Of a DNA stretch of 64,000 nucleotides, positions 1-64,000 are shown one piece after another. The stretch is taken from assembly GCF_900116425.1 (NCBI RefSeq), contig NZ_FPAS01000003.1, positions 62,001 through 126,000 on the forward strand, in the 5' to 3' direction. Both the position numbers and the translations under genes were made by a program. Every line of letters begins with the position of its first letter. Positions within the stretch are counted from its first letter, which is position 1. The notes below the pieces were generated by a model. It was not told the DNA's origin. It saw only the letters and a program-made list of their open reading frames with translations, and did no database searches. The DNA is from Lishizhenia tianjinensis (GTDB lineage: Bacteria; Bacteroidota; Bacteroidia; Flavobacteriales_D; Crocinitomicaceae).

Positions 1-803
1 GCACTGGTATTGAAGGATGTTGATTCATTCAGCGTATTATAGTGTATAGCATAGAGGTTCCAACCTATGAGTATGGCCAAAGAAAGAATCACAGATATCA
101 CCTGAACCATGGTTTGGTTTTCTGAACTTAAGGCTTGACCTTTTCTATTCTTCCATTCAGCTATCCCCCAACTAAGCAAAGCTGCAAGTGGATAAATAGC
201 ATAGGTAACTTTTAATAAAGTCGCCAGTAAGAAAAAGAAAAGCATGGCGTACCACACTTTCATAGATTTTGACTGACGGTATATTAATAGTGCTCCCAAA
301 GCGAAAAAGGTAAACCCTAAAGCTGGCCCATCTGGTAGATAATTAACCAAGTAAAAATTAAAAACAGCTGAACTTAAAGGAAGCAAAACAACAAGTAAAG
401 CCAGCGTAAATTTAGTCCCCACCCTTCTTAAGGCATGAACTAAATAGATCATACCCGACCAAGTAATTAGAAAATCCATCACTCGAATTACGCTGAAATC
501 TTCACCAAAAAGTTGAAAATAAACACCGGCGATGTAATAGATAATTGGAAACTCACAAGCACCTTTCCCATCAATGTTTTTAAGATTGAACAACTCGGGT
601 TCAAAGAAACTATTTCCCTGGTTGGCATAATTTAGCGCAAAAGCTAAACCGTCTGATTGGCGCATAAAATGGAGTCCGTATGGCGCTTTAAACAAGAGTT
701 CGAATACGCCGAGGAAGTAAAATAAAACCAAGGAAATGACCACAAAAACTATTGTTTCTATTCCTTTGATCTTCGTGGTAGGCAACGTCCATTTCACTTT
801 CAT
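1..803 (-). CDS. GT-C type membrane glycosyltransferase-like protein, 3' end cut off by the window
   Basis: An open minus-strand frame begins at ATG 803 and is still open at base 1, giving 267 visible residues. The protein starts with a short basic stretch, then a membrane segment (about residues 15-35), then a loop reading HFMRQSDGLAFALNY. An Arg-Gln/Asp loop after the first helix is typical of GT-C (PMT/ArnT-like, glycosyltransferase family 39) enzymes, which move a sugar from a lipid carrier on the outer face of the inner membrane. At least four more hydrophobic segments follow. Family membership is inferred from topology and this loop only; a general polytopic membrane protein is the alternative. 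No other gene is visible on this side to give context. Confidence 0.6.
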   Translation of the reverse strand, partial: MKVKWTLPTTKIKGIETIVFVVISLVLFYFLGVFELLFKAPYGLHFMRQSDGLAFALNYANQGNSFFEPELFNLKNIDGKGACEFPIIYYIAGVYFQLFGEDFSVIRVMDFLITWSGMIYLVHALRRVGTKFTLALLVVLLPLSSAVFNFYLVNYLPDGPALGFTFFALGALLIYRQSKSMKVWYAMLFFFLLATLLKVTYAIYPLAALLSWGIAEWKNRKGQALSSENQTMVQVISVILSLAILIGWNLYAIHYNTLNESTSFNTS

Positions 804-906
804 GAAAACAAATAAAGTAAAAGATAAATGACTTTTTACACAAACGCCTCACTTAATTTAAACGGTGATAAAAGTCAATCTATTTTTTTTCTCCACCTCT
901 ATGCAT

Positions 907-914
907 TACTTTTG
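907..914 (+). promoter_or_regulatory. -7 promoter box (TACTTTTG) upstream of trhO
   Basis: TACTTTTG fits the Bacteroidota -7 consensus TAnnTTTG and lies 28 bases before the trhO start. It is embedded in an inverted repeat, ATGCA-N7-TGCAT at 901-917. I see no clear TTG at the -33 position. Confidence 0.5.
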
Positions 915-942
915 CATCCTTATTTAACGAAAAATACATAGC

Positions 943-1998
943 ATGCAACTGTGGAATAAATTAAGTAGGGAGGAACTTGTAGAAAAATTAAACGAGAGCG
1001 GATTCAAATTCGTTACCGTATCTTTTTACAAATACGCTCCTATAGAAAACGTACAAGTTTTTAGAGATCACCTTTTCCAAATGTGGTCAGAACTAGATGT
1101 AGTAGGTAGAACTTACGTAGCTCACGAAGGTATCAACGCGCAAATTTCAATTCCAATTCCAAATTTCGAAAGGTTTAGAAATGAATTGTATTCAATTTCT
1201 TTCTTAGACGGAGTTCGTTTGAACATTGCCGTGGATGAGTCTGCAACAGAACACCCCTTCTTGAAGTTAAAAATCAAAGTTCGTCCAAAAATTCTAGCGG
1301 ACGGTTTAAACGATGAAACTTTTAACCCTTCGGACACTGGAAAACACTTAAAAGTAGAAGAGTTCAATGCCTTAACAGATGATCCAGAGACCATCTTGAT
1401 AGACATGCGTAATCACTACGAAACGGAAGTGGGACACTTTAAAGGTGCTATTACACCAGACGTAGATACGTTTAGAGACTCTTTACCAATTATCGAAGAA
1501 GAGATTTTAAAAGGAAACGAAGACAAAAACATCGTAATGTACTGTACAGGTGGTATACGTTGTGAGAAGGCTTCGGCTTGGTTTAAGCACCAAGGTTATA
1601 AAAATGTGCACCAATTGGAAGGTGGTATTATTAAGTACGCCAATGATGCCAAAGCAAGCGGTTTAGAAAATAAATTCATCGGTAAAAACTTCGTATTTGA
1701 CGAAAGAAGAGGTGAACGTATTTCTGATGATATCATTGCGGTATGTCACCAATGTGGTGAAGCGTGCGACACGCACACAAACTGTGTAAACGACGCTTGT
1801 CACTTGTTATTTATTCAGTGTGACAGCTGTAAAGAAAAATACGAAAACTGTTGTTCAGAAGATTGTCAAGATGTGATTCACTTACCTGAAGAAGAGCAAA
1901 AAGCTTTGCGTAAAGGAAAAGAGAACTCTAATAAAATCTTCAAAAAAGGAAGATCAGAAAAATTGAAATTTAAAGGATCGGCTTGTATGGATGCTTAG
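943..1998 (+). CDS. trhO: tRNA uridine(34) hydroxylase TrhO (YceA-type rhodanese protein)
   Basis: The 351-residue protein matches the TrhO/YceA family, which hydroxylates U34 of certain tRNAs towards 5-hydroxyuridine using oxygen. An N-terminal acylphosphatase-like domain (about residues 20-110) is followed by a rhodanese domain (about 125-235) with the loop CTGGIRCE; Cys201 is the expected catalytic cysteine. The C-terminal third (about 255-310) is rich in CxxC-like pairs (VCHQCGEACD, CDSCKEKYENCC), usual in this family and probably metal binding. Length is normal. It is a single gene, transcribed from its own promoter and closed by a hairpin terminator at 2041. Confidence 0.93.
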   Translation: MQLWNKLSREELVEKLNESGFKFVTVSFYKYAPIENVQVFRDHLFQMWSELDVVGRTYVAHEGINAQISIPIPNFERFRNELYSISFLDGVRLNIAVDESATEHPFLKLKIKVRPKILADGLNDETFNPSDTGKHLKVEEFNALTDDPETILIDMRNHYETEVGHFKGAITPDVDTFRDSLPIIEEEILKGNEDKNIVMYCTGGIRCEKASAWFKHQGYKNVHQLEGGIIKYANDAKASGLENKFIGKNFVFDERRGERISDDIIAVCHQCGEACDTHTNCVNDACHLLFIQCDSCKEKYENCCSEDCQDVIHLPEEEQKALRKGKENSNKIFKKGRSEKLKFKGSACMDA

Positions 1999-2040
1999 CG
2001 TCTGTAACTTGAAATTACGAAAGATTTTAAAAGCAATAAA

Positions 2041-2075
2041 AAAGACCGTTTCAGCATTGAAACGGTCTTTTTGTT
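2041..2075. terminator. Bidirectional hairpin terminator between trhO and the DUF1573 gene
   Basis: AAAGACCGTTTC (2041-2052), a six-base loop and GAAACGGTCTTT (2059-2070) form a perfect 12 bp stem with a T run after it and an A run before it, so it can end transcripts from both converging genes. Confidence 0.9.
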
Positions 2076-2093
2076 TTATCAAATAAATACTAC

Positions 2094-2633
2094 TTATTCA
2101 GCTATCATTGGCTTCATTACATCCGCAGTAATTCTAAGTATCACTTGTTTTTCAGGAACATTCGCTGTTACCGTAACAGTTTTGTTCTGTGGTCCAAACT
2201 GACCTGGTTTTGATTTGAAAGAAACTTCTAATTCTCCTTCTTGACCAGGAGCGATAGGCTCTGTTGGTTTTTTAGGAACGGTACATCCACAAGAAGCTTT
2301 CGCCTCTTCTATCACCAACGGTTTATCTCCCGTGTTCATTACCTTAAAAGTATAACTCACTTCTGTTTCAGGATCTACCTTACCAAAGTCATGGATTCTT
2401 TCGTTAAAATCCATAGTAGTTTGCTTGGCCAATCTTTCAGCTTCTTCCTTCTGCCTTTTTTCTTCCAAACGTTTTTCATCCGCAGCTATTTCCTCAGGTG
2501 TTCTTTCTGAAGCTACCAATTTAGAAACTACCTCTCCTTCATTTGGTGAAACATCTGCATCTATACTTGATGAATCACATGCTACCAAAGCACCTAATAC
2601 AGCTAATCCTAAGATTACTTTTTTCATTTTCAT
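2094..2633 (-). CDS. DUF1573 domain lipoprotein
   Basis: The 179-residue product starts with a lipoprotein signal peptide (lipobox LVAC, Cys19). A low-complexity, Glu/Lys-rich linker (about 45-70) follows, then a DUF1573 immunoglobulin-like domain (about 75-175) with the family signature ASCGCTVP. Such proteins are common in Bacteroidota envelopes; their function is not established. The start ATG at 2633 directly follows the stop of the S41 protease gene, so the two are almost certainly co-transcribed. A second in-frame ATG at 2627 could equally be used. Confidence 0.85.
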   Translation of the reverse strand: MKMKKVILGLAVLGALVACDSSSIDADVSPNEGEVVSKLVASERTPEEIAADEKRLEEKRQKEEAERLAKQTTMDFNERIHDFGKVDPETEVSYTFKVMNTGDKPLVIEEAKASCGCTVPKKPTEPIAPGQEGELEVSFKSKPGQFGPQNKTVTVTANVPEKQVILRITADVMKPMIAE

Positions 2634-4238
2634 TTATTGTTTTGCAAGTTCAACCTTATTATAAATATCTCCGGCTAATATAGTTATTGCCTTATTTAAA
2701 ATCTCATTCTTTTGGTTATAAATCCTGTAAAATGCATTATATCCCCATAGATTTTGAGCAATGGCTGCTTTCATTCTAACTTGTAAGAGCTCTTTACTGA
2801 TGTCGTAGTCTTCCTGATTAAACTCTAAATCTTCATTCTCACCAACGGCATAACTAAAGAAATTGTTCATGAATTCCTCATCAAGGATGAAATCTGCATC
2901 AAAAGCTTCTACATCATCATACTTCTTTTTTAAAGTTTCTCTGTTGGTGTTCACATATTCCAAACAGAAAGAATTGATTACGCCTGACCTACTCAATGCT
3001 CTGTAATAATCAGAATATTCGTTGGTATCTAAGGGTACAAATACATCAGGCATAATTCCACCTCCACCATATACTGTCCTCTTAGTAATAAGCGTAGAAT
3101 ACTTTAATGAATCTTCCAATTTTATAGAGTCTTGATTCATCAACTCTCCGTGCATGTATCGCTCGTAATAATCGTTTTTGTAAGCCTCTAAATCATCGTA
3201 AGGCTTTTGAATGAAACGACCAGATGGCGTGAAATAACGGGCTATGGTTAAACGGATTTGAGATCCATCATTCAACTCTATTGGTCGTTGAACCAAACCT
3301 TTCCCGAAAGTTCTTCTTCCTACTATCAAACCTCTGTCCCAATCTTGAACAGCTCCGGAAACAATTTCACTAGCTGATGCTGTTCCTTCATCGGTTAAAA
3401 TTACCAATCTCCCTTTTTCAAAATCACCTTTTGTATCTGCTACGTACTCTTGACGTGGTTGAGCTCTTCCTTCAGAATAAACAATCAGTTTATCATCCTT
3501 TAAAAACTCATCTGCAATTAATTTCGCCGCGTACAGAAGTCCGCCCCCATTACCTTGTAAATCCAGCACTAAATCCTTCATCCCTTCTTTCTTCAATTCC
3601 TCGAGAGCTTCTTTTATTTCTTGACTCGAAGTTCTTGAGAAGCTGGTCAACTTAATGTAGCCCACATTTTTAGATAGCATGTACTTAGCCACTACAGAAT
3701 TAACTGGAATATCATCTCTAGTGATGGTAAAATTGAGTAACTTCTCTTTGTCGCCCCTCATAATTTCCACCTTCACTTTGGTATCTTTATCGCCCAGCAA
3801 GCGCTCTCTTACACCTGAATTTTGCAAACCAACACCGGCTACATTTTCCCCATCTATGTAAATGATTTTATCTCCAGCTTGTATACCAACTCTCTCAGAA
3901 GGTCCTGTAGGAATAGGATTCACTACAATTAACGTATCCTTCAAAATTTGAAACTGTACACCTATCCCCACAAATGATCCATTAATACTTTGGTTTGCAC
4001 TTTGAACTTTTTCTCGGGGGATGTAGGTAGAGTGTGGATCTAATTTCTCCAACATGTTGCGAATGGCGTCGTCAGCAATTTTATCTCCTTCAACTTCCTC
4101 CACATAGTATCTGTCCACGTAATTAAATACCTCTCCTAATTTCACAGCATTTTGCTGGGTGGAGTTTTCTTCTTGAGCAAAAGCAATTCCCGTTGTAAAA
4201 AGGAAAGCTCCTGCGAGTATTTTATAGTTTATTTTCAT
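2634..4238 (-). CDS. S41 family C-terminal processing peptidase (CtpA/Prc type)
   Basis: This 534-residue secreted serine protease has a cleavable signal peptide (residues 1-21, ending AFAQ), a PDZ domain (about 85-170) and the S41 catalytic core. The nucleophile is Ser288 in GTASASE, with the general base Lys313 in FGKGLVQ, 25 residues later as in characterised CTPs, and Gln317 four residues after the Lys. The family trims or degrades periplasmic proteins from their C-termini. The C-terminal extension after about residue 390 is typical of Bacteroidota members. It is the first gene of a two-gene unit with the DUF1573 lipoprotein. Confidence 0.93.
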   Translation of the reverse strand: MKINYKILAGAFLFTTGIAFAQEENSTQQNAVKLGEVFNYVDRYYVEEVEGDKIADDAIRNMLEKLDPHSTYIPREKVQSANQSINGSFVGIGVQFQILKDTLIVVNPIPTGPSERVGIQAGDKIIYIDGENVAGVGLQNSGVRERLLGDKDTKVKVEIMRGDKEKLLNFTITRDDIPVNSVVAKYMLSKNVGYIKLTSFSRTSSQEIKEALEELKKEGMKDLVLDLQGNGGGLLYAAKLIADEFLKDDKLIVYSEGRAQPRQEYVADTKGDFEKGRLVILTDEGTASASEIVSGAVQDWDRGLIVGRRTFGKGLVQRPIELNDGSQIRLTIARYFTPSGRFIQKPYDDLEAYKNDYYERYMHGELMNQDSIKLEDSLKYSTLITKRTVYGGGGIMPDVFVPLDTNEYSDYYRALSRSGVINSFCLEYVNTNRETLKKKYDDVEAFDADFILDEEFMNNFFSYAVGENEDLEFNQEDYDISKELLQVRMKAAIAQNLWGYNAFYRIYNQKNEILNKAITILAGDIYNKVELAKQ

Positions 4239-4459
4239 CTTGATTTTTTATATAAGAATCCCTTGCAAAAGGCATACCTAGCTAATTTAAAAAATGTTTG
4301 GAATTAAACAGGGTGTTTTGGAAGACCTTTCCACATTCCCTTTTCGTCCGTCTAAATTTTAAACAGCGTTTTGTTAACGATATTGCCTTACTACAAGTAA
4401 TTTATGCCCTTAATATTAGTTATTTAGTAAATCTTAATGTTACCCTAAAAATTGCAGTT

Positions 4460-5368
4460 ATGCGTAAGCTCCTTTTTGCTCTGTTTCTACTTTTAACCAG
4501 CTTTGGTTATGCCCAGGATATACAGCTCGATAAACTTGAGATGTACTACGACCAAGGACATTACAAAATGGTAAACCGAAGAGCAGAACGTTTAATGGAC
4601 AATCCAGAATACGACAATTCTTTGGTTCCTGGCTATTATGCGGCAGTAAGTAGCTTGGCTTTGTACCAGGATAAAAAATGGAAAAAAAGACATACAGAAG
4701 CTTTGGACAACGCTTTTACCTACCTGCTCGCATTAAAAAATTCTGACAAGGGAATAGATCTTATTGAACGACACATTTATGAATTGCGCAGCTTACAACG
4801 CGACTTAACCGACTGGGCCAACGATTTAAAATTACAAAAAGAAGAAAGTACTTTTCAAAAAGTAAATCTATTTTTGGAAAAATTCTACAGTACAGCTCAG
4901 CTAAACAATCAAGCCGTTGAGGAGAAACTAGAAGAAACGAATTCACAATTAAAAGATAGTTTGCAACCGGTTGAAGAAATAGATGCGAGCGTACAACAAA
5001 AAATAATAGTAGAAGCCGCAAGAGAACAACTCGGAGTACCTTATGCTTGGGCCGGTACTACCCCAAAAGGATTTGATTGCAGTGGCTATACAAGTTATGT
5101 ATACAAGCAAGTAAACATAGATTTACCCAGAAGGGCCGAAGACCAACACGCAATTGCGAAGAAAATTAAGGCGAAAAATGTTGAAATAGGAGATTTAGTA
5201 TTCTTTAAGAAAGGTAGCGGTATCAACCATGTTGGAATTGTTATTTCTAAAAACAACGGATCCATACAAATGATACATTCTAGTTCTAGTATAGGGATTT
5301 CTATTGTAGATATCTACGCTTCGAAATACTGGGAACAACGCCTACATTCTTTCGGACGTATGCTTTAG
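4460..5368 (+). CDS. NlpC/P60 family cell-wall hydrolase
   Basis: A longer frame reaches back to a TTG at 4298, but ATG 4460 begins a clean signal peptide (MRKLLFALFLLLTSFGYAQ), so I place the start there (302 residues). The C-terminal NlpC/P60 domain (about 185-300) carries the cysteine peptidase residues: Cys207 in FDCSGY, His257 in NHVGIV and a third polar residue, His273. Such enzymes cut D-Glu-diaminopimelate or related peptide bonds in peptidoglycan. The N-terminal 170 residues are helical and may be a repeat-like scaffold; I recognise no named domain. The gene converges with and overlaps the next one by 4 bases. Confidence 0.85.
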   Translation: MRKLLFALFLLLTSFGYAQDIQLDKLEMYYDQGHYKMVNRRAERLMDNPEYDNSLVPGYYAAVSSLALYQDKKWKKRHTEALDNAFTYLLALKNSDKGIDLIERHIYELRSLQRDLTDWANDLKLQKEESTFQKVNLFLEKFYSTAQLNNQAVEEKLEETNSQLKDSLQPVEEIDASVQQKIIVEAAREQLGVPYAWAGTTPKGFDCSGYTSYVYKQVNIDLPRRAEDQHAIAKKIKAKNVEIGDLVFFKKGSGINHVGIVISKNNGSIQMIHSSSSIGISIVDIYASKYWEQRLHSFGRML

Positions 5369-5895
5369 GCTTTTCTAAAGAAAGTTAAAGCGATGCTAGC
5401 CAAAGAAAAAATGGCCAACAAAACAAACAATACATTAAAGTAAATAGTACTGTTTAAGGGAATTAAAAAACCTACACTTAAGGCTGCTCCTAGCGAAAAA
5501 GTAGTAAGACCTACTAAAGCGTAAGCCTTACTATTTTCTATTTTAAAAAAATCTAATTTTTGTGCTATTCCCACCACTACTGTTAGCTGGGCACTGGCCA
5601 ATATATAGGTCCAAGAATCTTCCATATCGTTCCCCAACATCCATACGTAGATGTATAAAACTAAAGGCAGTAAGGTCAAAGGATAAAACACAACTTTACC
5701 CAACCATTTCCCTGATTTATTCCCTACTAAAATTCGCAAGGTATAGGTACTTAAAGTTAGTAAAGCGCTTAAGATAATATAAGGTGTAAACCAAAGGAAA
5801 GAAAGCGGTTTGATAGCCACCAGAAAAAGCAAGGCCAACAAAACGATAAAAGCTAAAAAAGAAATTCTTAGCAAGATACTTTCCAATGAATTCAT
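5365..5895 (-). CDS. Hypothetical six-helix membrane protein
   Basis: The 176-residue protein is almost entirely hydrophobic, with about six predicted membrane segments and a short basic C-terminus (FFRKA). I do not recognise the family. The frame is open upstream to 5970, but that would overlap the end of the agmatinase gene by more than 70 bases; ATG 5895, two bases after the agmatinase stop, gives a normal membrane-protein N-terminus. The position suggests co-transcription with the polyamine genes, though a functional link is only a guess. Confidence 0.65.
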   Translation of the reverse strand: MNSLESILLRISFLAFIVLLALLFLVAIKPLSFLWFTPYIILSALLTLSTYTLRILVGNKSGKWLGKVVFYPLTLLPLVLYIYVWMLGNDMEDSWTYILASAQLTVVVGIAQKLDFFKIENSKAYALVGLTTFSLGAALSVGFLIPLNSTIYFNVLFVLLAIFSLASIALTFFRKA

Positions 5896-5897
5896 AC

Positions 5898-6926
5898 TTA
5901 AATTTCCTTGTTTAATTTCAACGCACAGATTACGTTCCACAATGCACGTGCACCTACGTTTGCATCCCAAGCATCATCTCCCACCTCGCATAAATCAAAA
6001 CCTATGATTTCTTTGTTAGAACGTGCTAAGGTATACAACAAGTAGTTGATTTGTTCTAAATCGAAACCACCTGGAACTGGAGTACCCGTATTTGGACATA
6101 AAGAAGGCTTTAAACCATCTATATCGTACGAAATGTAGACTTTGTTTGGTAAACTAGCAATGATATCCTCCACCTGCTCTTTCCACGTCTTTCCTCCAAA
6201 GTTTTCTTCTTTCAATTCCCAATCGTAGAAACAACGAACGCGTTTAGGATTTGCTTCTATGATATCCACCTCTGATTGAGCGATATCACGAATTCCTACT
6301 TGCACCAACTTTTCAACGTTTTCTAATTTGAGCGCATTAAACATGATACTTGCGTGCGATTGTTCGAAATTCTCGTAAGCATCTCTCAAATCGGCATGGG
6401 CATCTATTTGAAGAATACCAAACTTTGTTTGTTCGGCCAATGCTTCAATTAATGCAAGAGGTGTTGAATGTTCTCCACCTATTACACCTACCAATTTATT
6501 TTGTTTTAAATCGGCTGCAATTTTGGCTTTGTATTCTTCTTTCAACTTGGTTTGCACCGCGTTCATTTCTTGCACCAAGGTTGTAAACTTCTCACTTTCT
6601 TCCAACTTCCCACCTTCTTCTAAATAGTCGATGTAAGCTGTTGTTTGCGAAGAAAGATCTTCGTTTACCGCCTCCCAACGCTCATCTATAGGTTCCCAAT
6701 ACACTTTTGTATTGTACGCCTTCTTCACGTAAGGATTGTAAAAGTCTAACTGTGTTGATTCGCGTAAGATAGCAGCTGGTCCACCAGCCGTACCTCTACC
6801 ATAGCTTGCGGTCGCATCCCATGGAAAAGGATACAAAACTATGTCCGCCTGAACATGCGTAACGGGAAATCCGAAGATATTCCCGTTAGCAATTCCTACC
6901 CCATTTGGATCAAAATCTTTCTTCAT
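5898..6926 (-). CDS. speB: Agmatinase-like ureohydrolase
   Basis: The 342-residue protein belongs to the arginase/agmatinase fold and has the full dimanganese set: GGEHS, DAHADLRD and SYDIDGLKPS, with the GTPVPGG loop after it. Enzymes of this family hydrolyse a guanidino group to urea. Agmatine (giving putrescine) is the likely substrate because the next gene makes spermidine from putrescine; formimidoylglutamate or arginine remain possible because substrate cannot be read from the core motifs. It starts one base after the stop of the AdoMet decarboxylase/spermidine synthase fusion, so the two form an operon. Confidence 0.85.
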   Translation of the reverse strand: MKKDFDPNGVGIANGNIFGFPVTHVQADIVLYPFPWDATASYGRGTAGGPAAILRESTQLDFYNPYVKKAYNTKVYWEPIDERWEAVNEDLSSQTTAYIDYLEEGGKLEESEKFTTLVQEMNAVQTKLKEEYKAKIAADLKQNKLVGVIGGEHSTPLALIEALAEQTKFGILQIDAHADLRDAYENFEQSHASIMFNALKLENVEKLVQVGIRDIAQSEVDIIEANPKRVRCFYDWELKEENFGGKTWKEQVEDIIASLPNKVYISYDIDGLKPSLCPNTGTPVPGGFDLEQINYLLYTLARSNKEIIGFDLCEVGDDAWDANVGARALWNVICALKLNKEI

Positions 6927-6927
6927 C

Positions 6928-8205
6928 TTATTTCAAAAGATCCTTCACAAAATTAGGCAATGCAAAACTTGCTGTGTGCAGTTCTGTATTGTAGTATCTT
7001 AAACCTTTTGCATCTACAAAAGCATCAGCTGCTGCTTGGTCTGCAAAAGACTTCATGTTTATATTTCCTTTGATTCCGTATTGGAACGACCACATACCCG
7101 TTGGGTAGGTTGGAACGTAGAATAAAGAAACTGGAGCTTTGTCTTCTCCGAATAATCCTCTCAAGGTTGCGTTCAATTCTGCGAAGGCATTTTCATTGAA
7201 TTTAGGAGATTCTCCCTGTGCAATTAAAATTCCGTTTTCATTCAACGCGTTGTAACAGTTTTGGTAAAACTCTACAGAGAACAATCCTTCAGCCGGTCCA
7301 ACAGGATCTGACCCGTCAACCACTAATAAATCGTAAGCTCCTGCAGCTGCTTGTTTCACGTACTCAATTCCGTCACCCACGATCAATTCTAAACGTGGAT
7401 CATCAAATGCTGCTGCGATAGAAGGCAAGTGCTTTTTACACGCTTCAATTACTTCTCCATCTATCTCAACCATTGTTACCTTCTCCACACCTTCGTGCTT
7501 CAAAATTTCTCTAACGGTACCACCGTCTCCTCCACCAATAACCAAGACGTTCTTCACGTTTCCGTGAGCCATCATAGCTGGGTGAGAAATCATTTCGTGG
7601 TAGTGGAACTCATCGTTCTCTGTTGTCATGAACATATCGTCCAAGGTCAACAACTTACCATATTTTGGTGATTCCAAAATTCTCACGCGTTGGAAAGGCG
7701 ATTGAACATCGTGGAAAACTTCACCGGTGTACTTCAAAGAAAGGGCTTGGTTTTCATCTTTATCTGTAAACCATACGTTTCTTGTGTACATTCCTGGGTT
7801 TACCCACTCATCTGCCTTCTGACGCATCGTAGAAATATCGAAATCGTTTCTTGTAAGTAAGTTTACAGAACCACGTTTCATTTCTAACGCCGAGTAATTT
7901 TTGGCTTGAAAACAGTCTTTTAGGAAATCAAAAGAAATCCATGCGTCCATTTCTCCACACGTGAACAAATCAACCGCTGCATAACCATATTCTGGCCAGG
8001 TATGTATGGCCAGGTGACTTTCTTGAATCACCACCACCCCACTTACTCCGTATGGATTAAAGTGGTGGAAAGTTGAGTTAATAACAGTAGCTCCAGCCTT
8101 TTGTGCTGCACCTACCATGTCTCTTTCAATAGCAGAAACGTCGTTCATAATCTCTGGTGAACAACCCATGAATTCTACTAGAATGTGATTTCCTAATGCA
8201 CTCAT
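6928..8205 (-). CDS. AdoMet decarboxylase proenzyme fused to spermidine synthase
   Basis: One 425-residue chain carries two polyamine enzymes. Residues 1-120 are a bacterial-type S-adenosylmethionine decarboxylase with Glu62-Ser63 (the self-cleavage site that makes the pyruvoyl cofactor), His68 and Cys83, exactly the numbering of the well-studied Thermotoga enzyme. Residues about 140-425 are an aminopropyltransferase of the SpeE fold, with the nucleotide-binding GGGDGG motif, the MVEID acidic turn and the [14 protein letters not shown] substrate loop. Together they would turn AdoMet plus putrescine into spermidine. The gene is the first of an operon with agmatinase and faces away from the DUF350/DUF4178 gene run. 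Confidence 0.92.
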
Positions 8206-8346
8206 TTAAATAAAAAAATTTGGGCGTAAAAGTATGCCAATTTCAAATAGTTTTCTAAAACTAGGAATATTTTTTTCAATGGAACTTACATATTGTCTTT
8301 TAATTCTTAAATTCAAGCCAATAAAGAAAAACTCAAACAACTCTAT

Positions 8347-8496
8347 ATGTCTAGAAATCAAAAGTTAATCACTCTTATCATATTAATTTTTATTGCTATT
8401 GCAGTTCTTAGTTGGTTCTTCAGAAGATGGGGATTTGTAGGTGCTGGAATAGGTGGATTTATTCTTGGATACTTTTTAGGAAGAAAAAACAGCTAA
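8347..8496 (+). CDS. Small membrane protein, 49 residues
   Basis: A short frame from ATG 8347 encodes MSRNQKLITLIILIFIAIAV followed by a Trp/Arg turn and a second Gly-rich hydrophobic stretch (GFVGAGIGGFILGYFLG), ending in RKNS. This is a clean two-helix or helix-plus-glycine-zipper membrane protein. It ends six bases before the next gene, reads in the same direction and is probably the first gene of the DUF4178/DUF350 run. I know no named family for it. Confidence 0.6.
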   Translation: MSRNQKLITLIILIFIAIAVLSWFFRRWGFVGAGIGGFILGYFLGRKNS

Positions 8497-8502
8497 TTTT
8501 TT

Positions 8503-9306
8503 ATGCAAAGAGGACAAAAACCAAATGCACGTCGCAGGAAGTTAAATTACCAAAGATCCATCTTGCAAGAAGAGCTTGCGCTTTACAATAGGCAAAAAGA
8601 AATACTACCTGTACTCGGGGTTTTACTTCTTTTTGGTGTACTCTTTCTTTTCCTGAACTTCAAATTTTCAGTAAAGGGGAATTCTTTTGATGCGCATAGA
8701 ATAGAACAAGGGTTTGAATTTACTATAGAAGATCCTGGAGTTCATCAAATAGACATTCTCAATCATCCGAATATTATTTCAGACAACCAAGCAACTCATT
8801 TAAAGACGGAAGTTTTTATTAAAAAGGAAGGTAAAAAACTCTACCATTATTACCTGACCAACAAAAGTGTTTCCGGTAGCCAATTGCAACGGTTGAACTA
8901 TTATTTCCGAGAAGCTGGAAACTACCAACTTACATTTCGACACAGTTTAATTACAACTACCCAAAGCATTAAGGAACCTGCAGAGGTTAAGAAAGTAACG
9001 CTTACTCCAAGACAAGGAAACGCAAAGCTTATTACTTGGGGAATGCGCTTATTTCTCTTGGGAGTAATTATCATACTCTTATTGAAAGATTATTTTGGTC
9101 CAGTTAAAAACTACCAAAAAATCATACAAAACAAGGAATACAATTTAAAAAACAAAAGCCTCTATATAGCCCTATCTATAGCCGTTTTATGGTTAGTTTT
9201 GGGCTATGCACTAGCGAGTAGCGGCTATGGTTTTGCCGGGTACAACAATGACATGCATGCTCCGGCAAAAAGTGTTCAAATCGATAATAATTATTACATC
9301 AACTAA
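8503..9306 (+). CDS. Membrane protein with periplasmic beta-rich domain, unknown family
   Basis: The 267-residue protein has a basic cytoplasmic N-terminus (residues 1-33, partly coiled), a membrane helix (about 34-53), a soluble beta-rich stretch (about 55-170) and two further helices (about 178-195 and 216-237). No named domain is recognised. It lies between a small membrane protein and a DUF4178 protein with spacers of six and one bases, so it belongs to the same transcription unit. Its layout, an external domain anchored by three helices, would suit a scaffold or sensor of an envelope complex, but that is inference. Confidence 0.65.
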   Translation: MQRGQKPNARRRKLNYQRSILQEELALYNRQKEILPVLGVLLLFGVLFLFLNFKFSVKGNSFDAHRIEQGFEFTIEDPGVHQIDILNHPNIISDNQATHLKTEVFIKKEGKKLYHYYLTNKSVSGSQLQRLNYYFREAGNYQLTFRHSLITTTQSIKEPAEVKKVTLTPRQGNAKLITWGMRLFLLGVIIILLLKDYFGPVKNYQKIIQNKEYNLKNKSLYIALSIAVLWLVLGYALASSGYGFAGYNNDMHAPAKSVQIDNNYYIN

Positions 9307-9307
9307 T

Positions 9308-9850
9308 ATGTTTGAAAAAATTATAAACTTCTTCAAAGGAAGCAGCAAAGACCCTCAAGTGGATTTTAAAGTGAAGGACTTAAAAGTAGGTTACATTTTA
9401 GAGTACAACCTTACTACTTGGATGGTTGAAAAAGAATACCACTATAACTGGGGAGAAGGATATGCTTCGAAAGAATGGTTAATCATGAATGGGAATGAAA
9501 AAGCCCTACTTTTTTACGATGATTCTGAAGGAGAAGAAATTTCAATCTCTAAGGAAATTAACCTTTTGCAAGATTTAAACAGCGTTCGTGAAGAAATCAT
9601 TACCCAGGATATACCGCGCAGACAATTTGCTTACGAGGGAAAAACGTGGTCTTTGACTTCTGAAAACCCTTGTTTGTATAGTGAAGTAGGAAAAGGTGGA
9701 CAAATCGAAATGGTCGTTTGGGTATTTGAGGATACCAACAAAGATGAATTTATTTCTTTCTCAAGAACGGGAGAAAACAATGTAACAGGATACAAAGGTT
9801 CTTACTTAAAAGAATTTGAAATAGGTAACATTTTACCGAGTCAGCAATAA
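9308..9850 (+). CDS. DUF4178 domain protein
   Basis: The 180-residue protein begins MFEKIINFFKG, an amphipathic membrane-touching helix, and continues with a beta-rich DUF4178-like region (about 20-170; features GYILEYN, WMVEKEYHYNWG, EWLIMNG). A longer frame back to 9227 overlaps the previous gene; ATG 9308, one base after its stop, is preferred. DUF4178 genes are known to sit beside DUF350 and aminopropyltransferase genes in many bacteria, as here. The biochemical role is unknown. The family call rests on pattern and context and should be tested with a profile search. Confidence 0.7.
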   Translation: MFEKIINFFKGSSKDPQVDFKVKDLKVGYILEYNLTTWMVEKEYHYNWGEGYASKEWLIMNGNEKALLFYDDSEGEEISISKEINLLQDLNSVREEIITQDIPRRQFAYEGKTWSLTSENPCLYSEVGKGGQIEMVVWVFEDTNKDEFISFSRTGENNVTGYKGSYLKEFEIGNILPSQQ

Positions 9851-9852
9851 GA

Positions 9853-10533
9853 ATGAAATATTTACAAATAACACTATTACTCTTCGTACTTGCCGCCTGT
9901 GGAGGGAAAGCATGGGAAGCCAATATGGTAGACCAGTTGCTGGAAAAGTACAAAGACAAACCCAATACAGAAATACTTTTGAGCGACATGCAAGAGACTT
10001 CTGGAGGGAAATTTATACACGCTTACAAAGTTATAGGTACAGACAACAAGGGAGATTTTCACTTAATTACTACGGTTCAAGACAACAATGTTACCGAAGG
10101 TTTTTATGCCTTGCATTACGACAACTTGGGAATGTCCATTGGTAGAATAGATAGTTTAGGAAACAAAAGTACCATAGTTGCACCTCCCGGTTTCAACACA
10201 GTAATCGGTAATCCTAAATACGGTGAGTTCAGAGAAGAGAATGGTCATAGAGTATGGCATTTTTTCTCAACTTACCTCTTTTACCGCACCTTGTTTGGAA
10301 TGGGAAATCGTATGATTTACTACAATCATTACAACGATTATTATCACCATTACAGATACAACAGACCTTATTACGGTTCTGGTTCAGGTTCTTCTCCTTC
10401 TTGGGGAACAAAATCAACGGCAACCAAACAAACGCATAAAAACTTTTACCAACGCTCTGTCAACCGTTCTGGGTCTTGGCAAAGATCATACAGCAGCTCT
10501 AGCTCACGAGGTGGCGGAGGATTTGGAAAATAA
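9853..10533 (+). CDS. Lipoprotein with Ser/Gly-rich tail, DUF350-associated
   Basis: The 226-residue product has a lipoprotein signal peptide with the lipobox LAAC (Cys16). A globular part (about 20-150) is followed by a region very rich in Tyr, His and Asn (about 152-178) and a low-complexity tail ending SSSSSRGGGGFGK. Ser/Gly tails ending this way recur in secreted proteins encoded next to DUF350 genes, such as the enterobacterial YjfM type, but sequence similarity elsewhere is not evident to me. It starts two bases after the DUF4178 stop and lies eleven bases before the DUF350 gene. Confidence 0.65.
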   Translation: MKYLQITLLLFVLAACGGKAWEANMVDQLLEKYKDKPNTEILLSDMQETSGGKFIHAYKVIGTDNKGDFHLITTVQDNNVTEGFYALHYDNLGMSIGRIDSLGNKSTIVAPPGFNTVIGNPKYGEFREENGHRVWHFFSTYLFYRTLFGMGNRMIYYNHYNDYYHHYRYNRPYYGSGSGSSPSWGTKSTATKQTHKNFYQRSVNRSGSWQRSYSSSSSRGGGGFGK

Positions 10534-10544
10534 AACGAACACAC

Positions 10545-11408
10545 ATGAAATTAGCGATATCCATAGAAACTTATACCTATTACCCACTGCTCTATTTAGC
10601 AGTTTGTATACTACTGATCATTCTTTCAAGATTTGTTTATAAAATTCTACACCCTGCCATAGATTTAGATCATGAAATGGTGGAGAAAGACAATTTTGCC
10701 TTCAATTTATCACAAGTCGGTTACTACATCGGTATAGTAATAGCCATGGGTGGAATCATGACCAGTGAGGCACATCCTGACTTACTCAAAGATATACTCT
10801 ACACTTTTGTGTATGGAATTGCAGCCATTCTATTAATGAACATTAGTAGCTTTTTAAACGACAAGTTATTGCTGTTCAAATTCAACATAAAAAAGGAATT
10901 GGTAGAAGATCAAAATTCAGGAATGGGAGCTTTAGAAGCTGGGAGCTACATTGCAACAGGACTTATCCTCTACGGTGCACTTCAACTGGAAGCTGATTAC
11001 CCTATGGCCGCATTAGGATATTGGTTTATCGCAGAGCTTGCGCTCATTGTAACTGGACATTTTTACACCTGGATGGTTCCCTATAATGTGCATAAAGAAA
11101 TAGAAGAAGATAATATAGCCGTAGGTGTTTCTTTTGGAGGAATGATAGTAGCCCTAGGTGTTTTAATTGAACATGGAATTGCCTTAGAACACAGCACATG
11201 GCTCGATGGATTAAGCTATATGGGACTCAACGTAATTGCTGGAATAATTTTACTTCCACTGTTGCGCTTTGTTACCGATAAGGTTCTCTTACCTAAACGC
11301 AAATTAGTAGATGAAATAGTACACCAAGAAGAACCTAATATTGGAGCCGCTTTGGTGGAAGCATTCTCTTATGTTGCAGGTGCCATTATCTTTACTTGGT
11401 GTTTCTAA
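10545..11408 (+). CDS. Double DUF350 (YjfL-type) integral membrane protein
   Basis: The 287-residue protein is two tandem copies of a four-helix DUF350 unit. Each copy has a hydrophobic helix pair, a conserved acidic turn (LDHEMVEKDNFAFNLSQVGY in the first, YNVHKEIEEDNIAVGVSFGG in the second) and a second helix pair closed by a short KxLLP- or KLLLFK-like segment. The repeated (V/E)EKDN-(F/I)A motif shows the internal duplication directly. DUF350 proteins occur beside aminopropyltransferase and DUF4178 genes and in phage-shock-type envelope stress neighbourhoods; the molecular function is not known. The stop overlaps the start of the GNAT gene by one base. Confidence 0.85.
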   Translation: MKLAISIETYTYYPLLYLAVCILLIILSRFVYKILHPAIDLDHEMVEKDNFAFNLSQVGYYIGIVIAMGGIMTSEAHPDLLKDILYTFVYGIAAILLMNISSFLNDKLLLFKFNIKKELVEDQNSGMGALEAGSYIATGLILYGALQLEADYPMAALGYWFIAELALIVTGHFYTWMVPYNVHKEIEEDNIAVGVSFGGMIVALGVLIEHGIALEHSTWLDGLSYMGLNVIAGIILLPLLRFVTDKVLLPKRKLVDEIVHQEEPNIGAALVEAFSYVAGAIIFTWCF

Positions 11409-11830
11409 TGAAATTGAACTATACGCAATCGAAAACAGAAATGATGGCAGCTTACAATTGTTTGCTGCACTTATATCCTAGTCTAACATTGGAAGATTAT
11501 TCCCAGATGTTAGATAATATGCTTCCCAATAACTACGGTCAGGTTCTGGCTTACAACACAGAAAATGAAATCATAGGTGTTTGTGGCATTTGGTTAGGTA
11601 CAAAACTGTGGTGTGGAAAGTATTTAGAGTTAGACAATGTCGTCATTGCGCCGGAATACAGATCATCTGGCTTAGGAAAACAAATTACTGAATTTACAGA
11701 AAAAATAGCCCGAGAAAAGGAATGTAAGATTATGGTATTAGATGCTTATACGAGTAACTTTAAAGCACATAAATTCTATTACAACCAAGGTTTTGGTCCG
11801 AAAGGATTTCATTTTATAAAAGATCTTTAA
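11408..11830 (+). CDS. GNAT family N-acetyltransferase
   Basis: The 140-residue protein has the GNAT fold, with motif A VVIAPEYRSSGLGKQI binding acetyl-CoA and a C-terminal YYNQGF motif. ATG 11408 overlaps the DUF350 stop codon as TAATG, implying translational coupling, so this start is preferred over the upstream in-frame codons at 11396. The substrate cannot be read from sequence; being coupled to a polyamine-linked locus makes a polyamine or small amine a reasonable guess, with protein or amino-acid acetylation as alternatives. Confidence 0.8.
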   Translation: MKLNYTQSKTEMMAAYNCLLHLYPSLTLEDYSQMLDNMLPNNYGQVLAYNTENEIIGVCGIWLGTKLWCGKYLELDNVVIAPEYRSSGLGKQITEFTEKIAREKECKIMVLDAYTSNFKAHKFYYNQGFGPKGFHFIKDL

Positions 11831-11832
11831 AC

Positions 11833-11866
11833 AAAAAAGGGAGTGCAATGCACTCCCTTTTTTTAT
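11833..11866. terminator. Bidirectional hairpin terminator
   Basis: The inverted repeat AAAGGGAGTGC / GCACTCCCTTT around a three-base loop (AAT), with an A run before and a T run after, ends both the GNAT operon and the converging proline dehydrogenase gene. Confidence 0.9.
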
Positions 11867-11875
11867 CTCCTCTTT

Positions 11876-13066
11876 TTACTTTCTCTTGGTTGGCTTAGAA
11901 GAACTCTTTCTCCTTTGCTTTTCCTTGATCAATAAAGATAATTCTCTTCCCGTTTGACCCGCCACAGAAGTGTTTTCTTGAGCTCTCCTCATTAAATAAG
12001 GAATTACCTCTTTAACCGGACCATAAGGCACGTATTTCGCAACGTTATACCCTTCGTAGCTCAAGTTGTATGAGATGTGATCTGACATACCTAACAACTG
12101 CGCAAAGTAAATACGTCTGTCGTCTTTGTCTAAGTTATTTTTCTCCAACAATTCCGCTAAATAAGCCGAACTTTCCTCGTTGTGTGTTCCTGCACAAAGT
12201 TTACAATAATCAATGTGTTGTACCACATATTCCAAGGCTAAATCGTAGTCTCTATCTGTTGCTGCCTTATCCGGTTGTATAGGAGAAGGGTACCCATGTT
12301 CTTCTGCACGTGCTCTTTCTTTCTCCATGTAAGCACCACGCACCAATTTCACACCGTAGTTGTAACCTTGTTCTTTGGCTTCCTTAATACTGTCCTTTAA
12401 AAATTGCAACCTATCATGTCTGTACATTTGAACCGTATTGAAAACGATGGATTGCTCGCGGTTGTATTTGCGCATCATCATGGCACAAATTCTATCGATA
12501 ATATCTTGTATCCACGACTCTTCTGCGTCAATGAAAACAGGAACACCGAATTCATGCGCCTTGGCACAAATGGTATCTATTCTTTCAATTACTAAATCCA
12601 AGGCTTTTCTATCGGCCTCAGAAATTTCAGCGTTTTCATCATTCACGCGCTTCAATAAGTTGAAATTGGCCAACCCTGTTACCTTGAACACGGCAAAAGG
12701 AATCGCTTTTTCACCATTTGCACGAATAATAGTGGAAATTAATTCATTTACTGTATCTGTAAAATCTTCTTTGTCCAACATCCCCTCTACCGAATAATCC
12801 AGTATGGTTCCAACGTTGAACTTGTTCAATTCCTCTATGGTACTATCACAATCTAAAATGGTCTCTCCTCCACAAAATTGTCTGAAGATGGTGCGTTTAA
12901 CAATACCTTTAATCGGCAAATTCATTTTCATTGCCGTATTGAGTACTCCAGAGCCCATATTTACTAAGCTTGGATAACCCATGAGTTTGAAAAGACGATA
13001 CGCTCGATTCAAATCTCTATTGCTCTTAGAAGCAAATGCTATTTCCGTATTTTCGAATGATACCAT
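11876..13066 (-). CDS. Proline dehydrogenase
   Basis: The 396-residue protein is the stand-alone flavin-dependent proline dehydrogenase of the PutA/ProDH barrel. The flavin- and proline-contacting segments YGVKLVRGAYMEKER and the later YVPYGPVKEVIPYLMRRAQEN are intact. It oxidises proline to pyrroline-5-carboxylate and passes electrons to the quinone pool. A C-terminal basic tail (KQRRKSSSKPTKRK) extends past the barrel. It stands alone behind its own promoter, and its biosynthetic counterpart (proCBA) lies 27 kb away in the same window. Confidence 0.93.
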   Translation of the reverse strand: MVSFENTEIAFASKSNRDLNRAYRLFKLMGYPSLVNMGSGVLNTAMKMNLPIKGIVKRTIFRQFCGGETILDCDSTIEELNKFNVGTILDYSVEGMLDKEDFTDTVNELISTIIRANGEKAIPFAVFKVTGLANFNLLKRVNDENAEISEADRKALDLVIERIDTICAKAHEFGVPVFIDAEESWIQDIIDRICAMMMRKYNREQSIVFNTVQMYRHDRLQFLKDSIKEAKEQGYNYGVKLVRGAYMEKERARAEEHGYPSPIQPDKAATDRDYDLALEYVVQHIDYCKLCAGTHNEESSAYLAELLEKNNLDKDDRRIYFAQLLGMSDHISYNLSYEGYNVAKYVPYGPVKEVIPYLMRRAQENTSVAGQTGRELSLLIKEKQRRKSSSKPTKRK

Positions 13067-13070
13067 GCGG

Positions 13071-13099
13071 CAAAATTAATCGTGTTTTATTAATGACAA
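13071..13099 (-). promoter_or_regulatory. Promoter of the proline dehydrogenase gene
   Basis: On the minus strand, TTG (13099-13097), an 18-base spacer and TAATTTTG (13078-13071) make a near-perfect Bacteroidota promoter. The -7 box ends only four bases before ATG 13066, so the transcript should begin at or next to the start codon (leaderless). Confidence 0.75.
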
Positions 13100-13157
13100 G
13101 CAATTTTTCGATGGCTAGCAGATTTTTTTCTACATTTCAGCCAACTAAGGCAAAGGA

Positions 13158-14222
13158 ATGATAAAAAAGATAGAATCGCAAGGCTATTACATAGAGATTG
13201 GAAACCATGCAGAAAGCTCTCTGCAGCAATTACTTGACGTTGATTTTGCACAAGCAAAAAAAGTCATTATTGTCGACGAAAATACACACGACAATTGTTT
13301 GGAAGCTCTTTTAACTCACTATGAAGCCCTGAAAGAAGCAGAAGTTATTCTTTTACCCCCCGGTGAAGAGAATAAAGTGATGGAAATTTGTTTCCAAGTT
13401 TGGGAAGCGTTAACCGAATATAAAATTGGTAGACGTGATTTAATTATCAACCTCGGTGGAGGTGTAATTACCGACTTAGGAGGTTTCATTGCCTCCATCT
13501 ATAAAAGAGGTGTGCAATTTATAAACATGCCCACGAGTTTATTGGCTATGGTGGACGCCTCATCTGGAGGTAAAACGGGAATTGATTTAGGTCCTTTCAA
13601 AAACCAACTGGGGCTTTTCGCTTACCCTATTTGTACCATCATAGATCCTGGTTTTTTACAAACTCTACCCGATAATGAAAAAGTTTGGGGGAAGGCAGAA
13701 ATGCTCAAACACGGTTTAATAGCAGATAAAGCACATTGGGATACCTTAAAAGAAAAGGATGTACACGACATCACTTTAGAAGATATTGCCACGAGTGCGA
13801 GCATTAAAAACAACATTGTTTTAAAAGATCCGAAAGAAGAAAACGAACGCAAAAAATTGAATTTCGGACATACCATTGCCCATGCCTTGGAAGCTTACTT
13901 TTTGGATAAATCTCCTTTACCTCACGGTTATGCAGTTGCGCTGGGACTGTTGGTTGAGAGTAAAATCTCTATTGATTTGGGACTTCTATCCAAAGAAGAA
14001 TATTACGAAATAGAGCATTTCATTTTACAACAATACGATAAGATAGACAACATTAGCACCATAGGTGAAACGCTTCTAGGATTCATGCAAAATGATAAAA
14101 AAAGAGAGGGACAAGAATATAATTTCACCTTGCTCAATACAATAGGTCAATCTAGTATTAACCACACAGTAACGGAAGAAGTTATCTTGGAAGCATTAAA
14201 AGTGATAGACACACAATTTTAA
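13158..14222 (+). CDS. aroB: 3-dehydroquinate synthase
   Basis: The 354-residue protein has the NAD-binding GGGVITDLGGFIASIYKRG segment, followed by PTSLLAMVDASSGGKTGID, and the metal-binding set (a Glu in AEMLKHG, His residues in NFGHTIAHALE and PHGYAVALG). It converts DAHP to 3-dehydroquinate, the second step of the shikimate pathway; the next enzyme, AroQ, is encoded at 37.7 kb. It is followed after one base by menE, so chorismate formation and menaquinone synthesis genes share a transcript here. Confidence 0.95.
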   Translation: MIKKIESQGYYIEIGNHAESSLQQLLDVDFAQAKKVIIVDENTHDNCLEALLTHYEALKEAEVILLPPGEENKVMEICFQVWEALTEYKIGRRDLIINLGGGVITDLGGFIASIYKRGVQFINMPTSLLAMVDASSGGKTGIDLGPFKNQLGLFAYPICTIIDPGFLQTLPDNEKVWGKAEMLKHGLIADKAHWDTLKEKDVHDITLEDIATSASIKNNIVLKDPKEENERKKLNFGHTIAHALEAYFLDKSPLPHGYAVALGLLVESKISIDLGLLSKEEYYEIEHFILQQYDKIDNISTIGETLLGFMQNDKKREGQEYNFTLLNTIGQSSINHTVTEEVILEALKVIDTQF

Positions 14223-14223
14223 G

Positions 14224-15234
14224 ATGAACGTAGAGGTATTAGCAGGAGGAGAAACTAGTTTTACACTGGTAGAAGAGTTTATCGCAGAATGGGAGAATGA
14301 AAAAGACTACATCGTCCAATTCACTTCAGGTTCAACGGGAAAGCCTAAACCTATAAAAGTGCGCAAAGCACACATGGTAGCTTCTGCGAAAACCACCAAT
14401 GCTTTTTTTCAATTGAATGAAAACAGCACCTATTACCTCTGTATTTCACCCGCCTATATAGGTGGAAAAATGATGATCGTTCGTGCCCTGATTAACAAGG
14501 CTAAATTATTGGTTGGACCCATCAATAGCTCACCGTTAACGCCCCTGACAACAAAAGTAGACCTAGCGGCTATGGTTCCCTTACAAGTGAGCGCTTGCTT
14601 GGAAGACAAAAACTTCAACTTGCTTGAGAATTTAATCATAGGAGGAGCACCTGTGAATGATCATTTAGCTGCGTCTTTACTCAACCATAAGGTCAAGGCT
14701 TATTCTACCTTTGGAATGACTGAAACTGTATCTCACATTGCATTGAAATATTTGGGAAGTGCGAATGAATATTTTCATGTTCTGCCTCCTATACGTATTT
14801 CAAGTGATGCGAACCAGCGATTAATTATCCACGCTCCTCATTTGGGGGTAGATCATTTATTAACTAATGATATCGTTTCCCTTAAAGATGAAAGCACTTT
14901 TGAATGGATAGGCAGAGCCGATTTCACCATAAATTCGGGAGGAGTAAAACTTCAACCTGAAAAAATTGAAAAAAAATTGGTTACTTTATTCAAGAACAGG
15001 TCTTTTATTATATGTGGCACCACACATGAGACTTTGGGAGAAGCGGTAACTTTATGTGTAGAAGGAAGATTGGAAAATGCAGACCAAGTAAAACTCGAAT
15101 TAACAGAGCTTTTAGATAAATATGAAGTTCCAAAATACATTTACGCCTTACCTGAATTAGCCCGAACGGCCAACGGAAAAATAAACAGACTACAAACTAA
15201 AGAAAGACTCAAGCTTGAAGGAGTATTACAGTAA
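14224..15234 (+). CDS. menE: Short-form o-succinylbenzoate-CoA ligase (MenE) / AMP-binding protein
   Basis: The 336-residue protein is an ANL-family adenylating enzyme with the phosphate loop [14 protein letters not shown] (residues 32-45), [33 protein letters not shown] and the C-terminal lysine motif ANGKINR. It lacks the N-terminal subdomain of full-length MenE (about 450-490 residues); short versions like this are usual in Bacteroidota. The likely reaction is activation of o-succinylbenzoate in menaquinone synthesis, consistent with the neighbour aroB, which feeds chorismate. The substrate is inferred, not read from a diagnostic residue. Confidence 0.8.
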
Positions 15235-16081
15235 AATACTAGGGGTTTCGGTTACAGCCTCCACCCAAGAAATAAAAAAAGCCTACAGAAAGAAGGCTTT
15301 GCTTTATCACCCCGATAAAAACCCTTCTGACGCGGCAATGGAGGAGTTTATTGCCATTCAAGAAGCCTATGAATACCTTTCTAACCCTCCTCTTGTAAGC
15401 ACAGGTAAACAGTATTCTTACAAAGATTTTAATCACCCAGAAAAAACGCAAACCGACGAGGAAAAGAAAAAAAGATACAAAGAGGCACAGGAAAGATACG
15501 AACAACAACAAGCCAGAGAAAAGGCCGAAAACGAAGCCTATTTCTCTAAAATTACTCAAGGTAAACTCTGGAATTACTTCCGCTTTATCATGTGTTTTTC
15601 TACTGTTCTGGCCGGACTTTTAATAATTGATCAATACCTCCCCTCTCGTTGGGTAAAAGATCATATCACGCATGGAGACTCCAAGGTTTATTTCGAAGGC
15701 TTTAATAGAGAGAGCGTATCTCCTTTGTACACGGCAAGCGATAAAGGACTCTGGTTACCTCGGCAATACTACTATGAAATAATAGAAGGAAAGAATATTT
15801 ACCTGGAAGAAAGTTTTATACTTCGAGAAGTTAAGCACTTAAGTTTTTTCAACAGAAAAGGAGAATGGATAACGGTAAACACCGACTATTCCGTACAAAG
15901 TATCTATTGGGTCATCGTAATCATCTTATTGATTCCCCTACTTACGTATGTAGCCAAAAGTAGAACACTGATCTACAGCTTCCTGTTTCAATTCAGTGTA
16001 TACTTCTACACACTTTTTATTCTTGTGATTTTATTTAGCAACCAGCGCTGGCTACACCTTTTTACCTTCGGTTACTTGTAA
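15215..16081 (+). CDS. Membrane protein with N-terminal J domain
   Basis: Residues 1-66 form a DnaJ J domain ([20 protein letters not shown], then the HPD tripeptide at residues 32-34), which would stimulate an Hsp70. A charged, Glu/Lys/Gln-rich linker (about 75-110) leads to a membrane helix (about 118-138), a soluble loop and two further helices near the C-terminus (about 229-285). No ATG lies in frame until after the HPD motif, so translation must begin at TTG 15215 or a neighbouring codon, 20 bases inside menE. The C-terminal part is not a known family. The gene overlaps smpB by ten bases in converging orientation. Confidence 0.8.
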
Positions 16082-16536
16082 TTTTTCATTACACGATCCA
16101 AGGTACGTTTGTCATCCTTCTCTTTTAAAGTTTGACGTTTATCGTGAATGTTTTTACCTTGAGCTAAGGCAATTTCAAGCTTGGCCAAACCTTTTTCATT
16201 GATAAAAATACGCAAAGGAACGATGGTAAAACCTTTCGTTTCCACCTTCTTTGCCAGCTTATTAATTTCCTGACGGTTCAACAATAATTTTCTATCTGCC
16301 TTTGGTTTGTGTTGATAAAAGGAAGCATTAGAATATTCATTAATGAACATGTTTCTGATGAACACTTCATTGTTTTCTACCACACAGAAAGCTTCCATTA
16401 TACTCGCTTTACCCAAACGAATACTTTTAATTTCGGTTCCACCCAATTGAATACCCGCTACAAAAGTATCTAAGATTTCATACTCAAACCTTGCGCGTTT
16501 ATTCTTAATGTTAACTGTGTTTTGAATTTTATTCAT
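16072..16536 (-). CDS. smpB: SsrA-binding protein SmpB
   Basis: The 154-residue protein matches SmpB over its whole length: the beta-barrel signature [21 protein letters not shown], the [13 protein letters not shown] region and the basic C-terminal tail that lies in the ribosomal mRNA channel ([17 protein letters not shown]). SmpB brings tmRNA to stalled ribosomes for trans-translation. A good ribosome binding site (AAGGAAG) precedes ATG 16536. The tmRNA gene itself is not in the window. Confidence 0.95.
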
Positions 16537-16577
16537 GTTCTTCCTTGGTCTAAATATCTTCCACCAAAATCGGTCAA

Positions 16578-17282
16578 TTATTTAAGGACATTAAAGGTAT
16601 TATTTTCTTTAAAATAATTGGCCATAAAACGAATTCCAAAGTAAAAGAAAGTAATAGTTATCATCATTAAAACATGACTTAAATCGTCTTTGTTAAACCA
16701 GATGTGCGGGTTTAACTTCAATAAGAAAATGAAAGCAGATGGAATTAAGATAACTACACCAAACACGATGTATTTAAATCCTTCCATGCCCTTTTTCCAA
16801 AAGTAAACTCCAAAACCTCCACAGAAAATAAGGTAGGCAACAACGGCGTCAACGGTTACAAATAAGAAACTCTTCAAGGCGATGGCTAATACCCATAGAA
16901 TAACCGCTTTGGCAATCAATATGCGAGTTAATAGCTTTTTACGCAGTGGATTATATAAGCTAATCATAGCTTTACCTGCGTAGAAACTGGTTAGTATACC
17001 CAAGGTCCAACACGGAAACTTCCCATAGATATCTGTGTAGTAGAAAAAAGTATGACCTAATCCACCGAAAACTGTAGACAAACCAAATAGCATGTAGAAA
17101 CCTTTCCAGTACTTTTCAAACTCACTTTCAGGTTTTCCCAAATTGTAATAACAAACAAAACAAATGGTAGCAATTAACCAATTTGTGATCAGTGCCATTG
17201 GTTCTTGTAAACACAAACCGGCGAAGGTATACGGTAATTTTTCTGGAGAAATACCGCATTCAGATACTAATTCCACTAACAT
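16578..17282 (-). CDS. Seven-helix membrane protein, possible DUF6962 type
   Basis: From ATG 17282 the product is 234 residues with about seven membrane segments and the conserved-looking LQEPMALITNW in the first helix. I only weakly associate it with the DUF6962 membrane family of Bacteroidota. The frame stays open to 17369, but a perfect promoter (17287-17316) lies inside that extension, with its -7 box five bases before ATG 17282; the longer form could not be made from that transcript. No function is assigned. Confidence 0.65.
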   Translation of the reverse strand: MLVELVSECGISPEKLPYTFAGLCLQEPMALITNWLIATICFVCYYNLGKPESEFEKYWKGFYMLFGLSTVFGGLGHTFFYYTDIYGKFPCWTLGILTSFYAGKAMISLYNPLRKKLLTRILIAKAVILWVLAIALKSFLFVTVDAVVAYLIFCGGFGVYFWKKGMEGFKYIVFGVVILIPSAFIFLLKLNPHIWFNKDDLSHVLMMITITFFYFGIRFMANYFKENNTFNVLK

Positions 17283-17286
17283 GGCG

Positions 17287-17316
17287 CAAAAATACGTCAA
17301 AGAATAACATAGACAA
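17287..17316 (-). promoter_or_regulatory. Promoter of the 16578-17282 membrane protein gene
   Basis: TTG (17316-17314), a 19-base spacer and TATTTTTG (17294-17287) match the Bacteroidota sigma consensus exactly. The box ends four bases before ATG 17282, predicting a leaderless transcript and fixing the gene start. Confidence 0.8.
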
Positions 17317-17470
17317 GTAATTTTAAAAACTATGCCTTCCCAATTTCCATTATTCGTAGAGCATTTCAAGAAATTAGCATCTTCGATACATTTCTCAATT
17401 TCTTGTTCCGGTTGACGGTGTATTTTTCAATTTAATAAATACATAAGCTGAACAAATCCCTGCAAAGCGT

Positions 17471-17478
17471 TAATTTTG
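17471..17478 (+). promoter_or_regulatory. -7 promoter box of recR (TAATTTTG)
   Basis: TAATTTTG fits TAnnTTTG and ends five bases before the recR ATG at 17484, again predicting an mRNA with almost no leader. No good TTG is seen at the expected -33 distance. Confidence 0.6.
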
Positions 17479-17483
17479 TTGTA

Positions 17484-18101
17484 ATGAATATTCCCTCTAA
17501 ACATATAGAAGAAGCCGTTGAACAATTGGCATCCTTACCGAGTATAGGAAAACGAAGTGCGTTGCGTTTGGTTTTACATCTATTGAAAAGGAGTCCAGAA
17601 GAAATTGAGCGTTTTGCCCAAGCTTTCATCACGATGAAAAGTGAGGTGAAACAATGTACTTCTTGTGGAAATATTTCTGACAAAGAATTATGCGCCATTT
17701 GTTTAAACCCCAACAGAGATACTTCCTTAATTTGTGTGGTTGAAGATATAAGGGATATTATGGCCATAGAAGCGACTTCGAGCTATAAAGGAATTTATCA
17801 TGTTTTAGGAGGAATAATTTCTCCCATGGATGGTATTGGTCCGAGTGACTTAAACATAGACACTTTAATTGACAAAGCGGAAAACCAGGAAATCACAGAA
17901 ATTATTTTTGCCTTAAGTGCGACCATGGAAGGAGATACCACCAACTTCTATTTGTATAAAAAACTTAAAGATTTCGACTGTAATATATCCACGCTTTCTA
18001 GGGGGGTTGCTGTGGGATCTGAACTACAATACGCCGATGAATTAACCCTGGGAAGATCCATCATGCAGCGTTTGCCTTTCGAATCTACTTTTCAGAAATA
18101 G
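17484..18101 (+). CDS. recR: Recombination protein RecR
   Basis: The 205-residue protein has the RecR order: helix-hairpin-helix (residues 10-45, LPSIGKRSALRLVLHLL), a four-cysteine zinc finger (CTSCGNISDKELCAIC) and a Toprim domain (LICVVEDIRDIMAIE, then the GGIISPMDGIGP loop). With RecO it loads RecA at single-strand gaps. The length is standard. It is followed by mscL after 47 bases. Confidence 0.96.
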   Translation: MNIPSKHIEEAVEQLASLPSIGKRSALRLVLHLLKRSPEEIERFAQAFITMKSEVKQCTSCGNISDKELCAICLNPNRDTSLICVVEDIRDIMAIEATSSYKGIYHVLGGIISPMDGIGPSDLNIDTLIDKAENQEITEIIFALSATMEGDTTNFYLYKKLKDFDCNISTLSRGVAVGSELQYADELTLGRSIMQRLPFESTFQK

Positions 18102-18148
18102 ATTTTCTAAAGTCGATTTTTAGTGTAATTTTAGTAAAAACTATCATT

Positions 18149-18592
18149 ATGCTTAAAGAATTCAAAAAATTTATTGCCAAGGGAAATGTATTAGAATTGG
18201 CTGTTGGTTTAATTATGGCTACTTACTTTGGAGCCATTGTAAAATCGTTGGTGAATGATATTATCATGCCTGCCGTTGGCTACCTAATTGGAGGAGTTGA
18301 CTTCAACAAATTAACATTGGTTATTGCCGAAGCTGTACCCGAAGTGGTGAATGAAGCTGGTGAGGTGGTAACACCCGCAGTTGCCGAAGTAGCAATCAAA
18401 TACGGGGTATTCATCAATACCATCATCGTATTTATTATTGTTGCTTTCTCTGTATTCTTAGTGGTAAAAGCCTACAACAACATGAAGGCTCGCATGGAAA
18501 AGAAAGAGGAAGAAGCACCTGCAGCTCCACCTGCACCCTCTAAAGAAGAAGTCTTATTGGGTGAAATTAGAGACTTGTTAAAAGAGAAATAA
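18149..18592 (+). CDS. mscL: Large-conductance mechanosensitive channel
   Basis: The 147-residue protein opens with the MscL amphipathic N-helix and first pore helix (FKKFIAKGNVLELAVGLIMA), continues into the IIMPAVGYLIGGVDF segment, has a periplasmic loop enlarged by a Val/Glu/Ala-rich stretch (VPEVVNEAGEVVTPAVAEVA, about residues 62-81), then a second helix (about 92-112) and a charged cytoplasmic helix with the LLGEIRDLLK bundle motif. It releases solutes under osmotic downshock. Confidence 0.95.
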   Translation: MLKEFKKFIAKGNVLELAVGLIMATYFGAIVKSLVNDIIMPAVGYLIGGVDFNKLTLVIAEAVPEVVNEAGEVVTPAVAEVAIKYGVFINTIIVFIIVAFSVFLVVKAYNNMKARMEKKEEEAPAAPPAPSKEEVLLGEIRDLLKEK

Positions 18593-18645
18593 AGACAGTA
18601 TTGAGTTTGAGTTTGGAGTGAAGAGATTTTTTACTTGGACTTAAC

Positions 18646-18677
18646 AAAAAGAGCGAACCAATCAGTTCGCTCTTTTT
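18646..18677. terminator. Hairpin terminator after mscL
   Basis: AAAAAGAGCGAAC (18646-18658), a six-base loop and GTTCGCTCTTTTT (18665-18677) form a 13 bp stem with a continuing T run. It also faces the converging gene at 18776-19162. Confidence 0.9.
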
Positions 18678-18775
18678 TTTTGCACTCTTTTGTTTAGTAT
18701 AATCTTCTGTAGTTATATAGTTCGCATAACGCAATCGTGCTGGAGCCGACGATACAATCTAGTTCCACAGTTTGC

Positions 18776-19162
18776 TTATGGAAGACTAAAATAAATACCC
18801 TTTACTCGTCTAAACCGAAATGTAAACCTAATAGAAAAATAATCGTAAGGATTACAAGGTGGTCTATCACTCCATTGATAGGTGTATTGCCCCAACACTT
18901 TATTATCTGGTTCACCTAATACTTGAATTAACTCTTTCTTTTTCAATCCACAAACCCCACTTTCGCAAGAGTATCGATGTACAAGTAAATAACATAAACT
19001 ATCCCTATTGGTTTTACATACACTTGTATCACTCCTCCACAATTCAAATTGTTCCACGAGTGAATCCAATTTTGTTTGCCCCTGAGTAAAGAGAGGTGAA
19101 AATAAAACTAAAAGAAACAATCCTTTCAGCCCTATCCACCTTTTCCTTATCCATTTATTCAT
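18776..19162 (-). CDS. Small secreted protein with BamE/SmpA-like segment
   Basis: The 128-residue product has a basic N-terminus, a signal peptide ending near FTQGQ (residues 25-29) and a body with the pattern LKKKELIQVLGEPDNKV, which resembles the first helix and turn of SmpA/OmlA (BamE-like) folds. Four to five cysteines lie in the mature part, perhaps disulphide-bonded. No close family is recognised, and the BamE-like fold is a weak inference. It stands alone between two terminators. Confidence 0.55.
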   Translation of the reverse strand: MNKWIRKRWIGLKGLFLLVLFSPLFTQGQTKLDSLVEQFELWRSDTSVCKTNRDSLCYLLVHRYSCESGVCGLKKKELIQVLGEPDNKVLGQYTYQWSDRPPCNPYDYFSIRFTFRFRRVKGIYFSLP

Positions 19163-19251
19163 GCTCTTTCTGTTTATTTTAAATCTACTTACTATTCTTT
19201 TATAAGTAACTATATGTATTTGGTTAATGGAATTCAGAGAAAATATTAGCT

Positions 19252-19284
19252 AAAAAAAAGAGCTAACATCTCTGCTAGCTCTTT
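19252..19284 (-). terminator. Hairpin terminator of ilvE
   Basis: AAAGAGCTA (19257-19265) pairs with TAGCTCTTT (19276-19284); on the minus strand the hairpin is followed by a T run (A run at 19252-19259 on the plus strand), directly downstream of ilvE. Confidence 0.8.
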
Positions 19285-19305
19285 CTATATCTTATAGTAC
19301 TTTAC

Positions 19306-20376
19306 TTACACGTTGAAAACCCAGTTGTTTTCATCGGCAATTTTACCAATTTTCAAATCATCTAAGTACTGGTGTACTTTATTAGAGAATTCTCTAGTTT
19401 CCACTGCTGGAAGTTCGAATTTCTCATCTCTAAATCCTATCATTTTAATTGGTGCGATAGTAGCGGCTGTACCTGCTCCAAAAGCTTCTTGTACTCTACC
19501 TTCTTTACACGCTGTAATGATTTCTTCAACCGTTACTTTACGCTCTTCTACTTTCATACCCCATTGTTGAGCTACCTCTACAACAGATCTTTTTGTTATT
19601 CCACGTAAGATAGTATCACTCTCTTCGCTTGGCGTAATCAATACGTCATCAATAACAAACATGATGTTCATTGTACCAGACTCCTCAATGTACTTGTGCT
19701 CTTTTGCATCTGTCCAAACCAACTGGTGGAAACCTTCTTTTTGTCCTAACATTGCAGGGTATAAAGAAGCTGCATAGTTACCAGCTGTTTTCGCTCTACC
19801 TACACCACCTTCTGCGGCTCTTGTGTAGTTCTCTTCAATTTTCACGTTCAACGGTTGCGCGTAGTACGCTCCTACTGGACAAGTGAAAATCATAAATTTA
19901 TAGGTGTCAGACGGCTTGATTCCGATGTAATCATCCATTGCAAATAAGAACGGACGAATGTACAAAGAGTATCCTTCTTTCTTTGGTACCCATGCCTCAT
20001 CGATTTCTACCAATTTAGCGACCAATTCAACAAATAACTCTGGAGAAAGCTCTGGCATGCACATTCTTTTGCACGACTCAGCAAATCTTTTCCCATTCAT
20101 TTCTGGTCTAAAGATAGAAACGCTTCCATCTTCCTTTCTGTATGCTTTTAATCCTTCAAAAATTGATTGTCCATAGTGGATTACAGAAGTTGCTGGGTGC
20201 ATTTTTAAATCTTGAAAAGGACGAATAACTGGGTCTTGCCATTTTCCGTCCGCGTAATCCATTTCTAACATGTGATCAGAGAAAACTTTTCCAAAAGGAA
20301 GGTTGTCCCAATCTACCGCGTTAATCTTAGATTCCGCTGTTTTTTCAACTTGAAAATTTATTGTTTTAGTGTTCAT
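19306..20376 (-). CDS. ilvE: Branched-chain amino acid aminotransferase
   Basis: The 356-residue fold-type IV PLP enzyme shows GQSIFEGLKAYR near the N-terminus, the PLP lysine in GRAKTAGNYAASLYPAM, EESGTMNIMFV and GTAATIAPI. It interconverts Leu, Ile and Val with their 2-oxo acids. The frame extends five codons further to a GTG at 20391, but ATG 20376 (MNTKTINFQVEK) is the natural start. The gene stands alone with its own terminator. Confidence 0.94.
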   Translation of the reverse strand: MNTKTINFQVEKTAESKINAVDWDNLPFGKVFSDHMLEMDYADGKWQDPVIRPFQDLKMHPATSVIHYGQSIFEGLKAYRKEDGSVSIFRPEMNGKRFAESCKRMCMPELSPELFVELVAKLVEIDEAWVPKKEGYSLYIRPFLFAMDDYIGIKPSDTYKFMIFTCPVGAYYAQPLNVKIEENYTRAAEGGVGRAKTAGNYAASLYPAMLGQKEGFHQLVWTDAKEHKYIEESGTMNIMFVIDDVLITPSEESDTILRGITKRSVVEVAQQWGMKVEERKVTVEEIITACKEGRVQEAFGAGTAATIAPIKMIGFRDEKFELPAVETREFSNKVHQYLDDLKIGKIADENNWVFNV

Positions 20377-20494
20377 ACCTTGTAATTTCACAGCGCGAAT
20401 ATACTCATTTTCTAACGATGCGTCAAGGTGAAAGTGACTAACGGCGACAAAACCGCTAGCCTTTTGTCTTTCAAAAACTTCGCTTACCTAGACT

Positions 20495-21097
20495 TTATGC
20501 ATTCTTCACTTTTTCCCAAGTTTCAAATAACTTGTCTTGAGAAGGTCTATCTGCTTCAATTTCTCGCAAGGGTTCGCATGGTTTTAAGGTATCCATACAT
20601 TCCTTAGGTAAGGCTTGATAAAGTGCTGTTCCCTTTGTTTTCCAGGCGATCATATCATCACTTACCTCTTTCACTTTCTTGGCAGGATTCCCCACCATCA
20701 AAGATCTTTTTTCTACGTGCGTTTTTGCAGGAACGAAAGCCAAAGCTCCAATAATACATTCTGCTTCAACAACCACATCGTCCATCAATACAGCATTCAT
20801 TCCTACCAAACAATTTTCTCCTACGGTGGCTCCGTGAATAATTGCTCCATGTCCAATGTGCGCTCCTTTCTTCAAAGTCATTGTTGTACCTGGAAACATG
20901 TGCAGAGTACAATTCTCTTGCACGTTACATCCGTCCTCAATTACAATTTGTCCCCAATCTCCACGTATAGCAGCTCCAGGACCTACATAAACATGTTCAC
21001 CTATGATTACATTTCCCGTTACCGTAGCATTGGGATGTATAAAACTTGAGGCTGCAATTACCGGTTTAAAACCATTAAATTCAAATATGTTGGCCAT
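20495..21097 (-). CDS. Gamma-carbonic-anhydrase-like hexapeptide protein (PaaY/YrdA type)
   Basis: The 200-residue protein is a left-handed beta helix of hexapeptide repeats with the three zinc-type histidines in the right places (LHMFPG, then HIGHGAIIHG). The overall size and the C-terminal helical tail (after VGNPAKKVKEVSDDMIAWK) resemble PaaY and CaiE more than the shorter YrdA. PaaY is a thioesterase of phenylacetate breakdown, but no paa genes are nearby, so the substrate stays open. A TACTTTTG -7 box lies about 25 bases upstream of ATG 21097. Confidence 0.8.
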   Translation of the reverse strand: MANIFEFNGFKPVIAASSFIHPNATVTGNVIIGEHVYVGPGAAIRGDWGQIVIEDGCNVQENCTLHMFPGTTMTLKKGAHIGHGAIIHGATVGENCLVGMNAVLMDDVVVEAECIIGALAFVPAKTHVEKRSLMVGNPAKKVKEVSDDMIAWKTKGTALYQALPKECMDTLKPCEPLREIEADRPSQDKLFETWEKVKNA

Positions 21098-21241
21098 TGT
21101 ATTTTTTTGTTCAAAAGTATAAAAGTTCGTCGTTCCTTTTACTTTTAATCAAAAGCAAGAGAAAATTGGTCTAATTCTTAACCCAATAGCGATTTTTTTC
21201 GTTATATTTAGTAAGAGCTATTCTAGGAGAGAAAACAAAGC

Positions 21242-21796
21242 ATGTCAAAAGAAATTAATCACCCGTATTGTAGGTTTGTACAAGATCTTAACAAAGACAA
21301 TTTACACAAGCAATACCACGATTTCAGATATGGTTTTCGCATCACAGATGACAACGAATTATTTGGACGTTTGCTTCTAGAAATAAATCAAGCAGGCTTG
21401 AGTTGGGACATCATCTTAAAAAAGGAAGTCAACTTCAGAAAAGCCTTTGACAATTTTGACGTAAGTAAAATAGCCGCATATACACCTGAGAAGGTGGAAG
21501 AATTGTTGAATAACAAAGGAATTATTCGCAATAAACTAAAAGTAAATGCAGCCTTGCACAACGCCCAACGCGTTTTGGAAATACAAGATGAGTTTGGGAG
21601 TTTTTACAACTGGTTAAGCTTACATGAAGAACAAGAACTAACAAAACAAGCGTGGACGAAGTTGTTTAAAGGCAATTTCAAATTCACGGGAGGAGAAATA
21701 GTCGGAGAATTTTTAATGAGTACGGGTTTTATGCCTGGAGCTCATGATGAAAACTGCGAAATATACTCCAGAATAAACAACACTCTATATGAATAA
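21242..21796 (+). CDS. tag: DNA-3-methyladenine glycosylase I
   Basis: The 184-residue protein aligns with Tag: YCRF...YHDFRYG at the N-terminus (Cys and His zinc ligands), the catalytic-pocket region EINQAGLSWDIILKKEVNFR, the GIIRNKLKVNAALHNAQ helix-hairpin stretch, and AHDENC at the C-terminus supplying the second His/Cys pair. It excises 3-methyladenine from alkylated DNA. The final part of the gene overlaps the start of the next by eight bases, so the two are coupled. Confidence 0.92.
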   Translation: MSKEINHPYCRFVQDLNKDNLHKQYHDFRYGFRITDDNELFGRLLLEINQAGLSWDIILKKEVNFRKAFDNFDVSKIAAYTPEKVEELLNNKGIIRNKLKVNAALHNAQRVLEIQDEFGSFYNWLSLHEEQELTKQAWTKLFKGNFKFTGGEIVGEFLMSTGFMPGAHDENCEIYSRINNTLYE

Positions 21797-22466
21797 GATA
21801 CTCATCATACTTACTAGCTTCTTACTGAGCTTTGGGGGATATGCCCAATACAGTTTGATTGCTGGAGGGGGACCAGACTTAGGTTTGGGAACCGCTATTA
21901 AGGGAAGAACAACTTTAAATTTCGGATTGGAATTACCAGAATCTGAATGGCATACGATGCGCATTAATGCGACTTACTTTATGCCCCTTACGGATATTCA
22001 ACGCGGAAATATGGTGGCCGAATTGCGTCCTGAATTTACGGGGCAAGGTAATTCTGTGATTTCTGTTCCGGTTACCGAAAGTATACGTCAATTTGCACTT
22101 TCCTATGGTAGAAGAAATTTCGCCTTTAACACCTATGATGATGGTTTGGCTTTCTACTTTGGTTCTAACACAACCTTGGGTATGATATCAGACATTATAG
22201 AATTAGGAGAATACGATACAGAAAAGTACTATTTCCCAAATGGAGATGTTGATCCGGGGAAACACTATTTTAGATCTTTTTACTTTGGAATTGGTATGGT
22301 GGCCGGACTTAAATACCAGCTTCCTGCTGAATGGAGAAGTGCATTAACACTTGAGTTATTGGGTGACTACAACATCATGATTTACGACAGAGCAAATGTT
22401 TACGGAACGTACATTTCTCCTCTAAACTTCGGTTTAAAACTAGGCTATAGAGTGGATATTTTCTAA
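21789..22466 (+). CDS. Secreted outer-membrane-like hypothetical protein
   Basis: The 225-residue protein has a signal peptide (MNKILIILTSFLLSFGGYAQ) and a mature part of alternating beta strands ending in a terminal aromatic residue (GYRVDIF), the classic C-terminal strand of an outer-membrane barrel. I recognise no family. Its start overlaps the tag stop by eight bases, and its 3' end overlaps the converging kinase gene by 27 bases. Confidence 0.6.
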   Translation: MNKILIILTSFLLSFGGYAQYSLIAGGGPDLGLGTAIKGRTTLNFGLELPESEWHTMRINATYFMPLTDIQRGNMVAELRPEFTGQGNSVISVPVTESIRQFALSYGRRNFAFNTYDDGLAFYFGSNTTLGMISDIIELGEYDTEKYYFPNGDVDPGKHYFRSFYFGIGMVAGLKYQLPAEWRSALTLELLGDYNIMIYDRANVYGTYISPLNFGLKLGYRVDIF

Positions 22467-23306
22467 ATCTTTTCGCATTTCTCCCAAGTTCTGGTAGCGT
22501 TTTAAAATACCCTTCAAAAGGACCTTACCTTGTTGCTCTCGTGTGTATTGATTCGGCGGTTTGGCGAAGGATTCTTTTGCGGTTAGCTTATTTAAAAGAC
22601 CTTGATACTTTCTCCATTTTCTCGATAAGGTAGGCAAAGGTAGATTCAATTGTAAATTAATACTTTGTACTGGATTGGGATGCAAAAAAGGCAACTCTTC
22701 CTCCATAAGTTCATACATCAGTATACCCAAAGCATAATAATCTGTTTGAGGAACAAAAAGCTCTGGCACATTCAATACCAACTCCGGAGCTGCATGTCCA
22801 AATGGATAATAACTTTTCCGTTTCGTTGAGGAATTTTCCATATACCTCCAAGCCAAACCAAAATCTATAAGCTTCACCTCAAAGGCATTGATATCTCCAG
22901 AGATAATTATGTTAGAAGGTTTAATATCCAAATGAAGTAAATGTTGATTATGGACTTCATCCAAAAGTTTTGAAAAGGAAAATAAAAATTGAGGTAGAAA
23001 CTTTTTACGTTCTCTTCGTTTCAACTTCTTGTAAAAACTCAACAAGTTCTCGCCTTCAAAGAATTCTTTTAACAAGTAAAATTTACCTTCTTCTTCCCAA
23101 TGTTTAAGGCTACTTTGTAAAGATGAAGAAGCAAAGGTGAATAGCCTTTCATTCTTCAGCACATTAACCGCCTTTTCATCCTTTAAACTTGCAATTTTTA
23201 ATATGTGATGACAACCCGTTTGAATATCTTCAACCACATGCGTTGCAGAAAATTTTCTTTTGTTTTGAGAAATTTCTGTATCGAGAAATTTATATGCTGA
23301 AAGCAC
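22440..23306 (-). CDS. Eukaryotic-like Ser/Thr protein kinase
   Basis: The 288-residue cytoplasmic protein has the essential kinase residues: ATP-anchoring Lys37 (HHILKIAS), a candidate helix-C Glu53, the catalytic loop HLDIKPSN (Asp127; HLD replaces the usual HRD) and the DFG motif at 148-150. An APE-like turn (AAPELVL) follows. The glycine-rich loop is weak. There is no transmembrane or sensor domain. The start is GTG 23306, four bases after the TonB receptor stop, so the kinase is the last gene of the iron-type operon. Its substrate is unknown. Confidence 0.85.
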   Translation of the reverse strand: MLSAYKFLDTEISQNKRKFSATHVVEDIQTGCHHILKIASLKDEKAVNVLKNERLFTFASSSLQSSLKHWEEEGKFYLLKEFFEGENLLSFYKKLKRRERKKFLPQFLFSFSKLLDEVHNQHLLHLDIKPSNIIISGDINAFEVKLIDFGLAWRYMENSSTKRKSYYPFGHAAPELVLNVPELFVPQTDYYALGILMYELMEEELPFLHPNPVQSINLQLNLPLPTLSRKWRKYQGLLNKLTAKESFAKPPNQYTREQQGKVLLKGILKRYQNLGEMRKDLENIHSIA

Positions 23307-23310
23307 CTTC

Positions 23311-25716
23311 TTACTTTTTAGATTGCAAATGAATTTGCAGGGTAAGGTACAAACTTCTTCCGTTAGATGGAATTATTCCTGGACCGGGATAAGCTGTTGC
23401 TCTACGCGTAAAATATTTAGCGTCGAAAACATTGTTTATACCAGCTTCTATTTGGAAAGTTTTGTTCCATTCATACTTTGCAGAAAAATCACACACAAAA
23501 TAAGAAGGGATAACTCCGTACAAGGCATCTCCAGAAGGATTTACAGAGTTCGAAGCATCACTAAATTGGTCAGAAGTATAGCTTCCTTGGAATTGTAAAG
23601 ACAATTTTTCTGTTTTGTATTTCAATCCAGAACGCACAATGAAAGGTGCCACATACTCTACCCTATTTCCGATTAAACTCGGCTCTTTCGAAGTTATATA
23701 ACGCGCATCTATATAAGCCACATTAGCAAACACCCTCAAGGCTTTTTTCTGCTTGCGGTTGAATATTTTCAACACATCCAATTCTGCAACCGCCTCTATT
23801 CCCATGTTTCTGGCATTACCAATGTTGGTTCTTTGACGTTTCAATCCATCTGGTGCTAATCCAATTTTATCTCCATAGAAAATGTAGAAAGCTCCTGCAT
23901 CTATGAAGAAGAAATTATCTATCATACCCTTATAACCCAACTCAAAAGTCGCCCCATATTCATCTTGAATATTCGTATCTATCGTTAAGTTAGGGTTGTT
24001 AATTCGTATGTCGTTGAAGTTAATGGCTCTATAATTCTGACTCACGTTTCCGTAAATTTTCGCTCCATTTTTCAAACTATAGCTCGCTCCTGCTCCACCT
24101 AAAAAGACATTACGCGTTGTTGATCTACTATCACTAATTTGAAAACGGTCTATGGTATCTCCCAATAAAGGGTGAAGGTTGTATTGGTAATAATATCCCT
24201 CTGTTCCACTCTTAATATGTTCATACCTCACCCCCGCATTAATGGTCCACTTTTTAATCAACACCACTTGATCTATAAACAGCGACATGTTTCTCGAAGG
24301 GAAAGAGAAGTTCGAATTATCTACATCATCAGGCGTATTGAAACGGAAATCTGCATCATCTCCAGCTGAAGCCAAACCTTCTTTTGAAACAGTATGTCCT
24401 TCATAAGCTCTGGCTCCAAACAGCAATGCACCATTGATATCTGTTGCTTTAATTTTCGCATCATACTTGCGCATTAAACGTGCTTCTGTACCGTAATTTT
24501 TAAAGTCACCATAAATAAGCTTACGGAAACCACCAATATCGGCTTGATTAATTTTCCCTAAAAAACCAAGAGACTCTCGCGTTGACTTCATACCAAAAGC
24601 TCTTACGTTCAAATGGGTCTTTTTGCTTATTTCATAATCGAAATGCGTGGCCAATAAATTCCAATCTACAGCAAACCAGTTTCTATCTCTTATACTTTGT
24701 CTGGAATCTTCATTAAATTGTTGATCGGTTAAACCACCCGACTGCTGCGTGAGGTAATTCATTTTGGTGTACTCCAATTTCCAATCTATATTCTCTGTGA
24801 ACTTATAACCAATTTGTGCAAAAGCTTGGTGTTGGTAAAATCCTCCATTTGGTCGGTAACCATTTCCTCTTTTATATTGATGATAGGCTTGATAATAAAA
24901 TCGCTTTTTACCGCCACTAACTCTATTGTAGGTTCCTAAGTATCCAAAACTCCCCCCTGTGGTTCTTGAAGTAAAATCTATGAGTCGATCTGTATTGGCA
25001 TCCTTTAATACAAAATTCAACAATCCTCCGAACTGTGTACCGAATTGTAAAGCTGCAGAACCTCTTGTAATTTGAATTTCTTTCAAGGCTTCAACAGGTG
25101 GTGTATAATAACTTTCAGGATAACCTAAGGCATCTGCACTAATATCATATCCATTCTGACGCGTATTAAAATTAGCGGTACGGTTAGGACTCAATCCTCT
25201 ACCTCCTACTCCAACTTGAATACCTGCTCCGTCACTTTCCCAAATATTCAATCCTGGAACTTTAGCGTATAACTCTCTTGGGTTACCCGTAGATTTTGCC
25301 CCTGAAAGATTTTTCAAAGGAATGAACTCCGACTTACCGTAGTGGATTCTTGAACTTGTAATTACAGGTGGAATACCTATATCAAAATCTTCATACTTAT
25401 CTCTAATGATGTCTACATCATCCATTACCAGTACAAGATTTCTAATTTTATATTGTTTAGCTGTAAAATCGGTGACTACAAAAAGTAAAGTATCATAGTC
25501 CGTAGCTGTTATTCTAATACTGTCTTGCAACTGAGCTTTTAGAGCAAATCCTCCAGCAATATCCACACGTGCTTTTGCACCTGAAGACAAATTGGTAACG
25601 ATGGTAGAAATAACTACCTCCTGATTTTTAGCATCCACAACATTTCCCTTCAATACCTCTTGGGCATGTAGAAAGGGAATACCAAACGCTAATATGATCG
25701 TTACTAATATTTTCAC
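23311..25716 (-). CDS. TonB-dependent outer-membrane receptor (FecA-like)
   Basis: The 801-residue protein begins with a signal peptide (to about HAQ, residue 19), then a carboxypeptidase-like regulatory domain (about 20-95), a plug domain (about 125-230, LKNLSGAKSTGNPRELYAKV, GVGGRGLSPNRTANF) and a barrel to the C-terminus. It imports a chelate across the outer membrane using TonB energy. Iron is the likely cargo because an imelysin and a DUF4856 lipoprotein are in the same operon. The start is GTG 25716, overlapping the HTTM stop as GTGA, a sign of translational coupling. Confidence 0.9.
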   Translation of the reverse strand: MKILVTIILAFGIPFLHAQEVLKGNVVDAKNQEVVISTIVTNLSSGAKARVDIAGGFALKAQLQDSIRITATDYDTLLFVVTDFTAKQYKIRNLVLVMDDVDIIRDKYEDFDIGIPPVITSSRIHYGKSEFIPLKNLSGAKSTGNPRELYAKVPGLNIWESDGAGIQVGVGGRGLSPNRTANFNTRQNGYDISADALGYPESYYTPPVEALKEIQITRGSAALQFGTQFGGLLNFVLKDANTDRLIDFTSRTTGGSFGYLGTYNRVSGGKKRFYYQAYHQYKRGNGYRPNGGFYQHQAFAQIGYKFTENIDWKLEYTKMNYLTQQSGGLTDQQFNEDSRQSIRDRNWFAVDWNLLATHFDYEISKKTHLNVRAFGMKSTRESLGFLGKINQADIGGFRKLIYGDFKNYGTEARLMRKYDAKIKATDINGALLFGARAYEGHTVSKEGLASAGDDADFRFNTPDDVDNSNFSFPSRNMSLFIDQVVLIKKWTINAGVRYEHIKSGTEGYYYQYNLHPLLGDTIDRFQISDSRSTTRNVFLGGAGASYSLKNGAKIYGNVSQNYRAINFNDIRINNPNLTIDTNIQDEYGATFELGYKGMIDNFFFIDAGAFYIFYGDKIGLAPDGLKRQRTNIGNARNMGIEAVAELDVLKIFNRKQKKALRVFANVAYIDARYITSKEPSLIGNRVEYVAPFIVRSGLKYKTEKLSLQFQGSYTSDQFSDASNSVNPSGDALYGVIPSYFVCDFSAKYEWNKTFQIEAGINNVFDAKYFTRRATAYPGPGIIPSNGRSLYLTLQIHLQSKK

Positions 25717-27083
25717 GGCTTAAACTCTTCTATAAAGGTTCTGTGTTTTAAATCGTATTTCAGGTCTGCAAAATTATACTTTTTAGAAACAAATTGTTGG
25801 TTTAACCTACCATTTAAAGAAACTTTGACATCTGCGCGAACAATAGGGTCTACCAAATGCACTTGATGTTGTCCATAAACCAAAAGAGTATCTTTAAATT
25901 GATCGTATAAATGATGACCATATTGGATCAAAAAATCGGCTTGTGTGGCCATTTGTTTTTCCTGACTTTCCGTAAGGTAATCGGAATTATCAATTTCAAT
26001 TTGCTTCCCTGTATTTCTATCCTCTATGTAAAAAGTGGCCAAACCTTCTTTATGCATCAGCATTACGCGCCAAGAAAAGCGAAAGCCCTCCTCGTTCCAA
26101 AATAGATTTCCTGGGTAGAGTAAATATCTAAAAGGCAAAAGCAATTGAACCACAACAAATACAAGAATGAAATACTTATATAGCTGATTCACTTTGGTTA
26201 CAACCATACCTTTTTGTGTTTTCACCTTTAACCAAGCTTCTAACTTTTGCAACAGTTTTAAATGAAAACTAGCTGGAAAGAAAATCAAGGTTGAGCATAT
26301 CATCACCCATGGAAAAACGCCTATGGGGAATAACAACCAGGTAATGATATGGAAACTGATTACAAAGAAATAAGCATAAGGTCTGGTTTTCTTCCCCAAT
26401 AATAAGAAGGGAATGGTGGTATCGTAAATCAAACCAAAATAAGCAAAGAAATACGCTACGTAATCGTTGGCCAATATGCCACCTATCAAAGGCAAGTGAT
26501 GAAATTTATCCAACCACAATTTTAAAGGTTGAGCCAACACCAACCAATCATATTCTATTTTAGCAATTCCAGCAAAAAAGTAAACCAAGCCCAATAGAAA
26601 GCAAATGATGTTTCTATAAATGGCTGGAACTTCGTCCCATTGCTGAAGCTTGAAAATTTTCAGATCTAAAGAAAACCTGCGGTGAGCAGGAATGAAAATG
26701 AGTAAGAGTAGCATCAAACTCACAAAGTAATAATGGTTAAGGTAATAGGTTTTATCGATGAGTTCTATGTACGAAAAACTCAAAAAAAGTAAAGTTGCAT
26801 TGATGCGATAAAAAGCTCCAAGGATCATACCTATAGATGCTATTATCATAAGAATGAAGGGAAGATACATCCAATTCCCCGGAAGTTTCTCTACCCAATC
26901 GAATCCTAAATAAGTGAAATGAAAGTCGGGCAATATATAATTATCGAATACCCATCCTTTCGAAAGGAAACGCACCGCCCCAAAAAGCATGAGTGCACCA
27001 AAAATTATTCTAAACACCACAAGAGGGGCAATACTTACCCCTCTATACATTAATGTATGTGATATTTTATTAATCCCCGTCAT
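25713..27083 (-). CDS. HTTM-domain membrane protein (vitamin K gamma-carboxylase homologue)
   Basis: The 456-residue protein has an N-terminal multi-helix HTTM domain (about residues 15-290) and a C-terminal soluble domain. Two HTTM hallmarks are plain: ELIDKTYYLNHYYF, where Lys111 lines up with the catalytic Lys218 of human gamma-glutamyl carboxylase (LLDKTSWNNHSY there), and YFFAGIAKIEYDWL, matching the YFIAGVKKLDADWV type segment. The family uses reduced quinone, oxygen and CO2 to modify Glu residues in the animal enzyme; bacterial members are mostly uncharacterised. It overlaps imelysin by 14 bases and the TonB receptor by 4. Confidence 0.85.
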   Translation of the reverse strand: MTGINKISHTLMYRGVSIAPLVVFRIIFGALMLFGAVRFLSKGWVFDNYILPDFHFTYLGFDWVEKLPGNWMYLPFILMIIASIGMILGAFYRINATLLFLSFSYIELIDKTYYLNHYYFVSLMLLLLIFIPAHRRFSLDLKIFKLQQWDEVPAIYRNIICFLLGLVYFFAGIAKIEYDWLVLAQPLKLWLDKFHHLPLIGGILANDYVAYFFAYFGLIYDTTIPFLLLGKKTRPYAYFFVISFHIITWLLFPIGVFPWVMICSTLIFFPASFHLKLLQKLEAWLKVKTQKGMVVTKVNQLYKYFILVFVVVQLLLPFRYLLYPGNLFWNEEGFRFSWRVMLMHKEGLATFYIEDRNTGKQIEIDNSDYLTESQEKQMATQADFLIQYGHHLYDQFKDTLLVYGQHQVHLVDPIVRADVKVSLNGRLNQQFVSKKYNFADLKYDLKHRTFIEEFKP

Positions 27084-28152
27084 TATCTTGATAAGTAATC
27101 ATGATGGCAAACAAGGCAGGCATGTCTGTTTTAATATTAACCACCTGAGATTGTATCAAATCATAAGCCGCAGAAAGCTCCGTGTTTTCTGCATTAATTT
27201 CAGCTTTCAAAGTAGTATTGAAAGTCTCGAATTTATTCAATACACTTGTGTAGGTAGAAGTTATATCTGTATTAAGGGTCTGACCTTGATCCACAAAAGA
27301 CAAAACATAATCTTGAAAACCTATACCGTCATTTCCTTTGTAATCTCCCTTGTAAACTTCTCTAGATGCCTCAAGACTCGCTTTTATTAAGTCAAAAGAA
27401 AAACCAGAGTAAGGAGCTTCTATATACTCAGGCTGAGGTATACCTAAACTTTGCTGACCAATAGGAATTCCGAATTTAGCTACCTTAGTTAACTCATAAT
27501 CTTTATTAAACTCATTTACTAAAAATGACATAGAACTCGTAGATGACGTTCCTGTGTTTGCTTTAAACTCTTGGGTATATGAAGTATTCCAAGCATTAAC
27601 AACTGCATTAATTTCTATTTGCATTTTATCAATTAATTCACCTAAATAAGTTAATCGATTTGCATCTGATGCTAGTCTATTCAAAGCCTCTTGCGTAGAC
27701 AAATCAAACAACAAGTAATCCATAGCCGGGAAACCAATTGCATCTGCATTACCGGCTGCTCCTAGGGTATAAGAACCGCTCGTAATGTTGTTATCCACTT
27801 TAGCGGTATCACAAGGATAAGTTCCAAAAGCACCTTTAATTCCGTAATCCATAGATGGACCAAAATTGAAGATTTGACTGTGTTGAAACTGAAGGTAAGC
27901 TGTTTTCCAAGCGTTTTGTAAAGCCTCTAAATTGGCCTGAGTAACATCAGCCTGAAAAGAAGAAAAAGAGGATTTAAGCGTGCTAATTTCTCCCTGTAAA
28001 TCTGTTAAAGAAGGAACTATCACCTTGTCAGCATAATCTGCCAACAATGCTGTTTTATTAAATTCTACTGTAGGTTCAACAGGTTCTTTACATTTAGATG
28101 AGAGTAAAGAAAGCGCCAATGCCGAAACAAAAACAAGCTTAAATCTTTTCAT
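27070..28152 (-). CDS. Imelysin family lipoprotein (peptidase M75-like)
   Basis: The 360-residue protein has a signal peptide with a probable but unorthodox lipobox (LLSSKC, Cys21) and an imelysin fold of two helical bundles. The place of the family GxHxxE motif reads GFPAMD (Gly140 to Asp145), so the His is replaced by Pro and the Glu by Asp; some imelysin-like proteins are known to lack this motif. Imelysins are implicated in iron uptake. It is the second gene of the operon, 18 bases after DUF4856, and overlaps the HTTM gene. Confidence 0.88.
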   Translation of the reverse strand: MKRFKLVFVSALALSLLSSKCKEPVEPTVEFNKTALLADYADKVIVPSLTDLQGEISTLKSSFSSFQADVTQANLEALQNAWKTAYLQFQHSQIFNFGPSMDYGIKGAFGTYPCDTAKVDNNITSGSYTLGAAGNADAIGFPAMDYLLFDLSTQEALNRLASDANRLTYLGELIDKMQIEINAVVNAWNTSYTQEFKANTGTSSTSSMSFLVNEFNKDYELTKVAKFGIPIGQQSLGIPQPEYIEAPYSGFSFDLIKASLEASREVYKGDYKGNDGIGFQDYVLSFVDQGQTLNTDITSTYTSVLNKFETFNTTLKAEINAENTELSAAYDLIQSQVVNIKTDMPALFAIMITYQDNDGD

Positions 28153-28170
28153 TTTTCTTTTAATATTTTA

Positions 28171-29316
28171 CTAGTACTTCGCGTTGATTGCCGCTTTGAT
28201 GTTGTTTAAGTCAACCAAAGTTAAATCCCAGAAGTTATCTCCGTACATTGCTAAAATAGCATTCAATTCTGTTTGTGTTAAAACACGCGTGTCTTGTGCT
28301 GCGTAACGGATACACATTGTAAATCCTAAAGCTTCAGATAAAGTGTGGAAATACAAAGCATCATCAGTACCAAAGTTAGCAATAGCCAAATCTAAGTAAT
28401 GAACTGCTTGACGCGCTGCAATTTTTTCCCACATTACTTGAATTGCTTCGATCGCCTCATCTCTAGAAGTATAATCCTTTTGAGTAATTGCAAATCTTCC
28501 TTTTAAGAAGTTATTCATCATTACTGAGTTAGAGCTCAACTCAGTATCTCTACTGTTACAGTACTCTCCCCAGAAGTGATCAGGAATAGTTGTAGGGAAA
28601 TCAACATCAACTCCAAAGTAACCAAAAGCCTCATCGAAGTGGTGCTCCATAGTTGTGTAGTACTTACCAGCAGTTGCATCCACAGCTGTAGTGTTGTCTA
28701 CATCCATTTTCGCATCTGAGAAATAAACGTTGTTTGCTTGGTACATCAATACTGCACCCATCAATCCTTTTTCGATTAATTGCGTGTATTCAATTCCATT
28801 TGCCCCTAATAAATACGTTCTTGTTCCATTGGTAACGATTCCCGCTTGTCCGTAAGCCGCTGTCATATCGTAAGACTGTGAAGCCAAGGCCATAGAGTCT
28901 AAGGCATCTTCAAAGAAGCTTACATCTGCAGAGAAACACTTATCTTTCAATTGTTTTGAAGAAGAAAAAGTAAAGTTTCCATTTCCATTGTCACCAGTAT
29001 TGGCGAACATATCTTGCAAATCTTGCGCACTTACTGGAGCGTTAACACCACTTTTCATTAAGGCTACCATTTCTGACAATTGCGCCAAACGATCTTGTTG
29101 TCCTCCATAAGAAACTGTTGAGTTTCCTTCCGCATCTGTAAACTCATAAGTAGTTGGTGCGAGGGGTGAGTTATCAATGTAAACACATGACCCATCATCT
29201 TTTTTCGCTTCTTCGCTGTAGTTAGATGCCGTTTCATCCGTACATCCTTCTTTTTTACAAGCTGTAAATGCCATTGCTCCTGCAACCAATACTAAAAGTG
29301 CTTTACTTTTATTCAT
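28171..29316 (-). CDS. DUF4856 lipoprotein
   Basis: The 381-residue protein has a lipobox (AFTAC, Cys20), then a short Cys-rich segment common in Bacteroidota surface proteins (GCTDETASNYSEEAKKDDGS), and a mostly helical DUF4856 domain (about 55-380) with repeated Gln/Asp-rich helices. DUF4856 genes are regular partners of imelysin and TonB receptors; the structure suggests an imelysin-like helical fold, but the biochemical role is unknown. It is the first gene of the operon, about 30 bases behind a good promoter. Confidence 0.85.
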   Translation of the reverse strand: MNKSKALLVLVAGAMAFTACKKEGCTDETASNYSEEAKKDDGSCVYIDNSPLAPTTYEFTDAEGNSTVSYGGQQDRLAQLSEMVALMKSGVNAPVSAQDLQDMFANTGDNGNGNFTFSSSKQLKDKCFSADVSFFEDALDSMALASQSYDMTAAYGQAGIVTNGTRTYLLGANGIEYTQLIEKGLMGAVLMYQANNVYFSDAKMDVDNTTAVDATAGKYYTTMEHHFDEAFGYFGVDVDFPTTIPDHFWGEYCNSRDTELSSNSVMMNNFLKGRFAITQKDYTSRDEAIEAIQVMWEKIAARQAVHYLDLAIANFGTDDALYFHTLSEALGFTMCIRYAAQDTRVLTQTELNAILAMYGDNFWDLTLVDLNNIKAAINAKY

Positions 29317-29352
29317 CTTTAGTGTTATTTAGTCTTATTTTAAATAGTGCTG

Positions 29353-29383
29353 CAAAGATAGGCGGATAGCCTGCTGAGGGCAA
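29353..29383 (-). promoter_or_regulatory. Promoter of the imelysin/TonB operon
   Basis: TTG (29383-29381), a 20-base spacer and TATCTTTG (29360-29353) fit the Bacteroidota consensus, with about 36 bases to ATG 29316. I see no convincing Fur-type inverted repeat around it. Confidence 0.7.
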
Positions 29384-29432
29384 TACCACAAAAATGGTAT
29401 TCTGTTTTTCAACTTTATTTTACCTTTAAGCC

Positions 29433-30275
29433 GTGGAAAAGAAATTCATCATAGCAGACAGTGGAGGGAGCAAGACGCATTGGATAATGTCTGATGAAAA
29501 AACCTATAAAGAATTTTTCAGTTCAGGACTTCACCCTAAAGAAATAACACCCGCAAAGGAAGAAGAAGTAAAAGCACTTTTTAATGCTTACGATTTAAGT
29601 GAATACGTGCTGTATTTTTACGGTACAGGTTGTTTACGCGAAGAAAATCAAACTCCCGTAAAAGAGTTACTTACTACCTTAGGCTTTAATGAAACCCATA
29701 TTTATGGGGATGTTGTAGGAAGTTGTAGAGCCGCTCTTGCTGATGCACCTGGAGATGTATTAATTCTCGGTACAGGAAGTGTTGGCCTAAAATACGACGG
29801 TGAAAAAATTACCGAAACTTTTGGAGGTTTGGGCTACCCTCATGGAGACGAAGGTAGCGGTGCTCGAATGGGTAAAATGCTTATTGAGGGTTACCAACAT
29901 AAAACGTTATCCCCTGAGTTAATTGCAAAATTAGAAGCTTATAAAACAAACATTTCTTTTCCTCTAAACACACCGGTAGAAGAGATAAACAGAAAAGAAA
30001 TTGCCACCTTGAGCAAATTTTTATTTGAACACAAGGCCGAAGAAGAGGTGCAAAGTATACTTAGAACTTCTTTCCAAGAAATGTATACAACTACAGTAGA
30101 GCCCATGCATACCAATTCCATTTCGGTTACTGGAAGTATCGCTTTTTATTTCAAAGATGAACTGAAAGACTTCTTATTTTCTAAGCAAATTGTAGTAAAT
30201 CGCATTGTAAAATACCCGGCTCTTAATCTCTATTCTTTACACTTTAATCAACACAAGGGAAGTTTAAATCAATAA
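29433..30275 (+). CDS. BadF/BadG-type N-acetylhexosamine kinase
   Basis: The 280-residue ATPase has the ASKHA phosphate-1 motif IADSGGSKTHW at its N-terminus, the catalytic region YGDVVGSCRAALAD, LILGTGSVGL and GGLGYPHGDEGSG, a typical signature of N-acetylglucosamine/N-acetylmuramate-type kinases. It probably phosphorylates an amino sugar from cell-wall turnover; murQ at 62.7 kb would handle MurNAc-6-phosphate. Translation must start at GTG 29433, as no ATG precedes the phosphate-binding motif. Confidence 0.82.
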   Translation: MEKKFIIADSGGSKTHWIMSDEKTYKEFFSSGLHPKEITPAKEEEVKALFNAYDLSEYVLYFYGTGCLREENQTPVKELLTTLGFNETHIYGDVVGSCRAALADAPGDVLILGTGSVGLKYDGEKITETFGGLGYPHGDEGSGARMGKMLIEGYQHKTLSPELIAKLEAYKTNISFPLNTPVEEINRKEIATLSKFLFEHKAEEEVQSILRTSFQEMYTTTVEPMHTNSISVTGSIAFYFKDELKDFLFSKQIVVNRIVKYPALNLYSLHFNQHKGSLNQ

Positions 30276-30377
30276 AATCCTAGTTGACAAATAAAGATTT
30301 TCAACTTCTTATGCATAAATATGATAAGAAAATTTTGCATCTTTACGGCCAAGGAAAATTAAGACTGTTATAATTTT

Positions 30378-30779
30378 ATGGATAATTTGTTCATTCAAGC
30401 AACTGCAAAGTCGCCTGCCATAGAACTAGACTCACTTACTGGAAATTTAAAAATCAAGGGTAGATTAATACCTGAAGATTCTGATAAATTTTGGATACCA
30501 GTACAGAACTGGGTAGAGAACTATGCCAAGCAGCCAGCTGCAAAAACGAGCTTCGTATTCGACATAGAATACATGAACATCACCTCTTCCAAATACATTC
30601 TTAACTGCTTGTATGCACTCAATGAGGTGTTTTTAAAAGAACAAAACATTGAGGTTATATGGAGGTTTAAAGAAGGCGATGTTGATGTAAAAGAAATTGG
30701 AGAAGACTTTGCTTTTATGGTAAAGATACCTTTCGAATTTTGTCCGTACAGCGAAGTAGAATTTGCTATGGCAATGTAG
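30378..30779 (+). CDS. SiaC family (DUF1987) regulatory phosphoprotein
   Basis: The 133-residue protein matches DUF1987/SiaC: SPAIELDSLTGNLKIKGRLI, PVQNWVENYAKQPAAKTSFV and the phosphosite helix IEYMNITSSKYIL, where Thr69 is the expected counterpart of the SiaC threonine, flanked by Ser70 and Ser71. In Pseudomonas SiaC is phosphorylated by SiaB and dephosphorylated by the PP2C phosphatase SiaA, and it controls c-di-GMP signalling. No SiaB is adjacent here; a SpoIIE/PP2C phosphatase with a sensor domain lies at 43.3 kb. The 3' end overlaps the next gene. Confidence 0.85.
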   Translation: MDNLFIQATAKSPAIELDSLTGNLKIKGRLIPEDSDKFWIPVQNWVENYAKQPAAKTSFVFDIEYMNITSSKYILNCLYALNEVFLKEQNIEVIWRFKEGDVDVKEIGEDFAFMVKIPFEFCPYSEVEFAMAM

Positions 30780-31641
30780 GCCAAGCATCCGGAACTAAAA
30801 CTATAGACGTATACCCATTTTTATATAGCAGTCCAACATGGACTGCTTTTTTTTGGTTAAAACTTTTCTGCATTCTAGCCAACAACTCTTCCCTACCTTG
30901 TAACTTTAAGCTTTCGTTTGTTTCGACCGTTGCACTTAACCAATTGGGTTTTTCTAAGAGAAAATACTCAAGAATAGCTTCGTTTAAAGACCACTCCTCA
31001 AATGTGCTCGCCTTCATATATCCTTTGCGTTCACTTTTTTCATTTTGCCAATACACCAAAGGTGAGTTTTGATAAAATTGACCACATATTAAAGCTTTAG
31101 AAGGAATATCTTTATAGTCATTTAAATGCTGCGTTAAGTTTAATTGATGTTCTTTTAACTTTAATATTTTTTTTGCGAGGTTATCTTTAGCGTTCGGCCC
31201 TAACCATTGTTCAAACTCTTGGGCTTCCTCATTTTGCAAATAATATTTCACGGCTAATTCTAAATGATAAATCTCTTGATCTTCTTTGAGAATAAAATCT
31301 ATTTCACCAAGTGTTTGTTTCTCTCTAATGATTTGATGGTTGGCTAATTCAACTTTTATGTATGGACTTAAATGAAAAAAAGTATGCATCAAGGCTTCAA
31401 AGTAATAGCCCAATCTGTGATTTTTGGTAAAGGCTTTTAGTTGAGAATTGAATTCTTCGGGAGAGTTATCCCAGAGCTTGAGCAAGGCATAATGTTGTTG
31501 ATACCACGTATATTTTTTAGCATCACTCACCAAAGGAATTCCTACCTCTTCGTTGAGGGGACAAGGAGAACAAAGTGCCCAAACCAAATCTTTAATGGCT
31601 GGAGTTTGAAATTTTGAGATATTGTTTTGAAGTGTATCCAC
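30766..31641 (-). CDS. DUF1853 protein, PD-(D/E)XK nuclease-like
   Basis: The core shows the DUF1853 signature HRLGYYFEALMHTFF, then TLGEIDFIL and HLELAVKYYL, which looks like a PD-(D/E)XK nuclease-like active site (Glu, Asp, then ELAVK). Activity is not established for the family. The frame extends to ATG 31671, but that start sits inside the hairpin terminator of the gene to the right, so GTG 31641 (291 residues) is preferred; its N-terminus, VDTLQNNISKFQTPAI, looks natural. It converges with the SiaC-like gene with a 14-base overlap. Confidence 0.72.
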   Translation of the reverse strand: MDTLQNNISKFQTPAIKDLVWALCSPCPLNEEVGIPLVSDAKKYTWYQQHYALLKLWDNSPEEFNSQLKAFTKNHRLGYYFEALMHTFFHLSPYIKVELANHQIIREKQTLGEIDFILKEDQEIYHLELAVKYYLQNEEAQEFEQWLGPNAKDNLAKKILKLKEHQLNLTQHLNDYKDIPSKALICGQFYQNSPLVYWQNEKSERKGYMKASTFEEWSLNEAILEYFLLEKPNWLSATVETNESLKLQGREELLARMQKSFNQKKAVHVGLLYKNGYTSIVLVPDAWPTLP

Positions 31642-31654
31642 ACCGCAAAATAAC

Positions 31655-31683
31655 AAAAAAAGGTCACCCATTTGGGTGACCTT
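31655..31683 (-). terminator. Hairpin terminator of the large secreted protein gene
   Basis: AAGGTCACCCA (31660-31670) pairs perfectly with TGGGTGACCTT (31673-31683). On the minus strand the stem is followed by a T run, twenty-odd bases after the stop codon of the gene at 31705-35139. Confidence 0.85.
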
Positions 31684-31704
31684 CTGACTAAAAATAAACC
31701 ATAA

Positions 31705-34700
31705 CTATTGTACTACAATCTTTACAGTTTTGAGGGTTTTACCATTCTGTAATTTCAGCGTGTAAAGCCCTCGTGCCAATTCAGAAGTGTTGAACTGCAC
31801 CACTTGATTTTGAGCACCAGAAAGTTGGTGAACCAATCTTCCTGTGTTATCATAAAGTGCAATATCAACCGCTACATTGTTTAGCTCGGTAATATCTATG
31901 TTAAGAATATGTATTGTTGGATTTGGGTAAACTCTTACCGCATTCAAAGGATTCACATCATCCAAACCTACTACAGTAGTTACAGAAGCAGTTGTTTCAC
32001 ATCCATTATCATCTGTTACAACCACGGTTTGAACTCCTAACTGAACGGTTGTCTGTGTTTGCGTTTGATCTCCATTATCCCAAACGTATTCGTAAGGAGG
32101 AGTTCCACCCGTAACATTTGCCGTTGCAGTACCATTCAAATTGTCTGTTGCCGTTGCTACTAATTCAGTAGGTTCTGCAACTGTATAATCAGGAGTCGTG
32201 AAAGTACATCCATTTGCATCTGTTACTGTCAATGCGTAATCTCCAGCCATAACACCTACCGTATTATCTTCAGTAGTTTCTCCATTATCCCATAAGAAAT
32301 CTAAAGGTGCAGTACCTCCAGTTGCTGTAACGTAAAGCTCACCGGTAGAACCTCCGTAACACAATACATCAAAAATTGAATCTAAACTTACTTCGATTAA
32401 TGCCGGTTCAACCAAGTTAATTTCAATACTGTCTTGACATCCAATTGAATCAACTACATACCCCATGTAAACACCAGCACCAAGTCCAGTAATTGTTGGT
32501 GTAATAGCTCCATTCGCATTTGAACTCCATGAATAATCTACATTACCTATTGCATCCACAGTAGATAAAGCAATTTCACCATTCATATCACCATTACATA
32601 ATATATCTGTAACCGTTGCCGAAACATCAGGAGCTGAAACATACACTGTAATCGTTTCGCTATCGTTTGTTCCGTCTGCATCACCATTTAAGCTGGTTAC
32701 AACGTTAACATCGTGTGCACCAACCGTTGGAGTTAAAGGACCTACCGTTACCAATACAGAATCATCAGCAGGAATATTTTCAACACCTGTAGCTAAACTT
32801 ACTCCATCCACGAATACCTCATAATCAACATCTGCTGCATTGGTTAATGAATTATTTACCAGGTAGAAATCTGCGTTTATTGCACCTGTTCCACAGTAGA
32901 TCGTAGGTACTTGCACCAAGGAAGGCGTTACATCAGGAACAAGCTCTACTACAAAATTATCTACGAAAACATCAATATCTTCGTTTGATGCATCAGACTT
33001 CGCATAAAACCCGATTCTAACCGCAGAAAAGCTCGTATAATCAGTTAAATTGATGGTTACAGTTTCTCCAGCAGCCGCTATAGGATTAGTTGCTGTAAAT
33101 ACTTTTTCAATATTTGCATTACTCCAAGTTGCACCATTGTCTGTAGAAACAACGATAGCCAAACTATCATCAGAACCCCAAACGGCACTGGATGTACTCC
33201 CCCATTCAGTTGCAATCATATCAAAAGAAACTTGGGTATTACCTCCAGTAAGGTCTATAGAAGGTGAAATCAACCATTCCTCTACATTATCTGAATAGAT
33301 ATTGATACGAGCCGATTCACTTCCTGCCGATTGATTACCATAATCATCGTTAGTCCATGATGAAGACCCTCCATTTAAAGTTACATTTGAGCCTAATAAA
33401 CCGTCAGCTTCTCCCCAACATGAAGGAAGGTAGTTTGCAAAGTCTTCGGTGTAACCAAGACCAACAGCATCACATGCTGTAGTAAATTCTTGAGCCACAG
33501 TTGTCCAACCACTTGTATCGCCTGCACCACAAATTTGACGGATATAAACCTCGTAATCTGTGTTCGACATTAAACCAGAAATTGTAGTTGAGTTTCCTGT
33601 TTCTAAAGATAAAGTAGCTGTTGAAAAAGCTTGACCCGCTTCAACTATTCCTACTTGAAAATCAGTTCCTGTACCATAGTAAGTAGTCCATGCTAAATCA
33701 ACACTATTGTTGGTAACCGTACCTACTGTCAAACTTGTGGGTACTAAACAAGAAGGTTGTTGCCCTACAAAGAAATCATCCACATACACATCTATGTCTT
33801 CATTAGAAACAGTTGACGCTGCATAAAAGGCAAATTTCACCGTACCTGTATACGCAGATAAATCATACGATTTAACTTGAGCGGTAGCTCCAGGGTTGTT
33901 ATTTACATTGAATAATTCTAATATGTTTGCTGTTGACCAAGTTGCACCATTATCTGTAGAAATAACAACAGCCATCGAATCATCTGCTCCCCAAATGGCG
34001 TCTGCAGATGAGAAATATTCGGTTGCTCTTATATTAAAGCTTAAAAAATTATTCCCGGCACTCAAATCAAAAGAAGGAGATATCAACCATTCGTCTTTCG
34101 ATGTTGAATAGATATTCACTTTTGCGCTTCCAGAAGAACTTCCCCAATCTGAAGAACCAAATGAAAGAGAAGAATTTGTTGTTAAAGCTCCACTAGCTTC
34201 TACCCAACATTCAGGTAAGTAATTCGAAAAATCTTCAGTATGATCTGGTATGTAGGTTACACATTCCGTAGTAACACTAGCAGGTCCAAATACTGTACTT
34301 GTATCTGTAGTTGAACAAACTGAACGCACATAAATATCATAAGTCGTGTTAGACATTAATGTATCCAAATTCAAGGAATCTCCAGTAATTATTGTTGTAT
34401 TACCTGACCCTTGTGTGAAACCAGATAAACCAAACTCCACTTCATAAGAAGGGGCTGTAAGGGCATGATCTATAATAATATCGAAGCCATCGCTTGTAAC
34501 CGAATTCAAATCAACACCATCGACTGGAGTACAGGCTGGTGTAATTCCCAAGAAAGTAATGTTTGGAATGTATGCACGTGTAGTATTTGCGTCAAACAAA
34601 CTCGTCATATCCTGAGCGTCATAATCATCATAATAAGTAAGCGCTCTATCATTGGTAGTGCTTGAACACAAAAATTCGTCGGAATTTGCTCCAAAACCAG

Positions 34701-35139
34701 TTTGATTTTCAGCCACTGCCATAATGATGTTGTCTGTTCCATTATAGGCGAAAGGACTGTCAAATAAAATTTCTACATAATCACCAGCAGGATCAGAAAC
34801 TACATAGGCAGAATCTGCATAGACTTGTGTAAAGTTTGAAACTGGCTCCCAATCAGAGACTCCAGAAAAGGAAGTTTTGGTGGAAGTAGCAATAGACACA
34901 ACCCAATCATAAGAGTTAGCGTCTAAGCTTGTACCAGAAGCAGTGTAATAACGCACTCCAGTTATAGAACCAGATGCGCTAATTTCAGACGATAGGTAAA
35001 TTGATTGTGAATAGGTGTAGCCATAGTAAGGTTCAATAGGTATGGCTTGACCGGTTGAGGTTCCTGACCCCACATTTGTTTGGGCGATGCTGAGAGATGT
35101 AAGCAGCAAGCCCATGAGCAATAATGAAATTTTCTTCAT
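31705..35139 (-). CDS. Large T9SS-secreted adhesin-like protein with FN3, anchor-J and SprB repeats
   Basis: The 1144-residue protein has a signal peptide (MKKISLLLMGLLLTSLSIAQ) and a modular body: an N-terminal beta domain (about 20-200), a fibronectin III-like repeat ending in YVRSVC, a MAM-like choice-of-anchor J domain (about 292-465, EDFSNYLPECW...STDNGATWS), then a second FN3 plus anchor-J pair (about 466-735), a CARDB-like domain (about 740-830), SprB-type repeats (ILCNGDMNGEIAL, VLCYGGSTGELYV; about 830-1050) and a type A T9SS sorting domain at the end (VYPNPTIHILNID...LYTLKLQNGK). It should be exported by T9SS to the cell surface; the ligand is unknown. Confidence 0.9.
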   Translation of the reverse strand: MKKISLLLMGLLLTSLSIAQTNVGSGTSTGQAIPIEPYYGYTYSQSIYLSSEISASGSITGVRYYTASGTSLDANSYDWVVSIATSTKTSFSGVSDWEPVSNFTQVYADSAYVVSDPAGDYVEILFDSPFAYNGTDNIIMAVAENQTGFGANSDEFLCSSTTNDRALTYYDDYDAQDMTSLFDANTTRAYIPNITFLGITPACTPVDGVDLNSVTSDGFDIIIDHALTAPSYEVEFGLSGFTQGSGNTTIITGDSLNLDTLMSNTTYDIYVRSVCSTTDTSTVFGPASVTTECVTYIPDHTEDFSNYLPECWVEASGALTTNSSLSFGSSDWGSSSGSAKVNIYSTSKDEWLISPSFDLSAGNNFLSFNIRATEYFSSADAIWGADDSMAVVISTDNGATWSTANILELFNVNNNPGATAQVKSYDLSAYTGTVKFAFYAASTVSNEDIDVYVDDFFVGQQPSCLVPTSLTVGTVTNNSVDLAWTTYYGTGTDFQVGIVEAGQAFSTATLSLETGNSTTISGLMSNTDYEVYIRQICGAGDTSGWTTVAQEFTTACDAVGLGYTEDFANYLPSCWGEADGLLGSNVTLNGGSSSWTNDDYGNQSAGSESARINIYSDNVEEWLISPSIDLTGGNTQVSFDMIATEWGSTSSAVWGSDDSLAIVVSTDNGATWSNANIEKVFTATNPIAAAGETVTINLTDYTSFSAVRIGFYAKSDASNEDIDVFVDNFVVELVPDVTPSLVQVPTIYCGTGAINADFYLVNNSLTNAADVDYEVFVDGVSLATGVENIPADDSVLVTVGPLTPTVGAHDVNVVTSLNGDADGTNDSETITVYVSAPDVSATVTDILCNGDMNGEIALSTVDAIGNVDYSWSSNANGAITPTITGLGAGVYMGYVVDSIGCQDSIEINLVEPALIEVSLDSIFDVLCYGGSTGELYVTATGGTAPLDFLWDNGETTEDNTVGVMAGDYALTVTDANGCTFTTPDYTVAEPTELVATATDNLNGTATANVTGGTPPYEYVWDNGDQTQTQTTVQLGVQTVVVTDDNGCETTASVTTVVGLDDVNPLNAVRVYPNPTIHILNIDITELNNVAVDIALYDNTGRLVHQLSGAQNQVVQFNTSELARGLYTLKLQNGKTLKTVKIVVQ

Positions 35140-35440
35140 GATTAATTTAGTTTATTAGTGTATTTTATTCTACTTGGATGTAGAAGTCGACACAAAACTA
35201 AGGAAGAAAAAAGAGCATGCAAATTTATAACAAATATTGGTCGTTTTGTTATTTTTTAAGCTGCCATTCAAGTTTTAAAGGATGTATAAAACATTTAACA
35301 CCTCATTCAACACAAAATCACTTTAACTAACAATTACGTTATATATGCAACAACTGCTTTCAAAAAAGGAAGAGTTAAGAATGCAACACATTGTTTCCCC
35401 TGCACTTTATACTTTCATGTATTTTTAGCATTTTTGCAGC
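35140..35440. other. 301-base intergenic region between divergent genes
   Basis: This A+T-rich stretch holds the upstream regions of the large adhesin (minus) and the small gene at 35441 (plus). The symmetric element GCATTTTTGC lies at 35428-35437, just before the plus-strand start, in the usual place of a -7 box. Only frames under 30 codons are present, and I see no RNA gene or repeat. Confidence 0.5.
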
Positions 35441-35707
35441 GTGAGAGTAATAGAAGAAATAGAACACCCAAGATTTAAGATACAAATCTTTAATTTTAAC
35501 AATAAGTACATTGTTAAAGTAGAACTAGGTCAATTCGAACAAACTTATAAAATTGGGGAAATTGATGTAATGGGATTAGCAGACGTTAAAGCCATGATCA
35601 CGAGTGATTTTCTACAAGGTTGTTTAAACCGTTTTGTAGATATGCGTGCCGATTGGGAAAAATCTTTCCGCAACAAGAACGTTCAAGAAAATTCAGAAAC
35701 AAAATAA
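35441..35707 (+). CDS. Conserved small hypothetical protein
   Basis: The 88-residue protein (RVIEEIEHPRFKIQIFNFNN...YKIGEIDVMGLADVKAM) has the look of a small alpha/beta domain conserved in Bacteroidota, but I cannot name a family. The start is GTG 35441; no earlier ATG exists after the promoter-like element. It lies 14 bases before the OmpH-like lipoprotein and may share its transcript. Confidence 0.6.
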   Translation: MRVIEEIEHPRFKIQIFNFNNKYIVKVELGQFEQTYKIGEIDVMGLADVKAMITSDFLQGCLNRFVDMRADWEKSFRNKNVQENSETK

Positions 35708-35721
35708 TCAAGCAACTTAAG

Positions 35722-36381
35722 ATGAATAAATTAATAGCATCATTTGCGATGGGAGCCTTAGTATTGGCCTCTTGTAACTCATCAACTTCTACAACAGAAG
35801 AAAGCAAAGCACAAACACCTGCTAAAACAGCAAGTGAAATTCAGGTAAAAAACTCGGAAGGTTTAAAAATTGCTTTCTATGTTCAAGATAGCATTCCATC
35901 AGGTTTTAACTACTACAGAGAAATCGACTCGATGTTGCAAGCTAAACAAACGCAATATCAGACGAAACTAGAGCGTATGTACGCGAAATACGAGCAATAT
36001 GCTGCTGAAATTCAAAGAAGAGATCAGAACAATGAAATTTCTTCATTTGAATTACCAAAAGTACAAGAAGAGATTGCACGAAGACAACAAGAGATTGCCC
36101 AAATTGAACAAAATGAGGGTAGAATTTTGCAACAAGAAACGATGAACTACACCAATGCTTTGGCTAACAAAATTTCTGGAGCAGGAAATGAATACGCCAA
36201 AGAAAACGGTATAGATATTTTGTTCTTTTACCAAAAAGGAGGACAAATAACTTACATCTCAGATGCATTTGACGTAACACAAGATTTCATTGCCTACTTG
36301 AACAAAAGAGAAAAAGAAATCATCTCAGGTGTTGAAGAAAGTGTAGAGGAAGAAACAAACGCAGAAGAAACTGCAAAATAA
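35722..36381 (+). CDS. OmpH/Skp-like lipoprotein
   Basis: From ATG 35722 the product is 219 residues with a lipobox (VLASC, Cys18). The mature part matches the OmpH/Skp pattern: a short strand (LKIAFYVQDSI), a long charged coiled coil (about 70-140, rich in Gln, Glu and Arg) and a closing region with GIDILFFYQKGGQITYIS. Skp-type proteins chaperone outer-membrane proteins; lipid-anchored relatives are common in Bacteroidota. The longer frame back to 35620 runs through the previous gene and is rejected. The C-terminus is acidic. Confidence 0.78.
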   Translation: MNKLIASFAMGALVLASCNSSTSTTEESKAQTPAKTASEIQVKNSEGLKIAFYVQDSIPSGFNYYREIDSMLQAKQTQYQTKLERMYAKYEQYAAEIQRRDQNNEISSFELPKVQEEIARRQQEIAQIEQNEGRILQQETMNYTNALANKISGAGNEYAKENGIDILFFYQKGGQITYISDAFDVTQDFIAYLNKREKEIISGVEESVEEETNAEETAK

Positions 36382-36396
36382 GAAGGACAAGAACCT

Positions 36397-36957
36397 ATGT
36401 TTATTGCACAACAGAAATTGAAGGAGAACATTGCTGAGTACGTGTTATACATGTATCAGATTGAGGATTTGATCCGCGCCTACAATTTTGATTTGGAGCG
36501 CATCGAAAAAGAATTCATCAGCAAGCAAGTTCCGAGTGAATCTTTGGCCAAAGAATATGTGAATTGGTACAAAGGGCTTATTCAGGAGATGAAAATACAG
36601 GGGGTTGAAAAACAAGGTCACATCAATAGAGTAAAAGAAGTTCACTTCGAATTGGTGTACTTACACAACACTTTATTGACCGTTACCAAAGATCCAAAAT
36701 ACCTTGGTTTATTCGAAGCAGCTGAAGAGCATATTAAAGCGTTTCAGGAAAAAAGCAATTTGGGAGAATTACATCCCTTAGAAATTTGTTTTCATGCTTT
36801 ATACATGAAGTTGTTGTTGAAACTTCAGAAAAAAGAAATTTCTCCCGTTTCTGAAGAAGCCTTTGATACCATGCGTATCATGCTTGCCTACGTAGCACAA
36901 GGCTATCACAAAATGAAAGCAGGCGATGTAGATTTTCTCACGCCACATGATAATTAA
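36397..36957 (+). CDS. DUF4924 protein
   Basis: The 186-residue, all-helical cytoplasmic protein begins MFIAQQKLKENIAEYVLYMYQIEDLIRA-like sequence, the signature of the Bacteroidota family DUF4924, and keeps the family length. No function is known. It starts 15 bases after the OmpH-like gene and is closed by a terminator, forming a two- or three-gene unit with it. Confidence 0.8.
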   Translation: MFIAQQKLKENIAEYVLYMYQIEDLIRAYNFDLERIEKEFISKQVPSESLAKEYVNWYKGLIQEMKIQGVEKQGHINRVKEVHFELVYLHNTLLTVTKDPKYLGLFEAAEEHIKAFQEKSNLGELHPLEICFHALYMKLLLKLQKKEISPVSEEAFDTMRIMLAYVAQGYHKMKAGDVDFLTPHDN

Positions 36958-36992
36958 AAAAATGCTGTCTGAAGGGACAGCATTTTTTTTGA
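36958..36992 (+). terminator. Hairpin terminator after DUF4924
   Basis: AATGCTGTC (36961-36969), a six-base loop and GACAGCATT (36976-36984) followed by eight T residues form a standard intrinsic terminator. Confidence 0.9.
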
Positions 36993-37065
36993 TTCAAGGA
37001 TTCAACAATTCAAAGATTTAAGGGATAAGCTGGTTGAGGAACCTATAGTTTAAACGCCAAAAAGT

Positions 37066-37512
37066 CTAACCATCTATAAAATGCATTTTTGCTTTTTCTG
37101 CAGGATAGGCGTTAAAGGTTCCATTCGCCTTAGCTATTACAATTTTTTCTTCGCCATCAAATTTGTAAATCTCCCCTTCTATATATAGAATTCTTTTCCC
37201 AGCTGAGATTACATGTCCCAAAGCTTCTAACTCATCATGTATTTTAGCAGGGGCCAAATAGTTAATTTTAAATTCAACGGTAGACACAATTTTACCATGT
37301 TCAGCCATTTTACTTAAGCCCGCAACGCCTAAAGTTGCATCCATTAAACCAGCCAAAGCACCACCATGAGCTGCAATTGGAGTTGCTAAATGCTCTTTTC
37401 CTACCTTCATTTTGTATAAAACTTTACCTGGAGCTAAAATCTCAAAATCCATATTTAACTGATTTCCAAAGTGATTAAATTCACGATAAAGTTTTATTAT
37501 TTTTTCTTTCAT
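37066..37512 (-). CDS. PaaI-type hotdog thioesterase
   Basis: The 148-residue protein has the hotdog-fold thioesterase core AAHGGALAGLMDATLGVAG with the expected Gly-rich helix and catalytic-region Asp, followed by TVEFKINYLAPA and a last strand VIAKANGTFNAY. Such enzymes hydrolyse acyl-CoA thioesters; the exact substrate is open. It sits alone, reading away from the tRNA gene. Confidence 0.8.
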   Translation of the reverse strand: MKEKIIKLYREFNHFGNQLNMDFEILAPGKVLYKMKVGKEHLATPIAAHGGALAGLMDATLGVAGLSKMAEHGKIVSTVEFKINYLAPAKIHDELEALGHVISAGKRILYIEGEIYKFDGEEKIVIAKANGTFNAYPAEKAKMHFIDG

Positions 37513-37530
37513 TTTTTTTCAATTTTTTGA

Positions 37531-37560
37531 TTGCCGAATTAGATTAATTTACTACTTTTG
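37531..37560 (+). promoter_or_regulatory. Promoter of the tRNA-Gly gene
   Basis: TTG (37531-37533), a 19-base spacer and TACTTTTG (37553-37560) are an exact Bacteroidota promoter. The box ends eight bases before the mature tRNA, leaving a very short 5' leader. Confidence 0.85.
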
Positions 37561-37568
37561 ACCCGTCC

Positions 37569-37641
37569 GCGGGAGTAGCTCAGTTGGTAGAGCGTCAGCC
37601 TTCCAAGCTGAGGGTCGCGAGTTCGAGTCTCGTCTCCCGCT
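37569..37641 (+). tRNA. tRNA-Gly (anticodon TCC)
   Basis: The 73-base cloverleaf folds with a GCGGGAG/CTCCCGC acceptor stem, a D arm GCTC-AGTTGGTA-GAGC, an anticodon stem TCAGC/GCTGA around the loop CTTCCAA (anticodon TCC) and a TTCGAGTC T arm. The discriminator base is T, and the CCA end is not encoded. Confidence 0.95.
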
Positions 37642-37642
37642 C

Positions 37643-37675
37643 AAAAGGTTCTGATTTATCAGGACCTTTTTTTTT
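37643..37675 (+). terminator. Terminator after tRNA-Gly
   Basis: AAAAGGTTCTGA and TCAGGACCTTTT around TTTA form a 12 bp stem with one wobble pair and a long T run. It also faces the end of aroQ from the other side. Confidence 0.88.
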
Positions 37676-37678
37676 ACA

Positions 37679-38083
37679 CTAACTTTTAAGGTATTCAATT
37701 GCCAAGTCATAACCTTTTAAACCCAGTCCCAAAATGGACCCCACACAAACTGGAGTTATATAACTGGTATGTCTAAAGCTCTCCCTATTGCAAACATTAG
37801 AAATGTGCACTTCTACTACTGGTGTATCCACCGCCTCAATAGCATCTCGAATTCCAATAGAGGTATGTGTATATGCCCCAGCGTTTAGAACTATACCGTC
37901 AATATCCTCACGTTGAATAGCATCTATAATTTCTCCTTCTATATTAGATTGAAAATAGCTTAACGCTACACCATCCACTTTCATTCTATCAAAATAGGAT
38001 TCAAAGCTTTCATTTCCGTAGACTTCAGGTTTACGTTTGCCTAATAAGTTTAAATTTGGACCGTTGATAATAAGTATATTCAT
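37679..38083 (-). CDS. aroQ: Type II 3-dehydroquinate dehydratase
   Basis: The 134-residue protein carries the type II signatures INGPNLNLLGKRKPEVYG (with the catalytic Tyr), the flexible loop, LNAGAYTHTSIGIRDAI (with the active-site His) and VEVHISNVCNRESFR. It dehydrates 3-dehydroquinate to dehydroshikimate, the step after aroB in this window. Its ATG and that of the recombinase gene on the other strand are only five bases apart, so promoter elements of each gene lie inside the other. Confidence 0.94.
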   Translation of the reverse strand: MNILIINGPNLNLLGKRKPEVYGNESFESYFDRMKVDGVALSYFQSNIEGEIIDAIQREDIDGIVLNAGAYTHTSIGIRDAIEAVDTPVVEVHISNVCNRESFRHTSYITPVCVGSILGLGLKGYDLAIEYLKS

Positions 38084-38088
38084 TGCAT

Positions 38089-38988
38089 ATGAGTTGGGAA
38101 CGCTATATTAAGCATTTTGTGGCTTACTTGAAAATAGAAAAAGGCCTATCGGAAAATACGATTCTGGCCTATCAACGCGATGTGACAAAACTCAGAGATT
38201 TCTTTGAAGTTAGTCATACAACTCCCACCACAATTTCCTATAACGACCTTAAAAACTTCATAGCAGATTTATATGATTTAGGCATCAGCGCCCGTTCTCA
38301 GGCACGAATTATTACAGGAGTTAAACAATTCTTTCTCTTCCTCATTTTGGAAGAAGAAATGGACCACGATCCTTCTCAATTGTTGGAAATGCCTAAAATC
38401 GGAAGAAAGCTTCCTACCTTCTTAAGCATAGAAGAAATAGACGAATTAATTGGAGCCATTGATTTAAGTACTAACGAAGGACACAGAAACAAAGCTATAC
38501 TCGAAACTTTGTACAGTTGTGGACTCCGTGTGAGTGAATTGGTTAACCTTAAATTCTCCCATATCTTTTTTGAACAGGGTTTCATGCGCGTAATTGGTAA
38601 AGGCAATAAAGAAAGACTAGTACCCGTTGCTCCCGGCGTTGAAAAAGAAATAAAACTATACCAGGAGGGCATTCGTCAACACCTCAATATTCAAAAAGGG
38701 CATGAAGATTTCGTTTTTCTTAATAGGCGTGGAAAGCAACTCACCCGCGTAATGATTTTTACCATCATCAAACAATTATCAGAACGTATAGGGTTGAATA
38801 AAACCGTGAGTCCACATACCTTTAGACACAGTTTTGCTACGCATCTTATAGAAGGTGGCGCCAACCTTAGAGCTGTACAAGAAATGTTGGGCCATGAATC
38901 CATCACCACCACAGAAATCTATACACATCTAGATAGCTCATTTTTGCGTGAAGCTATTATTAGTTATCACCCCAGAAATAAAAAATAA
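38089..38988 (+). CDS. xerD: Tyrosine recombinase, XerD type
   Basis: The 299-residue protein has the N-terminal SAM-like DNA-binding domain (about 1-85, LKIEKGLSENTILAYQRDV) and the catalytic domain with every active-site residue: Arg147 (CGLRVSEL), a beta-hairpin Lys (GKGNKER), His243-x-x-Arg246 (HTFRH), His269 (LGHESI) and the nucleophile Tyr278 (IYTH). It resolves chromosome dimers at dif; no dif-like site was recognised here. XerC versus XerD cannot be decided without a tree. ATG 38089 is preferred over the TTG two codons earlier. Confidence 0.88.
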   Translation: MSWERYIKHFVAYLKIEKGLSENTILAYQRDVTKLRDFFEVSHTTPTTISYNDLKNFIADLYDLGISARSQARIITGVKQFFLFLILEEEMDHDPSQLLEMPKIGRKLPTFLSIEEIDELIGAIDLSTNEGHRNKAILETLYSCGLRVSELVNLKFSHIFFEQGFMRVIGKGNKERLVPVAPGVEKEIKLYQEGIRQHLNIQKGHEDFVFLNRRGKQLTRVMIFTIIKQLSERIGLNKTVSPHTFRHSFATHLIEGGANLRAVQEMLGHESITTTEIYTHLDSSFLREAIISYHPRNKK

Positions 38989-39107
38989 AGTCCTCCCCGC
39001 TCTTGGCAAGATTTGCCAACAAACGTTAAAACACCTCAAAAACAAAACTCAGCATTAAACCCCTCTCTTTTTCACAAGTCTAAAAGGTAAATACAAAAAC
39101 AAAAGAC

Positions 39108-39542
39108 ATGAAAAAGTACATTTTAATTTTAGCCCTCGCCATCATTGCACCTTTAAGTTTTGGTCAAGACCATCCTGAACATAAAAAAAAGGAACACGTA
39201 GAAATGACCGCTGAACAGAAGGCGCAAAAACGCGTAGATAAATTGGCAGAAAAGTTAGAGCTTACAGATGCTCAAAAAGAAAAAATCTACAAAATAGAAT
39301 TGGACAACATCAAGAAGGCGGAAAAAACACACAAAGAAATGATCGCCTTAAGAGAAAAGGCGAAACAACAACGTGAAGAAGGTAGAGCAAAAGTTGAAGC
39401 TGAACTTACTCAAGAACAAAAAGATAAGTTAGCCGAAATGAAGGCGAAAAGAAAAGAAGCCTGTAAAGCAGATTGTAAAGAAAAATGTAAAGGTCACAAA
39501 GAAGGCGGACATAAGCCTCACGGTGAAGCTCACCAACACTAG
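39108..39542 (+). CDS. Periplasmic CpxP/Spy-like helical protein with Cys/His-rich tail
   Basis: The 144-residue protein has a signal peptide (to about FGQ, residue 20), a long charged helical body with LTDAQKEKIYKIELDNI and LTQEQKDKLAEMK, two LTxxQ-like motifs of the CpxP/Spy type, and a tail CKADCKEKCKGHKEGGHKPH followed by three more histidines within the last eight residues. The tail looks like a metal-binding site (Cu, Zn or Ni). Function is inferred: a periplasmic chaperone or metal sensor. No two-component genes are adjacent. Confidence 0.65.
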   Translation: MKKYILILALAIIAPLSFGQDHPEHKKKEHVEMTAEQKAQKRVDKLAEKLELTDAQKEKIYKIELDNIKKAEKTHKEMIALREKAKQQREEGRAKVEAELTQEQKDKLAEMKAKRKEACKADCKEKCKGHKEGGHKPHGEAHQH

Positions 39543-39583
39543 AACTTTTTAAGTTATACAAACATATAGTTAGCAGCGATCAG

Positions 39584-39616
39584 AAAAGCAGGTGTGGTTT
39601 ACATCTGCTTTTTTTA
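39584..39616 (+). terminator. Hairpin terminator after the CpxP-like gene
   Basis: AAAAGCAGGTGT (39584-39595) pairs with ACATCTGCTTTT (39601-39612), with one wobble pair, and a T run follows. Confidence 0.85.
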
Positions 39617-39702
39617 GTTGATTTCCCACCTGAAAGTCAACTTTTTACCTACTTTATACGTTTATATATATAGAAAGACTTACAATACTAAACAACACAG
39701 TC

Positions 39703-40065
39703 ATGAACACTTCAAACATATCACAAATAAATAAGGCACTTTTGGTGTTGAAAAATTTTGTGGAGTTAAGTGCTACCCTGTTACCCTATTTAGACCAATT
39801 AAAAGAGAAACAAAGTATCACTCCCACAGAACAACAAGAGTTAGAATCCATTAAAAGTGTGTTTACCGATCAAGAAATTGATGAGCAAGCCTCTATTTTA
39901 CTTTTGCACTCTGATATTATCGGACTCATTAAAAGTAGTTTTAAAGCCATCAACGATAAAGATCCATTTTCGAACAAAAAAGGAGCTGTAAATTATTACC
40001 TCTCTCGCTTTAAAAAGGAATATCTCCGTTTACGTGAGAATTGGCACAAAATAGAACTCAACTAA
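39703..40065 (+). CDS. Hypothetical 120-residue helical protein
   Basis: The soluble, mostly helical protein (SQINKALLVLKNFVELSATL, then a Glu/Gln-rich middle and a basic C-terminal region SRFKKEYLRLRENW) matches no family known to me. It has a plausible ATG start and its own upstream region. Nothing in the neighbours suggests a role. Confidence 0.6.
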   Translation: MNTSNISQINKALLVLKNFVELSATLLPYLDQLKEKQSITPTEQQELESIKSVFTDQEIDEQASILLLHSDIIGLIKSSFKAINDKDPFSNKKGAVNYYLSRFKKEYLRLRENWHKIELN

Positions 40066-40227
40066 TTCACTGGTAAGGAGCTGTAACATCCAAAGTAGAG
40101 CTGCAAAACTTATGCATAAAGGTGTATTTCTATACTTAACACCTTATTAATCAGGATTAATTTTTGATAAACCAAGAAAATTACTATATTATAAGCAACT
40201 TGAAATAATTAGTAATAAAGCGTTTTG

Positions 40228-40280
40228 TTAGACGAAGAAATGACCAAATAACAAAAGTTACTTGGTTTTTTTGCGTCTAA
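40228..40280 (+). promoter_or_regulatory. Structured leader / attenuator-like hairpin before proC
   Basis: An outer stem TTAGACG (40228-40234) / CGTCTAA (40274-40280) encloses an inner stem ACCAAATAAC / GTTACTTGGT with an AAAA loop, directly followed by a seven-base T run. The inner hairpin plus T run is an intrinsic terminator in form, 29-60 bases upstream of proC. No upstream gene needs it, so it may be an attenuator or the end of a short leader RNA. Confidence 0.55.
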
Positions 40281-40308
40281 TAATTTGCGAAAATTAAAAT
40301 CTTTTAAG

Positions 40309-41115
40309 ATGAAAATTTTAATGATAGGGGCCGGGAATATGGGGCTTACCTATGCAGAAGGAATGGCCACATCGCCATTCAAAAACCGAAGGAACATTCA
40401 AATTTATGATGTTTCTGAAGATGTACTCGTTAAACTAGATGAAGTACCTCACTTCGATACTTTTAGAAATATCGAAGATTGTTTGCCAGAGGCAGACATT
40501 GTTTTTTTAGCTGTAAAACCTTACCACTGTGAGGATTTGTACGCTAAAATAAAGCACTTGGTGAATGAACAGCAAATCTTTGTTTCGCTCATGGCCGGTG
40601 TAACTATAGAATCCATCCAAGAAGGATTGGGTGTGAAAAAAGTAGTAAGAACTATGCCCAACCTACCCGCTCAGGTAGGAAAAGGAGTTACCTCTTACAC
40701 TGAATCACCTGAAGTTTCTAAAGTAGAATTGATAATGGTGAGAAACTTACTGGATACTACTGGAGAATCTATACGCGTTAAAAATGAAAACTTTATTGAT
40801 GCCTCAACAGGTATCTCTGGATCTGGTCCGGCTTATGTTTTCTATTTCATGCACTCTATGATGGAAGCCGCCTTAAAAATGGGCTTCTCTCCAAACGATT
40901 CTAAAATACTCGTATCCAACACTTTTGAAGGAGCCGTAGAGCTTTTCAACCACGAAAACGTGAGTCCACAAACACTAATGGACAGAGTTGCCTCTAAAGG
41001 AGGTACCACTCGCGCCGCCTTAGATTCTTTAGAAGACAATAACGTTAACGAATTAATTAAGAAAGCCGCCTATGCAGCCTTTGATAGAGCTGTAGAACTT
41101 GGCGAACAAAGTTAA
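40309..41115 (+). CDS. proC: Pyrroline-5-carboxylate reductase
   Basis: The 268-residue protein starts with the Rossmann motif MKILMIGAGNMGLTYAEG and has VVRTMPNLPAQVGKG, the substrate-site helix TGISGSGPAYVFYFMHSM and the C-terminal signature KGGTTRAALDSL. It performs the last step of proline synthesis, reducing P5C with NAD(P)H. The frame reaches upstream to a TTG at 40285, but ATG 40309 gives the natural N-terminus. It leads a proC-proB-proA operon with spacers of 18 and 27 bases. Confidence 0.95.
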   Translation: MKILMIGAGNMGLTYAEGMATSPFKNRRNIQIYDVSEDVLVKLDEVPHFDTFRNIEDCLPEADIVFLAVKPYHCEDLYAKIKHLVNEQQIFVSLMAGVTIESIQEGLGVKKVVRTMPNLPAQVGKGVTSYTESPEVSKVELIMVRNLLDTTGESIRVKNENFIDASTGISGSGPAYVFYFMHSMMEAALKMGFSPNDSKILVSNTFEGAVELFNHENVSPQTLMDRVASKGGTTRAALDSLEDNNVNELIKKAAYAAFDRAVELGEQS

Positions 41116-41133
41116 TTCACTCAAACAAAAAAT

Positions 41134-41919
41134 ATGAACAAGAAAAAAGTGGTCATCAAAGTAGGAACCAATGTGATGACCAATAGAGACAACAGAATTG
41201 TAGGCCCAATATTAAAAAACTTAGTCAGACAAATCGCCTACTTATACGAAAGAGATATTATTACTGTACTTGTTTCCTCCGGATCTACTATAGCCGGTAA
41301 AGAAGTATTGGGAGAATGTTCTATACAAGATCCTTCCATACGTCGACAAGTATTTTCTGCGGTAGGACAACCGCGAATGATGCGTCATTATTACAGCATG
41401 TTCCATGATTATGGTATGCGCTGTGCACAGGTATTGGCCACCAAAAGAGATTTTGATCCAGGCCTACATAGAGAAAACATGATCAATTGTTACGAAGCCT
41501 TATTGCATGAAGGAATTATCCCTATTGCCAATGAAGACGACGCGGTATCCTTGTCTATGTCTATGTTTACCGATAACGATGAATTAGCCAGTTTAGTAGC
41601 CGAACTTATCGATGCTGACATGCTCATCATCCTTACCGATATAGATGGATTATACACCGGGCACCCCGACGATGAAGACACCCGTAAACTCAATACGGTA
41701 AGTGTAGATCAAAACGTTGAAAAATACGTTCAAGCTTCAGAAAAAGGAGAAGGCGAAGGACGTGGTGGAATGAAGTCCAAACTACGCATTGCCAAAGGTA
41801 CAGCCAAGAAAAACATTCCTACTTACATAGCCAACGGTAAGTACGATAACATCATTATTGACATCTTGGAAGGGAAAGAAGTTGGTACCAAATTCGTGAA
41901 CAACGAGACAGAAAAATAA
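41134..41919 (+). CDS. proB: Glutamate 5-kinase, kinase domain only
   Basis: The 261-residue amino acid kinase has KVVIKVGTNVM at the N-terminus, SSGSTIAGKEVLG, IANEDDAVSLSM, the ILTDIDGLYTGHP motif and the GRGGMKSKLRIA segment. It phosphorylates the side chain of glutamate. The C-terminal PUA domain present in the 360-residue E. coli enzyme is absent, as is normal in several bacterial groups. It sits between proC and proA. Confidence 0.94.
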   Translation: MNKKKVVIKVGTNVMTNRDNRIVGPILKNLVRQIAYLYERDIITVLVSSGSTIAGKEVLGECSIQDPSIRRQVFSAVGQPRMMRHYYSMFHDYGMRCAQVLATKRDFDPGLHRENMINCYEALLHEGIIPIANEDDAVSLSMSMFTDNDELASLVAELIDADMLIILTDIDGLYTGHPDDEDTRKLNTVSVDQNVEKYVQASEKGEGEGRGGMKSKLRIAKGTAKKNIPTYIANGKYDNIIIDILEGKEVGTKFVNNETEK

Positions 41920-41946
41920 CATACAATATTTACAAGACTTACATAC

Positions 41947-43146
41947 ATGGAATTACTCAATACAAACAAAAAGAACGACGTACTAGATGCTATGATGCGC
42001 ATTATAGCAGAGAACAAACAAGAGATAATAAAAGAAAACCAAAAAGATTTAGACGCATTTACCAAAGATGACCAAGCTTTGTATGACCGACTCGTGGTGA
42101 ACGAAGCCAAGGTAGACGGTATGATACAAGCCATCAAAGAGGTGCGTCAACAAGAAGACCCTGTTCAACAAGTGATATCTAATAGAACTTTGGAAACAGG
42201 ATTGAACATTCAGAACAAAACCGCTCCCTTTGGTACCATCATGATTATTTACGAATCTAGACCCGATGTTACCATAGAAGCAGCTGTTTTGGCCTTTAAA
42301 GCCAACAACAAAATTTTATTAAAAGGAGGAAAAGAAGCCAAGTTCTCTAACCTCATTTTAGAAAAATGCTGGCACCAAGCCTTAAAAGAAAATGGCTTAA
42401 GCAAAGATTGGATTAAACTCTTACACATGAACAGAGCAGAAACCCAAGAATTTTTGCGCAATCCTACGGAGAAATTAGATTTAATTGTTCCCCGCGGAGG
42501 TGAACGCTTAATTGCTTTTGTAAAGGAACATGCACAATGTGCTGTTTTAATCAGTGGTCGAGGAAACAACTTCCTATACATTACTCCAAAGGCAGATTGG
42601 GAAAAAACCATCAAAGTTGTCATTAACGCGAAAACAGATAAAATATCAGGTTGTAATGCCTTAGACAAGGTGTTAATTGATAAAAACATTGCTGATTTTG
42701 AAGCGAAGGTAAAAGACCTTAACAGCATCTTAAATGATCATCAGGTTGAGGTTGTTGTAGATCCTAGCTTGAAACAAACTTTACCCAACAATACCGTGGT
42801 TGAAGATCAGAATACGTGGTACGAAGAATTTTTGGCCATGAAAATAATGTTGAGTGTGGTAGAAAATGAAGATGAAGCCATAGCTACAATCAACAAATAT
42901 TCTGGAGGACATTCAGCTGCCATATTAACTGAAGATGCTAAAGAGGCTGAACTATTTATGGAACAAGTAGATTCTGCAGCAGTTTACCATAACGCCTCAA
43001 CCCGCTTTACGGATGGTGGACAAATGGGGGTTGGAGCTGAATTAGCCATTTCCACAGACAAACTTCACCACAGAGGTCCTTTAGGATTAAAGCAATTGGT
43101 AACCAATAAATACTATGTATTTGGAGATGGACACATTCGAGTGTAA
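41947..43146 (+). CDS. proA: Gamma-glutamyl phosphate reductase
   Basis: The 399-residue protein is an aldehyde-dehydrogenase-fold enzyme with the ProA signature IMIIYESRPDVTIEAA, LKGGKEAKFSN, the catalytic cysteine in KISGCNALDKVLI and the closing segment GAELAISTDKLHHRGP. It reduces gamma-glutamyl phosphate to the semialdehyde, which cyclises to P5C for ProC. Length is close to the usual 410-420. It is the last gene of the operon and is followed by a terminator. Confidence 0.95.
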   Translation: MELLNTNKKNDVLDAMMRIIAENKQEIIKENQKDLDAFTKDDQALYDRLVVNEAKVDGMIQAIKEVRQQEDPVQQVISNRTLETGLNIQNKTAPFGTIMIIYESRPDVTIEAAVLAFKANNKILLKGGKEAKFSNLILEKCWHQALKENGLSKDWIKLLHMNRAETQEFLRNPTEKLDLIVPRGGERLIAFVKEHAQCAVLISGRGNNFLYITPKADWEKTIKVVINAKTDKISGCNALDKVLIDKNIADFEAKVKDLNSILNDHQVEVVVDPSLKQTLPNNTVVEDQNTWYEEFLAMKIMLSVVENEDEAIATINKYSGGHSAAILTEDAKEAELFMEQVDSAAVYHNASTRFTDGGQMGVGAELAISTDKLHHRGPLGLKQLVTNKYYVFGDGHIRV

Positions 43147-43164
43147 GTCCAAATAACACACATA

Positions 43165-43193
43165 AAAACCTCCCAAACTTGGGAGGTTTTTTT
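43165..43193 (+). terminator. Hairpin terminator of the proCBA operon
   Basis: AAAACCTCCCAA (43165-43176) and TTGGGAGGTTTT (43179-43190) form a near-perfect stem followed by a T run. Confidence 0.9.
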
Positions 43194-43339
43194 ATTTAAT
43201 TCAACTTTATTATCTCTTCCCTTACTCACTACTCCCTGTTATAGAGAACTACGTCACAATTAATTGATTAACTCTCCTGTTTTCCTTAACTTACTCTAAC
43301 ACTAATTTGCATTGCTAGAAGTCTAAAAAACACCTATTG

Positions 43340-45232
43340 ATGAAGTTCGTTCAACACATACAACAGAAAATAAGACTTAAAATTCTTATTGCCTTTATTG
43401 GCCTTGGTGTGCTTACTATTTTAGTGGTTGGTTTCTATTCCTTTAACCTTACAAAGAAAGCCATCCTCAATAGAACTTTTGAACAGCTTACAACCTCTCG
43501 GGTTATTAAAACTAAATTCATAACAGACTTTCTTGAAGGAAAATTAAAAAGTACACAAATTGCTGCCACGTCGGTGGAAATAGACTTAATGTTTAAAGGA
43601 GTAAAGAAAAAAAACGACTCTGTTTTTGAACGAAAACCCATCAATTCTTTTATGACCAATGAGTCTTTCCACGACATGATTATCATCTATGATTCAAACA
43701 ATTTTTCTCTCGCTCATTTTGATGGCAAACTCACTTTCAATCCTATCACCCATAACCCCTTAAAAAAATATGTGCAACACATTTATAAGCAGGTAATTTC
43801 CAGTAAAAAAAACACCCTCTTTGATTACATCCAAATTCGAGATCAACTGTACCTTACAACAGCTGCTCCAGTCTATCATAGCGACGGTTCTTTTCGAGCT
43901 ATACTCTGTTTTACCATACCCTCTAGTTCCATCGACAATATCATGATTACCAATACGGTACTTCAAGGACTCGGTAATACAGGAGAAACCTACCTTGTGG
44001 ATAAGAATCATCGCTTAAAAAGTCAATCTAGATTCATTCCCAATGCAGTAAATCAACTCCTCATCAATACACCTGCAGTATACGAAGCTTTGGAAGGAAA
44101 TACCTTTACCTCCATTATAAAAGACTACAGAGGTATAGAAGTACTCAGCTCTTCTAGCTCCCTAGAACTTCAAGGTTTAGACTGGGTAATACTTGCCGAA
44201 ATAGATAAAAAAGAAATACTAGCCCCTATCTTAAAACTTAGGTTCAAGGTATTAAGCTTGAGTGCCATAGTTATTTTCATTTTCATAGCCTTGGTAACCT
44301 GGATAACCCGACAGTTTTCAAAACCTTTGATTAAACTAAAATCTATCGCTACAGAAATAGCACATGGTGATTACGGCAAAACATTGCAACCCACCACACG
44401 AGATGAAATTGGACAGTTAACTGAAGCCTTCAATGCCATGTCACAAGAAATACTTAATCAGCGAGAAGAACTTATAGAAAAAAACAAAGAAATTCAAGAT
44501 TCTATCAACTACGCCAAGCGCATACAATTGGGCTTACTTCCTTCCAAAAAGAACATTTATAAATTACTCGAAGACTCCTTTGTGCTCTACCTTCCTAAAA
44601 ATACGGTAAGTGGAGATTTCTACTATTGTAGTAAAATTAAGAACAAAGTAATTGTTGCCGTAGGAGATTGTACCGGTCATGGCGTACCTGGCGCCTTTGT
44701 AAGCGCCTTGAGTCACGGTTTAATTCAACGTACCATCAATGCCTACGGTATCACTCAACCCGCTACCATTTTAGACAAACTTCACGTGCTTTTCGATGAG
44801 ATGTTTTCCTTTTCTGAGCTCTCTATTAAAGACGGTATGGATATTTCTATATGCTCCTTTGATTTTGAGAAAAAGGAAGTTGAATTTGCTGGAGCAAACA
44901 ATCCCGTATTTAGAATTCGTAAAGGGGAACTTGATCTTTTCGAGGCCGACAGACAGCCCATAGGAGGATTAAAATCTTACACCCCATTTACCCATCAAAT
45001 TTTCAACCTTCAGGAGGGAGATTGTTATTACTTACTATCGGATGGATTGGTGGACCAATTTGGCGGTGCGAAAAACAAGAAATTCATGCGCAAAAACCTA
45101 AAACAACTCCTCCTCGATATACACGAGCTTCCTATGAAGGATCAAAAATTAAAAGTCAACAAAACCTTTCAAAATTGGAAGGGAACAAACGAACAAGTAG
45201 ATGACATTTGCATTTTCGGCATCAAAATATAG
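43340..45232 (+). CDS. SpoIIE-type PP2C phosphatase with extracytoplasmic sensor
   Basis: The 630-residue protein has an N-terminal membrane helix (about 15-35), a periplasmic Cache-like sensor (about 40-305), a second helix (about 305-328), a HAMP linker (about 330-385), a short coiled coil and a SpoIIE/PP2C phosphatase domain (about 420-630) with VSGDFYYC, VAVGDCTGHGVPGAFVSALS, FAGANNPVF and YYLLSDGLVDQFGG; the metal-binding Asp residues are present. This is the SiaA/RsbU architecture, which dephosphorylates a SiaC- or anti-sigma-antagonist-type partner; both are encoded elsewhere in the window. ATG 43340 is chosen over TTG 43337. Confidence 0.88.
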   Translation: MKFVQHIQQKIRLKILIAFIGLGVLTILVVGFYSFNLTKKAILNRTFEQLTTSRVIKTKFITDFLEGKLKSTQIAATSVEIDLMFKGVKKKNDSVFERKPINSFMTNESFHDMIIIYDSNNFSLAHFDGKLTFNPITHNPLKKYVQHIYKQVISSKKNTLFDYIQIRDQLYLTTAAPVYHSDGSFRAILCFTIPSSSIDNIMITNTVLQGLGNTGETYLVDKNHRLKSQSRFIPNAVNQLLINTPAVYEALEGNTFTSIIKDYRGIEVLSSSSSLELQGLDWVILAEIDKKEILAPILKLRFKVLSLSAIVIFIFIALVTWITRQFSKPLIKLKSIATEIAHGDYGKTLQPTTRDEIGQLTEAFNAMSQEILNQREELIEKNKEIQDSINYAKRIQLGLLPSKKNIYKLLEDSFVLYLPKNTVSGDFYYCSKIKNKVIVAVGDCTGHGVPGAFVSALSHGLIQRTINAYGITQPATILDKLHVLFDEMFSFSELSIKDGMDISICSFDFEKKEVEFAGANNPVFRIRKGELDLFEADRQPIGGLKSYTPFTHQIFNLQEGDCYYLLSDGLVDQFGGAKNKKFMRKNLKQLLLDIHELPMKDQKLKVNKTFQNWKGTNEQVDDICIFGIKI

Positions 45233-45356
45233 TTCTATTTCACACTAAATAAAGTGTGTTAAAAAAAATTGAAACTTGTTATTAATATATAGATGCGCTC
45301 CACCTAATAATAGCTATCTTAAGCAGCTAAAATACCCGAAACCAATATTACATTAC

Positions 45357-46496
45357 ATGGAAAATGTCCAGAATCTGTTCGTCGATTTCAAAACCTTAGA
45401 TGAAAAAGGTGATATTTTCAAACAAATGTTTGATCTCGCAGTTCTTCCCATATTAATTCACGATATGGAAATGAACATCATACGAGTAAATGAAAGTGCT
45501 TGCACAGAATTTGGATATACAAAAGAGGAGTTCAAAGCCATCAAAGTTTTTGATTTACACACAGCTGAAGAACTACAACATTCCAATGCCGTTTTAAAAG
45601 AGATGGAAACTGAAAATAAACTAACGGTACAAACCGTCTTTCAGCGAAAAGATGGTACTACTTTCCATGCCGAAGCTACGCCTTGTAAATACATTTTAGA
45701 AGGCAAGCCCATCATACATGTCTTCATTCAAAACACAGATTATAAAATAAAAGCGATACAAAAACAGCAAGAATTCAATGCCTTTTTAGAACGCACGGTG
45801 CATGAAAAAACACAAGAACTACTTGCAAAAAATGTTGAACTGGAGAACTTCGCCTACATCGCATCGCACGATTTAAAAGAACCACTTTTTACCATTACGA
45901 GTTTAGTTACCCTGCTGAAAAAACATTTGGGAATAGAAATCGATGAAAAATCAGATCAATTCTTAAACTATCTTCAAAGCTCAAGCAATCGAATGAGAGA
46001 AATCATTGACGGGATTTTAGACTACAGTAAATTGGGGCAAAACAGGCAATTAACAGCGGTTAATACAGCGCAGCTCATCCAAAGTATACTCACAGATCTA
46101 AACGGTTCTGTAACGCAAAAAGCTGTTCAAATTTCCTACGGAGAGCTACCAACCATAGAGGGTTTAGAAGTAGAATTACGACTGTTATTTCAAAACCTCA
46201 TCAGTAATGCTATTAAATTTCGCAAAGCAGATATCACCTCAGAGATAAACATTAGTGCCGAACAAAAAGAGGGACAATGGATTTTTTCCATCGCAGACAA
46301 TGGCATAGGAATTCCACCCAAACATCAGCATGAAATTTTTGCTCTTTTCAAAAGATTGCATTCCAAATCACATTACGAAGGAACGGGAATTGGTTTGGCA
46401 CATTGTAAAAAGATCGTTCAACTACATCAAGGCGAAATATGGGTAGAATCGAAAGAAAATGAAGGAAGTAGTTTTTATTTTAGTATACCTGTTTAA
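45357..46496 (+). CDS. PAS-domain sensor histidine kinase
   Basis: The 379-residue soluble kinase has a PAS domain (about 15-140, ILIHDMEMNIIRVNESACTEFGYT), a short coiled coil, a HisKA domain with the phospho-accepting His171 in IASHDLKEP, and a HATPase domain with the N box LISNAIKF, G1 DNGIGIPP and G2 GTGIGLAHCK. No membrane segment or receiver domain is present, and no response regulator gene lies beside it, so it is an orphan kinase. The preceding phosphatase gene ends 124 bases upstream. An upstream TTG frame start at 45276 is rejected because ATG 45357 begins a normal N-terminus. Confidence 0.87.
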   Translation: MENVQNLFVDFKTLDEKGDIFKQMFDLAVLPILIHDMEMNIIRVNESACTEFGYTKEEFKAIKVFDLHTAEELQHSNAVLKEMETENKLTVQTVFQRKDGTTFHAEATPCKYILEGKPIIHVFIQNTDYKIKAIQKQQEFNAFLERTVHEKTQELLAKNVELENFAYIASHDLKEPLFTITSLVTLLKKHLGIEIDEKSDQFLNYLQSSSNRMREIIDGILDYSKLGQNRQLTAVNTAQLIQSILTDLNGSVTQKAVQISYGELPTIEGLEVELRLLFQNLISNAIKFRKADITSEINISAEQKEGQWIFSIADNGIGIPPKHQHEIFALFKRLHSKSHYEGTGIGLAHCKKIVQLHQGEIWVESKENEGSSFYFSIPV

Positions 46497-46511
46497 TCCT
46501 AAAACTTAAAG

Positions 46512-47354
46512 ATGAAATTCAAACCCAACCTTCTTCTACTATTAGTTTTACTATTGATATTTAGCCCGAATATGGTTAAGGCACAAGACTCATCCACGGT
46601 ATATTCAGTAGACACCCTTCTCATTGGTGATTGGTATTTAGACCATCAACGCATTACAAGTTTTGAAGAAGACAGCACGCATTATTTTCCACCTTTCCTT
46701 TCAGAAATTGCCTTTACCCCAGACTCCATAATCCTTCAAAAAACAGAACCACGAAGATTTTACACACCTTCCACCAAAAGCTTTACCTACGAAATTTCTC
46801 ATAATGCGCTAACCCTTTATTCATGGCAAACTCACAGAAGAAAAAACAAAAATTCTTCTCGTGTAGAAGAAGCCAACTTCGAAATTTTGCTTTGTACAAC
46901 AGATCAACTTGTTTTATCCTACTACCTCTTTGACCCTACACCTTTAGGAAACAATTCTTTTAAAATTATTCTAACCTACAAAAGAAAAGCACATCAATCT
47001 CTACAAACTCAATTAACCAAAACTTGGTTCACTTGTCTTGATAACCATCCCAAAAACAAGGACACTATTTACTTTACACCAAGTACTCCACCCAACTGTA
47101 AGCAAAATACATTGACGTTGGAAATAAACCCATCCAAAGCAAAAATCGCTGAGACATTTGTAACTCATACATCTAATTTTTCTGGAATTATGGATGGAGT
47201 ATTTCTCTCACACCCTTACATGTTAGAACAAAGAAAGGAGAAAACTTACCTCCATTATTACCGAGCCCAAGAAAATTTAAACCTACAAATAACCACTAGC
47301 TACGAAATCGTTTCTTGTACTGCTCAAGAACTCATTTTGTATAAAGTTTATTAG
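46512..47354 (+). CDS. Secreted two-part hypothetical protein, lipocalin-like
   Basis: The 280-residue protein has a strong signal peptide (MKFKPNLLLLLVLLLIFSPN...KAQ, to about residue 25). The mature part seems to hold two similar halves, each with a Gly/Trp-like opening (LLIGDWYLDH; LTKTWFTCLD), beta strands and a closing (QLVLSYYLF; ELILYKVY), suggesting two small lipocalin-like or copper-resistance-like barrels. No named family is assigned. It begins 15 bases after the histidine kinase, probably in the same transcript. Confidence 0.6.
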   Translation: MKFKPNLLLLLVLLLIFSPNMVKAQDSSTVYSVDTLLIGDWYLDHQRITSFEEDSTHYFPPFLSEIAFTPDSIILQKTEPRRFYTPSTKSFTYEISHNALTLYSWQTHRRKNKNSSRVEEANFEILLCTTDQLVLSYYLFDPTPLGNNSFKIILTYKRKAHQSLQTQLTKTWFTCLDNHPKNKDTIYFTPSTPPNCKQNTLTLEINPSKAKIAETFVTHTSNFSGIMDGVFLSHPYMLEQRKEKTYLHYYRAQENLNLQITTSYEIVSCTAQELILYKVY

Positions 47355-47504
47355 GCAAACGGCTGGGCTATCCTTACAAGTTCAGTGGGTAAAAAGTAGT
47401 ATAAGGGTCGTTCACAAGCTTCTTTGGTCGCTTTTTCCCTCCTCCTTATACCTTACATTTTCCCTGCCCTCACTTTTCATCCTATCCCGGTTTGAATTTT
47501 ACTT

Positions 47505-47535
47505 TTGCTCTTCCTTTTCATTATAGTAAATTTGT
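47505..47535 (+). promoter_or_regulatory. Promoter of the gene at 47556
   Basis: TTG (47505-47507), a 20-base spacer and TAAATTTG (47528-47535) fit the Bacteroidota consensus, with 20 bases to the ATG at 47556. Confidence 0.7.
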
Positions 47536-47555
47536 GACAGAAATTAACTTGCTGC

Positions 47556-48461
47556 ATGTTCAAACGAATTATTTTAGGAGTGTACACCTTGCTCCTTTGC
47601 TTTACTTTAAAGGCCCAAGACTATACGTGGTGGAATGAAACCCATAACTGGGACGGCCATACTCCATGGACCAATTACATCACCACCAACACTGCTCACA
47701 TGGGGCCAAATGCACTACCAGTACCTGAAGTAAACCAGGGAACAACACGCAAAAAAACAGAATTAAAAGTAGGAACAGATCTACACTTTTCTCCGGGAGA
47801 TAAAACCCAAAACCCCAATACTTCACTCTACCTTCCACTCTACACCCCTAAAGTTGGATTGCAACTACAAATAGTACCCATAGAATTCTACCAAACCGAC
47901 ACCATCACTAGAGATTTTAGAGCCGCTAGAAATAGATCAGGAAAAGGATATGCCGTTGGAGATTTCTACATCAGCACATTTGTGCAAGTCGTGGAAAACC
48001 ATAAAACACTACCCGATATTATGCTCTCCATCAATTTAAAAACGGCTTCGGGCAACAAATTTTCTGACGCCCGCTTCACAGATGCTCCCGCCTATTATAT
48101 GGACCTATCCTTCGGTAAAAACTATACGCTAAATGCATCCAAAAACATCACCTTAAGGCCCTATTTAATGGGTGGTTTTTACGTGTGGCAAATGCGCGGG
48201 TTTACACAACCACAAAATGACGCACTGTTGTACGGACTAGGTGCTAAATTAGCAACAGACCACTTCACCTTATTTTCTTCATTGGCAGGTTATCACGGTT
48301 ACTTAAAGAATGGCGACAGTCCCCTTGTATTCAGGGCTAGTTTTCGTACAAATTTCAAGGGCAGGATAAATTACTCCTTTCGTTATCAAAAAGGAATAAA
48401 AGACTTCCCTTTCAACACTTTTTCGCTTAATCTCATTGCTAAATTCAAAGCTCCTCACTAA
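47556..48461 (+). CDS. Outer-membrane-barrel-like hypothetical protein
   Basis: The 301-residue protein has a signal peptide (MFKRIILGVYTLLLCFTLKA) and a mature sequence of alternating aromatic strands. The start of the mature part is rich in Trp, Asn and Thr (DYTWWNETHNWDGHTPWTNY), and it ends with a basic C-terminus. It is most likely an outer-membrane protein of unknown function. It stands alone between its promoter and the TauE/SafE gene. Confidence 0.6.
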   Translation: MFKRIILGVYTLLLCFTLKAQDYTWWNETHNWDGHTPWTNYITTNTAHMGPNALPVPEVNQGTTRKKTELKVGTDLHFSPGDKTQNPNTSLYLPLYTPKVGLQLQIVPIEFYQTDTITRDFRAARNRSGKGYAVGDFYISTFVQVVENHKTLPDIMLSINLKTASGNKFSDARFTDAPAYYMDLSFGKNYTLNASKNITLRPYLMGGFYVWQMRGFTQPQNDALLYGLGAKLATDHFTLFSSLAGYHGYLKNGDSPLVFRASFRTNFKGRINYSFRYQKGIKDFPFNTFSLNLIAKFKAPH

Positions 48462-48556
48462 ATCAATTGAATATCGCAATTTATTGCCATGAATATTGAC
48501 GCTTATCATTTTTCGCTGCTTTCTTTCATGTATCTTTAGGAGGCAGAACCAATGCT

Positions 48557-49285
48557 ATGAAAGACCTTAATTTCATTTTTTTAATTCTGGCCTTATTGGC
48601 AGAAATAATAGGAACCATAGGTGGTTTTGGGTCTTCTGTGTTTTTTGTCCCTTTAGGAAATTTCTATTTTGATTACCACTCTGTTTTAGGCTTAACTGCT
48701 CTTTTTCATCTATCTAGTAATGTGAGCAAAATCTTTCTTTTTAGAAAGGGATTGGATAAAAAACTACTCATTAACATAGGTGTACCGTCTGTAATTTTCG
48801 TGATTTTAGGAGGAGTACTTTCCAAATATGTCGCCTCCAATTACCTACAAATTGTACTGGGTATTTTCTTGGTAGCCTTTAGTTTGTTTTTCATTATTAA
48901 ACGCAATTTTGCCATTGCCGCCAATAAAAAGAATGCTCTGATCGGGGGTAGCTTTTCTGGACTTTCAGCAGGCCTTCTCGGTACAGGTGGAGCCATAAGA
49001 GGATTAACCATGGCAGCCTTTAATTTGGAGAAAAGTGTATTCATCGCCACCTCCGCTTTTATTGATTTTATGATAGATTTCACCCGAACCTTTGTTTACT
49101 GGGGAAATGGATACATACACCAACACGATTTAAAATACATTCCTTTTTTATTCATTATTGGTGTTCTCGGCTCCTATTTAGGCAAACGCATTTTGAACTA
49201 TATTCCTCAAAATAGGTTTAGAATACTTTCATTAAGTTTTGTACTAATTATAGGTATCATTACCTTGATACAAATTCATCTTTAA
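48557..49285 (+). CDS. TauE/SafE (TSUP) family membrane transporter
   Basis: The 242-residue protein shows the family pattern: an N-terminal Gly-rich helix motif (IIGTIGGFGSSVFFVPLGNF), a second repeat motif (GGSFSGLSAGLLGTGGAIRG) and about eight membrane helices. TSUP proteins export or import sulfonates, sulfite or organic anions; the substrate cannot be predicted. A strong Shine-Dalgarno sequence AGGAGG lies at 48538-48543, thirteen bases before ATG 48557, unusual for this genome, where most genes lack one. Confidence 0.85.
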   Translation: MKDLNFIFLILALLAEIIGTIGGFGSSVFFVPLGNFYFDYHSVLGLTALFHLSSNVSKIFLFRKGLDKKLLINIGVPSVIFVILGGVLSKYVASNYLQIVLGIFLVAFSLFFIIKRNFAIAANKKNALIGGSFSGLSAGLLGTGGAIRGLTMAAFNLEKSVFIATSAFIDFMIDFTRTFVYWGNGYIHQHDLKYIPFLFIIGVLGSYLGKRILNYIPQNRFRILSLSFVLIIGIITLIQIHL

Positions 49286-49290
49286 TAGAA

Positions 49291-49320
49291 AAAGTCCCAA
49301 CATAGTGCCGGGACTTTCTC
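49291..49320. terminator. Hairpin terminator between TauE/SafE and propionyl-CoA synthetase
   Basis: AAAGTCCC (49291-49298) pairs with GGGACTTT (49310-49317) around an eleven-base loop. It serves the two converging genes, though the T run is short. Confidence 0.7.
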
Positions 49321-49335
49321 TTATCATCTATTAAT

Positions 49336-51246
49336 CTAGGACTTAAAACGTCCTACCTTATTTTCTTCAAAAGTCATTTCTATTTCACCTATCACATCTA
49401 TATTATCTATGGTAGATGGAATGTTGTATTGATCAGAATCGGCAATTTGGCGCAACAACTTACGCAAGGTTTTTCCCGATCTCGTTTTTGGTAAACGTTG
49501 AACGTGCACAACTTTTTTAAAGCTAGCTACAGGACCTATTTCCTTGCGCACTTCGTTAATAATAGCCTTAGAAATTTCCTCCGCACTCTCTGTTACATTA
49601 GATTGCAAAACAATTAATCCCAAGGGCTCTTGTCCTTTTAAATCTGAGTGAATTCCGACCACGGCACATTCGGCTATAGCGGGATGTTTGGCCACAATTT
49701 CTTCCATTTCTGCTGTAGACAAGCGGTGCCCCGCAACATTAATTACATCGTCTACCCTACCGGTGATAAAGAAATATCCATCTTCATCTTTGTATCCACC
49801 ATCTCCTGAGAAATAATATCCTGGGAAACGCTCTAAGTAACCTTTTTGATAACGGGTTGGATTTTGCCATAAACTTACCAAATTACCTGGAGGCAAGGGT
49901 AATTTCACAGCCACGTAGCCTTCTTCATTGGCACCCAACGCTTCTCCTTCAGCATTTAAAATTTGAATATCATAACCACACACTGGAAAACTAGCAGAGC
50001 CCGGCTTCACATCAAACAATTCCAAACCAGCCATATTCGCCAACATGGGCCACCCCGATTCTGTTTGCCACCAATGATCAATAACAGGAATTCCCAATTG
50101 CGCCTTTAACCAATGTAAAGTGGCCGCATCACATCGCTCGCCCGCAAGAAAGAAATATTTAAAATGAGAAAGATCATACTTTTGGATAAACTCCCCTTTT
50201 GGGTCTTCTTTACGAATAGCGCGTATAGCCGTAGGTGCTGTAAACATCGTTTTTACTTTGTTTTCTTCTATGATGCGCCAAAACGTTGAAGCATCCGGTG
50301 TTTTGATGGGCTTTCCTTCAAAAACGATGGTCGTACTGCGGTTAATTAAAGGCGCATATACTATATAACTATGTCCAACCACCCATCCAACATCACTGGC
50401 TGCCCAGAAACATTCTCCAGGTTCTACGGCATAAATATTTGTCATAGAGAATTTCAAAGCCGTAGCATAACCTCCCGTATCTCTTATTATTCCTTTAGGT
50501 GTACCAGTTGTTCCCGAAGTATACAAGATGTAAGAAGGATGATTGCCCTCCACCGGAACAACTTCAGCAGCTTGAGATTTCTCCACCAATTCTCTGTAAT
50601 CTATATCTCTGTCTGATCTACTGTAATACACATCCCCCCTGTCGAATATCACCACGTTACTTGGCTTGTGTTCTGCAACATCTATGGCCTTATCCACAAA
50701 CTCCTTGTAAGGAATCACCTTGTCGATTTCAATTCCATTAGAAGCGCAAATGATGGCCTTGGGTTTACAATCGTTAATACGTATAGCTAATTCGTGCGGA
50801 GCAAAACCACCAAAAACAACAGAATGAATGGCGCCTATACGGGCACAGGCTAACATGGCATACACGGCCTGAGGTATCATGGGCATGTAAACAATTACGG
50901 TATCTCCTTTTTTGATTCCTAAAGAAAGAAGTCCGCCAGCAAGTCTACTCACCTCATCGTGTAACTCGTTATAACTGATCTCTCTTCTGGTGTCCGTAAC
51001 AGGAGAATCATATACTATAGCGGTCTGACTTCCAAACCCATCCTCTATGTGTTTATCTATGCACAAATAAGAGAGGTTTAATTTCCCATCAACGAACCAC
51101 TCATTTTTCAAGGGGTCTTTACCTTTGATGATGGAAGGTTTTTTAAACCAGTGTATTTCATCTGCCTGTTCTTTCCAAAATCCTTCTGGGTTTTCTATAC
51201 TATATCTATGCGCATCAGTATAGCTTTTCTGCATGGTCTTTATCAT
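49336..51246 (-). CDS. prpE: Propionyl-CoA synthetase-like acyl-CoA synthetase
   Basis: The product from ATG 51246 is 636 residues, the usual length of PrpE/ACSS3. Motifs in order are the adenylation core YILYTSGTTGTPKGIIRDTG, the DVGWVVGHSYIVYAPL loop, the PGSASFPVCGYDIQ segment typical of the propionyl branch, the YFSGDGGYKDEDGYFFITGR hinge region and the C-terminal lysine motif TRSGKTLRKLLR. It makes propionyl- or acetyl-CoA from the acid, ATP and CoA; the preference is by resemblance. ATG 51234 is an equal alternative, while the 31 residues upstream of 51246 look unnatural. Confidence 0.85.
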   Translation of the reverse strand: MIKTMQKSYTDAHRYSIENPEGFWKEQADEIHWFKKPSIIKGKDPLKNEWFVDGKLNLSYLCIDKHIEDGFGSQTAIVYDSPVTDTRREISYNELHDEVSRLAGGLLSLGIKKGDTVIVYMPMIPQAVYAMLACARIGAIHSVVFGGFAPHELAIRINDCKPKAIICASNGIEIDKVIPYKEFVDKAIDVAEHKPSNVVIFDRGDVYYSRSDRDIDYRELVEKSQAAEVVPVEGNHPSYILYTSGTTGTPKGIIRDTGGYATALKFSMTNIYAVEPGECFWAASDVGWVVGHSYIVYAPLINRSTTIVFEGKPIKTPDASTFWRIIEENKVKTMFTAPTAIRAIRKEDPKGEFIQKYDLSHFKYFFLAGERCDAATLHWLKAQLGIPVIDHWWQTESGWPMLANMAGLELFDVKPGSASFPVCGYDIQILNAEGEALGANEEGYVAVKLPLPPGNLVSLWQNPTRYQKGYLERFPGYYFSGDGGYKDEDGYFFITGRVDDVINVAGHRLSTAEMEEIVAKHPAIAECAVVGIHSDLKGQEPLGLIVLQSNVTESAEEISKAIINEVRKEIGPVASFKKVVHVQRLPKTRSGKTLRKLLRQIADSDQYNIPSTIDNIDVIGEIEMTFEENKVGRFKS

Positions 51247-51445
51247 TGTTTTATAGTGTTGTAGCCATTGAATATTTAGCCGTATCCAATGCTTCTCAAG
51301 ATAACAGAAATCGAGTTGACTCCGATTGATAAAAATCACTTCTGGAAGATTATCCTATCCTTTTCTTTTTCGTAAATTGTAAAAAAAGGAAGAACAGGAG
51401 GATGTCAACAATCACCGCTGTTCTTACTGAAAAAAAATCGATAAG

Positions 51446-51913
51446 ATGAAAAACAAAGCAACACTCTTATTAAGCTTATTACTCATAAGTCCCCTTAATT
51501 TTAGTCAGGAAAGAGAACAAGAAATAATCGTAAAAGACTATTACCCCAATGCCGTTTACGGGTCCCTTGGCATTGGCGGACTCTACTTTACAGCAACCGG
51601 TTTTTACGAAAGAACCTTGAGCTATAATGGAAGGTTAAGAACCTTTGCAAAAGTGGGTGTTGGTGGTTATGCCCTTTGGGGGATAGGTGGTGTCTATGGT
51701 ATGGGGCATTTGGGATTGTTAACAGGTGCGAATAACAATCACCTGGAATTAAGTGCCGGTTACAACCGCTTTTTCACTGGAGACCTTCAAGGAGACTATC
51801 CTTTGTCAGGAACAATGGGCTATAGGTTTCAAAAACCAGATGGGTTATTCATATTTAGAACAGGTGTTTCTTTTCCGGAGGCTGTGTACTTAGGTTTAGG
51901 CTTTAGTTTTTAA
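51446..51913 (+). CDS. Tandem outer-membrane-type protein, copy 1
   Basis: The 155-residue secreted protein has a signal peptide (to about residue 20) and a Gly/Tyr-rich beta-strand body. It is clearly paralogous to the two genes after it, sharing the closing block GYRFQKP...FRTGVSFPE and the length. The terminal aromatic residue (FSF) suits an outer-membrane barrel of eight strands. No function is known. It has a promoter region of its own, 200 bases from the divergent prpE gene. Confidence 0.65.
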   Translation: MKNKATLLLSLLLISPLNFSQEREQEIIVKDYYPNAVYGSLGIGGLYFTATGFYERTLSYNGRLRTFAKVGVGGYALWGIGGVYGMGHLGLLTGANNNHLELSAGYNRFFTGDLQGDYPLSGTMGYRFQKPDGLFIFRTGVSFPEAVYLGLGFSF

Positions 51914-51993
51914 GCAAAGCTAACCATCCGGTAATCTTCCTAGAAATTCTAAACATCCCCTGATTGTGTTTTTCATGTATAATAACATTAGCT

Positions 51994-52461
51994 ATGAAAA
52001 ATTTTATTTCACTTCTACTTAGCCTTTGCTTTTTACCCCTTCAAGGAAATACACAAATTCCCGAAAAGCAAGCCATTGCCCAAGAATACTATTCCAATGC
52101 CTTGTATGGATCTTTGGGATATGGAGGAAAGTACGCTACCGCCAACTCCTATTTTGAACACTGCTTAACCGCGAATGATAAAATCAAAACTTTGGGTAAA
52201 ATAGGATATGGAGGATATTACACCGTACATGGAACAGGGAGCTATTTATTGGGACACGTAGGACTTTTAACGGGGGCAAAAAATCACCATTTAGAAGCTA
52301 GCATAGGTGCAAATTTCTTTTTTGGGGATGCACTTATTGAAGAGATCCCACTGGGCGCAAACCTGGGCTACAGGTTTCAAAAACCACAGGGTATATTTTT
52401 ACTTAGAACGGGAATTTCTTATCCAGAAGGCGTCTATGTTGGAATTGGAACCTGCTTTTAG
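51994..52461 (+). CDS. Tandem outer-membrane-type protein, copy 2
   Basis: From ATG 51994 (MKNFISLLLSLCFLPLQGN) the product is 155 residues; the upstream TTG at 51964 would add a poor N-terminus. It is the second member of the paralogue trio, with LYGSLGYGGKYATA, HVGLLTGAKNHHLE and GYRFQKPQGIFLLRTGISYP aligned to copies 1 and 3. The gene is probably an ancient tandem duplicate: the layout is kept but many positions have changed. Confidence 0.65.
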   Translation: MKNFISLLLSLCFLPLQGNTQIPEKQAIAQEYYSNALYGSLGYGGKYATANSYFEHCLTANDKIKTLGKIGYGGYYTVHGTGSYLLGHVGLLTGAKNHHLEASIGANFFFGDALIEEIPLGANLGYRFQKPQGIFLLRTGISYPEGVYVGIGTCF

Positions 52462-52507
52462 GAGGAAGGAACAAAATGTTGTAAATTATAGAGAAATTAC
52501 TTGAAGC

Positions 52508-52972
52508 ATGAAGACTATAGTTTGTGTTATACTCTCGGTATTTTATACTTTTTGCTTTTCACAAAGCTCTATACAAACACGCAGAGACTCTATTTTTCAA
52601 CCCCGTGCTTTGTATGCTAATTTAAGTGCAGGTGTCCGCGTTATCTCAAGCATGACAGCATACTATGAATCCACGTTAAGGACAAGAGGAAACTCCAGAA
52701 CCTATCTTAAGGCTGGCTTGGGTTATTACGCCGTATTTGGGAGAGGAGGAATGCATGTAATCGGCAACCTTGGGTGGTACGGGGGTGGTGTAAAGCACAA
52801 AATAGAATGTGGTGGCGGACTTGATTATTTCATCCTGGGAGATCTACAAGGTGCGATTCCTCTTTCAGCATCGCTAGGATATCGTTTTCAAAAACCTCAA
52901 AAACGCTTTCTATTCAGGACTGGATTTTCTTATCCCGAAGGAGTTTATATTGGGGCCGGGTATAGATTTTAG
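52508..52972 (+). CDS. Tandem outer-membrane-type protein, copy 3
   Basis: This 154-residue paralogue is the most diverged of the three. It keeps LYANLSAG, the GGGLDYFILGDLQGAIPLS stretch and the closing block GYRFQKPQKRFLFRTGFSYP. The signal peptide ends near CFSQ. Function is unknown; the spacing of 46 bases to copy 2 suggests a shared transcript. Confidence 0.65.
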   Translation: MKTIVCVILSVFYTFCFSQSSIQTRRDSIFQPRALYANLSAGVRVISSMTAYYESTLRTRGNSRTYLKAGLGYYAVFGRGGMHVIGNLGWYGGGVKHKIECGGGLDYFILGDLQGAIPLSASLGYRFQKPQKRFLFRTGFSYPEGVYIGAGYRF

Positions 52973-53032
52973 ACGTTCCCAACTTCAATTTCTTAATTGA
53001 AAAGTTAATTTTAACCCTAAGAAAACAACAGG

Positions 53033-53881
53033 ATGAAATCACTAATCCCCCTACTCGTCTTAATTATTACGCTTAATACTTCGGCCCAGAACGAATTGAG
53101 TTTTACGATTAATCAGGAAAGAAAACTTTTTGCAAAGATAGACAATCACGTTACGGTTGGTGGAACAGAAGGAATTCAAAAGTTAGGGAAGGTAATTTGT
53201 AGTGATTGCGACACTATCTATCAATTTGGAAAAAACACAGTTTATGTTAGACCCAAAAAAACTGGTCGGGTTACGGTAGATTTTATTGTTGAAAACACAA
53301 ACGATAGAACGGATACTTTATCCTATACATTTATCGTAGAACCCTACCCTGTTCCTTTACTGAATTTAGGTAATGCTGAGCATGGGGATACTTTAAAGGG
53401 TATAATTAATAGGATATGGGTTCACCAACCTATTGAATCACCCTTTACAGGAATGAACTATTCTGTTGGCAATATGACCGTCAAGGTTGGTGATACAGTT
53501 TTTAATAGCAAAAACAAAGTATTGCCCGAAGCATGTATTCGTTACCTTCAATTATTAAATGATACTACCTTAATTCTAATTTCTGCACATTACAAAGGAC
53601 CCTTCAGAGAAGAAGGAAATATAAGTTCTACCTTCGTGGCGCCACCCTTTCTACCTACATACATAAGACCAACCGATTCGCGATGTGAGGGAGTCCTAGA
53701 CGATTTAGACCATTACAAGTTTAGATACTCATTGAAAGTTAACGCTGAGCTATATTGGATTTACAGCATAAAAAGTATGAATACCGAAGATCTTACTCAA
53801 ATATTGAAACGCTTACAGGGCGACGCAGAAATTGAAACGCTTGAAAACCAATTTGAAGTTAAAATTAGAACTCTAGAATAA
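53033..53881 (+). CDS. Secreted protein with GldM C-terminal-like domains
   Basis: The 282-residue protein has a signal peptide (to about SAQ, residue 19), then two beta domains whose order and spacing recall the periplasmic C-terminal domains of GldM: an initial strand with LFAKIDNHVTVGG, a closing YTFIVEPYPVPLLNLGNAEH and a second domain with LQLLNDTTLILISAHYKGPF. The N-terminal membrane anchor and the core of GldM are missing, so it is a separate secreted relative, not a T9SS motor component. This assignment is a pattern-based inference of modest strength. Confidence 0.55.
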   Translation: MKSLIPLLVLIITLNTSAQNELSFTINQERKLFAKIDNHVTVGGTEGIQKLGKVICSDCDTIYQFGKNTVYVRPKKTGRVTVDFIVENTNDRTDTLSYTFIVEPYPVPLLNLGNAEHGDTLKGIINRIWVHQPIESPFTGMNYSVGNMTVKVGDTVFNSKNKVLPEACIRYLQLLNDTTLILISAHYKGPFREEGNISSTFVAPPFLPTYIRPTDSRCEGVLDDLDHYKFRYSLKVNAELYWIYSIKSMNTEDLTQILKRLQGDAEIETLENQFEVKIRTLE

Positions 53882-53917
53882 TCTCTTCCGCCTGGATAGT
53901 ATGGATAGCCCACAGCA

Positions 53918-54049
53918 ATGAGACCTTTGAAAAACAAGTGGTGCCAGCGACTTAAAGAAGCTGAGCAATGCTTGCTTTTTGAAAAGGTGGAAGGGCGAGG
54001 ACTAGGAAGGATAGCCAGATTAGCGGCCAAAAAATACGGATACACTTAA
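53918..54049 (+). CDS. Possible 43-residue basic small protein
   Basis: A short frame MRPLKNKWCQRLKEAEQCLL...LGRIARLAAKKYGY lies alone between two genes. It is rich in Arg, Lys and Gly and visibly G+C-richer than its surroundings, unlike normal intergenic sequence here. It may be a real small protein or a remnant of a lost gene. No promoter or ribosome binding site is obvious. Confidence 0.35.
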   Translation: MRPLKNKWCQRLKEAEQCLLFEKVEGRGLGRIARLAAKKYGYT

Positions 54050-54104
54050 TAAATACCCCTGCATTAAATGTTGGGATTTCACCTAAACAACTAGGGATTA
54101 TTTC

Positions 54105-54112
54105 TATTTTTG
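54105..54112 (+). promoter_or_regulatory. -7 box upstream of queE (TATTTTTG)
   Basis: TATTTTTG matches TAnnTTTG and ends four bases before ATG 54117. Transcription from it would start at or just after the first ATG, which would favour the second in-frame ATG at 54132 or a leaderless start. No -33 element is clear. Confidence 0.55.
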
Positions 54113-54116
54113 AAGG

Positions 54117-54740
54117 ATGCAAAAACAAGAGATGGAAGTAGTTAAAAGTTTTCCGGTGATGGAAGAGTTTTACACCATACAAGGTGAGGGTTCTTACAGT
54201 GGTAGAGCAGCTTACTTTGTGCGTTTGGGTGGTTGTGATGTAGGTTGTGTTTGGTGCGATGTGAAGGAAAGTTGGGATGCGGAAAAACATCCTGAAACTC
54301 CCGTTGCTGCCTTGCTTGAAAAAATTACTGCAACCAAAACAGACTTTGTGGTTATTACAGGTGGAGAGCCTGCGATGTACGACTTAAGCTATTTTGTTGA
54401 TGAATTGCACAAACTTGGAATAGAAGTTGCCATAGAAACCTCTGGGTGTTACCCTCTGAAAGGAGACATCGATTGGTACTGTTTTTCTCCAAAAAAATTC
54501 AAAGCTCCCGTGGAAGATGCTTACGCAAAAGCCAAAGAATTGAAGGTTGTGATTTTTAATAAATCTGATTTTCAATGGGCCGAAGACCATGCTGCTAAAG
54601 TAAATGATGCTTGCAAATTGTACTTACAACCCGAATGGAGCAAAGAGGCGAAAATGTTGCCTTTGATTATAGATTACGTGAAGGAAAATCCGCAGTGGAG
54701 AATTTCTTTACAAACGCATAAATACATGCAAATACCTTAA
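54117..54740 (+). CDS. queE: 7-carboxy-7-deazaguanine synthase
   Basis: The 207-residue radical SAM enzyme has the cluster motif Cys40-x3-Cys44-x2-Cys47 (GGCDVGCVWCDVKESW) and the QGEGSYSGRAAYFVRLGG opening, with VVITGGEPAMYD as the SAM-binding GGE. QueE rearranges carboxy-tetrahydropterin to 7-carboxy-7-deazaguanine in queuosine synthesis. The core is short, as usual for this family. The second ATG at 54132 is an alternative start because the promoter-like box lies so close to the first. Confidence 0.9.
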   Translation: MQKQEMEVVKSFPVMEEFYTIQGEGSYSGRAAYFVRLGGCDVGCVWCDVKESWDAEKHPETPVAALLEKITATKTDFVVITGGEPAMYDLSYFVDELHKLGIEVAIETSGCYPLKGDIDWYCFSPKKFKAPVEDAYAKAKELKVVIFNKSDFQWAEDHAAKVNDACKLYLQPEWSKEAKMLPLIIDYVKENPQWRISLQTHKYMQIP

Positions 54741-54745
54741 AATGT

Positions 54746-56734
54746 ATGCTTAAAAACTTTTTAATACTCACCTTGCTTTTTGCCTTTACAGCAGCGTGTG
54801 GAACGGCACAAATGCAATACAGCAGTAAGGATAAAAAAGCGGTAAAACTTTTTGAAAAAGCCAGAACTGCTCCTGATGCAGAAAAAATTGAAATTTTGAA
54901 CGATGCCTTGGAAAGGGATCCGAACTTTTTGGAGGCGCACGATTTAATTAGTCAGATTTACGCCGACCAAGGTGAATTTGAAAAATCTGTATACCACGAA
55001 AAAGAATTGTTGCGCATTAACCCCGCGCAAAACTTTAACGGTACGCTTTACATATCTATAGCCCAGAAGCAATTTGCTTTAGGAAATTACGAGGATGCGG
55101 TGAAATACACAGACATGGTGATTAATTACCCGCGCAGAACTGTGGCCGATGCCGTGATGCAAGAGGCCTACGAATTACAGAAATCGGCAAAATTCTCTAT
55201 AGAAGCCATAGAAAATGCACGTGCCATTACGCCGATTAATATAGGTCCGGGAATAAATACTGAATACGATGAATATTTCCCAACGATTACCGTAGATGGT
55301 AAAGTGATGTTGTTCACTCGTAAAATTCCGGCCAACAACATGATGGGATTTCAGGAAGATTTCTTTGTTTCTGAATTGAGCGATAAGTTTATTTGGCAAA
55401 TGGCAACAGCTATGCCTCCCAATATTAATTCTCCACTGAATGAAGGGGCTCCTACCCTATCTTCTGATGGAAAGTCTTTGGTCTTTGTAGCCTGTGAATC
55501 TCCAGCCGGAATTAAGGATTATGGTCCGACCAAAAAAGGTTATGGTAGATGTGATATGTTCTACACCAAGAAAATTGGGAGTCGTTGGGTGGACCCGATT
55601 AACCTTCCCGGTTATGCGAACACATCAAATTGGGAGTCGCAACCTTCTTTATCTTCGGATGGAAAAACGCTCTATTTTGTAAGAAGAACCGGACATGGAT
55701 ACGAGGCAAATTCTGACATCTATGTTACCTACAAAGATGATAAGGGATATTGGTCGAAAGCAGAACGATTGCCGGAAAACATCAACACCCCTTTCCAAGA
55801 AACGTCGGTTTTGATACACCCAGATGGTCAGACGCTTTATTTTGCTTCAAATGGTCACACAGGTCTAGGGGGATCTGATATTTTCATGTCCAAAAAGAAT
55901 CCTGATGGAACGTGGGGAGATCCTGTAAACTTAGGCTACCCTATCAACACAAAAGCCAATGAAAACTCATTATTGGTAAGTGCAGATGGTGAGATTGCCT
56001 TTTTTGCATCCGATCGCGACGGTGGACAAGGTGGCTTAGACATCTATTACTTTGAAATGCCAGAAGAGTTGAGACCTACCAAAACCTTGTATTTTGATGG
56101 ATTTGTGTACGATGCTTCTACCAGAAATCCTTTACCAGGAAAATTTGAGTTAATAGATATAGCCAATGATGAAGTGGTAATTACAGCAGAGGCGGATAAG
56201 GTTACAGGAGAATTCTTGGTGGCCCTACCTACCAACAGAAAATACGCATTGAATGTGAGTTACCCGGGTTATGCTTTCTTTTCTAAAAGCTTTGATATGA
56301 CCTCTGGTGAGGACAATGAAGGTGTACACATGGATGTTCCTATGCACCCCTTGGCGCAAGAAAATGCCATTGTTGAATTAGAGAATGTATTCTTTGATTT
56401 GAACAAAACTACGTTGAGGAAAGAATCATTTACAGAGTTAGACAAATTATACAAGTTGTTGGCAGAAAACACAAGTTTGAAAATAGAAATTGGCGGTCAT
56501 ACAGATACACGAGGTGATGCTGCCGACAACCAAAAACTATCAGAAGGTAGAGCGCAAGCTGTTTACGATTATTTAGTAGACAAAGGTATAGCAGCAGAAC
56601 GCCTAAAGTTTAAAGGCTACGGTGAAACACAGCCAAAAATCTCTGATGAGGAAATTGCTAAATTAGCAACAGATAAGGAGAAAGAAGCTGCCCACCAACA
56701 AAACAGAAGAACGGAATATAAAATCATAAAATAA
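54746..56734 (+). CDS. PorE-like OmpA-family lipoprotein of the type IX secretion machinery
   Basis: The 662-residue protein has a lipobox (FTAACG, Cys18), TPR-like helices (about 30-150), a PD40/WD40-like propeller (about 170-440, with repeated SSDGKSLVFVA, SSDGKTLYFVRR, HPDGQTLYFASN and SADGEIAFFASD blades), a carboxypeptidase-like domain (about 445-540) and an OmpA peptidoglycan-binding domain (about 545-662, NVFFDLNKTTLRKES, IGGHTDTRGD). This is the PorE domain order, a component that ties T9SS to peptidoglycan. It fits the T9SS cargo at 31.7 kb. The stop overlaps the next start by one base. Confidence 0.85.
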   Translation: MLKNFLILTLLFAFTAACGTAQMQYSSKDKKAVKLFEKARTAPDAEKIEILNDALERDPNFLEAHDLISQIYADQGEFEKSVYHEKELLRINPAQNFNGTLYISIAQKQFALGNYEDAVKYTDMVINYPRRTVADAVMQEAYELQKSAKFSIEAIENARAITPINIGPGINTEYDEYFPTITVDGKVMLFTRKIPANNMMGFQEDFFVSELSDKFIWQMATAMPPNINSPLNEGAPTLSSDGKSLVFVACESPAGIKDYGPTKKGYGRCDMFYTKKIGSRWVDPINLPGYANTSNWESQPSLSSDGKTLYFVRRTGHGYEANSDIYVTYKDDKGYWSKAERLPENINTPFQETSVLIHPDGQTLYFASNGHTGLGGSDIFMSKKNPDGTWGDPVNLGYPINTKANENSLLVSADGEIAFFASDRDGGQGGLDIYYFEMPEELRPTKTLYFDGFVYDASTRNPLPGKFELIDIANDEVVITAEADKVTGEFLVALPTNRKYALNVSYPGYAFFSKSFDMTSGEDNEGVHMDVPMHPLAQENAIVELENVFFDLNKTTLRKESFTELDKLYKLLAENTSLKIEIGGHTDTRGDAADNQKLSEGRAQAVYDYLVDKGIAAERLKFKGYGETQPKISDEEIAKLATDKEKEAAHQQNRRTEYKIIK

Positions 56735-57678
56735 TGCACTTCATTAAGCTATTACGTCCGATTAACTTGCTGATTATAGTGGCAACCATGTTTGCTTTAG
56801 CCGCTTATTTCGACGCCTATTTTACGCGTTATGAAGGCGAGAGCTTGATGTTTAGTCACACCTTTATTTTACTCGTTGTTTCAACAGTTTTAATTGCAGG
56901 TGCAGGTAACATCATCAATGATTATTTCGATGTGGTGGCCGACAGAATTAACCGTCCAGAACGTTTGATCATAGATAAACACATCAAAAGAAGGTGGGCC
57001 ATCGTTTCACACTGGGTGATTAATGTAATCGCTTTTGCCATTGCAGTTTATTTGAGTATTTACTTTCAGTCATTTTGGTATGTTTTTATTCATTTGGTGA
57101 GCATCAACATCCTTTGGTTTTACTCAAGTTATTTTAAACGCACCAAAGTTTTGGGTAATGTTTTGATTGCGCTTTTAACAGCCCTAGTACCGTTTTTAGT
57201 GGGGATATTCTACCAACATCAGTTAACTGGCAACCATCCTTTCATCTACCCTTTTGAACCTTTGGGAGATACACATTACTTGATTCTATATATGGCTTTG
57301 ACACTAGGTTTCTTTGCTTTTTTCTTGAATTTAGCACGAGAAATCATCAAAGATATTGAAGACAAAGAAGGAGATAAAGAGCTACATGCACATACCCTTC
57401 CCCTTACAGTTTCAACAAAAAAGACGAAGATCATTAGTACGGTTATCTTGCTGATTCCTGCATTTTTCTCGTGCGCACTTTATTTCATATTAGCGGATAT
57501 TCAAATCAAATTTATAGATGTTATTCCACTTTTAATATCTGCTTTCTTTGTGATATTGAGTATAATTTGGTTGTGGAAATCGAGTCAGAAAGCCAACTAC
57601 CACACCACTCATTTATTAATTAAAGTAGCCATGATTTCTGGTTTACTTACTCCATTTTATTGGTTAATTATTGCCTAG
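56734..57678 (+). CDS. UbiA family prenyltransferase
   Basis: The 314-residue membrane protein has about eight helices and both prenyl-diphosphate/metal motifs: NIINDYFDVVADRINRPERL and DIEDKEGDKELHAHTLPL. UbiA enzymes join a prenyl chain to an aromatic or other acceptor; in this lineage a menaquinone, heme O or lipid step is possible, and the sequence does not settle which. It is coupled to the previous gene by a TAATG overlap and lies two bases before maf. Confidence 0.88.
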   Translation: MHFIKLLRPINLLIIVATMFALAAYFDAYFTRYEGESLMFSHTFILLVVSTVLIAGAGNIINDYFDVVADRINRPERLIIDKHIKRRWAIVSHWVINVIAFAIAVYLSIYFQSFWYVFIHLVSINILWFYSSYFKRTKVLGNVLIALLTALVPFLVGIFYQHQLTGNHPFIYPFEPLGDTHYLILYMALTLGFFAFFLNLAREIIKDIEDKEGDKELHAHTLPLTVSTKKTKIISTVILLIPAFFSCALYFILADIQIKFIDVIPLLISAFFVILSIIWLWKSSQKANYHTTHLLIKVAMISGLLTPFYWLIIA

Positions 57679-57680
57679 TT

Positions 57681-58250
57681 ATGCGCAACAACATCAAAAT
57701 AATCATAGGTTCAAAATCTCCTCGTCGTCAACAGTTAATTAGCGGTTTGGGATTAGACTTTGAAGTAAGAACAAAAGAAGTTGAAGAAATTTACCCAAAA
57801 GATTTACCGGCGCATGAGGTAGCGGAGTTTTTAAGTAAATTAAAGTCTACTCCACTTTTGGAAACTTTGCAAGATGGTGAAGTTTTACTGACCTCAGACA
57901 CTACCGTTATCATTAACAATACTGTTTTAGGCAAACCCAAAGATTTGAACGAAGCCAAAGCGATGATCGCTTCCTTGAGCAACAACAACCACGAAGTGGT
58001 TACCGGAGTTTGTTTGAGTAGTAAGGACAAACAAATAAGCTTTAGTGTGAGCACGCGTGTTTTCTTTAACGAACTCACCGAAGAAGAAATCAATTATTAC
58101 GTTGAAAAATTCCAACCTTTGGACAAGGCAGGAGCTTACGGTATCCAAGAATGGATAGGTCAGATAGGCGTACAAAAAATAGAAGGTTCTTACTACAACG
58201 TAGTAGGTTTACCCATTGCCAGAGTTTGGGCAGAGTTGAAGAAGTTTTAA
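57681..58250 (+). CDS. maf: Maf-type nucleotide pyrophosphatase
   Basis: The 189-residue protein has the N-terminal GSKSPRRQQLI motif, LLTSDTTVIINN and the closing DKAGAYGIQEWIG, the usual Maf/YhdE signatures. It hydrolyses non-canonical or pyrimidine dNTPs (dTTP/UTP type by the motif pattern). ATG 57681, two bases after the prenyltransferase stop, is preferred over TTG 57660. Confidence 0.9.
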   Translation: MRNNIKIIIGSKSPRRQQLISGLGLDFEVRTKEVEEIYPKDLPAHEVAEFLSKLKSTPLLETLQDGEVLLTSDTTVIINNTVLGKPKDLNEAKAMIASLSNNNHEVVTGVCLSSKDKQISFSVSTRVFFNELTEEEINYYVEKFQPLDKAGAYGIQEWIGQIGVQKIEGSYYNVVGLPIARVWAELKKF

Positions 58251-58424
58251 GTTAGAAAGGATTGTTATCGTTTGTTGTAATTTGAAAGATTTGTCTCTCG
58301 GCTGCCGCTCGAGAACCTAAGTTGCAACTTTAAAATTTTACACCTCTTCCACACTCACTTCTCTCCTCCTTACTCAAAACTCAAACTCAAAACTCTTATA
58401 TTTACCCCCTTATAAATCTAGTAT

Positions 58425-59774
58425 ATGCAAAAAGGAGATAAGAAAACCATACGCGGTTGGGTGTTTTACGATTAGGCCAACTCTGTTTACAACTTAGTAA
58501 TCTCAAGTGCGATTTTCCCTATTTTCTATAGCAACGTAACCAAGAATACATATTTGGAACGCTTTCCGGAAAGAGATGAATTGTTACCTGGAGAAAAAGT
58601 AATGGTTGATTTCTTTGGAATGGATGTGGAAAATCAATTGTTGATTACCTACATTTTGAGCTTCTCTTTCTTGGTTGTTTCTGTGTTATCTCCCCTACTT
58701 TCAGGAATTGCCGATGTAGTAGGGAGCAAAAAACGTTTCTTACAATTCTTCTGTTACTTGGGGTCTTTTGCATGTATGGGCCTCTACTTTTTTAACCAAA
58801 ATATTTCGTTAGGAATGATTTCCATCTTCCTAGCAAGCATAGGTTTCTGGAACTCTTTGGTATTCTACAACGCTTATTTGCCTGAAATTGCAGAGCCAAA
58901 AGACCACGATAAAATCTCAGCTCGAGGTTTCTCCATGGGTTACTTTGGTGCCATGATTTTGCTGATACTTTCTTTGTACATGATCATGTCTTCTGATGAG
59001 ACGAATGGACTCTACAATGTATCCATTGCTTCTTGGTGGAGGGTAGAATATTCTTTCATCGGCGTGGGTATTTGGTGGTTAGGATTTAGTCAAATTACCT
59101 TTAAAGCCTTGCCTTTAAACGTTTACAACCGCAAGAAAGAAAAAGGATATATCTGGAAAGGTTTTCAAGAATTAAAAGTTGTTTTTCAAGAGTTTAGAAA
59201 GACCAAACGTTTGAAAAGATTTTTGATGTCTTTCTTCTTTTTCAACACAGGTGTACAAACAGTAATGTTAATGGCCGTTTATTTTGCCAAAGAAGAAATT
59301 GAATGGGGTCCAGGCGGTGGAGACACAGGACTCATTGTTTCTATTTTATTGATACAAATCTTGGCCGCTGTTGGAGCTTTTGTAATGTCTCGCGCTTCTG
59401 GTCTTTTAGGAAACATCAACACTTTAAAAATAGTGGTTGCACTATGGTTTGTACTTTGTGTAGTGGCTTACTTCATTACCACACCGGTAGAATTCTACTT
59501 ACTAGCAGCAGGAGTTGGATTAGTTATGGGAGGTGTGCAAGCCTTGGCACGTTCTACTTATTCCAAGTTTTTACCTGAAACAAAAGACCATGCTTCTTAC
59601 TTTTCTTTTTATGATTCTACAGAAAAAATTGGAATTGTACTGGGGACTTTCTTTTGGGGATTGGTGTATGGAATCACGGGAGATTTAAGAGACTCTGTGA
59701 TCTCTATTACCATCTTCTTTGCCTTGGGTATGATATTTTTGTTTTTTGTTCCACAGAAAGAGAAGGAAGCTTAA
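58425..59774 (+). pseudogene. UMF1-type MFS transporter interrupted by an in-frame TAG
   Basis: From ATG 58425, preceded by TATA-like sequence, the frame reads MQKGDKKTIRGWVFYD, then TAG at codon 17 (58473-58475), then ANSVYNLVISSAIFPIFYSN and on through about eleven membrane helices to 59774 without another stop. Related UMF1-family permeases begin GWxxYDWANSxxxLVI, so the TAG replaces a conserved Trp codon (TGG to TAG, one base). The rest of the gene looks under normal constraint. It is either a recent nonsense mutation, a sequencing error or a gene now translated from an internal start such as TTG 58554, which would lose the first helix. Confidence 0.85.
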
Positions 59775-59807
59775 GGGCTCTGAAATTTACTTCTTCTTCT
59801 ATTTTTT

Positions 59808-59855
59808 AAATTTTTAAATAAACGACCTCGGTCGTTGGTCAAATTTTTAAATAAA
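59808..59855. repeat. 15-base direct repeats around a small palindrome
   Basis: AAATTTTTAAATAAA occurs exactly twice (59808-59822 and 59841-59855). Between them lies the inverted repeat AACGAC-CTCG-GTCGTT (59821-59836). The arrangement is upstream of pyrR and downstream of the broken transporter. It may be a terminator remnant or an operator. Confidence 0.6.
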
Positions 59856-59883
59856 ATTGAACTCATTTTTGGAGCGAATAAAC

Positions 59884-59891
59884 TATATTTG
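59884..59891 (+). promoter_or_regulatory. -7 promoter box of pyrR (TATATTTG)
   Basis: TATATTTG fits TAnnTTTG perfectly and ends six bases before ATG 59898, so the pyrR message should have virtually no 5' leader. Confidence 0.7.
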
Positions 59892-59897
59892 TCCCCA

Positions 59898-60446
59898 ATG
59901 GAAAAGCAAGTCATTCTCAATTCTAAGCATTTCGAATTAACGCTTAACAGACTTTGTTATCAACTCATTGAAAGTCATAACGATTTCTCAAATTCTGTAT
60001 TAATTGGACTTCAGCCAAGAGGCGTAAAAGTTCTGGATAGATTAAAGGCGATGTTGGAAAACATCACAGGTCATTCTATTGCCTGTGGAACGTTGGACAT
60101 CACTTTTTACCGAGATGACTTTAGAAGAAGAGAAAGACCTCCCATCCCAAGTGCTACCAATATCGACTTCTCAATAGAAAACAAACGCATCGTATTGATT
60201 GATGATGTTTTGTACACAGGAAGAACGATCAGATCTGGTTTAGATGCCCTTTTGGCTTTTGGTAGACCAAGTGAAGTTGAACTGCTTACATTAGTTGACA
60301 GAAGATTTAAACGTCACTTACCTATACAGGCTGACTATGTAGGTAAAACGGTTGACACACTTATTTCTGAGCGTGTTTCTGTTGAATGGAAAGAGATAGA
60401 AGGAGAAGACAAAGTAGTACTATATACACCGAACAATAATGGATAA
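59898..60446 (+). CDS. pyrR: PyrR bifunctional regulator / uracil phosphoribosyltransferase
   Basis: From ATG 59898 the 182-residue protein matches PyrR: LIGLQPRGVKVLDRL, GTLDITFYRDDFRRRE and the PRPP-binding loop VLIDDVLYTGRTIRSGLDAL. PyrR proteins bind pyr mRNA to attenuate transcription in Bacillus and also have uracil phosphoribosyltransferase activity. Here the promoter is against the start codon and no PyrR-type RNA hairpin is visible upstream. Its end overlaps pyrB by eight bases, so the two are coupled. The longer frame from 59835 is rejected. Confidence 0.9.
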   Translation: MEKQVILNSKHFELTLNRLCYQLIESHNDFSNSVLIGLQPRGVKVLDRLKAMLENITGHSIACGTLDITFYRDDFRRRERPPIPSATNIDFSIENKRIVLIDDVLYTGRTIRSGLDALLAFGRPSEVELLTLVDRRFKRHLPIQADYVGKTVDTLISERVSVEWKEIEGEDKVVLYTPNNNG

Positions 60447-61368
60447 TCTTAGTGTAGACCATCTTACTGGAATAAAAGACTTAACCCCTCGTGACATTGA
60501 AATCATATTCGAAACGGCGGATAGTTTTAAGGAAGTGATCAACAGACCGATCAAAAAAGTTCCTTCATTAAGAGATATTACGATTGCCAATTTATTTTTT
60601 GAAAACTCAACGCGTACGCGTCTTTCTTTTGAGTTGGCGGAGAAAAGATTATCTGCGGATGTAGTGAACTTTAGTGCAGCATCCTCTTCTGTAAAGAAGG
60701 GTGAAACTTTGGTAGATACGGTAAACAACATTTTGTCGATGAAAGTAGACATGGTTGTGATGCGTCACCCCAACCCGGGAGCTGCCAAATTCTTATCAGA
60801 AAGAATCAATGCACGTGTAGTTAATGCCGGTGACGGAACACACGAGCACCCAACACAAGCTTTATTAGATTCTTACTCTATTCGAGAAAAACTAGGAAGT
60901 GTTGCGGGTAAAAAAGTAGTTATCGTTGGAGATATTTTACATTCGCGTGTTGCTTTGTCTAACATCTACGCCCTGCAAAAGCAAGGTGCTGAAGTTATGG
61001 TTTGTGGTCCTACAACCCTTATCCCAAAATACATTGGAGAATTAGGTGTAAAAGTAGAGCACAACTTGCGCAAAGCTTTAGAATGGTGTGATGTTGCCAA
61101 CATGTTGCGTATACAATTAGAAAGACAGGACATTAAATATTTCCCTTCATTAAGAGAATACTCTATGTTGTTTGGATTGAACAAGGAGCTGTTGGATTCT
61201 CTTTCAAAGGAGATCGTTGTGATGCACCCTGGTCCTATCAACAGAGGAGTTGAAATCACATCAGACGTTGCAGACAGCAAGCAATCTATCATCTTAAACC
61301 AGGTAGAAAATGGTGTTGCTGTTCGTATGGCTGTAATCTATTTATTGGCCTCGAAAATTGAACGTTAA
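60439..61368 (+). CDS. pyrB: Aspartate carbamoyltransferase catalytic subunit
   Basis: The 309-residue protein has FFENSTRTRLSFELA (carbamoyl phosphate binding), the GDGTHEHPTQALLDSYSI loop, VMHPGPINRGVEITSDVAD and VRMAVIYLLA. It makes carbamoyl aspartate, the first committed step of pyrimidine synthesis. No pyrI gene follows, so this is an unregulated or PyrR-linked form. It is preceded by pyrR with an eight-base overlap. Confidence 0.95.
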   Translation: MDNLSVDHLTGIKDLTPRDIEIIFETADSFKEVINRPIKKVPSLRDITIANLFFENSTRTRLSFELAEKRLSADVVNFSAASSSVKKGETLVDTVNNILSMKVDMVVMRHPNPGAAKFLSERINARVVNAGDGTHEHPTQALLDSYSIREKLGSVAGKKVVIVGDILHSRVALSNIYALQKQGAEVMVCGPTTLIPKYIGELGVKVEHNLRKALEWCDVANMLRIQLERQDIKYFPSLREYSMLFGLNKELLDSLSKEIVVMHPGPINRGVEITSDVADSKQSIILNQVENGVAVRMAVIYLLASKIER

Positions 61369-61425
61369 GAATAGCCTCTTTACTAATTAAGAAAATTATT
61401 ACATTTACCGAAAGCTAAAACACAT

Positions 61426-61767
61426 ATGAACTTCGAAACTGCAGATTTTGATAACTATTCCGTAATTACCGCTAAGGTAGATAAGTTGAATGCCAGCAAT
61501 GCGCCCGAGTTGAAAAGCGTATTGGTAAAAATCAATAACGACAGTGTCAACAACATGATTATTGATTTAAGCGCTACAAAATACTGTGATTCTTCAGGTT
61601 TAACTGCTATTCTTACAGCGAATAGATTGTGTAAAAATGGAAGTGGAAAATTCATCCTTTGTGGTTTAAATGAAGCGGTAATGAAGATGATTTCTATCGC
61701 TCAATTAGACAGAGTATTTACCATTGTTGAAGATTTACCAGAAGCTCAAATTAAGATAAACGCATAA
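61426..61767 (+). CDS. STAS domain anti-sigma factor antagonist-like protein
   Basis: The 113-residue protein is a single STAS domain with the phosphorylation-loop motif IIDLSATKYCDSSGLTAIL; Ser57 (in DSSGL, after Asp55) is the expected target. Such proteins are controlled by a kinase and a PP2C phosphatase; SpoIIE-type phosphatases act on them. No anti-sigma factor gene is adjacent here. It stands four bases before the RNase Z gene. Confidence 0.85.
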   Translation: MNFETADFDNYSVITAKVDKLNASNAPELKSVLVKINNDSVNNMIIDLSATKYCDSSGLTAILTANRLCKNGSGKFILCGLNEAVMKMISIAQLDRVFTIVEDLPEAQIKINA

Positions 61768-61771
61768 GCCT

Positions 61772-62686
61772 ATGCGTTTTGAAGTAACTGTTTTAGGCTC
61801 AGGAGCAGCCGTTCCTACCCTTGAAAGAGGCGCAACTTCACACTATGTAAACTGCAACGAACGCCACATTTTAATTGATTGTGGAGAAGGTACGCAGCTA
61901 CAAATGCGTAAATACAAGGTTCGCTTACAAAAAATCAGTCATATTTGTATTAGCCACCTACACGGAGACCATTTCTTTGGTTTAGTAGGCTATTTATCTA
62001 CCTTACAACTGTTGGGGAGAAATGAAGGATTGACGATTTACGGTCCGGAAGGATTGGAAAAACTCATCAGACAACAACTAGAAATAGGTGGAGCTCACTT
62101 GAATTTCAACGTTAAATTCGTCACCACCAATCCCAAAGAATCAGAACTCCTTTTCGAAGATAAATTAATAGAGATTCGTTCTATTCCTTTAAAACACAAG
62201 GTCCCAACTACAGGTTTTTTAATTAAAGAGAAACCAAAAGAAAGAAACTTGATCAAAGAAGAGTTTGATAAAACAGGCCTGAGTGTAGCCTATATTCCTA
62301 AACTTCGACAAGGAAAAGATGTAGAAAAAGAAGATGGAACTATCGTTAGAGCTGAAGACGTTACCCTTCCTCCAAAACGCACAAGAGCCTATGCTTTTTG
62401 CTCAGATACAGCCTACAAAGAAGATATAGTTCCATTGATTAAAGGGGTCGATTTATTGTATCATGAGGCGACTTTCACCAAAGATAAAATAGAACGTGCC
62501 AAAGCAACCAAACATTCTACAACCGAACAAGCTGCTACGATTGCCAAAATGGCCGAAGTAAGAAAATTAATTGTGGGTCACTTGTCTGCACGTTACAAAA
62601 CCGTAGAAAAACATGAAGCTGAAACGCAAGCCATTTTTGAAAACACGCAAGTGGTAAATGATGGAGATAACTTCATCATCTACTAG
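61772..62686 (+). CDS. rnz: Ribonuclease Z
   Basis: The 304-residue metallo-beta-lactamase fold enzyme has ILIDCGEGTQLQMRK and the zinc motif HLHGDHFFGL, the HEATF and SDTAY segments and the C-terminal GHLSARY. It cuts the 3' trailer of tRNA precursors, useful here because the tRNA-Gly gene does not encode CCA. Length matches the short bacterial form. It is linked to the STAS gene. Confidence 0.93.
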   Translation: MRFEVTVLGSGAAVPTLERGATSHYVNCNERHILIDCGEGTQLQMRKYKVRLQKISHICISHLHGDHFFGLVGYLSTLQLLGRNEGLTIYGPEGLEKLIRQQLEIGGAHLNFNVKFVTTNPKESELLFEDKLIEIRSIPLKHKVPTTGFLIKEKPKERNLIKEEFDKTGLSVAYIPKLRQGKDVEKEDGTIVRAEDVTLPPKRTRAYAFCSDTAYKEDIVPLIKGVDLLYHEATFTKDKIERAKATKHSTTEQAATIAKMAEVRKLIVGHLSARYKTVEKHEAETQAIFENTQVVNDGDNFIIY

Positions 62687-62689
62687 AAT

Positions 62690-63499
62690 TTACTCAGCTT
62701 TTCCCGCCTCAGTAGCTTTACGTACAGAACCATGTTTCAACAATAATTCTTTCGCTGCATCGTAAGCTATATTCAAGTTGTTAGAGACCATACGCGCTCC
62801 TCTATCTACTAACTTATCGTTGCTCAATTGCATGTCCACCATTTTGTTTCCTTTAACGTGACCCAATTTAATCATCACGCTTGTAGAAATCATATTCAAG
62901 ACTAATTTTTGAGCCGTTCCAGATTTCATACGCGTACTCCCTGTTACGAATTCTGGTCCAACCACTGGCACCATAGCATGTTGGGCTATCTCAGCCATTT
63001 TGCTTCCTGGATTACAGGTAATCGCTCCGGTTACTGCTCCTATTTCATTAGCAGCTTTCAAACCACCTATCACATAAGGTGTAGAACCTGAAGCGGCAAT
63101 TCCTACCAAAGTATCTTGTGCCGTAAACTTGTATTCTTTCAAGTCTTTCCATGCTTGATTTACATCGTCTTCGGCAAACTCTACTGCTTTTCGAATGGCA
63201 GTATCTCCACCAGCAATAATTCCGATTACCGTATTGAAATCAACACCAAAGGTTGGCGGACATTCAGAAGCATCTACCACACCTAAACGACCACTGGTTC
63301 CGGCACCGATGTAAAACAACCTCCCTCCTGCTTTCATCTTCTCGGCACAAGACTCTACAAATTCAGAAATTTCTGGAATCACCTTTTCTACTGCCAAAGC
63401 AACTTTTTGGTCTTCCTTATTCATGTTCACCAACAATTCTGAAGTGCTCATTTTCTCCAAATCGTTGTACAAACTATCGCTTTCTGTAATCTTGCTCAT
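62690..63499 (-). CDS. murQ: N-acetylmuramic acid 6-phosphate etherase
   Basis: From ATG 63499 (MSKITESDSLYNDLEKMSTSELL) the 269-residue protein matches MurQ: GAGTSGRLGVVDASECPPTF, the SIS-domain phosphosugar site GIAASGSTPYVIGG and TGSTRMKSGTAQKLVLNMIS. It removes lactate from MurNAc-6-phosphate in cell-wall recycling. The frame extends 13 codons further to ATG 63538; those residues are not MurQ-like. It converges with rnz, three bases apart. Confidence 0.93.
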   Translation of the reverse strand: MSKITESDSLYNDLEKMSTSELLVNMNKEDQKVALAVEKVIPEISEFVESCAEKMKAGGRLFYIGAGTSGRLGVVDASECPPTFGVDFNTVIGIIAGGDTAIRKAVEFAEDDVNQAWKDLKEYKFTAQDTLVGIAASGSTPYVIGGLKAANEIGAVTGAITCNPGSKMAEIAQHAMVPVVGPEFVTGSTRMKSGTAQKLVLNMISTSVMIKLGHVKGNKMVDMQLSNDKLVDRGARMVSNNLNIAYDAAKELLLKHGSVRKATEAGKAE

Positions 63500-63656
63500 A
63501 CCTTGAATTTTGGGCCAATTTACAAAAGTTCCGGTCATGTCAAATTTGTAACGTTTAAATAAATAAACATCTCAGTATGAAGAACTCCTTGACTATCGTT
63601 TCAAGTTTTAGTGATTTATGTGCATTTTTGCACAACAAAACCATTTTTCTGTTAAA

Positions 63657-64000
63657 ATGAGATTTTATCTACTTGTATTTGCGTTAGTTACCCTGCAGTC
63701 TGTTTTTGGTCAAGTTCAAGACAGTACGCAAACGGTAAAAGTGTTTATTGACTGTCCTGGATGTGATAAAAATTACTTCCGTTCGAATTTACCTTATGCC
63801 ACATTGGTAAGAGATAGGTACGTAGCAGATTGTCATATACAATTCTTCTCTCAACGCACAGGTTCAGGTGGCTCTAAATATGAGTTCCATTTTATTGGCT
63901 TAAACAAATACAGCAGCATAGTAGATACCATTCATTTTTCTGTACCCAACAATACCACAGCCCACGAGTTAAGAGAAAAGCAATTGCATTATTTAAAAAT
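63657..64000 (+). CDS. Secreted hypothetical protein, 3' end cut off by the window
   Basis: From ATG 63657 the visible 114 residues have a signal peptide (MRFYLLVFALVTLQSVFGQ) and a mature part starting VKVFIDCPGCDKNYFRSNLP, where a CPGC pair precedes a basic NYFRS stretch; this pattern is shared with uncharacterised Bacteroidota proteins. No function is known. The frame is open at the window end. A symmetric element TGTGCA-TTTT-TGCACA (63619-63634) lies upstream. Confidence 0.6.
   Translation, partial: MRFYLLVFALVTLQSVFGQVQDSTQTVKVFIDCPGCDKNYFRSNLPYATLVRDRYVADCHIQFFSQRTGSGGSKYEFHFIGLNKYSSIVDTIHFSVPNNTTAHELREKQLHYLK

What the first reader, a model, noticed from the sequence alone, without database searches (positions are those of the whole stretch)
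5898..11830. Polyamine locus coupling agmatinase and a decarboxylase/aminopropyltransferase fusion to a DUF350/DUF4178 membrane module
Seen: agmatinase and a fused AdoMet decarboxylase/aminopropyltransferase diverge from a tight run of a 49-residue membrane protein, a three-helix membrane protein, DUF4178, a Ser/Gly-tailed lipoprotein, a duplicated DUF350 protein and a GNAT protein. Known: DUF350, DUF4178 and aminopropyltransferase genes cluster in other bacteria, with unknown function. Inference: the module transports, senses or attaches polyamines at the envelope, possibly with amine acetylation by the GNAT protein. The two unnamed membrane proteins and the tailed lipoprotein may be undescribed parts of this system.
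Basis: partly seen in the sequence, partly recalled or inferred. Interest (0 to 1): 0.65.

Follow-up and report, generated by a model that had tools for sequence, protein, structure and literature searches.

The report
Split polyamine-tagging membrane lipoprotein module
A run of membrane genes here is a rearranged copy of a known envelope-stress gene set, and comparison across bacteria suggests that its lipoprotein carries a special C-terminal lysine that a membrane enzyme turns into a polyamine-like tag.

Summary
The genes are real. The run 8347-11830 holds the DUF4178-lipoprotein-DUF350 core of an operon published in 2024 (CesT/PspA, 7TM-spermine-synthase, DUF350, lipoprotein, DUF4178), so the lipoprotein is not an undescribed part. 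Here that operon is split: PspA-CesT and the 7TM aminopropyltransferase (SpmTM) lie on other contigs. The 267-aa protein is a recurrent part in this family (beside the lipoprotein in 9 of 10 genomes); the 49-aa protein is weakly supported; the GNAT is not conserved. The agmatinase/SpeD-SpeE pair is housekeeping but holds the only AdoMet decarboxylase domain found in the genome. New observation: the lipoprotein always ends in lysine (96 of 96 distinct tails; background 142 of 987). Unrelated carriers in sister operons also end in lysine (27 of 27 found; none found at one locus). Beside a ligase-type ATP-grasp enzyme, carriers end in Gly-Gly instead (4 of 4). SpmTM keeps the expected catalytic motifs and accompanies the lipoprotein even when unlinked (10 of 10 genomes, against 1 of 28). 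I infer that SpmTM aminopropylates this lysine, making a protein-borne spermidine-like tag. No experiment shows it, and the topology is unresolved.

The parts
5898..6926 (-). agmatinase-family ureohydrolase (SpeB-like), housekeeping neighbour
   Evidence: Pfam Arginase 9.5e-46; NCBIfam agmatinase 3.6e-42, below its cut-off; pair with SpeDE kept in five of the seven SpeDE loci fetched from relatives
6928..8205 (-). AdoMet decarboxylase-aminopropyltransferase fusion (SpeD-SpeE); holds the only AdoMet_dc domain found in the genome
   Evidence: single AdoMet_dc match in G000
8347..8496 (+). 49-aa single-TM protein, first gene of the run; possible counterparts between PspA and DUF4178 in sister operons
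   Evidence: L267 48-aa match E 4.7e-4 in that slot, L268 and L151 analogues by position only; no match in 80 loci
8503..9306 (+). 267-aa three-TM protein with a loop between TM1 and TM2 modelled as beta-rich at low confidence; recurrent module part, no Pfam or NCBIfam family
   Evidence: homologues adjacent in 9 of 10 lipoprotein-bearing family genomes and in L265, L267, L268
9308..9850 (+). DUF4178 protein
   Evidence: Pfam 3.3e-11; alignment A3
9853..10533 (+). lipoprotein with lipobox Cys16 and disordered Ser/Arg/Gly tail ending GGGGFGK
   Evidence: A2, A5; residues 209-224 pLDDT under 50; C-terminal Lys invariant
10513..10530 (+). codons of the C-terminal GGGFGK of the lipoprotein, proposed acceptor tail
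   Evidence: 96 of 96 distinct family tails end GK
10545..11408 (+). duplicated DUF350 (YjfL-type) membrane protein
   Evidence: Pfam 6.8e-54, two stretches; A1
11408..11830 (+). GNAT acetyltransferase, overlaps the DUF350 stop by 1 nt; probably same transcript, not conserved elsewhere
   Evidence: Pfam 1.9e-15; no match at E 10 in 80 loci
11833..11863 (+). terminator-like hairpin ending the run
   Evidence: -20.1 kcal/mol, z -8.1

Best explanation
The run is the DUF4178-lipoprotein-DUF350 core of a PspA-linked envelope module whose other parts lie elsewhere in this genome. The module makes a polyamine-tagged membrane protein. AdoMet decarboxylase (here the SpeD domain of the neighbouring fusion) makes decarboxylated AdoMet; the membrane-bound aminopropyltransferase SpmTM (contig C5) transfers an aminopropyl group to the epsilon-amine of the invariant C-terminal lysine of the lipoprotein. 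A lysine side chain is an aminobutyl group, so the product has the spermidine skeleton. The cationic, flexible tail would then bind anionic lipid, LPS or the acidic motifs of DUF350, and report or stabilise the membrane state to PspA. Shown here: gene content, split, co-occurrence, invariant lysine, kept motifs. Inferred: the reaction, the acceptor, the topology and the role.
For: (1) Core identity with the published operon. (2) Genome-level link: SpmTM in 10 of 10 lipoprotein-bearing and 1 of 28 other family genomes of a hand-picked set (p 2e-8), also when unlinked; the one exception (G366) has a sister-type operon with its own Lys-ended tail. In the phylum draw 12 of 12 genomes with a DUF4178 match have full-length SpmTM, against 10 of 284 others. 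(3) C-terminal Lys in 96 of 96 distinct lipoprotein tails, against 142 of 987 other ORFs and 0 of 81 DUF350 proteins. (4) Unrelated carriers in sister operons end in Lys, 27 of 27 found, including 8 of 8 in a set fetched without a look at its neighbourhoods (four genera). (5) Chemistry switch: beside a GSP_synth-type enzyme carriers end Gly-Gly: E. coli YgiB and YjfM, L329 and L330; YgiC/YjfC are reported peptide-spermidine ligases (title in a reference list). (6) SpmTM aligns with solved spermidine synthases (8e-34); GxGDG, DExxYHE and DxPDP are invariant in 7 aligned sequences. (7) G000 has one AdoMet_dc match, in SpeDE. (8) G000's SpmTM and DUF350 fall beside their Crocinitomicaceae counterparts in trees.
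Against: No modified protein has been observed. Lipoprotein tails are homologous, so 96 of 96 is not 96 independent events; the 8-of-8 set spans only four genera, two of them already sampled. Hydropathy gives 7 TM in 5 of 7 SpmTM sequences (6 in two) with charges favouring N-in, which would put the catalytic domain outside, where decarboxylated AdoMet is not known to occur; three of four small carriers examined have more charge after the TM, suggesting a cytoplasmic C-terminus. L289 (G861) has DUF350-SpmTM and no carrier was found. G682 and G840 have DUF4178 but no SpmTM, and G914 is unclear. L329/L330 have SpmTM beside a GG-ended carrier. NCBI's model names SpmTM a polyamine aminopropyltransferase. 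The lysine could serve binding or sorting instead.
Confidence: 0.45

Rival explanations
1. SpmTM aminopropylates a membrane lipid or a free polyamine, and DUF350/lipoprotein/DUF4178 sense or handle that product; the C-terminal lysine is only a binding or sorting feature.
For: SpmTM passes the NCBIfam model 'polyamine aminopropyltransferase' NF002956 (532.8 against 472 bits) and has a large TM domain that could bind lipid; PMC11237479 suggests monitoring of polyamines or aminopropylation of other substrates.
Against: Does not explain why unrelated carriers end in Lys and why they end in Gly-Gly beside an ATP-grasp ligase.
Confidence: 0.3
2. One reading: DUF350 with the small membrane proteins moves or senses polyamines supplied by the adjacent SpeB/SpeD-SpeE genes.
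For: Acidic invariant motifs in DUF350; an ion-channel gene is common in sister operons.
Against: SpeB-SpeDE lies on other contigs than the run in the two nearest module-bearing relatives (L221, L222 against L152, L153), and the pair occurs without the module.
Confidence: 0.15
3. The run is a decaying remnant of a PspA operon and has no function of its own.
For: PspA, CesT and SpmTM are absent from the locus.
Against: The core frames are open with conserved motifs; run and SpmTM are also apart in G491 and G492; SpmTM, PspA and an AdoMet decarboxylase persist elsewhere in G000.
Confidence: 0.05

Closest known systems
CesT/PspA operon with 7TM-spermine-synthase, YjfL/DUF350, Ctha_1186-type lipoprotein and DUF4178 (PMC11237479; passages read)
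   Same: DUF4178, lipoprotein and doubled DUF350 in the order usual in the related loci; homologous proteins
   Different: PspA-CesT and 7TM-SpmSyn are on other contigs; a 267-aa and a 49-aa membrane protein and a GNAT are in the run. The lipoprotein was not compared with Ctha_1186 itself
E. coli yjfIJKLM-yjfC and ygiBC (DUF1190 protein with peptide-spermidine ligase; Pederick 2023, known only through reference lists, one citing sentence and RefSeq product names)
   Same: DUF350 + tailed DUF1190 protein + PspA (yjf) and an enzyme that can put a polyamine on a peptide; RGGFG/RGGYG motif in the tail
   Different: ATP-grasp ligase and Gly-Gly C-terminus instead of aminopropyltransferase and Lys C-terminus
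AdoMetDC-aminopropyltransferase fusions of Ca. Pelagibacter (PMC11107197; passages read)
   Same: N-terminal AdoMetDC fused to an aminopropyltransferase, shown active in E. coli
   Different: Other phylum; product of the window's enzyme untested
Deoxyhypusine/hypusine in eIF5A (recalled)
   Same: polyamine-derived moiety on a lysine side chain
   Different: different enzyme (deoxyhypusine synthase, NAD, aminobutyl from spermidine), internal lysine of a cytosolic factor

Membership tests
PspA-linked 7TM-SpmSyn/DUF350/lipoprotein/DUF4178 operon (PMC11237479, second group) | doubled DUF350 protein, DUF4178 protein and the lipoprotein encoded together | tested here: met
   (homology to the lipoproteins of such operons; Ctha_1186 itself not compared)
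PspA-linked 7TM-SpmSyn/DUF350/lipoprotein/DUF4178 operon (PMC11237479, second group) | CesT/Tir-PspA dyad in the same operon | tested here: not met
   the one PspA match of the genome is at G000:C2:1012643-1013329 next to CesT
PspA-linked 7TM-SpmSyn/DUF350/lipoprotein/DUF4178 operon (PMC11237479, second group) | 7TM-fused spermine synthase in the same operon | tested here: not met
   it lies apart on G000:C5 (L147 5980-7530), 516 aa, 7 hydrophobic segments
PspA-linked 7TM-SpmSyn/DUF350/lipoprotein/DUF4178 operon (PMC11237479, second group) | the parts function as one system | not testable with these tools
   genome-level co-occurrence only
Peptide-spermidine ligase system (YgiC/YjfC with DUF1190) | GSP_synth ATP-grasp enzyme beside the carrier | tested here: not met
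   none of the ten window proteins around the run matches it; the whole genome was not searched for PF03738
Peptide-spermidine ligase system (YgiC/YjfC with DUF1190) | carrier ends in Gly-Gly (my criterion, from four proteins) | tested here: not met
   ends GGGGFGK; E. coli carriers end GG
AdoMetDC-aminopropyltransferase fusion | both domains in one open frame | tested here: met
AdoMetDC-aminopropyltransferase fusion | both activities present | not testable with these tools
   no assay

The most novel reading that the evidence does not exclude
A new class of protein modification: membrane aminopropyltransferases (7TM-SpmSyn) convert a C-terminal lysine of dedicated membrane carriers (lipoprotein or small TM protein) into an aminopropyl-lysine, a protein-borne spermidine, in parallel to ATP-grasp systems that ligate spermidine to a C-terminal Gly-Gly carrier. 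The window is a split instance fed by a SpeD-SpeE fusion.
Probability: 0.4. Interest if true: 0.88.

Novelty: new variant of a known kind. Interest (0 to 1): 0.68.

Why it matters
In the papers I could read, DUF350/DUF4178/7TM-spermine-synthase operons have no assigned reaction. If the carrier lysine is the substrate, they become a defined modification pathway, the membrane 'spermidine synthases' get an acceptor, and the polyamine link of PspA systems becomes chemistry that one mass spectrum can confirm or kill.

Tried and rejected
The pair SpeB-SpeDE as part of the module: rejected, because it sits in similar surroundings (S41-protease-like and NlpC/P60-like genes, by eye) in G429, which has no lipoprotein match, and 23 of 28 module-negative family genomes have an AdoMet_dc match (PF01564 frames).

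GNAT as a module part: no match to it in 80 loci at E 10. L039 and L040 do have a GNAT-like gene three genes downstream of DUF350 (by eye); it did not match the window's.

Single-sequence search with the 267-aa protein misled: 2 of 296 phylum genomes (the own genome and one at E 2.6e-4), and only the own genome convincingly in 150 of the order. The three-sequence profile found it beside the lipoprotein in 9 of 10; the tenth contig ends inside DUF4178 (L150). It is not general: of the 80 loci only L039 and L040 have it.

AlphaFold of the 267-aa protein: mean pLDDT 49.6, not used for a fold search. Lipoprotein model: pLDDT 88, no Foldseek match at E 0.001, VIA-align best Z 3.0 (rmsd 3.8, 74 aligned), with SSB rows among the matches; inconclusive.

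Carrier counting: L274 was found only on a second, frame-by-frame look and L271 is frame-broken; L019 was found in a later check; L289 has none. Ends other than HK among these carriers: L263 RGK, L274 GGK, L019 FGK, and SGK in L276, L283, L284. L068's 'SpmTM' row in the tree is a 4.6-length branch and was disregarded. Spermine_synth matches with E above 1e-30 (G312, G357 and others) were not counted as SpmTM; the SpeD-SpeE fusions (E about 1e-59 to 1e-64, AdoMet_dc in the same frame) were told apart. In L261, L262 and L323 a second overlapping small ORF exists; the more hydrophobic or the abutting one was taken. An ORF of the third carrier type's operon (L283, 428 aa) matches the 267-aa profile weakly (5.8e-7); not followed.

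Duplicate loci: L152/L153 are the contigs of L039/L040, L260 that of L069, L279 and L280 those of L064 and L071 (equal contig lengths); the 96 tails are distinct last-60-residue strings.
Full report
WHAT IS THERE. The eight genes are real and placed as described. The right-hand run looks like one unit: gaps of 6, 1, 2 and 11 nt, a 1-nt overlap into the GNAT gene, and a hairpin with a U run at 11833-11863 (z -8.1). The left pair, an agmatinase-family gene and a SpeD-SpeE fusion, is divergent.

THE CORE IS KNOWN. PMC11237479 (passages read) describes an operon with a CesT/Tir-PspA dyad, a spermine-synthase domain fused to a 7TM domain (called SpmTM here), an 8TM YjfL/DUF350 protein, a lipoprotein (Ctha_1186 domain) and DUF4178. 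It was the only paper in the library with both DUF names. A scan with the DUF350 alignment kept the best 80 of 279 loci. Their commonest order is CesT-PspA-DUF4178-lipoprotein-DUF350-SpmTM, often with SpeD and a K-channel-like gene. They hold 76 lipoproteins, 67 DUF4178, 59 PspA and 81 SpmTM matches; many contigs are cut. The window's lipoprotein is homologous to those of such operons (E 2e-11 to 1e-29 in single-sequence comparison with five loci of the phylum sample).

THE WINDOW IS A SPLIT VERSION. The own genome has one PspA match, beside CesT on contig C2, and one SpmTM, away from its partners on contig C5. In the two nearest loci, L039 and L040 (G491, G492), SpmTM is also on another contig; PspA was not searched there. 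Other family genomes (for example L148, L151, L155) keep the run and SpmTM together, and L151 also keeps CesT-PspA just upstream. Trees of DUF350 and SpmTM place G000, G491 and G492 together, with modest support (0.78 and 0.81, the SpmTM trio with the disregarded L068 row inside), in a well-supported group with these genomes (0.996 and 0.998).

THE UNNAMED MEMBRANE PROTEINS. Of 240 family genomes, 10 have the lipoprotein. In 9 of these a homologue of the 267-aa protein lies directly upstream of DUF4178; the tenth contig ends there. Homologues also occur in L265, L267 and L268, between SpeD and SpmTM (E 2e-10 to 8e-16). Of the 80 loci only L039 and L040 have it, so it is a part of a regional variant, without a described family in Pfam or NCBIfam. 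It has three hydrophobic segments and a low-confidence beta region between the first two. The 49-aa protein has no match in the 80 loci, one match between PspA and DUF4178 in L267 (E 4.7e-4), and positional analogues in L268 and L151: a possible, weakly supported part.

THE POLYAMINE NEIGHBOURS. The SpeB-SpeDE pair is conserved on its own in L221, L222, L223, L226 and L227; in L224 and L225 SpeDE stands without SpeB. L223 shows surroundings like the window's (S41-protease-like, NlpC/P60-like and a 178-aa gene, by eye) without the module. Of 38 family genomes searched by handle, G000, G491 and G492 are the only lipoprotein-bearing ones with the fusion; 6 of the other 7 have a short SpeD, and G479 (67% complete) has none detected. 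In G000 the fusion holds the only AdoMet_dc match. So adjacency looks incidental, but the fusion is the only visible source of decarboxylated AdoMet for SpmTM.

SpmTM AND THE CORE GO TOGETHER EVEN WHEN UNLINKED. SpmTM (Spermine_synth E at most 1e-30 and my SpmTM profile; G492, G539 and G550 cut by contig ends) is in 10 of 10 lipoprotein-bearing and 1 of 28 other genomes of that set (Fisher 2e-8). The set was hand-picked from earlier listings and is not a random draw. The exception, G366, has a sister operon (L218). In the 296-genome phylum draw, 12 of 12 genomes with a DUF4178 match have full-length SpmTM, against 10 of 284 others; the DUF4178 search missed some, since L322 from one of those ten passes Pfam at 4e-15. 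In a further check of 16 genomes, 12 of them DUF4178-positive, SpmTM was present in 9, absent in 2 (G682, G840) and unclear in 1 (G914); it was absent in the 4 DUF4178-negative ones. Three of the nine (G713, G817, G916) have a DUF4178 operon without SpmTM and carry SpmTM at another place.

THE TAIL. In the lipoprotein the lipid Cys16 and the last two residues Gly225-Lys226 are among the 16 invariant columns of 26 aligned sequences. Residues 209-224 are modelled with pLDDT under 50. Of 96 distinct lipoprotein tails, 96 end in GK, most often GGFGK (61). Among 987 other ORFs of at least 150 aa in the same loci 142 end in K; DUF350 0 of 81, SpmTM 2 of 81, DUF4178 18 of 67. I examined 27 SpmTM loci without this lipoprotein: in 24 a small exported or membrane protein (45-92 aa), or in two of them (L024, L218) the C-terminus of the DUF4178 protein, ends in Lys, most often YHK, HHK or NHK; in 2 (L329, L330) the carrier ends Gly-Gly; in 1 (L289) none was found. 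Three more carriers, in the unlinked operons L276, L283 and L284, end GGGFGSGK or GGGPGSGK. That makes 27 of 27 Lys-ended outside the Gly-Gly pair; L274, L271 and L019 needed a second look. As a test I took the 10 SpmTM genomes of the phylum draw that the DUF4178 search had not shown, without having seen their neighbourhoods. Eight had the small carrier, all ending in HK; they span four genera (g6, g8, g17, g117), two of which (g6, g8) were already sampled. The other two are L329 and L330: a membrane protein ending SYGG beside a GSP_synth ATP-grasp enzyme (3e-81, 1e-75) and a short SpeD-like frame (by eye), divergent from SpmTM. E. coli YgiB and YjfM, encoded next to YgiC and YjfC, also end in GG and carry RGGFG or RGGYG in the tail. 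YgiC and YjfC are reported peptide-spermidine ligases: I saw the title in reference lists, one citing sentence and the RefSeq product names, not the paper.

INFERENCE. An ATP-grasp ligase needs a carboxylate, an aminopropyltransferase needs an amine. Gly-Gly ends with the first and Lys ends with the second fit that chemistry. A lysine side chain is an aminobutyl group, so its aminopropylation gives a spermidine skeleton on the protein. SpmTM aligns to solved spermidine synthases and keeps GxGDG, DExxYHE and DxPDP in 7 of 7 aligned members; that these are the catalytic motifs is from knowledge of the family. PMC11237479 speaks of 'aminopropylation of other substrates' in general, and a word search of its main text found 'lysine' 0 times. 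A search of the held library for five aminopropyl-lysine phrases found 0 papers; the listings (15 of 113 shown; 10 of 15 shown; 2) showed nothing that I judged relevant beyond PMC11237479. Li 2019 was not held and Pederick 2023 was not looked up, so prior proposals cannot be excluded.

WEAK POINTS. The lysines within the lipoprotein family share descent; the independent evidence is the recurrence in carriers without visible homology. Hydropathy and loop charges suggest 7 TM, N-in, in 5 of 7 SpmTM sequences, hence an extracytoplasmic catalytic domain, while three of four small carriers examined look C-in; topology needs an experiment. L329/L330 keep SpmTM next to a Gly-Gly carrier, and the Gly-Gly side rests on 4 proteins. 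Many genomes are MAGs with cut contigs.

Noticed in passing
L329 3532-5625 and L330 3120-5242: A membrane protein with tail GFGSGKSTRSYGG (or GYGSGRSTRSYGG) in an operon with a GSP_synth ATP-grasp enzyme and a short SpeD-like frame, divergent from a membrane spermine synthase; both kinds of polyamine-attaching enzyme at one locus.
   Followed up: partly
L265 3224-4090, L267 6011-6817, L268 3239-4042: Distant relatives of the window's 267-aa protein that themselves end in YFGK, whereas the Crocinitomicaceae ones end in YLG, YIG or YIN.
   Followed up: no
L256 5298-6587, L257 5080-6411, L260 816-2147: Long frames (429-443 aa) that match the lipoprotein profile and are probably DUF4178-lipoprotein fusions or include upstream sequence, still ending in GGFGK; start codons and lipobox were not checked.
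   Followed up: no
L146 3678-7741: The own genome's PspA-CesT pair is followed by a 219-aa and a 726-aa gene that look YuaF/flotillin-like by eye; Pfam gave no match to the 726-aa protein.
   Followed up: partly
L283 6206-7492: A 428-aa DUF4178-type membrane protein matches the 267-aa protein's profile weakly (5.8e-7).
   Followed up: no
window 51446-52972: Three consecutive similar-looking 154-155-aa secreted proteins in tandem (by eye).
   Followed up: no
window 11876-13066 and 40309-43146: A proline-dehydrogenase-like gene next to the run and a proline-synthesis-like gene trio further on (named by eye).
   Followed up: no
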